Made by a program: the position numbers and the translations under genes. The notes under the pieces are model-generated. The model saw nothing but the letters and a program-made list of their open reading frames with translations. It had not been told where the DNA came from and searched no databases. Below, piece after piece: positions 1-38,060 of a stretch of 38,060 nt of DNA; positions within the stretch are counted from its first letter, which is position 1, and every line of letters starts with the position of its first letter. The DNA is from Betaproteobacteria bacterium (GTDB lineage: Bacteria; Pseudomonadota; Gammaproteobacteria; Burkholderiales; Burkholderiaceae_C). Location of the stretch: the NCBI GenBank assembly GCA_009925925.1, contig RFQA01000007.1:1-38060 (forward strand), given 5' to 3'.

Positions 1-107
1 CGTGGACGGCAAAGATGTGATTTACGTGCTGGAAGTGAACCCCCGTGCCGGTGCGGCTGGCACGGGGGTTCACTTCCAGCACGTAAATCACATCTTTGCC
101 GTCCACG
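1..107. repeat. 49-bp perfect inverted repeat at the window's left end
   Basis: Bases 1-49 are the exact reverse complement of bases 59-107, with a 9-nt spacer (GGTGCGGCT). The right arm is genuine carB coding sequence on the minus strand, reading ...EVNPRASRT. The family normally continues with VPFVSKA; here it turns back on itself at base 49. The perfect identity, position exactly at the window edge and interruption of an essential conserved gene point to a fold-back chimera or contig-end artefact rather than a biological repeat. Confidence 0.9.
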
Positions 108-2623
108 TTCTGGATGGCGAACTGCACGTTCATCAAACCAACCACGTTCAGGGCACCGGCCATGGCTTTGGTCTGGCGCTTGATCTCGGTCACGGTGTCT
201 GCATGCAGGCTATAGGGCGGCAAGGAGCATGCGGAGTCGCCGCTGTGCACGCCGGCTTGCTCGATGTGTTCCATCACGCCACCGATGAAGGTGTCGCCGG
301 TCGCATCACGTATGCAATCCACATCGCACTCAATAGCGTCGTTCAGGAAGCGGTCCAGCAACACGGGACTGTCGTTACTCACCTTCACGGCTTCGCGCAT
401 GTAGCGCTCCAGATCGCGCTGCTCGTGCACGATTTCCATGGCGCGGCCACCCAGCACATAGCTGGGGCGCACGACCAGCGGGTAACCCAGAGCAGCTGCC
501 TTTTCCAGGGCCTCAGCTTCGGTACGGGCCGTGGCATTGGGTGGCTGACGCAGGTTCAGGGCGTGCAGCAGCTTCTGGAAGCGCTCCCGGTCTTCAGCCG
601 CGTCGATCATGTCAGGGGTGGTACCAATGATGGGCACGCCATTGGCTTCGAGGTCCAGAGCCAACTTCAAAGGCGTTTGACCTCCGTACTGCACGATCAC
701 GCCAACAGGCTTTTCCTTGTCCACAATTTCGAGCACGTCTTCGAGGGTCAGGGGTTCGAAGTACAGGCGGTCGGAGGTGTCGTAATCGGTAGACACGGTT
801 TCAGGGTTGCAGTTAACCATGATGGTCTCGTAACCGTCTTCGCGCATGGCCAAGGCAGCGTGCACGCAGCAGTAGTCAAACTCGATACCCTGACCGATAC
901 GGTTGGGGCCACCGCCCAGCACCATGATCTTCTTCTTGTCGGTTGGCGCCGCCTCGCACTCGGAGCCATCTGCCTCGTACGTGGAATACATGTAAGCCGT
1001 GTTGGTCGCGAACTCGGCGGCACAAGTATCCACACGCTTGTAGACGGGGCGCACACCCAAAGCACGGCGCTTTTCGCGCACCGCCTTGTCTGTGGTCTTG
1101 AATTGCCGGGCCAAGCGTCGGTCCGAGAAGCCTTTTTGCTTCAAAGCACGCAGTGTGGGCGCGTCGATCTTGTCCAGCGCAGAGCCGCTGGCAGGCTGGG
1201 GAAGACGTTCGATCTCGAGCTCGAGCTTCACGATCTGCTCGATCTGCACCAGGAACCAAGGGTCGATTTTGGTCAACGCAAACACTTCGTCCACGCTCAT
1301 TCCTTGGGCGAATGCGTCACCCACGTACCAGATGCGCTCGGGGCCGGGTTCGCCCAGCTCTTTTTCCAGCACTTCACGGTCCTGGGTTTTCTCGTTCATG
1401 CCGTCCACGCCCACTTCCAGGCCGCGCAGAGCTTTCTGGAAAGACTCCTGGAAGGTACGACCCATGGCCATCACTTCGCCCACCGACTTCATCTGGGTGG
1501 TCAAGCGGCTGTCAGCCGCAGGGAATTTTTCGAACGCAAAACGCGGAATCTTGGTGACCACATAGTCGATGGAAGGCTCGAACGACGCGGGGGTAGCACC
1601 ACCGGTAATGTCGTTGCGCAGTTCGTCCAGCGTGAAGCCCACCGCCAGCTTGGCCGCGACCTTGGCAATCGGGAAACCCGTCGCCTTGGAGGCCAGTGCG
1701 GAGGAACGCGACACGCGCGGGTTCATCTCGATCACCACCATGCGGCCGTCTTTGGGGTTGATGGAAAACTGCACGTTCGACCCACCCGTATCCACACCGA
1801 TTTCACGCAGCACAGCCAAAGAGGCGTTACGCAGAATCTGGTATTCCTTGTCAGTCAAGGTCTGTGCGGGTGCCACGGTAATGGAGTCGCCGGTGTGCAC
1901 GCCCATGGGGTCCAGGTTTTCGATCGAGCACACGATGATGCAGTTGTCCGCCTTGTCGCGCACCACTTCCATCTCGTACTCTTTCCAGCCCAAGAGCGAC
2001 TCTTCAATCAGAAGCTCGTTGGTGGGCGATGCTTCCAAACCGCGCTTGCAGATGGTTTCGAACTCTTCGGAGTTGTAGGCAATACCGCCGCCGGTGCCGC
2101 CCAAGGTGAAGCTGGGGCGAATGACCGTAGGGAAGCCCAGCGTCTTTTGCACCGCCCAGGCTTCTTCCATGCTGTGGGCAATACCTGAGCGCGCAGAACC
2201 CAGACCGATTTTGGTCATGGCGTCCTTGAATTTGAGGCGGTCTTCCGCCTTGTCGATGGCTTCAGGCGTTGCGCCGATCAGCTCGACCTTGTACTTGTCC
2301 AAGACGCCGTGGTGCCAGAGGTCCAGTGCGCAATTCAGCGCGGTCTGGCCGCCCATGGTGGGCAAAATCGCGTCAGGCTTTTCCTTGGCGATGATCTTCT
2401 CGACGGTCTGCCAGGTGATGGGCTCGATATAAGTCACATCGGCGGTGGCCGGGTCGGTCATGATTGTGGCGGGGTTACTGTTGATCAGGATGACCTTGTA
2501 GCCCTCTTCACGCAAAGCCTTGCATGCTTGCACGCCGGAGTAATCGAACTCACAGGCCTGCCCGATGATGATGGGGCCGGCGCCGATGATGAGAATGCTT
2601 TTGATGTCGGTACGTTTTGGCAT
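50..2623 (-). CDS. carB: carbamoyl-phosphate synthase large subunit (C-terminus missing)
   Basis: Large, ammonia-using and ATP-grasp subunit of carbamoyl-phosphate synthase, which makes carbamoyl phosphate for pyrimidines and arginine in the cytoplasm. The minus-strand ATG at 2623 opens a protein starting [20 protein letters not shown], the canonical CarB amino-terminus. The frame is open without stops to the window edge. About 858 residues are authentic; a full protein has about 1070-1080, so the last part of the second synthase half and the allosteric domain are absent. Both carboxyphosphate and carbamate ATP-grasp halves are recognisable ([10 protein letters not shown] in the first; [19 protein letters not shown] opening the second). 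From base 49 leftwards the reading frame runs into the inverted repeat and encodes nonsense. It is third in carA-leuE-carB. The truncation is at the sequence end, not evidence of a pseudogene. Confidence 0.95.
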
Positions 2624-2674
2624 GGTGGACTCTTAGCTTTAGGGCTTTTTACTTTTTAATCAAATCAATCGGGG

Positions 2675-3337
2675 TCAGTTCAGGCTGGCGGTTGCCAACT
2701 TGGCGCCGAACCAGACAAACAGGCCACCCACAGCACTGGACAAGGTGGCGCTCAGCCGCTTCCGACGGCTGAAACCTTGGGCGAGGCGGGCGCCTGCAAA
2801 AATCAGGGCAGACAGATACAACGCACTGAACACCATGATGATGGCGCTCAGAATCAGGAATGGCACCGCCGGGGTGTCGTAACCGGGATCGATGAACTGC
2901 ACGAAGAAGGAGAGCAGAAACAGTATCGCCTTAGGGTTCAGCAAGCTGATCACCAGCGCTCGCTTGAAGGGCTGTTGCAAGTTGCTTGCGGCTTCTGCCA
3001 CGGCAGATTCGGCAGCAACCGGAGCATCGCTTCGCCATTTGAGAACGGCTGCGATCACGAGGTTGACACCTACCCATGTCAGGTAGGCAGCGCCCGCGTA
3101 CTTCACCACCATAAACAAGGCGGGGTAAGTACGCAGCAATCCCGCAGCTCCCAAAGCGGTGAGCAGCAGCAAGATGGTGTCACCCACAAACACGCCCATG
3201 GCGCCCTGGTATCCGGCCTTGACTCCGCGCACGGTAGCCACTGACAGCACGAACAATGAATTCGGCCCGGGCAACAAAATGATGCCCAAAGCGCCAATCA
3301 CGTAGGTCCAGATATCAGTGACGCCATAGAAGCTCAT
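2675..3337 (-). CDS. leuE: LysE/LeuE-family amino-acid exporter
   Basis: Inner-membrane exporter of the LysE/RhtB superfamily, 220 residues, the usual length. The N-terminal hydrophobic segment carries the family signature LLPGPNSLFVLSVA near residues 22-35, and a second conserved segment SLLNPKAILFLLSFFVQFID lies in the middle; about six membrane helices are evident. The overall pattern (YGVTDIWTYV at the start, NPKAI, FVQFID) resembles E. coli LeuE, which exports leucine and related amino acids, more than LysE or RhtB. The substrate here is inferred. It starts 5 nt after the carA stop and ends 51 nt before carB, so it is co-transcribed with the carbamoyl-phosphate synthase genes although no direct metabolic link is known. 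Confidence 0.85.
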   Translation of the reverse strand: MSFYGVTDIWTYVIGALGIILLPGPNSLFVLSVATVRGVKAGYQGAMGVFVGDTILLLLTALGAAGLLRTYPALFMVVKYAGAAYLTWVGVNLVIAAVLKWRSDAPVAAESAVAEAASNLQQPFKRALVISLLNPKAILFLLSFFVQFIDPGYDTPAVPFLILSAIIMVFSALYLSALIFAGARLAQGFSRRKRLSATLSSAVGGLFVWFGAKLATASLN

Positions 3338-3342
3338 GCTGC

Positions 3343-4512
3343 TCAGCCTGCCTTCTTTTCCATCTCTGTGATGAAGCGGTCAAACAGGTAGCCGATGTCG
3401 TGCGGACCCGGCGATGCTTCAGGGTGCCCCTGGAAGCAGAAAGCCGGCTTGTCAGTGCGCTCCAGACCCTGCAAGGTGCCGTCAAACAAGCTGACGTGCG
3501 TGGGGCGCAGGTTGGCAGGCAGGGACTTCTCATCCACCGCAAAGCCATGGTTCTGGCTGGTGATGGACACGCGGCCGCTGTCCAGGTCTTTGACCGGATG
3601 GTTGGCACCGTGGTGGCCGAACTTCATCTTGAATGTCTTGGCGCCGCTCGCCAGCGCCATGATCTGGTGCCCCAGGCAGATGCCAAATGTGGGAGTGCCG
3701 GTCTCGATCAGTTCTTTGGCCGCAGCAATCGCGTAGTCGCAAGGCTCCGGGTCGCCGGGGCCGTTGGACAGGAAGATGCCATTCGGGTTGAGCTTGAGCA
3801 CCTCGGCAGCGGACGTTTGTGCAGGAACCACTGTCACCTTGCAGCCGCGCTCGGCCAACATGCGCAAGATGTTTTTCTTCACACCGAAGTCATAGGCCAC
3901 GACATGGAACTTGGGAGCCGTTTGCTGGCCGTAGCCTTTACCCAGGGTCCATTCGGCCTCCGTCCACGCATAGCTGCTGGCGCTGGAAACCACCTTGGCC
4001 AAATCCAAGCCCGCCATGCTGGGCGCGCCTTTGGCTGCAGCCACGGCTTTTTCAATGGCTTCCTTGGTCACCGTTTCTCCGGCAGCCAAGGCCAGGATGC
4101 AGCCGTTTTGCGCGCCTTGCGTGCGCAATTGTCGGGTCAGCTGGCGGGTATCGATGTTGGCAATCGCCACGGTGCCCTCAGCGACCAGGTACTCGGTCAG
4201 CGTCTGGGTCTTGCGGAAGTTGCTGGCCACCAAGGGCAGGTCTTTGATGATCAAACCTGCGGCGTGGACCTTGTTGGACTCCACGTCTTCTGGGTTGATA
4301 CCGTAGTTGCCGATATGGGGGTAAGTCAGGGTGACGATCTGCTGGCAATAGCTGGGATCGGTGAGGATCTCCTGATAGCCGGTCATGGAGGTGTTGAACA
4401 CGACTTCACCGACGGTAGAGCCTGCGGCTCCAATGGAATTGCCAATGTAGACCGTGCCGTCTGCGAGCGCCAGGATGGCGGGTGGGGTGGTTCCCTTGAG
4501 AGACAAAAGCAC
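3343..4512 (-). CDS. carA: carbamoyl-phosphate synthase small subunit
   Basis: Glutamine amidotransferase subunit of carbamoyl-phosphate synthase; it hydrolyses glutamine and channels ammonia to CarB. The protein is 389 residues from the chosen GTG at 4512. The N-terminal CPSase small-chain domain begins [19 protein letters not shown]. The C-terminal class I amidotransferase domain has the nucleophile Cys279 in GICLGHQ and the His-Glu pair in [12 protein letters not shown]. The GTG at 4512 is preferred because GGAG lies six nucleotides upstream and the resulting N-terminus matches relatives. A TTG at 4545 would add 11 residues with no ribosome binding site. First gene of carA-leuE-carB. Confidence 0.95.
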
Positions 4513-4561
4513 TGGTTTCTCCGAATGTTTTACGGGTACGCCCAAACGCGCTCAAGACAGG

Positions 4562-4603
4562 CTCTTGGCGGGTGCCGCGCGGGAGGTGACTCCTGGCGGG
4601 TGC
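4562..4603 (-). repeat. pair of 14-nt direct repeats in the carA leader
   Basis: In the untranslated leader of carA, 4562-4575 (CTCTTGGCGGGTGC) and 4590-4603 (CTCCTGGCGGGTGC) match at 13 of 14 positions, with starts 28 nt apart. They lie between the promoter -10 and the start codon. They could be a regulator or RNA-binding site or a chance tandem duplication; I cannot assign a function. Confidence 0.4.
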
Positions 4604-4662
4604 TTTTTATGAGGGAATGTACAGAGGTGCGCTTGGGACGGCTGTTTTCTGGAAAGCCTCTG

Positions 4663-4668
4663 ATTATA
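4663..4668 (-). promoter_or_regulatory. probable sigma-70 -10 element of carA
   Basis: A consensus TATAAT is read on the minus strand, about 150 nt before the carA start and just beyond the upstream methyltransferase stop. No convincing -35 hexamer stands at 16-18 bp. It suggests that carA-leuE-carB has its own promoter and a leader of roughly 140 nt rather than relying only on read-through. Confidence 0.55.
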
Positions 4669-4693
4669 GCCGAGGGCAAACCCGAATTCAGTT

Positions 4694-5464
4694 TCAGGCA
4701 AGCTTCAAGCTGCTGGCATGCAAGCAAATGGCCGCTGCCGCTGCCACATTGAGGGACTCTTCCCCGCCCGGCTGGCCAATGCGGGCAAACACCTTGGCTT
4801 TGGCCATGAGTGCGTCAGACACGCCCTGCCCTTCGTGCCCCATGGCCCATGCACAAGGGTGAGGCAAATCCAGCTTTTGCACCAGATCCCCCTGGTGTGA
4901 ACTCGTCACCACCAAGGGTACTTTCAATGTTTCCAGGTCTTGCAGCTCCAGCCCTTCGATCAATCGAAGCCCAAAGTGCGCGCCCATGCCGGCGCGCAAT
5001 ACTTTGGGACTCCAGAGTGCAGCCGAACCTTTGAGGGCGAGCACCTGACGGAAACCGAAGGCCACTGCACTGCGCAGGATGGAGCCCACATTGCCGGCAT
5101 CCTGCACCCGGTCGAGAATGACGGTGGCGGCCAAGGGTTCGACGCTTACTGCTTCTGGCAGGTCGACAACAAAGCCCAGTTTGGCAGGCGACTCCAACCC
5201 ACTGACTTCCCGGAACAAGGCGTCCGGAATCACTACAGTTTTGATAGCTGCCTGAGCATATTCCACGGGAGCCATCGGCATAAATGACTCGGAAACCACC
5301 AGTATCGATGGGACCACACCACGCGCCAATGCGGCACTGCACAAGTGGTCACCCTCAATCCAGAAGCGCCCCGCCTTGCGGTAAGCGGTGTTGTCGGTGC
5401 TGAGCTTGCGCAGCTCCTTGAGGAGCACGTTTTCGCGAGAACTGATGAAGATGGGTTCAGACAT
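4694..5464 (-). CDS. TrmH/SpoU-family RNA 2'-O-methyltransferase
   Basis: SPOUT-class methyltransferase that probably methylates a ribose 2'-O in rRNA or tRNA with S-adenosylmethionine. It has 256 residues: an N-terminal substrate-binding domain (about 1-105), then the knotted catalytic domain with motif 1 NVGSILR (125-131, catalytic Arg131), motif 2 MGHEGQG (208-214) and motif 3 EESLNVAAA (235-243). The family contains RlmB and several uncharacterised paralogues; the sequence does not let me choose the RNA target. It is last in the lpx-rnhB series, 7 nt after rnhB. Residues about 62-76 (APVEYAQAAIKT) are encoded by a copy of the dispersed palindrome described at 5239-5279. Confidence 0.9.
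   Translation of the reverse strand: MSEPIFISSRENVLLKELRKLSTDNTAYRKAGRFWIEGDHLCSAALARGVVPSILVVSESFMPMAPVEYAQAAIKTVVIPDALFREVSGLESPAKLGFVVDLPEAVSVEPLAATVILDRVQDAGNVGSILRSAVAFGFRQVLALKGSAALWSPKVLRAGMGAHFGLRLIEGLELQDLETLKVPLVVTSSHQGDLVQKLDLPHPCAWAMGHEGQGVSDALMAKAKVFARIGQPGGEESLNVAAAAAICLHASSLKLA
5239..5279. repeat. dispersed palindrome, copy inside the RNA methyltransferase gene
   Basis: Plus-strand TTTGATAGCTGCC followed by TGAGCATATTCCACGGGAGC aligns without gaps to the reverse complement of the intergenic copy at 24301-24335. Shared positions are TAGCTGC, the GCA, ATTCCA, then GGG and GC. The right arm has decayed. The copy is in frame with the gene and encodes about 14 residues near position 62-76, in the linker between the two domains. 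Confidence 0.6.
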
Positions 5465-5471
5465 AAAGGCT

Positions 5472-6110
5472 TCAAAGCACGCGGGTTACCGGCGCAAATG
5501 TTTTCCGATGCTCAGGGCACGCACCGTGGGTCTGCAAAGCGGCCAGGTGCTCGGCAGTGCCATAGCCCTTGTGGGTGGCAAAGCCGTATTGGGGGTATCG
5601 AGCATCCAACTCGGTACACCAGCGGTCGCGAGTCACCTTGGCGAGGATGGAGGCAGCCGAAATGGCTGGTACCGTGGCATCGCCCTTGACAATGGCTTCA
5701 GCCAACACATCCAGTACCGGCAGGCGGTTGCCATCGACCAGCACCTTGGCGGGCTTGAGGCGCAAGCCTTCGACGGCGCGGCGCATGGCGAGCAAAGTGG
5801 CTTGCAGGATATTGATTTCGTCGATCTCTTCCACACTGGCCTGTGCGATGGAGCAGCACAAGGCTTTGGCGCGGATTTCGTCAAACAGCTTTTCTCGGCG
5901 CGCAGCGCTGAGCTTCTTGGAGTCGTTCAAGCCGGCAATCGGGCGCAGATCATCCAGAATGACAGCAGCAGCCACCACCGGCCCGGCCAAGGGGCCGCGC
6001 CCGGCCTCGTCCACTCCGGCGACCAGTCCCGGAATGTCCCAGCTGAAGGCCGCTTGCTGCACCTTGGCAGCGAAGGTGCTTTTAGCTTTGGAGGACTTTT
6101 TCAATGGCAT
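5472..6110 (-). CDS. rnhB: ribonuclease HII
   Basis: Cytoplasmic endonuclease that cleaves the RNA strand of RNA-DNA hybrids, including single ribonucleotides left in DNA. From the ATG at 6110 the protein has 212 residues. The four metal-binding acidic residues are present: Asp34 and Glu35 in [14 protein letters not shown], Asp126 in LVDGN and Asp144 in [15 protein letters not shown] basic, alanine-rich tail of about 25 residues precedes the core. The start overlaps the end of lpxB by 29 nt. An in-frame TTG three codons upstream is possible but has no better ribosome binding site. Its place after lpxB is common in proteobacteria. Confidence 0.95.
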
Positions 6111-7257
6111 CGGTGGCAAGGGCGGCGGTGTCGCGCAGCAACTCGGTGTGCAGCGCGCGGAAGGTGGATTCGAGAGCGGCTATTTTCGCAGGCTCTTGTC
6201 GGGCCGCGTCCAACCAATGCAACACGCCGGCCGCGAGTGCTTCGGGTGTGGCTGCATCCTGCAGCAGCTCAGGCACCACAAAGTCGCGACACAAGATATT
6301 GGGCAAGCCCACCCAGGGCTGCAGCCGCTTGCGGCGCATGATCTGCCAGGACAACCAGGACATGTGGTAGCCGATCACCATGGGGCGCTTGAACAAGGCT
6401 GCCTCCAAGGTGGCGGTGCCGCTGGCAATCAGGGTGACATCACAGGCGGCCAAGACTGTGTGGGATTGGCCGGTCAAGAGCTGCAAACGCCCTGCCATGC
6501 CACTACGCTGCGCAATCGCTTCTATTTCGGGCAGCAAGCCAGGAACCGCTGGCACTATGAATTTGATAGCTGGTCGCGCAGACTGGATGAGCGCTGCAGC
6601 CCTAAAGAATCTGAAAGCTAAGTGGCGGATTTCCGACTGTCGGCTGCCCGGCAAAATGGCTACCACCTCGTCAGTGTCGGATAGGCCCAGTCCGCGGCGC
6701 GCGGCTGCCCTGTCCGGCTCCATAGGAATGACATTGGCCAAAGGATGGCCCACATAGGTCGCGGCGATCCCATGCGAAGCCAGCAATTCCGGCTCGAAGG
6801 GAAAAATGCACAGCACATGGTCGGTGCTGCGGCGCAGTTTTTCCACCCGCTCAGGGCGCCAGGCCCAGATGGAGGGGCAGACGAAATGCACTGTCTTGAC
6901 CCCCTGCACCTTGAGGCGGGCTTCGAGATCCAGATTGAAATCCGGCGCATCCACGCCAATGAACACATCCGGCTTATGGACCAAAAGTCGGTCACCCAAT
7001 GCATCGCGGATACCCACGATTTCACGGTAACGGCGCAACAGCTCCCAGCTGAAGCCATGCACTGCCAACTTGTGGTGTGGCCACCAAGCTTGGAAGCCCT
7101 GCTTGGCCATCTGCGGGCCGCCTATGCCGTGAGCGATCGCTCCTTGCCAGCGTTGATGCACGCCCGCAAGTAGCAGCCCCGCCAGCAAATCGCCGGAAGC
7201 CTCGCCCGCCACCATCGCGATAACAGGCGCATCCTTCGCGCGGGGGCTGCTCTCCAT
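6082..7257 (-). CDS. lpxB: lipid-A-disaccharide synthase
   Basis: Glycosyltransferase family 19 enzyme that condenses UDP-2,3-diacylglucosamine with lipid X (2,3-diacylglucosamine 1-phosphate) to the lipid A disaccharide, peripheral to the inner membrane. It has 391 residues, close to the E. coli length. Recognisable blocks are [11 protein letters not shown] near the start, [45 protein letters not shown] and [10 protein letters not shown]. The ATG at 7257 is chosen; a GTG immediately before it (7260) is equally possible. It lies 22 nt after lpxA and overlaps rnhB. Residues about 219-233 ([15 protein letters not shown]) are encoded by DNA resembling the dispersed palindrome, without changing the protein length noticeably. 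Confidence 0.95.
6560..6604. repeat. dispersed palindrome, copy inside lpxB
   Basis: Plus strand ATTTGATAGCTGGTCGCGCA, then GACTGGATGAGCGCTGCAGC. It shares TTTGATAGCTG with the copy at 5239 and the TAGCTG-n4-GCGCA / GAGCGCT arms with the family. The middle differs (GACTGGATGA rather than ATTCCA), so it may be a different subfamily. It is read in frame as part of LpxB. Confidence 0.5.
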
Positions 7258-7279
7258 CACAGGCCGTGAACGCTAACGC

Positions 7280-8074
7280 TCAGCGCACGATGCCGCGGTT
7301 CGCGGATACGCCAGCCAGAAAGTCATTCATCATCGCCACGTCAGGCGCCGTTTCAGGGCGCTCTAATGCCATGGTGGCAATGCGCTCTTTGGCCTGGTCC
7401 AGCGTGAGGTCGTCCCGGTACAAGGCCTTGTGAATCGCCTTTACGCCGGAAATGCGCTCCGGGGTCCAACCCCGGCGGCGCAGGCCTTCGAAGTTCATGG
7501 ACCGCGCGCCGGCCGGCTGGCCTTGGCACATCACAAACGGAGGCAGGTCTGCGAACAGCAAGGAGCACATGGCGCTCATGCTGTGCGCGCCCAAACGGAC
7601 AAACTGATGCACTACCGTGAAGCCACCGAGAATCACCCAGTCTCCCACATGCACGTGACCAGCCAGTTGGGAGTTATTGGCAAAAATGACGTTGTTGCCC
7701 ACCATGCAGTCGTGCGCGAGGTGGACGTAGGCCATGATCCAGTTGTCGTTTCCCACTTTGGTAACGCCGGCATCCCCGGGGGAGCCGATGTTGAAGGTAC
7801 AAAACTCCCGAATGGTGTTGCGGTCGCCGATGATCAGTTCGCAGGGCTCCCCGGCGTATTTCTTGTCCTGTGGAATCGCACCCAGCGAATTGAACTGGAA
7901 AATCCGATTGTCTTGACCGATGGTGGTGTGCCCCTCGATCACGCAATGCGGGCCCACCGTGGTGCCGGCACCGATTCGCACATGAGGCCCGATGACGGTG
8001 TAGGGACCAACCGTGACTGAGCTGTCGAGCTCAGCACCGGGCGCTACGATGGCGGTAGGGTGAACGTTTGACAC
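7280..8074 (-). CDS. lpxA: acyl-ACP--UDP-N-acetylglucosamine O-acyltransferase
   Basis: First step of lipid A synthesis: transfers a 3-hydroxyacyl chain from acyl carrier protein to the 3-OH of UDP-GlcNAc in the cytoplasm. The 264-residue protein is a left-handed beta-helix with many hexapeptide repeats (for example [15 protein letters not shown]) and the usual helical C-terminal domain. The catalytic histidine is His121 in [11 protein letters not shown], equivalent to E. coli His125. The start is GTG at 8074, supported by AGGGG eight nucleotides upstream. It begins 10 nt after fabZ and is followed by lpxB, the standard lpxD-fabZ-lpxA-lpxB order. Confidence 0.96.
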
Positions 8075-8084
8075 GCTCTGCCCC

Positions 8085-8525
8085 TTAGCTGATAGCGCGC
8101 ATGGCGCAGGTCAACTCCGCTTCGCAAGCTAACTCGGTGCCGACCATAGCACTGGCCTTGAACTTGAAGATTCCGGCCTTCATGCGCAGCATTTCCACAT
8201 TCAGGTGGAGTTGGTCGCCCGGCTCTACAGGGCGCTTGAAGCGGGCGCCGTCGATGCCAGCGAAGTAATAGACCATCTGGTCGTTGGGCGCAGTGTCCAA
8301 GGCATCAAATGCCAATAGCGCCGCTGCCTGAGCCAATGCTTCGAGCATCAACACACCCGGCATCACCGGCCGGTGAGGGAAATGGCCTTCAAAAAAGGGT
8401 TCGTTGATGGTGACGTTCTTCAGCGCCTTGATGGTCTTGCCTTTGTCCAACTCCAGCACACGATCCACCAACAAAAAGGGGTAACGATGCGGCAGTTGCT
8501 TCAAAATTTTGTGGATATCCATCAT
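8085..8525 (-). CDS. fabZ: 3-hydroxyacyl-[acyl-carrier-protein] dehydratase FabZ
   Basis: Hot-dog fold dehydratase that removes water from 3-hydroxyacyl-ACP in fatty acid elongation, using the same 3-hydroxyacyl-ACP pool as LpxA and LpxD. It has 146 residues, the typical size. Catalytic His48 is in [12 protein letters not shown] and Glu62 in MLEALAQ. The ATG at 8525 overlaps the lpxD stop as ATGA, indicating translational coupling; a second ATG immediately follows. Position between lpxD and lpxA is conserved. Confidence 0.96.
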
Positions 8526-9526
8526 GGCTTGTTCTCTTTTTCTAAGGTTTTGATGCGGTCGCGCAGACTATGCAGCTGCTTCAAAGATGCAGCGTTGCGC
8601 TCCCAGTTTGCATTTTCATCAAGCGGGAAAATGCCGGTGTAGTTGCCTGGCTTGTGAATCGACTTGCTGACCACGGTAGCTGCCGAGATGTGTACACCGG
8701 AAGCCAAACTGAGGTGCCCCAGAATGATTGCGCCGCCACCCACCGTGCAGTGTGCCCCTATGGTCGCGGAACCAGCAACACCGACGCAACCCGCCATCGC
8801 GGTGTGCGCCCCGATGCGCACGTTGTGACCAATCTGGATCAGGTTGTCCAGCTTCACACCATCTTCGATGATAGTGTCACTCAACGCACCTCTGTCGATG
8901 CAGGTGTTGGCACCGATTTCCACGTCGTTTCCGATGCGGACAGCACCCAACTGCTCAATCTTTTCCCAGCGCCCATTATCCGGTGCGAAGCCGAAACCGT
9001 CCGCACCGATCACCACACCCGAGTGGACGATGCAACGGTCACCGATGTGGCAATCCTCACCCAAGGTGACGCGGGACTTCAATATGGTGCCCTCCCCGAC
9101 CTTTGCACCGGCCTCGATAACACACAAAGGCCCGATGCGGGCTGTTGCGGCGATATGAGCCTCTGGATCCACAACTGCACTGGGATGAATGACTGGATTG
9201 CCCGATGCATCACGGGAGGTCCGCTTGCGCCAGAGCTGAGTCAAACGGGCGAAATAAAGGTAGGGATTGGGCGTAACGATGCACGGCCCACGGGTCGACG
9301 CCAATGCCGCCACGGAGGGGCCCACAATCACACATCCCGCATGCGACTGCGTAAGTTGCTGCTGGTATTTCGGGTTACTCAGGAAGCTGATGTCGGCACT
9401 TGTAGCTGAGTCCAACGGAGCCAGCCCGGCAATCAACACATCTGGGGAACCGATAAGCTCGCCCCCCAGCTTTTCAACCAGGACAGCGAGAGAAATTGAT
9501 CTCACATGAACGGCCGATGTCGTCAA
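8522..9526 (-). CDS. lpxD: UDP-3-O-acylglucosamine N-acyltransferase
   Basis: Third step of lipid A synthesis: N-acylates UDP-3-O-acylglucosamine with 3-hydroxyacyl-ACP. It has 334 residues from a TTG at 9526. An N-terminal uridine-binding domain (about 1-105) precedes a hexapeptide-repeat beta-helix (about 112-300). Catalytic His234 lies in [17 protein letters not shown]. The start is uncertain: TTG 9526 sits 3 nt after the skp stop with no clear ribosome binding site, and GTG 9505 would give an N-terminus ([17 protein letters not shown]) closer to relatives. Coupled to fabZ by an ATGA overlap. Confidence 0.94.
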
Positions 9527-9529
9527 GGC

Positions 9530-10039
9530 TTACTTGGCACCGGCGTTGAGAATTTTCAAAACCTTTTCGGTAATGTCATGACGAGCGCTGCTGTAGACAA
9601 CTTCTTGAAACACCAGATCATATTTCTCTCCCTCTGCAACCTGCTTGACTGCGCGATTTGCAGCGTCCAACACCTTCTGCAGCTCTTCGTTGCGGCGCCC
9701 GTTCAGATCCTCCTGGAATTCACGTTGCTTGCGCTGGAAGTCACGGTTTTGCTCTGCAAATTCTTTCTGGCGTGTTGCGCGTTGTGCCTCCGACATGGCG
9801 GGTGCATCACGTTCAAACTTTTCACTCATGGTCTTGAGCGACTGCTGCAGGTCCGTCAAGTCTTTCTGTCGCTTAGAGAATTCTTGCTCCAGCTTGGCCT
9901 GTGCTGCTTTTGCAGGTGCTGACTCTGTAGTAATGCGTTGCGTGTTGATGTAGCCAACTTTGGACTCCTGAGCGAAACTGTTACCCAAGACCAATGCCAA
10001 CGCAGTCGCCAACGCCCATTTCACTTGTGCTGTTTTCAT
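9530..10039 (-). CDS. skp: periplasmic OmpH/Skp-family chaperone
   Basis: Periplasmic holdase that carries unfolded outer-membrane proteins from the Sec translocon to the BAM complex. The 169-residue precursor has a signal peptide (MKTAQVKWALATALALVLG, cleavage probably after SFA). Next is the conserved KVGYINTQRI strand, then a long charged helical region rich in K, E, Q and R (about 45-145), the tentacles of the Skp trimer. The ATG shares one base with the bamA stop (TAATG), indicating coupled translation of two functionally linked proteins. Confidence 0.93.
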   Translation of the reverse strand: MKTAQVKWALATALALVLGNSFAQESKVGYINTQRITTESAPAKAAQAKLEQEFSKRQKDLTDLQQSLKTMSEKFERDAPAMSEAQRATRQKEFAEQNRDFQRKQREFQEDLNGRRNEELQKVLDAANRAVKQVAEGEKYDLVFQEVVYSSARHDITEKVLKILNAGAK

Positions 10040-12345
10040 TAAAAGGTTGTTCCGATTTGAAATTGAACGCTTTGCATTTTATCCACGTCAAACTTTGACA
10101 GAGGCCGAGCGAGCGCAAGACGCAATGGACCCACCGGAGATATCCAACTGATGCCCACACCGAATGAAGCCCGCAAGTCGGACAACTGAATCGACTCGTC
10201 AACGCCATAGATGCCCCCAGCGTCTACAAATGCAAAGCCGCGCAATGTGCGGTCATTGCCTCCACCCGGTAGCGGAGACAGCAACTCTGCATTAAAAACC
10301 ACTTTCTTAGCGCCGCCTGTGGCCGTAAGCGACGAGGCGCGTTGTGCCGCAGTGGTCAAACTACCCTGCTCAAATCCGCGGACTGAGCCTAAGCCACCCA
10401 AGTAGTAGTTCTTAAACACCGGATATGAACCAGAACCGGTGGCGGCCCCCATGGACAACTCCGTATTGAATGCAGCGGTGACCCTTCTGGTAACGGGAAT
10501 GAATTGCTGAAACTGGGCTGTGCCGCGCACATATCGCATATCCCCCCCGACACTCCACTCGGCATTCGTCCGCATAACGCGACCTGAGCTTGGCACCAAC
10601 GCGCTATCACGCGTATCTCTGGACCAGCCTACAGTCAGAGGGACAGCCGTTGCGCTGTAGCCGAACTCGTTGGCGTAGTCCTGATATACAGTGGGCAAAT
10701 TGGTACCAGGAATGATCCGGGTCTTGTCCGCGCCAAGGCCGAAGTAAACGGTGTCCGAGTCAGAAAACGGAACTCCAAAACGTAAGCCCACACCGGTTGT
10801 CTCAATCGCGTACGTATTTACATCATCATAGGGACGGGTGGTTCGTTGATACAAATCAAAGGTGCGCGACACTCCATCATCTGTAAAGTAAGGATTGGTA
10901 GTGCTCAACACCATGGTACGGTTGGCCTTGCTGGTGTTTACTTCAATTCCCAAGGAGCTTCCCGAGCCAAACGCATTCTCTTGCTTGAAACCGAACGAAA
11001 GTCCCAACCCGTCCGCGCTGGAAATACCTGCCCCCAAGCTAATGCTGCCCGTGGGCTTCTCTGCGACCGTGACCGTCAAGTCAACCTGATCGGGAGATCC
11101 CGCCACTTCCTGAGTATCAATCCCAACGTTAGTGAAGTAACCCAATCTGTCCACACGATTGCGCGATTGCCGGATTTTTTCTCCGTCGTACCAAGCCGCT
11201 TCCAGTTGCCGGAACTCGCGGCGGATCACTTCATCACGGGTGCGATCGTTACCGGCAACATTAATCCGACGGACATAGACCCGGCGAGATGGCTCGCCGA
11301 CTAAGGTAATTTCGACGCGATTCGTGGCGCGGTCAATGTCTGTTCCGGCTTCGACACGCGCAAAGGCATAGCCGAAGTTGGCGAAGTAATCCGTAAACGC
11401 CTTGGTCGTCTGAGCCACATCCGTAGCGTTATAGGGCTCACCCGCTTTGATGGTCACCAGTGACTGGAACTCTTTCTCCTTCCCCAGGAAATTACCGGCC
11501 AACTTAATCTTCGAAACTGCGAATTGCTCACCCTCGGTGATGTTGACCGTGATTGCAATATCTTTTTTGTCCGGTGAGATCGCCACTTGGGTCGAATCCA
11601 CCTTGAATTCCAGAAATCCGCGCGCAAGGTAATAGGAGCGCAGGGTTTCGATATCAGCATTGAGCTTGGTGCGCGCATAGCGGTTGGATTTGGTGTACCA
11701 ACTCAACCAGTTTCCCGTATCAGAGTCAAAGAGGCCGCGAAGTGTGCTTGCGGGGAAGCTCTTGTTCCCGACAATATTGATTTCGCTGATTTTTGCGGTG
11801 TCACCTTCGGTTACAGCAAAACTGACATTCACACGATTGCGCTCAATTGGTGTCACCGTGGTAACGATATCCACAGCGTACATGCTTTTGCTGATGTACT
11901 GCTTTTTGAGTTCTTGCTCCGCCCTATCAACCAGTGCTTTGTCGAACGGTCGACCTTCGGACAAACCAATGTCGCGCAAAGCACGCTTCAGGACATCTTT
12001 GTCAAACTCACGGTTACCAGAAAAATCGACATCCGCGACATTGGGGCGCTCCTCCACAATAACGACCACAACACCGTCTCTACTCTCGATCCGCACATCC
12101 TTGAAAAGCCCGAGCGCAAACAAGGAGCGGATAGAGGCAGCCGCTTTCTCGTCGGTGTAGGTATCCCCCACGCGGACGGGGATGGAGGCAAACACTGTCC
12201 CGGCTTCCACACGCTGAAGGCCTTCCACCCGGATGTCACGAACCGCAAACGGCTCGAGCGCCCAAGCAGATTGCAGCAAGACAGCGAGCAAGCCGCTGCA
12301 TGCAGCAAAACGGACGCTGCGACGACGATTTTTCATAGTACTCAA
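10039..12345 (-). CDS. bamA: outer-membrane protein assembly factor BamA
   Basis: Central beta-barrel subunit of the BAM complex, which inserts proteins into the outer membrane. The 768-residue precursor has a signal peptide (through SAWA, about residue 29), then five POTRA domains (first begins EPFAVRDIRVEGLQRVEAGTV) and a C-terminal barrel from about residue 420. It ends in Phe (FQIGTTF), the typical barrel terminus. The TTG at 12345 has GGAG seven nucleotides upstream; the ATG three codons later (12336) is the alternative and changes only the first residues. It follows rseP by 37 nt and precedes skp. Confidence 0.96.
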   Translation of the reverse strand: MSTMKNRRRSVRFAACSGLLAVLLQSAWALEPFAVRDIRVEGLQRVEAGTVFASIPVRVGDTYTDEKAAASIRSLFALGLFKDVRIESRDGVVVVIVEERPNVADVDFSGNREFDKDVLKRALRDIGLSEGRPFDKALVDRAEQELKKQYISKSMYAVDIVTTVTPIERNRVNVSFAVTEGDTAKISEINIVGNKSFPASTLRGLFDSDTGNWLSWYTKSNRYARTKLNADIETLRSYYLARGFLEFKVDSTQVAISPDKKDIAITVNITEGEQFAVSKIKLAGNFLGKEKEFQSLVTIKAGEPYNATDVAQTTKAFTDYFANFGYAFARVEAGTDIDRATNRVEITLVGEPSRRVYVRRINVAGNDRTRDEVIRREFRQLEAAWYDGEKIRQSRNRVDRLGYFTNVGIDTQEVAGSPDQVDLTVTVAEKPTGSISLGAGISSADGLGLSFGFKQENAFGSGSSLGIEVNTSKANRTMVLSTTNPYFTDDGVSRTFDLYQRTTRPYDDVNTYAIETTGVGLRFGVPFSDSDTVYFGLGADKTRIIPGTNLPTVYQDYANEFGYSATAVPLTVGWSRDTRDSALVPSSGRVMRTNAEWSVGGDMRYVRGTAQFQQFIPVTRRVTAAFNTELSMGAATGSGSYPVFKNYYLGGLGSVRGFEQGSLTTAAQRASSLTATGGAKKVVFNAELLSPLPGGGNDRTLRGFAFVDAGGIYGVDESIQLSDLRASFGVGISWISPVGPLRLALARPLSKFDVDKMQSVQFQIGTTF

Positions 12346-12382
12346 GTTGAATCTCCGGGGGTCAGGTCAAGCGAAAAGGGAC

Positions 12383-13602
12383 TTAACCAAAGATATGCAA
12401 AACATCGTTATAGAAGGCGACTGACATCATCACCAGCAACAACGCAACACCAGCACGCTGAAGCACTTCCCACCATTTTTCGGGTACCGGACGACCGGTG
12501 AGCCCCTCCCAAAGATAATACATCAGGTGCCCTCCATCCAAGACCGGCAAGGGAAGCAGGTTCAGCACACCGAGACTGATACTGATGAGCGCCAAAAAAC
12601 TCAGAAACTGCAGGGGGCCCAAGGCGGCAGATTTGCCGGCATAGTCAGCAATTGCCAATGGCCCGTTCAGATTTCGAAGCGATACCTGCCCTGTGATCAT
12701 TTGGCCCATGGCTAGCAAAGACATATATGAAATGTCCCACGTTTTCTCAACGGCCCGCGCAAGGCCTTCGGTAAAGCCATATTGAACAGACATAGTATCA
12801 GGGGCGGCACCAATGAAGGCACCAACACGACCGACAACCGCCTCCCCCTGTTTTTCGGCTTTGGGAGTCACAACGATGGTCACAGCTCGGCTTGCCCGCA
12901 AGATTTGCCAAGTCATCGGTATTTCTGGAGAGTTACGTATCAGCGCTCTAAGCTGATTGGCATCGCGTATGGGTGTTCCATTCACTGCTGATACCAAGTC
13001 ACCGGGCATCAGCCCCGCCTCAGTGGCACGTTGCGACCAGGCTCATTGAATTTCACATACAAAACTTTGCGATCCAAGCTAGCCGTTGTGAGCCACCATC
13101 GGAATTCTTCAAAGGTTTGGATCGGGATCAGCGCGTCTTGCGTAACACCCACCTCCAAAACCCGCTCGCCGCCTACCCAACCTCCCTTCTCTGCCAACGA
13201 GGACGCGACGGGTGTCGGGAGAACTGGAGTGGCTAATGTGACTGACTGCCAATTCACAAGGGAGAAAAGTCCTACCGCCAACAACAAATTAGCGAGGGGG
13301 CCGGCAGCCACGATGAAAGATCGACGGCGCAAAGATTGCCTGTCAAAAGCCTGAGATGCTTCCGACTCTGCGATTGGCCCCTCACGTCCATCGAGCATCT
13401 TGACGTAGCCACCAAGAGGAACTGCACTCAGGACGAAGTCTGTTCCCGTCCGTGGAGATGTCCATCCCCACAGCCTCGGGCCAAATCCGATGGAAAATTT
13501 GAGCACCTTGACCCCACAAAGGCGGGCTGCATAGAAATGCCCCCATTCGTGCACGGCCACCAGCAAACCAATGGCAACGAGGAAAGCCAGGACTGTTTGC
13601 AT
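12383..13602 (-). pseudogene. rseP: site-2 protease RseP gene, split by internal deletion and frameshift
   Basis: RseP is the inner-membrane zinc protease that releases sigma-E from anti-sigma factor RseA and clears signal peptides. Two adjacent frames carry its halves. The first (13009-13602, 197 codons) has the zinc motif HEWGH (residues 18-22), GGYVKMLD and a PDZ region, then ends RNVPLRRG-stop. The second (12383-13009, 208 codons) begins MPGDLVSAVNG inside the second PDZ domain and contains the LDG motif (residues 157-159) and last helices. Read in the second frame, the sequence before its ATG is RATEAGL, the normal PDZ approach, so the frames meet within about 20 nt of 13020. Compared with E. 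coli RseP (450 residues), about 40 residues between the PDZ domains are missing. Stop and start overlap as TGATG with GAGG eight nucleotides upstream. Either an assembly/sequence error or a true lesion. Confidence 0.85.
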
Positions 13603-13620
13603 AGAGAAACTATTGCCTGT

Positions 13621-14808
13621 TTACTGCAGAAGTGATGTGCAAATGTTCTCAGCCAGACTGCGGGCTTCTGTATCCAGGGCCATCAAAGACGATAAATCGT
13701 CAGGGGACACGAAATTCAGCTGGTTCAAGGTGCGAGTATTCACGGTATGGATTTGATCGAAACGGATACGACGATCCAAAAATGCAGCAACAGCAATTTC
13801 ATTTGCTGCATTCAACACAACGGTAGATCCTGCTTGCCCCATTAAAGTTTCCCAAGCGAGTTTTAACCCGGGGAATCGTGCCTGGTGCGCCTCCGAATGA
13901 ATGGATTCAAAGGTCAGCGACGCCATGGTGGAAAAATCCAATGCAGCTGACCCCGATGAAACCCGTTGCGGCCATGCCAAGCCATGCGCAATAGGGCCGC
14001 GCATGTCGGGGGTACCCAATTGGGCAACCACTGAGTTATCGACGTACTGCACCATAGAGTGCACCACGCTTTGAGGGTGAATGATGACGTCAATCTGCCG
14101 GGGAAGCACATCGAATAGAAACTTAGCCTCGATGACCTCCAACGCTTTGTTCATCATGGTCGCGGAGTCCACTGAAATTTTGCGCCCCATGACCCAATTG
14201 GGGTGAGCGCAGGCTTGTTCAGGTGTCGCCTCACGGATTTGAGATTGGTTCCATGTTCGGAAAGGACCTCCCGACGCCGTCAAGATCAGTTTGTCAATGA
14301 CGGATGGCCAGTGGTCCCGACTATCCGGAAGCGACTGGAAAATGGCTGAGTGCTCGCTATCAATGGGCAACAAAACCGCTCTGCCTTGCTTTACGGCCGA
14401 CATAAACACTTCACCGCCAACTACTAGTGCTTCTTTATTTGCCAAAAGCAATCTTTTCCCGGCGATTGCCGCCGCTATACACGACGACAAGCCTGCGGCC
14501 CCAACAATAGCCGCCATCACCACATCTACATCGGCATGTGCTGCCACCGCATCCAGTGCAGTTGGTCCCGAGAGCACCTCCGTCTTTGCACCGGATCGTT
14601 TGAGGCGTGCCTGAAGCTCCATCGCATGTTTGGGGTTCACCATGACCGCAAATTGCGGCCGGAACTCCATACATTGGGCATAAATCACCTCTACGTTGGT
14701 CGAAGCAGTGAGAGCGAAGACAGAAAAACTTTCGGGATGCCGTCTCAATACATCCAGGGTATTGACCCCGATGGACCCTGTCGATCCCAGCACTGTGATT
14801 TTTTTCAT
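13621..14808 (-). CDS. dxr: 1-deoxy-D-xylulose-5-phosphate reductoisomerase
   Basis: Second enzyme of the methylerythritol phosphate isoprenoid pathway: NADPH-dependent rearrangement and reduction of DXP to MEP. It has 395 residues, the family size. The N-terminal NADPH site is GSTGSIG (8-14). The catalytic domain has ANKEALV, the metal/substrate loop PIDSEHSAIFQ, ASGGPFR, HPNWVMGRKISVDSATMMNK and HPQSVVHSMV. The ATG overlaps the cdsA stop as ATGA. IPP from this pathway feeds UppS, encoded three genes upstream. Confidence 0.97.
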   Translation of the reverse strand: MKKITVLGSTGSIGVNTLDVLRRHPESFSVFALTASTNVEVIYAQCMEFRPQFAVMVNPKHAMELQARLKRSGAKTEVLSGPTALDAVAAHADVDVVMAAIVGAAGLSSCIAAAIAGKRLLLANKEALVVGGEVFMSAVKQGRAVLLPIDSEHSAIFQSLPDSRDHWPSVIDKLILTASGGPFRTWNQSQIREATPEQACAHPNWVMGRKISVDSATMMNKALEVIEAKFLFDVLPRQIDVIIHPQSVVHSMVQYVDNSVVAQLGTPDMRGPIAHGLAWPQRVSSGSAALDFSTMASLTFESIHSEAHQARFPGLKLAWETLMGQAGSTVVLNAANEIAVAAFLDRRIRFDQIHTVNTRTLNQLNFVSPDDLSSLMALDTEARSLAENICTSLLQ

Positions 14809-15665
14809 AGAGGACCGGATGAAAAAGATTGCATAAGCATTGCTAGTGGTACCACGGGCAACAACGCATCGACTCGATCTAGTACACCGCCATGGCCTGG
14901 CAAAAGTTGACTACTGTCTTTTGCACCCGCTGCACGCTTCACCAATGACTCCAGAAGATCACCAGATATGCTCATCCCTCCAAGGAATAGGACAGCAAGA
15001 ACCATGAAAGTCCAGTGCCGTGCGGCCAAAACACTATAGATGCTGAGAGAGTCCAATATCCAAGTACGGTCGATGTAGATCCAAAGAACAGCAAGCAACA
15101 GGACACCAACGATTCCACCCAAGGCGCCTTCTCGGGTTTTTCCCGGACTGATGTCGGGAGCCAATTTGTCTTTGAAAAAACGCCCCCCCAACGAGCGCCC
15201 CACAAAGTAAGCGGCGATATCAGCCACCCAGACCAACGCCAGAACCGAAAAGAGGAAGTTGATTCCGCGCGCGCGTGCCATCACAACCGCGAGCCATGCT
15301 GCACACAAAACAGCGAAGCCGATCAATTGGCGCAAAGTTTGATGGATCTCTATCCAAGCGGGTACACCGGCACGAATCAATGCCCCGCCACCGGCAACCC
15401 AAAGAACTGCAATCGCCAACCAGATCCACTGCAAGACCAAAGCAGAGGGTTGGAACACCCACAAAGCACCACAGGCTAGTGCACAACCTGCCCCTGCAAT
15501 AACGGAGTGTGTTTGGCTTGCTCCATTCAAGCGGAACCATTCCCAAGCTCCGCACGCCATCAATGCGCCAGCAACCCAGGCAAATGCAAAGGTTTGCGGA
15601 TAAAAAACTGCAGGAACCAAGACAGCCAACAGGGCGATCGCAGTAAGGATGCGCAAGCGCAGCAT
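14805..15665 (-). CDS. cdsA: phosphatidate cytidylyltransferase (CDP-diacylglycerol synthase)
   Basis: Integral inner-membrane enzyme making CDP-diacylglycerol from phosphatidate and CTP, the branch point for all phospholipids. The 286-residue protein is strongly hydrophobic with about eight membrane helices. The C-terminal CDS signature is intact (SLVKRAAGAKDSSQLLPGHG followed by GVLDRVD). The ATG at 15665 lies 30 nt after uppS; the 3' end overlaps dxr by 4 nt. Confidence 0.96.
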   Translation of the reverse strand: MLRLRILTAIALLAVLVPAVFYPQTFAFAWVAGALMACGAWEWFRLNGASQTHSVIAGAGCALACGALWVFQPSALVLQWIWLAIAVLWVAGGGALIRAGVPAWIEIHQTLRQLIGFAVLCAAWLAVVMARARGINFLFSVLALVWVADIAAYFVGRSLGGRFFKDKLAPDISPGKTREGALGGIVGVLLLAVLWIYIDRTWILDSLSIYSVLAARHWTFMVLAVLFLGGMSISGDLLESLVKRAAGAKDSSQLLPGHGGVLDRVDALLPVVPLAMLMQSFSSGPL

Positions 15666-15695
15666 AGAAACCCCTTCAGATAGAGCAACGCGCGC

Positions 15696-16403
15696 TCAGC
15701 GAACCTGCTCAGAAGTCTTACCAAATCGCCTTTCACGGCTATTGAACTCGGTCAACGCTGTGTCAAGATCCATTTCACTGAAATCCGGCCACAAAACAGG
15801 ACTGAAAAAAAGCTCAGCATATGCAGACTGCCACAACAAAAAATTGCTGAGCCGGTATTCACCGCCGGTACGAATAAACAAATCGGGATCCGCACAAGGA
15901 GACAAGGCCATCGCATTGGAAAGACTATCCTCAGTGATGTCATCTCCGCGCTCAACCAAAGCGCGGGCTGCTTGGACAATGTCCCACCGTCCGCCGTAGT
16001 TAAAGCAGACGTTGAGTGTCAACCCCGTGTTAGAGGACGTTTCCAACTCAGCCAGGTGAAGTCCTTGCCGTACTTTCTCTGATAGTCCGAATCTGCTGCC
16101 CACGAACCTGAGACGAACACCTTCCTGCTTGAGCTGCGAAACTTCTCGGGCAAGCGCTCCGGCAAGCAAATCCATAAGGCCCGATACCTCGTCGGCTGGA
16201 CGATTCCAATTCTCAGAGGAAAAAGCAAAGACCGTAAGGGTTGCTATGTTCCTGGTGGGGCAGGCTCTGACTATCCGCTTAAGCGTGTCCACACCCTGCT
16301 TGTGTCCTGCCAAGCGTGGAAGAAAGCGCTTGGATGCCCATCGACCGTTTCCATCCATGACGATGGCTACATGCAAGGGGCTCGGTGAAACTGAAGCCGA
16401 CAT
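15696..16403 (-). CDS. uppS: undecaprenyl diphosphate synthase
   Basis: Cis-prenyltransferase that extends farnesyl diphosphate with eight isopentenyl units to C55 undecaprenyl diphosphate, the carrier for peptidoglycan and O-antigen. It has 235 residues. Conserved region I is HVAIVMDGNGRWA with catalytic Asp17. FAFSSENWNRP, FNYGGRWDI, DLFIRTGGEYRLSNFLLWQ and the final ELFFSPVLWPDF block are all present. It starts 11 nt after frr. Confidence 0.96.
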   Translation of the reverse strand: MSASVSPSPLHVAIVMDGNGRWASKRFLPRLAGHKQGVDTLKRIVRACPTRNIATLTVFAFSSENWNRPADEVSGLMDLLAGALAREVSQLKQEGVRLRFVGSRFGLSEKVRQGLHLAELETSSNTGLTLNVCFNYGGRWDIVQAARALVERGDDITEDSLSNAMALSPCADPDLFIRTGGEYRLSNFLLWQSAYAELFFSPVLWPDFSEMDLDTALTEFNSRERRFGKTSEQVR

Positions 16404-16414
16404 GCGGTTCAGCG

Positions 16415-16975
16415 TTACACCGCCATGATGTCTTGCTCTTTGGAAGCCACCAAACGGTCAATCTCGGTAATGTGCTTGTCGGTCGTCTTTTGCACATCTG
16501 CCTCACAACGCTTTTGATCATCCTCGGATGCCAGCTTGTCCTTGACCAGCTTCTTGACTGCCTCATTGGCGTCGCGACGCAAATTGCGGACCGCAACTTT
16601 GGCACCTTCACCTTCGCCACGGACAACCTTGGTCAGTTCCTTGCGACGCTCTTCTGTCATCGCAGGCATTGGGACCCGGATCAACTCACCCATGCTGGAA
16701 GGATTCAAGCCCAAATCCGAGTCACGAATGGCTTTTTCGATCTTGGGAGCCATGTTTTTTTCCCACGGCTGTACGCTGATGGTACGGGCATCAATGAGAG
16801 ACAGGTTGGCAACCTGGCTCAAGGGGACCATCGAACCATAGTAATCCACGTGTACGGTATCCAACAAAGCAGGATTCGCTCGACCTGTGCGGATTTTGGT
16901 GAGATTGTTCTTGAGGGATGCGATGGACTGATCCATCTTTGCATCCAATGTTTTCTTGATTTCTTCAATGGACAT
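16415..16975 (-). CDS. frr: ribosome recycling factor
   Basis: RRF, a tRNA-shaped two-domain protein that with EF-G splits post-termination ribosomes. It has 186 residues, within one or two of the usual 185. Domain I helices ([22 protein letters not shown]), the domain II beta-sandwich ([26 protein letters not shown]) and the terminal helices ([30 protein letters not shown]) match the family throughout. It lies 41 nt after pyrH. Confidence 0.97.
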
Positions 16976-17016
16976 AGATTATTTTCTCCTATGCGATCAC
17001 TTGGTCTGCACTCAGG

Positions 17017-17739
17017 TTAAACATGCACCAAAGTGCCTTCGTCTTCACCCATCACCACTCGCTTCAACGCTCCGTGTTTGAAGATAGAGAAAACCTTGAT
17101 CGGCAGCTTTTGATCCCGGCAAAGGGCGAATGCGGCTGCGTCCATGATGCCCAAGTTTTGGGTCATCGCGTCATTGAACGTGATCTTCGAGTAGCGGGTT
17201 GCCGAGGGATCCTTTTTCGGGTCCGCAGTGTAAACGCCATCCACTTTCGTGGCCTTCAACACCATCTCGGCACCAATCTCTGCCCCGCGCAATGCTGCGG
17301 CAGTGTCCGTAGTGAAAAATGGGTTACCCGTACCTGCAGCAAAGATGACAACTTTGCCCTCTTCAAGGTACTGCAAAGCTTTGGGACGGACATAAGGTTC
17401 CACCACTTGCTCGATGCCGATAGCAGACATGACGCGCGCTGTTAGCCCAGCCTTGTTCATCGTGTCGCCCAGAGCCAGTGCGTTCATCACTGTCGCCAAC
17501 ATTCCCATGTAATCGGCCGTGGCACGGTCCATACCGACAGAACCACCCGCAACACCACGGAAAATATTGCCGCCACCGATCACAACTGCAACCTCTACAC
17601 CCAATCGGGTGACTTCCGCAATTTCATCAACCATACGGACAATGGTGTCACGGTTGATACCGAACTGGTCGTCGCCCATCAATGCCTCTCCGGACAACTT
17701 GAGCAAAATTCTCTTGTAAGCGGGTTTGGATTGGCTCAT
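17017..17739 (-). CDS. pyrH: uridylate kinase (UMP kinase)
   Basis: Hexameric amino-acid-kinase-fold enzyme converting UMP to UDP with ATP; feedback-inhibited by UTP in relatives. The start is the ATG at 17739 ([20 protein letters not shown]), which has GGGAG six nucleotides upstream and gives 240 residues, the normal length. Longer in-frame extensions upstream are not conserved. Motifs seen are [40 protein letters not shown] and [17 protein letters not shown]. Between tsf and frr, as in most proteobacteria. Confidence 0.97.
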
Positions 17740-17779
17740 GGACGACTCCCGTTCGATGACTAACAACTTTTCTATCAGA

Positions 17780-18703
17780 TCAAGCAGACTGCTTGGCCGC
17801 TGCCACTTGCGCAGCAACTTCAGCAGCGAAATCGTCTACCTTCTTCTCAATGCCTTCGCCCACCACATAAAGAGTGAAACCCTTCACAGTGGTAGAGACG
17901 GCCTTGAGCATTTGCTCCACGGTCTGCTTGTCGTTCTTGACGAAAGGCTGGTTGAACAAAGAAACCTCTTTCAAGAACTTCTGGACGCCACCTTCGATAC
18001 GTTTTGCAACGATCTCAGCGGATTGCACAGGCTTGCCTGCAGCGGTTGCGATCGCTGCGTCTTCCGCAGCCTTCGCTGCAGCCACAGAACGCTCACGCTC
18101 AACCAACTCTGCGGGAACCTGGTCAGAGGACAAAGACACCGGTTTCATCGCCGCGACGTGCATGGCAACATCCTTAGCAGCGGCTTCATCACCTTCGAAC
18201 TCAACCACCACACCGATACGTGTACCGTGCAGATAAGAGGCCAGTTTGCTGGAACCATCAAAACGCTGGAAACGGCGGAAGGTCATGTTCTCACCAATCT
18301 TGCCGATCAGGCCCTTGCGCACATCCTCCAAAGTGGGACCGAAACCGTCTTGCTCATAAGCCAGTGCACCTAGCGCAGCAACGTCGGCAGGATTGTGCGA
18401 CGCCACCAGGTTGGCAGCGGCATTTGCCAGTGCCAGAAAGCTGTCGTTCTTGGTCACAAAGTCAGTTTCGCAATTGACTTCGATCAGCGCACCCACGCCA
18501 TTTGCAATGCTGGTCGCTACAACGCCTTCGGCCGTCACACGTGCGGCAGCCTTGCCAGCTTTGCTACCCAATTTGACACGCAGAATCTCCTCTGCTTTTG
18601 CCATATCCCCGTCAGCTTCGGTCAAAGCCTTTTTGCATTCCATCATGGGCGCATCGGTCTTGCCGCGCAGTTCTGCCACCATGCTCGCTGTAATTGCTGC
18701 CAT
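17780..18703 (-). CDS. tsf: translation elongation factor Ts
   Basis: Nucleotide exchange factor for EF-Tu. It has 307 residues, slightly longer than E. coli (283), as usual in betaproteobacteria. The N-terminal UBA-like domain contains [20 protein letters not shown]. The TDFV motif that inserts into EF-Tu is at 80-83 ([10 protein letters not shown]). A coiled-coil/dimerisation region and the alanine-rich C-terminus follow. It is preceded by a rho-independent terminator/attenuator separating it from rpsB. Confidence 0.97.
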
Positions 18704-18740
18704 TTGTATTCTCCGAATTTCAACAGTTTAAATAAGGGCT

Positions 18741-18770
18741 AAAAAAAAGGGGCAACGAAGCCCCCTTTTT
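18741..18770 (-). terminator. intrinsic terminator/attenuator between rpsB and tsf
   Basis: On the minus strand five A's and a G precede the stem GGGGC, a six-base loop (TTCGTT) and GCCCC, followed by eight T's. The A- and T-tracts can extend the stem. It lies within the 82-nt rpsB-tsf gap, so it should reduce transcription of tsf and the downstream genes relative to rpsB. Confidence 0.85.
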
Positions 18771-18785
18771 CGGGTGCAGAAGTGC

Positions 18786-19538
18786 TTAAGCGGAAGCTTC
18801 GCTCACTTCAACGAACTCGTCATCACCTTCAGCGGCAACCGCCTTGACGACGTCATCCACCGCGTTTGCACGGCCTTCAAGAATCGCATCAGCAATTCCG
18901 CGAGCGTACAAAGTCACTGCCTTGGAAGAATCGTCATTACCAGGGATCACGTAGTCAATACCTTCTGGCGAGTGGTTGGAGTCCACCACACCGATCAGAG
19001 GAATGCCGAGCTTACGTGCTTCGGCGATCGCAATTTTGTGGTAACCCACGTCGATCACAAAAATCGCATCAGGCAAGGTGTTCATATCTTGGATGCCACC
19101 GATGTCTTTTTCCAGCTTTTCCAGTTCACGAGCGAACATCAACTGTTCTTTCTTGCTCATGCTGTCCAAACCAGCCTCCTGCTGAACTTTCATGTCCTTC
19201 AGGCGCTTGATGGAAGTCTTCACAGTCTTGAAGTTGGTCAACATACCGCCCAACCAACGCTGGTCCACAAAAGGGACGCCTGCGCGCTGAGCTTCTGCTG
19301 CCACGATTTCGCGGGCTTGGCGCTTGGTGCCCACCATCAAAATGGTGCCACGCTTTGCGGACAGCTGGCGCACGAATTTGGCAGCCTCCTGGAACATCGG
19401 GAGCGATTTTTCCAGGTTGATGATGTGAATTTTGTTACGGTGACCGAAGATGAACGGTGCCATCTTGGGGTTCCAGAAGCGGGTTTGGTGACCGAAGTGG
19501 ACACCGGCTTCCAGCATTTCGCGCATTGTTACTGCCAT
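18786..19538 (-). CDS. rpsB: 30S ribosomal protein S2
   Basis: Small-subunit protein S2, bound at the head-platform junction and assembled late. It has 250 residues, the family norm. Hallmarks are [22 protein letters not shown] at the start, [52 protein letters not shown] and [22 protein letters not shown]. It is the first gene of the long minus-strand series and has its own promoter and a structured leader. Confidence 0.98.
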
Positions 19539-19634
19539 ATTTAACTCCGAAGGTTAGGTCTGAAATCCACCCCGCTGATCGCCCCCAGACAGCACTGAGG
19601 GAAACACCTTGTGGGGATGGTTTGTGAATACCTC

Positions 19635-19650
19635 GGCGGGTACGCCCACC
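19635..19650 (-). promoter_or_regulatory. hairpin in the rpsB leader
   Basis: On the transcript, GGTGGG-CGTA-CCCGCC forms a six-pair stem with a four-base loop close to the predicted 5' end of the rpsB mRNA. S2 represses its own mRNA in other proteobacteria, so this leader of about 115 nt is a candidate autoregulatory site. The link is inference. Confidence 0.35.
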
Positions 19651-19661
19651 AAAGCCCATCG

Positions 19662-19667
19662 AGTATA
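19662..19667 (-). promoter_or_regulatory. probable extended -10 promoter of rpsB
   Basis: Minus strand reads TGTTATACT: a good -10 hexamer (TATACT) with an upstream TGn extension, about 125 nt before the rpsB ATG. No clear -35 is visible, consistent with an extended -10 promoter. It probably drives rpsB and, past the attenuator, tsf onwards. Confidence 0.55.
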
Positions 19668-19803
19668 ACATGCACCCACATCCAATGCCCCATAACTCCA
19701 AGCGCGCCAATTGAGCCTATGCATTGCGTAATTCCGTCAAACGACCCGAAACCTATGAAAAAATGAAGGTAGGTGAAAAACGCATCTGAATTTGAAAGTC
19801 GAA

Positions 19804-21057
19804 ATGAAAATAGCGATTGTGGGCGCGGGAGTTGTCGGAATAACGACTGCCCATGAATTAGCCGAAGCCGGCCACGCTGTCACCGTATTTGAGAAAAACG
19901 GTGCAGCCAGTGAATCTTCGAGCTTTGCGAATGGCGGGATTCACTGCAACAGCTTTACGTTGCCACTCTCTGCCGCCACATTTGCAGGATCCAAGTTGCG
20001 CCGTTTTTGGCAACACACCCGCCAAATGTCGCATTCGCACTGGGCCGCCCCGTCCAATTTCCGATGGCTGTGGGCCCGAAGCTCAGCAGCAGAAGCCGAA
20101 AGGGTGAGCGCGATTCAAACGTACGGCCAACAATTGGCTCGTCTGGGTATGGAGGTCACAGACCAACTAATCTCGCACCACCAATGGGAAGTCGAGCAAA
20201 GTGAAGGACAACTGATTTTGCTCAGCAATGAAGCTGAACTAAATAGACATGCGGCAAGGCTTCAATTCTTGAAGGACGCTGAGCAAAGCTTCCGGTTATT
20301 GGACAGGGAAGAACTGGAAGCCCATGAACCTGCACTCCATGGTGCAGATAGTGTGTTTAAGGCGATCTATCTGCCCGGTGACCGTGTAATGAACTGCCGC
20401 CAGTTCTCGATTTTGGTCAAACAGGCGGCTCAACGCAATGGAGTGGACTTTCAATTTGACACTGAAATCACGGGTCTACACGCACAGGGTAAGCCCCAGA
20501 TTCGCCTCAAAAGTGGTGACACTGAGTCTTTTGATCATGTTGTGATTTGCACGGAATCCCTTCCGTCGGAAGATGTACTGAAGACTGGCCTTCAGGCAAC
20601 TACTGCACAGATCGACAGCTACGCCCTCAGTGTGGCCATCCGCGAACCATTGAATGCGCCGCGTAGCGCCTTGCAGGATTGCAAAGCAGGCATCACTATC
20701 GCTCGCATCGGCAAAAGATTGCGAGTGTGCGGTGGAGCGGAATTGAACAAGTCAGGTGCGGATGAACACGATAAACGCGTTGTCAACAAACTGTTTCGTA
20801 CGCTGGATCAATACTTTCCGGGCGCAGCCAATTACCCCGCCGGTACGCAAATCTGGCGTGGCAGCCGTACGTTTACCTTGGACGGCCTGCCCTTGGTAGG
20901 AAGTGCTGGACTTCCGGGCGTTTGGCTCAATCTGGCGCATGGAGCCAATGGCTGGACATTGGCAACCGCCAGCGCAAGGTTACTATCCGAACAAATCACT
21001 GGCCACTCCACCAGCTTGCCGAGTGAGGCTCTAAGCCCGCAACGCTTTATCCGATAG
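19804..21057 (+). CDS. FAD-dependent oxidoreductase, DadA-like
   Basis: Flavoprotein of the DAO superfamily, closest in layout to the D-amino acid dehydrogenase small subunit DadA, which oxidises D-amino acids to 2-oxo acids and passes electrons to the respiratory chain. It has 417 residues (DadA is about 430). The N-terminal dinucleotide-binding motif is MKIAIVGAGVVGITTAHELA; a C-terminal FAD block reads GLPLVGSAGLPGVWLNLAHG ahead of GWTLA. The ATG at 19804 places the Rossmann strand at the N-terminus; a TTG four codons earlier is not needed. Substrate not determinable; no dadX or amino-acid genes are adjacent. It diverges from rpsB. Confidence 0.8.
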   Translation: MKIAIVGAGVVGITTAHELAEAGHAVTVFEKNGAASESSSFANGGIHCNSFTLPLSAATFAGSKLRRFWQHTRQMSHSHWAAPSNFRWLWARSSAAEAERVSAIQTYGQQLARLGMEVTDQLISHHQWEVEQSEGQLILLSNEAELNRHAARLQFLKDAEQSFRLLDREELEAHEPALHGADSVFKAIYLPGDRVMNCRQFSILVKQAAQRNGVDFQFDTEITGLHAQGKPQIRLKSGDTESFDHVVICTESLPSEDVLKTGLQATTAQIDSYALSVAIREPLNAPRSALQDCKAGITIARIGKRLRVCGGAELNKSGADEHDKRVVNKLFRTLDQYFPGAANYPAGTQIWRGSRTFTLDGLPLVGSAGLPGVWLNLAHGANGWTLATASARLLSEQITGHSTSLPSEALSPQRFIR

Positions 21058-21110
21058 GTTTTGCGAACCTCGTTCTCCTGCAAGCAAAGCAGCACAGGTA
21101 CATTGACGTC

Positions 21111-21953
21111 ATGAGCCCAGAACTGTCACAACGACTTGCCGCCGCGGTGGACGGGATGCCTGCTTTCCCTAAGAGTGTCCAACGTATTTTGGAACTGACC
21201 CGGGATGTCAACAGCACCCCCAAGGATCTGGTGGAGGTCATAGACAAAGATCCGGTGGTCACGGTAAAAATCTTGAAGGTCGTCAACTCTGCGTACTACA
21301 GCCTGCCACGGCAAGTGACCTCCATCGGTCATGCGGTGGTTTACCTTGGCTTCAACACGATCAAAAATCTTGCGTTGAGTATCGCGGCCATTGGCATGCT
21401 TCCAAAAGAAAACCAAGCAGGTTTCGACGTTCAGCAGTATCTTTTGCATTCATTGGCCACAGCGAGCATCGCCAAGCAACTTGCGTTGAAGGTGGACGAT
21501 GCTGATCCAATGGATTGCTTCATTGCCGGCCTGTTGCATGATTTTGGCAAGATGGTTTTTGCCCAATTCATGCCGCAGGAATTCAAAGCCGCGTTGGCGT
21601 TGAGTGCGGCAGCCCACAGTTCTTTGCACACGGCTCTGCAAACCACCATCGGCGCGGATCACGCAGTAGTGGGTGCCATGCTGGTAGAGAAGTGGCGATT
21701 CGCACCCGCCTTGGTGGACACCATCAGGCACCAGAGAACAGACAACCTGAAAGACACCGACATGATCGCCTGCGTTTTTGGCGCTAACCAAATCAGCAAA
21801 CGTCTGGCTTTTGGATTTGCCGGAAACCACTGCATTGACGAGCTTCCAGCACCTCTTCAGAAGCGCTTAGGTGGCAATCTGGAGCAGGTCATTGCCTCTT
21901 TGGGTGATCTGACAGGCTTGTTTGAAGAAGCACAAGTATTTGCGAAGTTGTAA
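21111..21953 (+). CDS. HDOD-domain signalling protein
   Basis: Single-domain HDOD protein, 280 residues; this family is linked to bacterial signal transduction and c-di-GMP or stress networks, usually without a known reaction. The N-terminal helix contains MPAFPKSVQRILELTRD; then DPVVTVKILKVVNSAYYSLP and SIGHAVVYLGFNTIKNLAL, both diagnostic. Histidines and the acid that bind metal in true HD hydrolases are present: His113, His143-Asp144 (LLHDFGKM), His184 (DHAVVG) and His207. A catalytic role therefore cannot be excluded. It ends 11 nt before the next gene, indicating co-transcription with the MBL-fold hydrolase. Confidence 0.85.
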   Translation: MSPELSQRLAAAVDGMPAFPKSVQRILELTRDVNSTPKDLVEVIDKDPVVTVKILKVVNSAYYSLPRQVTSIGHAVVYLGFNTIKNLALSIAAIGMLPKENQAGFDVQQYLLHSLATASIAKQLALKVDDADPMDCFIAGLLHDFGKMVFAQFMPQEFKAALALSAAAHSSLHTALQTTIGADHAVVGAMLVEKWRFAPALVDTIRHQRTDNLKDTDMIACVFGANQISKRLAFGFAGNHCIDELPAPLQKRLGGNLEQVIASLGDLTGLFEEAQVFAKL

Positions 21954-21964
21954 AGGACAGGCCT

Positions 21965-22852
21965 ATGAAAGTCAGGTTTTGGGGAGTACGCGGTTCCATA
22001 GCTTCGCCCGGTCCCAAAACCGTGCGGTACGGTGGCAATACGACCTGCATCGAAATTCGTACGGACAACAACGAATTGATCATTCTGGATGCAGGCACCG
22101 GCATCTTCCCACTCTCCCAGACCTTGCTGGCAGAAATGCCGGTCACCGCCAATGTGCTTATCACCCACTCTCATTGGGATCACATTCAGGGACTTCCGTT
22201 TTTTATCCCGAATTTCATCCCCGGCAACACCCTGCGATTGCATGGTGGTTTTGACCCGGTTTCCGGCAAAGGCATTGAGCAGGTGATGGCGGTGCAACTG
22301 CAATACAGCTACTTTCCCGTGCGCGAGGAGGAGATGAAAGCCCGAATCGAGTACGTCACGCTTACGCCGGACCAGCCGATCCAAATTGGCAGCGCCACAG
22401 TAACACCCTGCCTACTGAACCATCCGGTGGTGGATTTCGGCTACCGCATCGAATGCAACGGCAAATCGGTGTTCTTCACCGGGGACCATGAGCCGCCCTA
22501 CAACATCTACGAACCCGGCGATGAAGGCTTTGCAGACTATCAGGCCTTTGTCGATGAAAAGAACAATGCGATTCTTGAGGCGATCAAGGGCGTGGATGTG
22601 TACATCGCTGACACCTCCTATACCGATGCCGAGTACCCCGCGAAAAAAGGATGGGGGCATGGCACTTTCAGCACCAGCATTGCATCGGCCCACGCAGCTG
22701 GAGCCAAAGTACTCTTTTGCACGCACCACGAACCGACCCGCAGTGACGATGCCCTTGAACAGGCTTTTGCCCAAGCAATGGAGCAAAACGCCGACTTGTG
22801 CAAAGGCATGGATATCCGGCTTGCCCGAGAGGGCGACACCTATGAATTCTGA
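21965..22852 (+). CDS. metallo-beta-lactamase-fold hydrolase
   Basis: Zinc hydrolase of the MBL superfamily, 295 residues, no signal peptide, so cytoplasmic. It opens MKVRFWGVRGSIASPGPKT and has GGNTTCIEI, features of the subgroup that includes cyclic phosphodiesterase-like proteins. The metal motif HSHWDH is at 68-73-70-73 order (His68, His70, Asp72, His73); NHPVVDFGYRI and FFTGDHEPP supply later ligands. Substrate unknown; a cyclic nucleotide or phosphodiester is the best guess by resemblance. It follows the HDOD gene by 11 nt and overlaps the NAD(P)HX repair gene by 11 nt. Confidence 0.82.
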   Translation: MKVRFWGVRGSIASPGPKTVRYGGNTTCIEIRTDNNELIILDAGTGIFPLSQTLLAEMPVTANVLITHSHWDHIQGLPFFIPNFIPGNTLRLHGGFDPVSGKGIEQVMAVQLQYSYFPVREEEMKARIEYVTLTPDQPIQIGSATVTPCLLNHPVVDFGYRIECNGKSVFFTGDHEPPYNIYEPGDEGFADYQAFVDEKNNAILEAIKGVDVYIADTSYTDAEYPAKKGWGHGTFSTSIASAHAAGAKVLFCTHHEPTRSDDALEQAFAQAMEQNADLCKGMDIRLAREGDTYEF

Positions 22853-24296
22853 GTGGATTCTTTCCACCCAGGGTCCCAAGGCTTTTGCGCGTTTCCCTGT
22901 CCTCGACACCATCGCATCTAGGACATTTGAGAAAAACGCCGCATCGAATTCCCCCCCCGGCTACCTGATGCAACAGGCAGGCTTGGCTTTGGCGAAGCTT
23001 GCGCTAGCCGTAGCACCGCATGCACACTTTTTTTGGATTGCTTGTGGGCGTGGCAACAACGGCGGCGATGGCCTGGAGGCCGCGATCCACCTCCACCAGT
23101 GGGGCAAAAAAATCCATGTCAGCATGCCCCCAGGCGACAAACCCATATCTGCTGACGCTGGATGGGCCCTCGCAAAGGCACGCCAAGCCGGCGTGCTCAT
23201 CCATGACCACGCTCCGGATCATTGGGACGCATGCATTGATGCGCTGCTGGGTATTGGGCTGAGCAATGCACCTACCGGGACTTACGCTGATTGGATCGGC
23301 CGCATCAACTCGCAATCTAGCGACGTCATCTCCGCCGACATTCCCAGCGGACTGATGGCTGACACCGGTGATGCACCTGGCGCCTGCGTAGCGGCCACCC
23401 ACACCCTGTCGATGCTGAGTTTGAAACCGGGCCAATTGACCTATCAGGGACGGGATGCCTGTGGCAATGTCTGGCTCACCTGCTTGGGGGTGGCTGCACC
23501 CATGGAGCCGACAGCGTGGCTGAATCCCTTGCCCGCTGTTCACCAACGCCCCCATCTCTCCCACAAAGGCAGTTTTGGAGACGTTGCCATTGCGGGCGGC
23601 ACGCTGGGCATGCAGGGTGCGGCTGTATTGGCGGCTCGGGCAGCATTGCAGTCCGGAGCTGGGCGGGTGTACCTCGCTTTGCTGCCCTCGGCGCAAGGGA
23701 ATATTTCAGCCCACGTTCCTGCGGACATCATGCAGCGACATGCAGACGTACTGCAGCCTCAACAGCTGACGCTGGTCGCCGGTTGCGGAGGCGGTGAAGA
23801 GATTGCTCATGCCCTCCCACGCTTGCTCATGGAGTCCAAGCACTTGGTTTTGGACGCCGACGCGCTCAACGCCATTGCGGCGTCCGCCGACCTCCAAAAA
23901 CTGCTTCAGGGTCGCGCCGGAGACACAACAGTGATCACCCCTCACCCTTTAGAGGCAGCACGTTTGCTGGGCTGCAGCGTCGGCGAAGTGCAAGCAGACC
24001 GCTTACGAGCCGCGCAACTTATGGCGAAGCGATTCAAGTGCACTGTAATCCTCAAAGGCTCCGGAAGCGTCATCGCTGCACCAGATCGTGCACCGTACAT
24101 CAACCCCACCGGAAACGGCAAACTGGCCATCGCCGGAACGGGCGACGTACTTGCAGGCATGACAGGCGCCGCATTGGCGCGCCACGCCAGTGCGTGGAAG
24201 GCAGCATGCGAAGCCTGTTACCGCCATGGTGCCCTAGCGGATCAGTGGGCGACCTCCACCTCGCTCACTGCCAGCAGATTACTGAAATCCATATAA
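22842..24296 (+). CDS. nnr: bifunctional NAD(P)H-hydrate epimerase / ADP-dependent NAD(P)H-hydrate dehydratase
   Basis: Metabolite-repair enzyme: the N-terminal YjeF domain epimerises damaged NADHX/NADPHX and the C-terminal ribokinase-like domain dehydrates the S form back to NAD(P)H using ADP. It has 484 residues (E. coli 515). The epimerase domain has CGRGNNGGDG (residues 68-77) and DALLGIGL. The dehydratase domain has KGSFGDVAIAGG, VLDADALN, ITPHPLEAARLLG and GNGKLAIAGTGDVLAGMTGA. The ATG at 22842 lies inside the end of the MBL gene; the frame is open further upstream but only in that gene's shadow. A run of eight C's at 22951-22958 leaves the frame intact. Confidence 0.93.
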   Translation: MNSEWILSTQGPKAFARFPVLDTIASRTFEKNAASNSPPGYLMQQAGLALAKLALAVAPHAHFFWIACGRGNNGGDGLEAAIHLHQWGKKIHVSMPPGDKPISADAGWALAKARQAGVLIHDHAPDHWDACIDALLGIGLSNAPTGTYADWIGRINSQSSDVISADIPSGLMADTGDAPGACVAATHTLSMLSLKPGQLTYQGRDACGNVWLTCLGVAAPMEPTAWLNPLPAVHQRPHLSHKGSFGDVAIAGGTLGMQGAAVLAARAALQSGAGRVYLALLPSAQGNISAHVPADIMQRHADVLQPQQLTLVAGCGGGEEIAHALPRLLMESKHLVLDADALNAIAASADLQKLLQGRAGDTTVITPHPLEAARLLGCSVGEVQADRLRAAQLMAKRFKCTVILKGSGSVIAAPDRAPYINPTGNGKLAIAGTGDVLAGMTGAALARHASAWKAACEACYRHGALADQWATSTSLTASRLLKSI

Positions 24297-24350
24297 AAAA
24301 AGCTGCTAGCGCCCATGGAATGTGCGCCAGCAGCTATTATTTCCATAGCA
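24294..24350. repeat. dispersed palindrome, intergenic copy
   Basis: AGCTGCTAGCGC (24301-24312) and GCGCCAGCAGCT (24324-24335) form 12-bp arms with one mismatch around an 11-nt spacer, flanked by an A-run on the left and TATTATTT on the right. It fills the 67-nt gap between the convergent nnr and rnr genes and may act as a bidirectional terminator. It is the best-preserved member of the family also found at 5239, 6560, 30157 and 37078. Confidence 0.8.
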
Positions 24351-24363
24351 AATATTTATCAGG

Positions 24364-26631
24364 CTATCTGCGCTTCTTTGCGGCTTTTTTCGTTGAAGGA
24401 CTTGCCTTTTCGGCGCCTCGGCTGCTGCGCGAAGACTTCGTTGCACTTCGCTGCTGGCGAACCTTGCCTTTGAAGGCAGCGCCCGTCCCGGCGTCCGGCT
24501 CTGAACGCCCAGCGAAGTCAGCGCGACCCGGTTTGCCATCACGACCTGCACCCTTCTCCGGTGGCAGCCTGGGAATGGATCCCACTCCCTCTTGCACCAA
24601 GCGGAAGTCAATCTTGCGCCCATCCAAGTCCACACGGCTGACCTGAATCCGGACCCGCGTACCGATCGCATAGCGGATACCGGTGCGCTCACCTCGAAGT
24701 TCCTGCTTTGCCTCATCAAACCGGAAGTATTCGCCACCGAGCTCAGTGATGTGGACAAGGCCTTCCACGTACATTGCATCCAATGTCACAAACAGGCCGA
24801 AGGTGGTCGCAGAGGACACAACGCCCGAATACTCCTCACCCAAATGCTCGCGCATGTACTTGCATTTGAGCCAAGCCTCCACATCTCGACTGGCTTCGTC
24901 AGCGCGGCGCTCGTTTGCACTGCAGTGCAAACCAGCAGCCTGCCATGCGGTTCCTTCCGCATTGAGTTTTTTGGGTTTGGTTTCCGGATTGGTCACCCGC
25001 GACGCCAGATTCTTCTCCAGGCGTCGGGCGAGCTTGGCGTGTGCTTCACCCGGCGTCGGCAGCGCTGGCAACTGGTATTTGCTCTTCGCGAGGATCGCTT
25101 TGATTACACGGTGCACCAGCAAATCCGGATAGCGCCGGATCGGGCTGGTGAAGTGAGTGTAGGCATCAAACGCCAAGCCAAAGTGCCCGCTGTTGATAGG
25201 CGTATATATCGCCTGCGACATGGAGCGCAAGAGCATGGAGTGGATCTGCTGCGCATCCGGCCGGTCTTTGGTGGCTTCTGCAATTGCTTGAAACTCGCCG
25301 GGGGTAGGCTTATCGCTGATCGACATGCCGATGCCGCTCGCCTTCAGGTAATTGCGAAGCATCTCCTGCTTTTCAGGCGTAGGACCTTCGTGCACGCGAA
25401 AGAGGCCTTGGTGCTTGTTCTGGGCAATGAAGTCTGCACTACAGACGTTCGCAGCCAGCATGGCCTCTTCAATCAAACGGTGCGCCGTGTTGCGGGTACG
25501 GGGAACGATTTTCTCGATGCGCCCGTTTTCATCACACACGATCTGCGTCTCAGTAGTCTCGAAATCCACAGCACCCCGTTTGTGGCGGGACTTGAGCAAT
25601 GCCTGGTAGACACCATGCAAGTTCAACAGATCCTGCACTCGCTCCTTGCGTTTACTGGCTTCAGGACCACGCGTGTTGCCGAGAATGGCGGCCACCTCTG
25701 TGTATGTGAACCGTGCGTGGCTCCACATCACGGCGGGATAGAACTGGTAAGCATCCACCTCGCCGTCTTCGGTGATGAACATGTCGCACACCATGCACAG
25801 TCGCTCGACTTCCGGGTTCAGCGAACACAATCCATTGGACAGTTTCTCCGGCAACATCGGAATGACGCGGCGGGGGAAGTAGACACTGGTGGCGCGGTCA
25901 TAGGCATCCACGTCAATGGCATTGCCTGTCTCCACATAGTGACTGACATCCGCAATTGCCACCAACAAACGCCAGCCTTTCAGTGCCGTCTTGCCGCGCC
26001 CTTTGCTGGCCGGCTCACAGTACACCGCATCATCAAAGTCCCGTGCATCTTCACCGTCGATGGTGACCAAGGGAATATCGGTGAGGTCGATGCGGTGCAA
26101 TTTGTCTTGGGGTCGGACCTTGTCCGGCAGAGTCCGAGCAAGAGCTACGCAGGCATCCGAAAACTCATGCGGCACGCTGTATTTGCGCACTGCGATTTCA
26201 ATCTCCATGCCGGGGTCGTCCACTTCACCCAGGACCTCTTTGATACGCCCCACCGGCTGACCAAACAGGGCGGGAGGTTCAATCAGTTCCACCACTACCA
26301 CTTGTCCGGGTTTGGCCACACTGGTAGCCCCTTTGGGGATCAATACATCTTGCCCATAACGCTTGTCTTCAGGCGCCACCAGCCAGACACCGCTCTCCTG
26401 CAAAAGCCTGCCGATGATGGGTTGCTTGGAGCGCTCCGTGATTTCCACCACCCGCCCTTCGGGGCGTCCCTTGCGGTCGCTTCGTACGATGCGGACCTTG
26501 ACGCGGTCTTTGTGCAGCACGGCCCGCATTTCATTGGGGGGAAGGTAAATGTCGGGAGCACCGTCATCGCGGGACACGAAGCCGTGTCCATCACGATGCC
26601 CCTGAACAATTCCTTCAACTTCTTCCAGCAA
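24364..26631 (-). CDS. rnr: ribonuclease R
   Basis: Processive 3'-5' exoribonuclease that degrades structured RNA, rRNA and tmRNA-tagged messages. From the TTG at 26631 it has 755 residues. Order: cold-shock/OB domains (EGIVQGHRDGHGFV, then IGRLLQESGVWLVAPEDKR), RNB catalytic domain with IDGEDARDFDDAVY (191-204) supplying metal-binding Asp residues, an S1 domain near 640-720 (YSGVVSSATTFGLFVTLD), and a basic lysine/serine/arginine-rich tail. The frame continues upstream through the antisense of tRNA-Leu, which is not protein. TTG is the only start codon near the conserved N-terminus; no ATG is available and the ribosome binding site is weak. Confidence 0.93.
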   Translation of the reverse strand: MLEEVEGIVQGHRDGHGFVSRDDGAPDIYLPPNEMRAVLHKDRVKVRIVRSDRKGRPEGRVVEITERSKQPIIGRLLQESGVWLVAPEDKRYGQDVLIPKGATSVAKPGQVVVVELIEPPALFGQPVGRIKEVLGEVDDPGMEIEIAVRKYSVPHEFSDACVALARTLPDKVRPQDKLHRIDLTDIPLVTIDGEDARDFDDAVYCEPASKGRGKTALKGWRLLVAIADVSHYVETGNAIDVDAYDRATSVYFPRRVIPMLPEKLSNGLCSLNPEVERLCMVCDMFITEDGEVDAYQFYPAVMWSHARFTYTEVAAILGNTRGPEASKRKERVQDLLNLHGVYQALLKSRHKRGAVDFETTETQIVCDENGRIEKIVPRTRNTAHRLIEEAMLAANVCSADFIAQNKHQGLFRVHEGPTPEKQEMLRNYLKASGIGMSISDKPTPGEFQAIAEATKDRPDAQQIHSMLLRSMSQAIYTPINSGHFGLAFDAYTHFTSPIRRYPDLLVHRVIKAILAKSKYQLPALPTPGEAHAKLARRLEKNLASRVTNPETKPKKLNAEGTAWQAAGLHCSANERRADEASRDVEAWLKCKYMREHLGEEYSGVVSSATTFGLFVTLDAMYVEGLVHITELGGEYFRFDEAKQELRGERTGIRYAIGTRVRIQVSRVDLDGRKIDFRLVQEGVGSIPRLPPEKGAGRDGKPGRADFAGRSEPDAGTGAAFKGKVRQQRSATKSSRSSRGAEKASPSTKKAAKKRR

Positions 26632-26657
26632 ACTGCTGTTTTGGCCTAAATGTTTGA

Positions 26658-26663
26658 TATACT
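26658..26663 (+). promoter_or_regulatory. probable -10 element of the tRNA-Leu promoter
   Basis: TATACT ends 17 nt before the first base of tRNA-Leu, in the 49-nt gap between the divergent rnr start and the tRNA. The corresponding -35 region falls on or just inside the rnr coding start and is not a good consensus match. Confidence 0.5.
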
Positions 26664-26680
26664 TCTCTCTTTCCTGAGAT

Positions 26681-26765
<85 letters not shown>

Positions 26766-26786
26766 ACAATGGTAATGTAGTTAATG

Positions 26787-26818
26787 AAAAGCCGCTGTGA
26801 AAACAGCGGCTTTTTTTT
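26787..26818 (+). terminator. intrinsic terminator after tRNA-Leu
   Basis: GCCGCTGT (26791-26798), loop GAAA, ACAGCGGC (26803-26810), then eight T's. A perfect eight-pair stem with a GNRA-type tetraloop, 26 nt after the tRNA CCA end. Four A's precede it, so it may also work weakly in the opposite direction. Confidence 0.92.
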
Positions 26819-26832
26819 GCTTGTGTGATTCG

Positions 26833-26866
26833 TGCCACTGACCATATGTTGCATCGGTCAGTGGCA
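26833..26866 (-). other. 11-bp stem-loop just downstream of rimO
   Basis: TGCCACTGACC (26833-26843) pairs perfectly with GGTCAGTGGCA (26856-26866) around a 12-nt loop. On the rimO transcript it begins 5 nt after the stop codon. No T-tract follows on that strand, so it looks more like an mRNA 3'-end stabiliser or a weak terminator than a standard intrinsic terminator. Confidence 0.55.
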
Positions 26867-26871
26867 AAAAA

Positions 26872-28275
26872 TCAGATGGGAAGTGCGACCAGATCGTGAC
26901 CTTGCGCACTCACGATACGGGCCTTGGTGAATTCGCCCACCTTCAGTGTCTTGCTGATTTTTTCGGGCGGCAACAGACGCACTACGCCATCAATCTCAGG
27001 GGCATCCGCATAGCTGCGACCCACCCCACCCTTGCGACCCAAAGCCGGCGCGGAATCCACCAATACTTGCATCACCGAGCCGACTCGACGCTGCAAACGG
27101 GCAGCAGACACTTCTTCAGCAACCTGCATGAATCTGGCGCGGCGCTCCTCCCGTACTTCCACGGGCAACATGCCCGGCAAATCATTGGCAGTCGCACCAT
27201 TCACAGCGCTGTAGGCAAAGCAGCCCGCGCGGTCAATCTGGGCTTCACGCACAAAGTCGAGCAAGTGCTCAAACTCTTCTTCTGTCTCGCCGGGAAAGCC
27301 CGCAATGAACGTGCTGCGCACCACCAACTCCGGGCACGCTTCACGCCACTGCTGCAAACGCTCGAGGTTCTTTTCACCGCTGGCCGGCCGCTTCATGCGG
27401 CGCAGCACATCGGGATGGCTGTGTTGCAAAGGAACATCCAAGTACGGCAGCACACGACCTGTAGCCATCAAGGGAACAATCTCATCCACACTCGGGTAGG
27501 GATACACATAGTGCAAACGAACCCAGGCACCGTAGGGCTCGGCAATATCACCCAATGCTTGCACCAGCTCAAGCATGCGGGTCTTGACAGGCTTTCCATC
27601 CCAGAAACCCGTGCGGTACTTCACATCCACACCGTAAGCCGATGTGTCTTGACTGATGACTAACAGCTCTTTAACACCGCCTTCAAACAGTGCACGAGCT
27701 TCGGTCAGGACGTCGCCTATAGGGCGTGACACCAAGTCGCCACGCATGCTGGGGATGATGCAGAACGTGCAGCGATGGTTGCACCCTTCGCTGATTTTCA
27801 AGTATGCGTAGTGACGCGGAGTGAGCTTGACGCCTGCAACCCCAAAGGACTGCGGAACCAAATCCAAAAACGGATCGTGAGGCTTGGGCAGATTCAAATG
27901 CACCGCGTCCATCACCTCTTGGGTCGCATGAGGGCCGGTTACGGCAAGCACCTTGGGGTGCATCTGGCGCACCATGTTTTCCCCGCCATCGGTGGTCTTT
28001 GCACCCAGGCAACCCGTCACGATCACGCGACCGTTTTCGGCCAATGCCTCACCGATGGTGTCCAGGCTTTCTTTGACCGCATCGTCAATAAATCCGCAGG
28101 TGTTGACTATGACCAAATCCGCGCCCTGGAAGGTTTTGGATGTTTGGTAGCCCTCGGCGCTGAGCTGGGTCAAGATGAGTTCGGAGTCGGTCAAAGCCTT
28201 GGGGCAACCCAGGCTCACAAAACCGACTTTGGGGGCAGCTTGCGCTGTCTGGGTGGGGGTCAAAATATCAGTCAT
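26872..28275 (-). CDS. rimO: ribosomal protein S12 methylthiotransferase RimO
   Basis: Radical-SAM enzyme that adds a methylthio group to the beta-carbon of Asp88/89 of ribosomal protein S12. It has 467 residues from the ATG at 28275. The N-terminal MTTase domain has three cluster cysteines (Cys24 in [12 protein letters not shown], Cys60 in NTCGFI, Cys89 in TGCLGAK). The radical-SAM motif is Cys165, Cys169, Cys172 ([10 protein letters not shown]). The C-terminal TRAM domain begins near 395. [12 protein letters not shown] distinguishes RimO from MiaB. It follows phaR by 45 nt. Confidence 0.96.
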
Positions 28276-28320
28276 ATAGCGAAGTTCCGGAGCCCGCCTC
28301 CCAGACACCGGCCCTAGCGT

Positions 28321-28770
28321 TTAGCGCTTGAGGCCGAATGTGCCGAGGAATTGCTCGGTTTGTTTTTGCATGTGTTCCTGCATCTGCTGGAACATATTGT
28401 TGCCCATGACGCCCTGCACCATGGGGGCTTGCATCTCCATGAGCGCCTGCATGTTCTTTTCCAAGTACCCACCCATCATCCCCTGCATCGCATGCCCGTA
28501 AAAACGGATGATGTTGGACAACACAGGGGTCGTAAACATGGGCGAACCATTGGCCTCTTCTTCCAGGATGATCTGCAACAGAATGCTGCGTGTTAAATCG
28601 TCACCGGTCTTGGCATCCACTACCGCAAAAGTCTCGCTGTCCATGACCAACTGCTTGATTTCAGCCAGTGTGATGTACGTGGAGGTGTCGGTATCGTAGA
28701 GACGACGATTCGGGTACTTTTTAATCACCCGTTGCGACGACTTGGATTCTTTTGAGGAGTTTTTTTGCAT
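28321..28770 (-). CDS. phaR: polyhydroxyalkanoate synthesis repressor PhaR
   Basis: DNA-binding protein that also binds PHA granules and represses phasin and its own gene until polymer is present. The 149-residue protein has the PHB/PHA accumulation regulator DNA-binding domain (RVIKKYPNRRLYDTDTSTYITLAEIKQLV, about 14-42), then the PHB_acc segment with FAVVDAKTGDDLTRSILLQIILEEE. The C-terminus is rich in Met and Gln. It is shorter than the Cupriavidus protein (about 183). Ends 45 nt before rimO. No PHA synthase is in this window; presence of phaR suggests the organism stores PHA. Confidence 0.92.
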   Translation of the reverse strand: MQKNSSKESKSSQRVIKKYPNRRLYDTDTSTYITLAEIKQLVMDSETFAVVDAKTGDDLTRSILLQIILEEEANGSPMFTTPVLSNIIRFYGHAMQGMMGGYLEKNMQALMEMQAPMVQGVMGNNMFQQMQEHMQKQTEQFLGTFGLKR

Positions 28771-28807
28771 TGCGATCGCTCAACACGAGATGTGGGAGCC
28801 AAGTTAG

Positions 28808-28824
28808 TGTTGCACTGCAGCACA
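28808..28824 (-). promoter_or_regulatory. TGC-rich candidate PhaR autoregulatory site
   Basis: TGTTGCACTGCAGCACA on the plus strand, 38-54 nt upstream of the phaR ATG. PhaR proteins studied in Paracoccus and Cupriavidus bind TGC-rich, imperfectly symmetric sequences and autoregulate; this element has that character. Assignment is by analogy. Confidence 0.4.
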
Positions 28825-28891
28825 TTCTAGAGAGGGACCGGCTGATGCTGACCTAGGATTACCCTAGTGAGAAGAGATATCCGGAGAAATT

Positions 28892-28968
28892 TGGTAGGCG
28901 CAATTGGACTCGAACCAACGACCCCCACCATGTCAAGGTGGTGCTCTAACCAGCTGAGCTATGCGCCT
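28892..28968 (-). tRNA. tRNA-Val (anticodon GAC)
   Basis: 77-nt tRNA on the minus strand. The acceptor is AGGCGCA/TGCGCCT, discriminator A, encoded CCA. D-arm GCTCAGCTGGTTAGAGC; anticodon stem CCACC-TTGACAT-GGTGG with anticodon GAC; T-arm GTTGGTTCGAGTCCAAT. Closely matches tRNA-Val(GAC) of other proteobacteria. Confidence 0.97.
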
Positions 28969-28988
28969 ACATTTATCCGAGAGGCCGA

Positions 28989-28994
28989 AGTATA
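28989..28994 (-). promoter_or_regulatory. probable -10 element of the tRNA-Val promoter
   Basis: TATACT on the minus strand, 20 nt before the first base of tRNA-Val. No strong -35 hexamer at canonical spacing. Confidence 0.5.
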
Positions 28995-29066
28995 GCAGCA
29001 TAAAAACCGCCTCCCGGACAAAGCGCGCTAGAAAGTTCAAAAAACCAGCATTCACGCTGAGCCATA

Positions 29067-29090
29067 ATTGACGTTTACGTAAACGTCAAT
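29067..29090. promoter_or_regulatory. 24-bp perfect palindrome upstream of the first SDR gene (LiuR-like operator)
   Basis: The half-site ATTGACGTTTAC is followed directly by its exact complement. It sits 31 nt upstream of the SDR start codon, immediately after a CATAAT that could be the -10 box. ACGTTTACGTAAACGT-type palindromes are, as I recall, operators of LiuR, the MerR-family regulator of branched-chain amino-acid catabolism in proteobacteria. That fits the predicted 3-hydroxyacyl-CoA dehydrogenase function. No liuR gene lies in the window. Confidence 0.7.
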
Positions 29091-29120
29091 CCGTTTCAGT
29101 TTTTCTACAAGGAGTACTTC

Positions 29121-29879
29121 ATGGATATCGCAGGAAAAGTCTTTATCGTGACCGGAGGCGCATCCGGCTTGGGCGAAGGGACCGCACGCATGCTCACGGC
29201 CAAAGGCGGCAAGGTTGTCATCGCGGACATGCAAGTCGAAAAAGGTGAGGCGATCGCCAAGGAATTGGGCGGCGCTTTCGTGAAGTGCGATGTCAGCAAT
29301 GAAGCCGATGGTCAGGCTGTGGTTGCCAAGGCTTTGTCGCTGGGCAAGCTCATGGGCTTGGTGAATTGCGCCGGCATTGCACCGGCCGAGAAGACGGTGG
29401 GCAAAAACGGCGCCCATTCGCTGGCCTCTTTCAGCAAAACCATTACCGTGAATCTGATCGGCAGCTTCAACATGATCCGCCTCGCGGCAGACGCCATGAG
29501 TAAAAACGACCCCGAATCCACGGGCGAGCGCGGTGTCATGATCTCCACAGCATCGGTTGCAGCTTACGACGGACAAATCGGCCAAGCAGCCTACAGTGCG
29601 TCCAAAGGTGGTGTGGTGGGAATGACCCTTCCCATTGCCCGTGATCTGGCACGTAACGGCATTCGCAACATGACCATCGCCCCCGGCATCTTTGGTACGC
29701 CTATGCTGTTCAGCATGCCTCAGGAAGTACAGGACTCATTGGCTGCTGGCGTTCCATTCCCTTCACGCTTGGGCACTCCGCAAGACTACGCCAAACTCGC
29801 GATCCACATTTTTGAGAACGACATGCTCAATGGTGAAGTGATTCGCTTGGACGGAGCCATTCGCCTGGCACCGAAATAA
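29121..29879 (+). CDS. SDR-family 3-hydroxyacyl-CoA dehydrogenase (HSD10-like)
   Basis: Short-chain dehydrogenase of 252 residues resembling mammalian type 2 3-hydroxyacyl-CoA dehydrogenase (HSD17B10), which oxidises 2-methyl-3-hydroxybutyryl-CoA in isoleucine breakdown and other 3-hydroxyacyl-CoAs with NAD. The cofactor motif TGGASGLG is at 11-18, followed by NCAG. Catalytic Ser145, Tyr158 and Lys162 (YSASK) are present. [14 protein letters not shown] and the [14 protein letters not shown] ending are typical of this subgroup. AAGGAG six nucleotides before the ATG is a strong ribosome binding site. The LiuR-like operator upstream supports a role in branched-chain acyl-CoA oxidation. Monocistronic as far as visible. 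Confidence 0.85.
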
Positions 29880-29928
29880 GTCGGCTTCCTCGGGAAATGA
29901 AGACTCCACGATCCGTGGCGTGCAACCT

Positions 29929-30831
29929 TTATCGGTGCGCTCGGATCGAAGACACCATCCCCAAAATGAAAATCGCACTGGCCAGCCATTGCAAGGCTGT
30001 AGGCCAGTCTCCGTACACCAGAAACGCATAGACGAGTGCAAACAAGGTTTCGGAGACGATAAGTTGCCCGCACAAACTGGCACTCAATCGCCGGCTTGCA
30101 AAATTCCAAAGCACGGCCGCGATCCATGCTGAACCAATGCCCGTTGCTATACAAACCATAGCTGCCCGCGCAACATCTGCCTGCGCCAGCAGGTCTTTGG
30201 CGGGTGTTCCCAAGGCCACCCACAGGAACCAAGCCGCCAAGCCCGCATTCACGCCCATCCAACTCGTCCAGTCCCTCAAGCTCACATTGGTGTGTTGCTT
30301 AAGCCATGCCGAATTGATGATCGCAAAGGCCACCCAAAAGACCATGGCCAACAAGCCATAGAGCACCCCGCGCCAGAATATCCAACCGTGCATTTGAACG
30401 CCGCTGCCACTGCTTTCAGCCGCCATCATGGTGGCGACACCTGCCATTGTGAGTAGCAAGCCCGGAATCAGGCTGCGCCAGCGTAAGCCCACAGGCTTAC
30501 CAAGCAACATGACCCACACGGGTATGGTCCCGATGATCATGGTGGGCACTTCCACACCCGAATCCCGGATGGCGTAAACCAGCAGCAAGTAGTAGCCGGA
30601 GAAACCCAAGACGCTTAGCAGCAGTGCCGTCCCCGCTTGCTTCAGGGTAGGCTGACGTGAACTTCCATTCAACAGGCCAATACCGATCATGCACAGCGAT
30701 GTGAGACCGAAAACCACAAAACGCCCGGCAGTGAGATCCACCGGCGACAAACCCGGTGCCATTGCAGGCGCCACAAACACCAAGCCCCACAAGGCACCGG
30801 CCGCCAGACCAGCAATTACCCCGGCTAGCAA
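29929..30831 (-). CDS. EamA/DMT-superfamily membrane transporter
   Basis: Ten-helix drug/metabolite transporter, 300 residues, made of two EamA repeats (about 1-135 and 150-298). The first helix reads MLAGVIAGLAAGALWGLVFVAP. The substrate is unknown; family members export amino acids, metabolites or drugs. The only in-frame start is TTG at 30831, without a clear ribosome binding site, because an in-frame stop lies six codons upstream. It follows the second SDR gene by 45 nt on the same strand and converges on the first SDR. Residues about 214-225 (LLAQADVARAAM) coincide with a degenerate copy of the dispersed palindrome. Confidence 0.85.
   Translation of the reverse strand: MLAGVIAGLAAGALWGLVFVAPAMAPGLSPVDLTAGRFVVFGLTSLCMIGIGLLNGSSRQPTLKQAGTALLLSVLGFSGYYLLLVYAIRDSGVEVPTMIIGTIPVWVMLLGKPVGLRWRSLIPGLLLTMAGVATMMAAESSGSGVQMHGWIFWRGVLYGLLAMVFWVAFAIINSAWLKQHTNVSLRDWTSWMGVNAGLAAWFLWVALGTPAKDLLAQADVARAAMVCIATGIGSAWIAAVLWNFASRRLSASLCGQLIVSETLFALVYAFLVYGDWPTALQWLASAIFILGMVSSIRAHR
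30157..30193. repeat. dispersed palindrome, degenerate copy inside the EamA gene
   Basis: The arms CTGCCCGCGCA and TGCGCCAGCAG (complementary at 9 of 11 positions) surround a 9-nt spacer; the left arm is preceded by ATAG. Arm sequence and spacing match the intergenic copy at 24301-24335, though the spacer differs. It is read in frame as part of the transporter. Confidence 0.5.
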
Positions 30832-30876
30832 ACAAGCACCATTGCTTTAGAGCTGCAGCCTGTTTTTGGGCAAGGC

Positions 30877-31659
30877 TCAAATTCCAAATCCATCATCCGC
30901 CGCAATCACCGCTCCATTGATAAAGTGGCTCTGGTCCGAGCACAGAGTCACCAACATGGCATCCAAGTCGCTAGGGTGGCCGATGCGCTTGCGCGGCAGC
31001 ATTTGCACCAGTTTCTGCCCGCTCTCCGTCTGCCAATGGTGGTGGTTGATCTCGGTGTCGATGTAACCCGGGCACAGCGCGTTGACATTAATCCCGAACT
31101 TGCCCCACTCCAGCGCCTGGGCCTTGGTCATCTGGATCACCGCCGCTTTGCTCATGCAATACACCCCGATCTGGGGCAACACCCGCAGACCCGCCATGGA
31201 CGCGATGTTGATGATGCGCCCGCCGGTGTAACTGCCGGGCGCCGATCCTATGGCACGGGCCAGCATGCGTTTGCCGACTTCCTGGGCCACAAAAAAGGCA
31301 CCCTTGACGTTTGTGTCAAACATGAAGTCGTAGTCTTCCGGACTCACGTCCTGCAAGCGCTGCGTAGTGCTCACCCCGGAGTTATTGATGAGGATGTCAA
31401 TAGAGCCCACTTCCGTCTCGGCATGGGCCACCGCAGACTTGATCGAATCGTGGTCGGTTACATCCAATTCGATGACATGGGCGTCACCGCCCTGCCCCTC
31501 AATTTCGGCGCGCAAGTCTTTGAGCTTGTCAATGCGGCGGCTGGCCAACACGACCGCGGCACCGGCTGCCGACAAGGTGCGGGCAAACTGCGCCCCCAGC
31601 CCGCCGGAAGCACCTGTGATGAATGCAATTCGGCCGGAAAGATCGATGCTGTAAGCCAT
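30877..31659 (-). CDS. SDR-family oxidoreductase
   Basis: Classical short-chain dehydrogenase, 260 residues. The cofactor site TGASGGLG is at 15-22 and NNSG at 92-95. Catalytic Ser154, Tyr167 and Lys171 (YCMSK) are present. An Arg-Arg pair after the second strand (ASRRIDKL) suggests NADP(H). The substrate is not deducible; relatives are annotated as 3-oxoacyl-ACP reductase or steroid/acyl dehydrogenases. GGAGG eight nucleotides before the ATG is a strong ribosome binding site. It diverges from the ETF-ubiquinone oxidoreductase gene across a TetR-type operator, suggesting joint control in acyl-CoA oxidation. Confidence 0.85.
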   Translation of the reverse strand: MAYSIDLSGRIAFITGASGGLGAQFARTLSAAGAAVVLASRRIDKLKDLRAEIEGQGGDAHVIELDVTDHDSIKSAVAHAETEVGSIDILINNSGVSTTQRLQDVSPEDYDFMFDTNVKGAFFVAQEVGKRMLARAIGSAPGSYTGGRIINIASMAGLRVLPQIGVYCMSKAAVIQMTKAQALEWGKFGINVNALCPGYIDTEINHHHWQTESGQKLVQMLPRKRIGHPSDLDAMLVTLCSDQSHFINGAVIAADDGFGI

Positions 31660-31679
31660 TTAGAGTGCCTCCACAAATT

Positions 31680-31703
31680 AAAAAAGAACGGTCGTTCTTT
31701 TTT
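31680..31703. promoter_or_regulatory. TetR-type operator in the divergent SDR/ETF-QO promoter
   Basis: Arms AAAAAAGAACG and CGTTCTTTTTT (11 bp, perfect) flank a GT centre. It lies 20 nt upstream of the SDR start and 93 nt upstream of the ETF-QO start. For ETF-QO, TTCTTT (31695-31700) in the right arm and TAAAAT (31718-31723), 17 bp apart, could form the promoter. GAACG-n2-CGTTC symmetry is typical of TetR-family repressors, such as those reported for fatty-acid regulons of Burkholderiales. Confidence 0.65.
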
Positions 31704-31796
31704 TGAAAATCAGCGAATAAAATCTGCTGCCGGTCGCGTGCGCTCCAGCGCGCGAACGCTGACAAGAAGACCACCCATTATTAAGCGAGACTCCCC

Positions 31797-33488
31797 ATGA
31801 CAAACCAGGAAATACTGGCTCAATTCGGCCCCCGTGAATCCATGGAATACGACGTGGTCGTCGTTGGCGGAGGCCCCGGCGGTCTGGCAACAGCGATCCG
31901 CCTCAAACAGCTGGCGGCCGAGAAAGGCACCGATGTTTCGGTGGTCGTACTCGAAAAAGGCTCTGAGCCCGGCGCACACATTTTGTCCGGCGCGATCATG
32001 GACCCCAAAGCGCTGACCGAACTGATTCCCGACTGGAAGGCCTTGGGCGCCCCCCTGAACCAGCCGGTGACTGACGATGCTTATATTTTCCTGAGCGAAA
32101 AGTCTGGCTTTCGCGTGCCCAACATGGTGCTGCCCCCCTTCGCGCACAACGACGGCAACTACATCATCAGCCTGGGCGCTGTCACCAAATGGCTCGCAGA
32201 GCAAGCGGAGAGTCTGGGCGTAGAAATTTTCCCCGGCTTCACCGCCGCTGAGGTGCTCTACAACGACGACGGCTCGGTCAAAGGTGTAGCCACCGGCAAC
32301 ATGGGCGTCGGTAAAGATGGTGAACCGATGGAAAGCTTCCAGCTCGGTATGGAGTTGCTGGGCAAATACACCGTGTTTGCTGAAGGCGCCCGCGGCCACT
32401 TGGGCAAACAGCTGATCGCCAAATACAAGCTCGACGACGGTCGTGACCCGCAAAGCTTCGGCATCGGCATCAAGGAACTGTGGGAAATCGACCCCAGCCG
32501 CCACCAACCCGGCTTTGTGATGCACACCGCCGGCTGGCCCATGGAGTCCGACACGTATGGCGGCGCTTTCCTGTACCACCTGGAAGGCAACAAGGTCGCC
32601 CTGGGCTTTGTCACTGGCTTGGGCTACAGCAACCCCTATCTCAGCCCGTTTGAAGAGTTCCAGCGATGGAAGACCCACCCGAATGTGCGTTACTACTTCG
32701 AGAACGACAAAGGTGAAATCACCGGCAAACGCCTGTCTTACGGTGCTCGCGCCATCAACGCCAGTGGCATCAATGCCCTGCCCAAAACGGTATTCCCCGG
32801 TGGCTGTCTGGTCGGCTGCAATGCAGGCTATCTGAACGTTGGTCGTATCAAGGGCAGCCACGCCGCCATCAAGACCGGCATGCTGGCCGCAGAAGCGGCT
32901 TATGACGCCGTGGTCGGCGGACGCCAGCACGACGAGCTGATCGCTTACCCCGAAGCGTTTGAAAAGAGCTGGCTGCACACCGAACTGAACAAAGACCGCA
33001 ACTTCAAAAACTGGTTCAAGTACGGCCTGACCACCGCGACGCTGATGAACGGTTTTGAACAATTCGTGCTGCGCGGACACATCCCTTGGACCCTGCGCCG
33101 CGACAAGCCCGACCACGCTTACCTCAAGCCCGCAGCCGAGTGCAAGCCCATCGTCTACCCCAAACCGGACGGCAAGCTCACCTTCGACCGCTTGAGCAGC
33201 GTGTTCATCAGCAACACCAACCACGAAGAGCAGCAACCTGCGCACTTGACGCTCAAGGACGCCTCGGTGCCTGTGAACATCAACTTGGCCAAGTACGCGG
33301 GCCCCGAAGCCCGCTACTGCCCGGCCGGTGTGTATGAGTTCGTCAAGAACGAAGACAACACCGACCGCTTGCAGATCAACGCCCAGAACTGTGTGCACTG
33401 CAAGACCTGCGATATCAAGGACCCTACCCAGAACATCGTCTGGGTCACACCCGAAGGCGGTGGTGGACCCAACTACGCTGGCATGTAA
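31797..33488 (+). CDS. electron transfer flavoprotein-ubiquinone oxidoreductase
   Basis: Membrane-bound flavoprotein that takes electrons from ETF, reduced by acyl-CoA and other dehydrogenases, and reduces ubiquinone. It has 563 residues, matching the bacterial and mature human forms. The FAD motif VVVGGGPGGLATAIRLK is near 21-37, then EKGSEPGAHILSGA and the quinone-binding region GYLNVGRIKGSHAAIKTGMLAAE. The C-terminal [4Fe-4S] cluster has Cys508 (YCPAGVYE), Cys532, Cys535 and Cys538 (CVHCKTC). It starts at ATG 31797, alone between a divergent operator and a strong terminator. Confidence 0.97.
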   Translation: MTNQEILAQFGPRESMEYDVVVVGGGPGGLATAIRLKQLAAEKGTDVSVVVLEKGSEPGAHILSGAIMDPKALTELIPDWKALGAPLNQPVTDDAYIFLSEKSGFRVPNMVLPPFAHNDGNYIISLGAVTKWLAEQAESLGVEIFPGFTAAEVLYNDDGSVKGVATGNMGVGKDGEPMESFQLGMELLGKYTVFAEGARGHLGKQLIAKYKLDDGRDPQSFGIGIKELWEIDPSRHQPGFVMHTAGWPMESDTYGGAFLYHLEGNKVALGFVTGLGYSNPYLSPFEEFQRWKTHPNVRYYFENDKGEITGKRLSYGARAINASGINALPKTVFPGGCLVGCNAGYLNVGRIKGSHAAIKTGMLAAEAAYDAVVGGRQHDELIAYPEAFEKSWLHTELNKDRNFKNWFKYGLTTATLMNGFEQFVLRGHIPWTLRRDKPDHAYLKPAAECKPIVYPKPDGKLTFDRLSSVFISNTNHEEQQPAHLTLKDASVPVNINLAKYAGPEARYCPAGVYEFVKNEDNTDRLQINAQNCVHCKTCDIKDPTQNIVWVTPEGGGGPNYAGM

Positions 33489-33500
33489 ACCACGCTTCAC

Positions 33501-33532
33501 AAAAAAACGGGACCTCAGGGTCCCGTTTTTTT
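33501..33532 (+). terminator. intrinsic terminator after ETF-QO
   Basis: ACGGGACC (33507-33514), loop TCAG, GGTCCCGT (33519-33526), preceded by seven A's and ending in seven T's. A perfect stem 12 nt past the stop codon. Confidence 0.93.
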
Positions 33533-33545
33533 GTGCCATGGTCAA

Positions 33546-33573
33546 TTGACAACTAGACCGACCGGTCTATAGA
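33546..33573 (+). promoter_or_regulatory. promoter with embedded TetR operator (33554-33569), driving the TetR-hydrolase pair
   Basis: TTGACA (33546-33551) is a perfect -35 and TATAGA (33568-33573) a good -10, with a 16-bp spacer. The spacer and -10 edge hold the palindrome TAGACCG-AC-CGGTCTA (33554-33569). Similar TAGACC/GGTCTA boxes are bound by NemR and LmrA/YxaF-type TetR repressors. The operator lies just before a LmrA/YxaF-like gene, so autoregulation is the obvious reading. Only seven bases separate the -10 from the ATG. Confidence 0.8.
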
Positions 33574-33580
33574 ATTTCGT

Positions 33581-34201
33581 ATGACCACTCACAACCCACC
33601 ACCCCCCATTGCCGACAACATCCCCGCCCCCACAAGGGATCGGCTGATTGCTGCGATGCTGAATGCCCTGCGACGCACCGGCTTTCACGGTGTGGGCTTG
33701 AGTGAGCTTTTGTCGGAAGCCGGTGCCCCCAAGGGGGTCATGTACCACCACTTCCCCGGTGGCAAGTCAGAATTGGCCATTGCAGCGATCGACCTCGTGG
33801 TCGGCCAGATCACCGTAGGACTGGCAAAGCTCATGCAACGACATGCGGACCCCGCAGATGCTTTGCAGGCATGGATGGCATCCGCCCAGAAACTGCTGGC
33901 CGGCAGCGGCTACCAGCAAGGTTGTCCGCTGGCCTCTATGGCATCTGAATCGACACCGGAAGACATCGCCATTCGGGAGGCCTTGGCAAAGGGATTCGCC
34001 CATATTCGCGAGCAGCTAGGCTTGGCTTTGGAAAGCGCCGGAGTCGCCCCTGCCCGGAGCGCCAACCTTGCGGCATTGATGGTGTCTGCGTACGAAGGCG
34101 CCCTCATCCAGGCCCGCGTGGCCGGGCAGGTAGACGCCATGCAAAACACCACCGACGCACTGGTGGACTTGATTCGTCTGAGCATCGCATCCAAACCATG
34201 A
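33581..34201 (+). CDS. TetR-family repressor, LmrA/YxaF type
   Basis: 206-residue TetR regulator. The N-terminal helix-turn-helix (about 18-62) contains GFHGVGLSELLSEAGAPKGV followed by MYHHFPGGKSELA, a form typical of the LmrA/YxaF branch. The C-terminal ligand domain has QQGCPLASMASES, where Cys and Met residues could sense reactive or hydrophobic compounds. The promoter carries a matching palindrome, so it probably represses itself and the downstream hydrolase. The last codon overlaps the hydrolase start (ATGA). No Shine-Dalgarno sequence exists because transcription likely begins at or next to the ATG. Confidence 0.88.
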   Translation: MTTHNPPPPIADNIPAPTRDRLIAAMLNALRRTGFHGVGLSELLSEAGAPKGVMYHHFPGGKSELAIAAIDLVVGQITVGLAKLMQRHADPADALQAWMASAQKLLAGSGYQQGCPLASMASESTPEDIAIREALAKGFAHIREQLGLALESAGVAPARSANLAALMVSAYEGALIQARVAGQVDAMQNTTDALVDLIRLSIASKP

Positions 34202-35097
34202 TTTCCCAGCCCGCCATGAAAGCCCACCAGCCCATGAACACACCGGAGTCACTGACACTCACAACCCGTGACGGATATGCATTGCAAGCCCTGCGTTACA
34301 CCGCCACAGGCCCTCTGCGCGGGCATCTGGTGGTCGCAGGTGCCACTGGCGTTCCGCAGCTGTTTTACAAGAACTTCGCACTCTTCGCTGCGCAGCAGGG
34401 CTACACCACTCTGACGGTGGACTACCGCGGCATAGGCCTCTCCAAACCGGCCGATTTACGAGGCTTTCAGATGGACTATCTGGATTGGGCTTTTCACGAT
34501 GTTGCAGCTGCGGTAGACGCTATGGCGGATGACACCGTTCCTCTTTTCATGGTGGGGCACTCGTTCGGTGGCCATGCATTCGGCCTGCTCCCCAACCACG
34601 ACAGGGTCGCACGGTTTTATACCTTTGCCACCGGGGCGGGCTGGCACGGCTGGATGCCACGTGCCGAGCAATTCAAGGTCCTGCTGATGTGGCACGTCAT
34701 CGGCCCGCTGCTCACCCGCTGGAAGGGCTATCTGGCCTGGAGCAAGCTCCAGATGGGCGAGGACTTGCCACTAGGCGTTTACCGGGATTGGAAGCGCTGG
34801 TGCAAGTTTCCGCGCTACTTCTTTGATGACCCCGGCATGCCGCATGTGGCCGGTTTGTTCGGGAGGGTGCGCACCCCCATCATCGCGGCCAATGCGACCG
34901 ATGACCTTTGGGCGCCACCCGCGTCACGCGATGCCTTTATGGCCGCCTACAGCAACACCACCGTGAGCAAGGTGGACATCCACCCCGGTCAACAAGGCAT
35001 AGGGCCCATCGGCCACATGGGCTACTTCCGCAGACAGGCACAACCATTGTGGAACGACGTGCTGACCTGGTTCGGCGAGCATCAGACTGCCCGCTGA
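34198..35097 (+). CDS. alpha/beta-hydrolase
   Basis: Serine hydrolase of the alpha/beta fold, 299 residues, of the uncharacterised predicted-hydrolase type with no lid or signal peptide. The nucleophile Ser122 is in GHSFGGHAFG. The acid is probably an Asp in ATDDLWAPP and the base the His in GPIGHMGYF near the C-terminus. VDYRGIGLSKP precedes the nucleophile. Translation is coupled to the TetR gene by a 4-nt overlap. A nearby in-frame ATG (residue 7 or 13) could be the true start. Substrate unknown; the regulator suggests an inducible, perhaps detoxifying, role. Confidence 0.85.
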   Translation: MISQPAMKAHQPMNTPESLTLTTRDGYALQALRYTATGPLRGHLVVAGATGVPQLFYKNFALFAAQQGYTTLTVDYRGIGLSKPADLRGFQMDYLDWAFHDVAAAVDAMADDTVPLFMVGHSFGGHAFGLLPNHDRVARFYTFATGAGWHGWMPRAEQFKVLLMWHVIGPLLTRWKGYLAWSKLQMGEDLPLGVYRDWKRWCKFPRYFFDDPGMPHVAGLFGRVRTPIIAANATDDLWAPPASRDAFMAAYSNTTVSKVDIHPGQQGIGPIGHMGYFRRQAQPLWNDVLTWFGEHQTAR

Positions 35098-35099
35098 AT

Positions 35100-35822
35100 T
35101 CAGAGGGCGGCCGCGCGGGCGTCCAGCTCGGCGATGCAAGCCTCCATTTGCGCCCTGCACTGCTCCATCAAGGCAGGCATGTCGTCCAGCGTCATGCCCG
35201 AGGTGGGAATGGGTGCCAGTGTCTTGACGATGATGTTGCCGCTGTTCCAGCGGTTCAGGCGCATGGTCTTTTTGTAGTTGCTGCAACACAGCGGCACGAT
35301 GGGCACGCCCGCGTTAATGGCCATCTGGAAGGCGCCCTTTTTGAACGGCAGCATGCCCCGGCCGAGGTTGCGGGTGCCTTCGGCAAACACCCAAATCGAC
35401 GTGTCCTGCTCCTGCATCACCGCCGTGGTGTGCAACATGGCCGCTTTGGCTTTGACTGCGTTACCCCGGTCGATCAGGATGTTGCCGGCCAGCCAGTAAA
35501 TCTGGCCGAAAAAGGGAATCCACTTCAAGCTCTTTTTGCCCAGTGACACCGTGCGCCGTGGCACCGCGCAACCCAGTACAAACAAGTCCCAGTTGGACTG
35601 GTGGTTGGCCACGATCACAAAGGGGTTGAGCTGAGTTTTCAAGCCTTCGGTCTCCAGGCGCATCTTCAGGCCCAGAATCTTCAGCGCGGGGACTGAAAAC
35701 ATCCACCCTGAGAGCCGGGAATTGTCGGGATTGAAGGGCCGGGAAAAACAGATCAGAAGGTTGACCACAGAGGCCAACAGGAACTGGATGCTGATCAGCA
35801 CCAGCCGGAATAGATAGAGCAT
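35100..35822 (-). CDS. plsC: 1-acyl-sn-glycerol-3-phosphate acyltransferase
   Basis: Inner-membrane acyltransferase that converts lysophosphatidate to phosphatidate, the substrate of CdsA. It has 240 residues. An N-terminal membrane helix (LFRLVLISIQFLLASVVNLLI within the first 25 residues) precedes the acyltransferase motifs: NHQSNWD with His74 and Asp79 (HX4D), FFGQIYWLAGNILIDRG, and FAEGTRN (146-152). The motif PIVPLCCSN follows. It converges on the hydrolase with a 2-nt gap and diverges from the glycine-cleavage operon. Some genomes carry several paralogues, so this may not be the only PlsC. Confidence 0.92.
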   Translation of the reverse strand: MLYLFRLVLISIQFLLASVVNLLICFSRPFNPDNSRLSGWMFSVPALKILGLKMRLETEGLKTQLNPFVIVANHQSNWDLFVLGCAVPRRTVSLGKKSLKWIPFFGQIYWLAGNILIDRGNAVKAKAAMLHTTAVMQEQDTSIWVFAEGTRNLGRGMLPFKKGAFQMAINAGVPIVPLCCSNYKKTMRLNRWNSGNIIVKTLAPIPTSGMTLDDMPALMEQCRAQMEACIAELDARAAAL

Positions 35823-35892
35823 GCAATGAAGATGAAAACCGGCAAATGCCTGCCGAATGGTAACAAGTGGCCCGCCGGCGCTGTGGCTGGTT

Positions 35893-35898
35893 TAGAAT
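35893..35898 (+). promoter_or_regulatory. probable -10 element of the gcvTHP operon
   Basis: TAGAAT lies just upstream of the riboswitch, so initiation near 35905 would begin the transcript at the first aptamer. No recognisable -35 hexamer at standard spacing. Confidence 0.45.
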
Positions 35899-35902
35899 CG
35901 GC

Positions 35903-36147
35903 TCCGTTCAGGAGAGAGCCCTTCACGGGGCCGCCGAAGGCGCAGGACGGCTGATTGCAGCGGTCTGAACGCTCAGGCAAAAGGACTGATCCCTGCCGGC
36001 AAGGCTTGCTCTGCCGGCAACACCCCACTGGAGAGAGTTTGCACCGCACAGCGGCCTGCAAACCACCGAAGGAGCAACCCGCAGTCTGCGCACCCCACCC
36101 CGTGCACGCAGGCCCGGCGAATCTCTCAGGTAAAGCGGACAGCGGGG
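35903..36147 (+). ncRNA. tandem glycine riboswitch
   Basis: Two glycine aptamers upstream of gcvT. Aptamer 1 (about 35903-35989) shows CAGGAGAGAG, GCCGAAGGCGCA and CTCAGGCAAAAGGACTGA. Aptamer 2 (about 36024-36147) shows TGGAGAGAG, CACCGAAGGAGCAA and CTCTCAGGTAAAGCGGACA, closed by a CCCC/GGGG outer stem. Glycine binding normally switches on the glycine cleavage genes. The 34-nt linker between aptamers contains TGCCGGCA twice (35994-36001 and 36012-36019), able to form an extra eight-pair hairpin; linkers in known tandem examples are usually shorter. Confidence 0.93.
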
Positions 36148-36153
36148 GCAGCA

Positions 36154-36215
36154 CCGGATGGGCGCAGACTTGCGTGCATCCGGGTTTGGATTGCCCCTCC
36201 GGCGTATCGCGCCGG
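36154..36215 (+). promoter_or_regulatory. riboswitch expression platform: two hairpins
   Basis: CCGGATG (36154-36160) pairs with CATCCGG (36177-36183), with inner pairing of GCGCA and TGCGT; CCGGCG (36199-36204) pairs with CGCCGG (36210-36215). The second ends 19 nt before the gcvT ATG. No T-tract follows, so control probably acts on translation initiation rather than transcription termination. Confidence 0.5.
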
Positions 36216-36234
36216 GAATGTTTGGATCGCCGCC

Positions 36235-37395
36235 ATGTCCGCTTCTGACACAACCTTGTTGACCACGCCGCTCAGCGCATTGCACACAGAGCTGGGCGCC
36301 CGCATGGTGCCGTTCGCCGGTTACTCCATGCCGGTTCAGTACCCTGCAGGCCTGATGGCCGAACACCACCACACCCGCAAAGCCGCCGGCCTGTTTGACG
36401 TGTCCCACATGGGCCAGCTGCGCCTGAGCGGCCCGGACGCCTGCGCGGCGTTTGAGAGCCTGATGCCGGTGGACGTGATCGACCTGCCCGTGGGCAAACA
36501 GCGCTACGGCCTGTTGCTCACCGAAGAGGGCACGATCATCGATGACCTGATGTTCTTCAAAAAGGCGCAAAACGAACTCTTCGTCATCGTCAACGGTGCC
36601 TGCAAGGCGGGGGATATCGCCCACATCCAAGCCCAGATCGGCAAGCGCTGCCAGGTCACCCCCCTGCCCGACTACGCGCTGCTGGCCCTCCAAGGCCCGC
36701 AGGCGGTGACGGCGCTGGCCCGCCTGGCACCCGGCGTGGAAAAGCTGGTGTTCATGACGGGTGGAGACTTCACGGTCGACACCGGCACCCAAAAGATCAA
36801 CGTGTTCCTCACCCGCAGCGGCTACACCGGTGAAGACGGTTTTGAGATCTCGGTCCACAACGAGCACGCCGAAGCCCTGGCCCGCGCCCTGCTGGCACAG
36901 CCCGAAGTACAGCCCATCGGCCTGGGTGCCCGCAACTCCCTGCGCCTGGAAGCCGGCTTGTGCCTGTATGGCAACGACATTGACACCACCACCACGCCGG
37001 TAGAAGCCAGCCTGAACTGGGCCATCCAGAAAGTGCGCCGCACCGGTGGTGCGCGCGCAGGCGGCTTCCCCGGCGCTACAAAAATCCTAGCTGCTCTCGC
37101 AGATTCCACCGGGGCTAGCGGCACAAAAGGCACCAAAAAGCGGGTGGGCCTGATTGCGCAGGAGCGCATTCCGGTGCGCGAGCACACCGAGCTGCAAGAC
37201 GGCGCGGGCAACCGTATCGGCGAAGTCACCAGCGGTCTGCTCGGCCCCACCATCAACCAGTGCGTGGCCATGGGCTATATCGACGCTTCGCTGGCGGCTT
37301 TGGGCACCCCGGTGGTGGCCATAGTCCGCGGCAAACCGGTGCCCATGGTGGTGAGTGCCATGCCCTTTGTGCCCACGAACTACTACCGCGGCTGA
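36235..37395 (+). CDS. gcvT: glycine cleavage system T protein (aminomethyltransferase)
   Basis: Transfers the methylene group from the aminomethyl-lipoyl H protein to tetrahydrofolate, releasing ammonia. It has 386 residues, slightly longer than usual (about 365-375). Family blocks are VPFAGYSMPVQYPAG, GLFDVSHMGQ, TRSGYTGEDGFEI, GLGARNSLRLEAGLCLYGND and the ending VPTNYYRG. Asp in NDIDTTTTPVEASL is the expected catalytic-region acid. Residues about 282-298 (TKILAALADSTGASGTK) include roughly 8-10 extra residues encoded by a copy of the dispersed palindrome. First gene after the glycine riboswitch. Confidence 0.96.
   Translation: MSASDTTLLTTPLSALHTELGARMVPFAGYSMPVQYPAGLMAEHHHTRKAAGLFDVSHMGQLRLSGPDACAAFESLMPVDVIDLPVGKQRYGLLLTEEGTIIDDLMFFKKAQNELFVIVNGACKAGDIAHIQAQIGKRCQVTPLPDYALLALQGPQAVTALARLAPGVEKLVFMTGGDFTVDTGTQKINVFLTRSGYTGEDGFEISVHNEHAEALARALLAQPEVQPIGLGARNSLRLEAGLCLYGNDIDTTTTPVEASLNWAIQKVRRTGGARAGGFPGATKILAALADSTGASGTKGTKKRVGLIAQERIPVREHTELQDGAGNRIGEVTSGLLGPTINQCVAMGYIDASLAALGTPVVAIVRGKPVPMVVSAMPFVPTNYYRG
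37078..37126. repeat. dispersed palindrome, in-frame insertion in gcvT
   Basis: AAAATCCTAGCTGCTCTCGC, then AGATTCCACCGGGGCTAGCG. Against the reverse complement of the intergenic copy (24301-24335) it shares TAGCTGCT, CGCA, ATTCCA, GGG/GG and GCTAGC. It ends with GGCACAAAA. It lies in a surface segment where relatives have a shorter loop, so it appears to have lengthened the protein without breaking the frame. Confidence 0.65.
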
Positions 37396-37516
37396 TCCAA
37401 GACAGCTTGGTGCCGGAAACTGCAGATTCAGCCGCTACAGTGGCGTCTGGCAGGTTCCAGTTCCGGTGGTTCAACCCTTTACCGCAAACCCTTTTTTCAA
37501 GTTTCAGGAGAACGTT

Positions 37517-37888
37517 ATGTCTATCAAATACACAGCCGATCACGAATGGCTCCAGGTCGATGGCGATATCGCAACCGTCGGCATCACCCACCACGCGCAG
37601 GATGCGCTCGGCGACGTGGTGTTTGTGGATCTGCCCGCCGTGGGCGCCAGCATTGACGCCAAGGCCGTGGCCGGCGTGGTCGAGTCCGTGAAGGCGGCCG
37701 CTGACGTGTACATGCCCGTGACCGGCGAAATCACCGAGGTCAACGAAACCCTGCGCGACGACCCCTCGCTGGCCAACACCGACCCGCTGGGTGCCGGCTG
37801 GTTCTTCAAGGTCAAGCTGGCCAACCAGGCCGAACTCGAAGGCCTGATGGACGAGACCAGCTACACCGCTTTCGCCGCCAACGCTTAA
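37517..37888 (+). CDS. gcvH: glycine cleavage system H protein
   Basis: Small lipoyl carrier protein that shuttles the aminomethyl group between P, T and L proteins. It has 123 residues from the ATG at 37517, which has CAGGAG six nucleotides upstream. MSIKYTADHEWLQVDGDIATVG at the start and VVESVKAAADVYMPVTGEI in the middle are diagnostic; Lys59 in ESVKA is the lipoylation site. The protein ends ETSYTAFAANA. It is 121 nt after gcvT and about 100 nt before gcvP. Confidence 0.97.
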   Translation: MSIKYTADHEWLQVDGDIATVGITHHAQDALGDVVFVDLPAVGASIDAKAVAGVVESVKAAADVYMPVTGEITEVNETLRDDPSLANTDPLGAGWFFKVKLANQAELEGLMDETSYTAFAANA

Positions 37889-37987
37889 AGCCGCTTTGCG
37901 GGCCCAGCCTGCAAAGTCCCCGGGAGCCGGCCCTGAACCAGCAGGCTACCCGTTTGTGTGAACTGCCCACCACCGAACGCCACCGCC

Positions 37988-38060
37988 ATGTCCACTTCTG
38001 CTACCACCTCCACGCCCACCTTGGCCCAGCTGGAAAACGCCAGCGAATTCCAGGCACGCC
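37988..38060 (+). CDS. gcvP: glycine dehydrogenase (decarboxylating), P protein, 5' end only
   Basis: The ATG at 37988 opens an uninterrupted frame to the window end, 24 codons. It reads MSTSATTSTPTLAQLENASE then FQAR. The LAQLEN...F segment resembles the start of GcvP (typically LxxLExxxxFxxRHIGP), and it directly follows gcvT and gcvH. The PLP-dependent catalytic region lies beyond the window. Confidence 0.8.
   Translation, partial: MSTSATTSTPTLAQLENASEFQAR

Follow-up and report, generated by a model that had tools for sequence, protein, structure and literature searches.

The window, i.e. the whole stretch of 38,060 nucleotides analysed here from contig RFQA01000007.1 of a Betaproteobacteria bacterium, carries five copies of a repeat, one of them between genes and four within genes. 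The intergenic copy (24284-24354, minus strand; 73.4 bits, E 9e-13; 65-nt core 24287-24351) is situated between two convergent genes, a YjeF-family NAD(P)H-hydrate repair gene ending at 24296 and an RNase R gene ending at 24364. It is the most palindromic copy of the window, and the relative G120 shows a weak match (14 bits) at the same site. The genic copies all lie on the plus strand, and three of them occur in genes of the minus strand which read them in an antisense frame: a SpoU-family rRNA methyltransferase gene (4694-5464) with a copy at 5227-5297 (65.2 bits), lpxB (6082-7260) with a copy at 6549-6619 (32.5 bits, E 1e-4) and an EamA-family transporter gene (29929-30831) with a copy at 30141-30211 (29.0 bits, E 6e-4). 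The fourth (37070-37140; 57.1 bits) is carried by gcvT (36235-37395, plus strand), where it encodes GATKILAALADSTGASGTKGTK in the linker that joins the GCV_T domain to GCV_T_C, as judged from the Pfam borders. Two tandem glycine riboswitch aptamers (35899-36152) are present directly upstream of gcvT. At the start of the contig, coding sequence contains a perfect inverted repeat with arms of 49 nt (1-49 and 59-107) and a 9-nt spacer, which has the appearance of an artefact of assembly or library, formed by fold-back at the end of the contig.

These copies were recovered with a covariance/sequence model trained on 35 copies from the genome, three of the five window copies being among them and those at 6549-6619 and 30141-30211 lying outside the training set. 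The five segments proposed in the initial annotation to form one family are exactly the five best matches of this model in the window, each full-length and gap-free, and the next match reaches an E-value of only 0.27. The family had thus been recognised correctly, with spans that were too short, the real copies measuring about 65-71 nt; the placement of four of the five copies in frame within genes was also borne out. None of the five matched any Rfam family.

Copy number and sequence of the motif

A census of the motif was carried out on stretches totalling 1,559,104 bases, about 40% of the genome (a draft assembly of 3.86 Mb in 465 contigs, 94.6% complete). A genome-wide search with the pattern TAGCTGCNNGCGCANATTCCA, allowing at most three mismatches, gave 257 matches against 2 in the reversed control, and an iterated profile gave 228 matches of at least 10 bits against 1 in reversed DNA. 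At the census cut of 12 bits, 223 copies were found in 1.56 Mb and none in the reversed control, and a PWM threshold of at least 20 bits retained 211 matches against 0. Extrapolation yields about 550 copies in the genome, or about one per 7 kb, and the suggestion of a dispersed family that is abundant in the Comamonadaceae is supported. The consensus, TTGCTATnAATTTnATAGCTGCTYGCGCAnATTCCAYGRGCGCYAGnGGCnnATTTGAnnCnnAAA, is asymmetric, extends over about 65 nt and holds about 55 bits of information in total. The copies are whole-length, with mismatches scattered along the motif. The core without the rest of the motif is no more frequent than in the control. Unlike the core, the left third of the motif, TTGCTATnnATTTnATAGC, is somewhat in excess even where the rest is missing (110 matches against 50 in the control at 12 bits), which may reflect copies in decay or a shorter signal akin to the motif.

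The motif had initially been described as a palindrome. In 199 copies, the counts of Watson-Crick pairs equal the expectation from column composition at every stem position, and RNAalifold retains only three pairs in the consensus fold; a structural palindrome is rejected on both grounds, and palindromy is a feature of the copy around 24301 and not of the family. Since the stem pairs do not covary, it is the primary sequence that is kept. Invariant positions adjoin variable ones, the position between GCGCA and ATTCCA for instance being nearly random, a pattern resembling that of sites read by proteins.

Siting of the copies and their origin in coding DNA

Genes were predicted with a simple codon-usage gene caller, which assigns 87% of the bases to coding sequence and places gene starts approximately. 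By this measure 85 of the 223 copies (about 38%) lie wholly in called genes, 9 lie partly in genes and 129 are intergenic. Copies are enriched at convergent junctions, where 36 of 179 carry one as against 80 of 1115 other junctions (p 4e-7). The counts per 20 kb are near-Poisson (variance/mean 0.86). Copy density climbs with the GC content and codon adaptation of the locus and low-GC loci are depleted (rho 0.51, p 2e-6), foreign DNA being judged here by the proxies of GC, codon usage and replicon; the motif is AT-richer than the source genome, yet denser in the high-GC loci. In the complete chromosome of G120 the copies are evenly spread (KS p 0.64) and occur in both orientations, and only 1 of 90 matches falls on the second replicon, which is depleted (p ~0.004). 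No replication strand bias was detected on this chromosome when replichores were taken as halves of the record (48 of 89 leading). A weak lagging excess is seen in 0.8 Mb of G120 (55:38) and in genome G000 (52:36), the sites of the two being partly shared. An apparent strand bias among the matches listed for genome G126, in which forward matches precede reverse ones, was judged to be an artefact, the complete list for G120 being unbiased. The motif differs in this respect from polar motifs of the Chi/KOPS type, which show a strong replication strand bias.

The motif is tolerated as coding sequence in restricted frames, as 74 of the 85 in-gene copies use two of the six frames, namely those that the consensus keeps free of stop codons. 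Translated copies are similar to LIAARAYSTGASG or PLAPVEYARAAIK, and several of them look like parts of signal peptides. Each of the 79 coding copies tested outscores the 60 synonymous shuffles made from the gene that carries it (mean 49.8 bits for the copies, -4.2 bits for the shuffles), and shuffling of whole coding sequences leaves 4-8 matches of at least 20 bits against 80 in the real genes. Among the window copies, the one in lpxB scores 53.2 PWM bits, while its 60 synonymous shuffles do not exceed 13.6; for the EamA-family gene the corresponding figures are 39.2 and 14.4.

The Rickettsia palindromic elements (RPE) are short repeats found in frame within conserved genes, and the initial annotation had likened the motif to them. 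The likeness extends to the in-frame position; RPE insert and add residues, whereas at several coding sites the present motif stands without insertion, and its pairing is without covariation. The lpxB copy occupies a conserved segment that aligns without gaps among the orthologues, even when these belong to other families of the order, and the scores at this site fall gradually among orthologues (58.7, 53, 45, 31, 22, 9.5, then strongly negative). The motif segments of CoaBC (66.5 PWM bits) and of alanine racemase (43.5 PWM bits) are gap-free against solved homologues, e.g. E. coli CoaB and the Pseudomonas alanine racemases, respectively. In PutA, the copy L130:9440 is without the 22-residue gap against motif-free homologues and nearly gap-free in the alignment with PDB structures. 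At these four sites, therefore, an RPE-like insertion did not hold. The SpoU-family copy likewise leaves the length of the protein unchanged against most orthologues. The putA gene (L130:7067-10147) contains three copies in all (7468, 8454 and 9440), in three different states of frame and orientation. Among about 30 copies within a Pfam match, the net length difference is at most 6 residues in roughly half; such figures are noisy (+21 in the proline dehydrogenase domain of PutA), and hence only the explicit alignments constitute firm evidence. Extra residues do occur at the motif in gcvT, whose motif-free orthologues are up to 11 residues shorter at this segment, and in a CoA transferase. They indicate that small indels occur in variable segments and, for some copies, count against an origin in place. 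The copies in coding DNA thus appear to have arisen for the most part in place, through substitutions that are frequently synonymous and preserve the protein, and repeats that are read in frame are not necessarily insertions.

Conservation and distribution among related species

Conservation was examined mainly in one species pair, with further species added at three genes. Among copies with both flanks mapped to G120 (flanks about 70-97% identical), 32 of 36 sites are occupied there, and this is the figure for site sharing relied upon here. No current mobility is therefore seen, contrary to the mobile element first envisaged. Only about one strong copy is clearly absent from G120 (L096:309-373; flanks 90-92% identical, about 95 nt missing), and gain or loss would explain this case equally well. 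Between the two species, the consensus base is kept at 94-97% of high-information positions against 81-91% of the other positions (p ~1e-7 in each direction). With more species, retention is 0.94, 0.84 and 0.71 at positions of high, mid and low information, respectively, many of these pairs being pre-selected gcvT, SpoU and LpxB sites at loci chosen for those genes. At the SpoU-family site the motif is stronger in G120 (73.1 PWM bits) than in the present genome (58.9). At third codon positions, the motif retains its high-information bases in 55 of 60 cases against 381 of 599 in the neighbouring codons; because the sites were chosen for their match in one genome, the neutral expectation should in fairness be put closer to 0.80 than to 0.64, and on this estimate the effect (about 0.80 expected, 0.92 observed) is weakened and not removed.

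Among named genomes, the nearest ones with exact copies belong to Rhodoferax, Curvibacter and further Comamonadaceae. Matches were found in 34 of 120 genomes of a family sample and in 6 of 399 genomes of an order sample, all six belonging to the same family, under strict filters that understate weak matches. In other families of the order, the orthologues were checked for the motif and lack it. At a position left free in the search pattern, the congeneric genome G112 prefers C and G120 prefers T (p 2e-7). The open-access literature searched held nothing specific on the motif or on such Comamonadaceae repeats, and no report of DNA uptake sequences (DUS) for this family.

Possible nature of the signal

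The explanation considered best, in which we place about even confidence as a whole, is a signal in double-stranded DNA that is asymmetric, specific to the lineage and about 65 bp long, dispersed over the chromosome and written through genes largely by substitution; selection or biased recombination would maintain its copies where they are. That it is a signal maintained in place and not a mobile element is highly probable, as the many genic copies formed by codon change instead of insertion give it the look of a conserved address label and not of a jumping element. A sequence-specific DNA-handling machine would read it. By analogy, the DNA-uptake or transformation pathway is the most likely putative reader, a tentative assignment; the motif would then be a signal like the DUS of Neisseriaceae and the USS of Pasteurellaceae, accumulating by molecular drive. 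DUS lie in the core genome, arise in place, are conserved above their surroundings and favour permissive regions (PMC2397512); they occur as dialects, and DUS/USS cores measure 9-12 bp (PMC3630211). The known signals are also far denser, the meningococcal 10-mer occurring about 1900 times. The present motif shares with DUS and USS its hundreds of copies in and between genes and in both orientations, as well as the in-place origin in coding DNA, conservation above the surroundings, lineage variants and scarcity in foreign DNA (PMC2397512, PMC3630211). It differs in its length of 65 bp, its information of about 55 bits, its density of about one per 7 kb and the lack of core-only copies; a short core suffices for recognition of DUS and USS, which promote uptake by way of a specific type IV pilin receptor, while the core of this motif alone is at the control count. 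Had drive proceeded gradually from a core, core-only copies should be in excess, and no such excess is seen.

Given this misfit of large size, low density and absent core-only copies with known uptake signals, a site for a chromosome-organising protein becomes a near-equal rival. Such a putative chromosome-organising or nucleoid-associated protein would recognise the motif as a site comparable to matS or Noc sites, with the sites selected at spaced positions and with no link to uptake, a reading by analogy that we hold to be a substantial possibility, well short of probable. The even chromosomal spread, the near-Poisson counts, the depletion of the second replicon and the constraint across the whole 65 bp are all in keeping with it, while the copies show neither domain restriction nor strand polarity and the enrichment at convergent gene ends is unpredicted by it. 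We know of no organiser protein with an asymmetric site of 55 bits, which also counts against it.

Descent from an old mobile palindrome of the REP, MITE or RPE kind, inserted in an ancestor into genes and intergenic regions alike and leaving today's copies as relics, is unlikely. The whole-length copies with none reduced to the core, the location of some coding copies in linkers or loops with few added residues, and the siting at convergent and 3' ends as in REPs would suit such relics; they are opposed by the gap-free copies within conserved protein segments, conservation graded by information content, the stem without covariation and the sharing of nearly all testable sites, with about one clear and ambiguous absence. 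REP/BIME elements mobilised by RAYTs are similarly short and high in copy number and are often found near stop codons and between convergent genes; they are extragenic, whereas over a third of the present copies are wholly genic. A REP-associated transposase was looked for, and a single Y1 (REP-type) domain (PF01797) was matched in the draft genome, with no motif copies in the 3.2 kb around it; a RAYT-driven REP was rejected accordingly, and the REP-family literature examined names no genera of the Comamonadaceae. The Betaproteobacteria repeat element (BRE) of Bordetella and Comamonadaceae also has some copies in coding sequence (PMC3110155). It is 75-91 bp at full length, has 69% GC in Bordetella, is often tandem and numbers at most 29 copies per genome, with 4 in Rhodoferax ferrireducens (PMC3110155), and is set apart, at the level of published descriptions, by this length, GC and copy number. 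Template-directed conversion, in which a nucleic acid of the cell some 65-70 nt long (e.g. single-stranded DNA) would repeatedly overwrite partly similar chromosomal sites and give whole-length replacement without net insertion, is very improbable. It would fit the whole-length matches with scattered mismatches, the missing core-only copies and the replacement at unchanged length in several genes; near-random single positions amid invariant ones are unexpected from one template, and the complete chromosome lacks a strand bias.

The maintained signal may, as a tentative proposal, constitute a novel class in the Comamonadaceae, a long signal (65 bp) for self-recognition or for addressing the chromosome that is written in place through protein genes. 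Where codon choice imposes a 55-bit motif on conserved protein genes hundreds of times in each genome, the chromosome sequence is under a strong constraint that lacks an explanation. Should the motif be a site for a protein, a DNA-binding system acting over the whole chromosome and not recognised so far would be indicated. Should it direct DNA uptake, it would exceed every known uptake signal several-fold in length and be the first of the Comamonadaceae; a trait recorded in two families would gain a further lineage as well as a new type, and the motif would show which freshwater bacteria exchange DNA by transformation.
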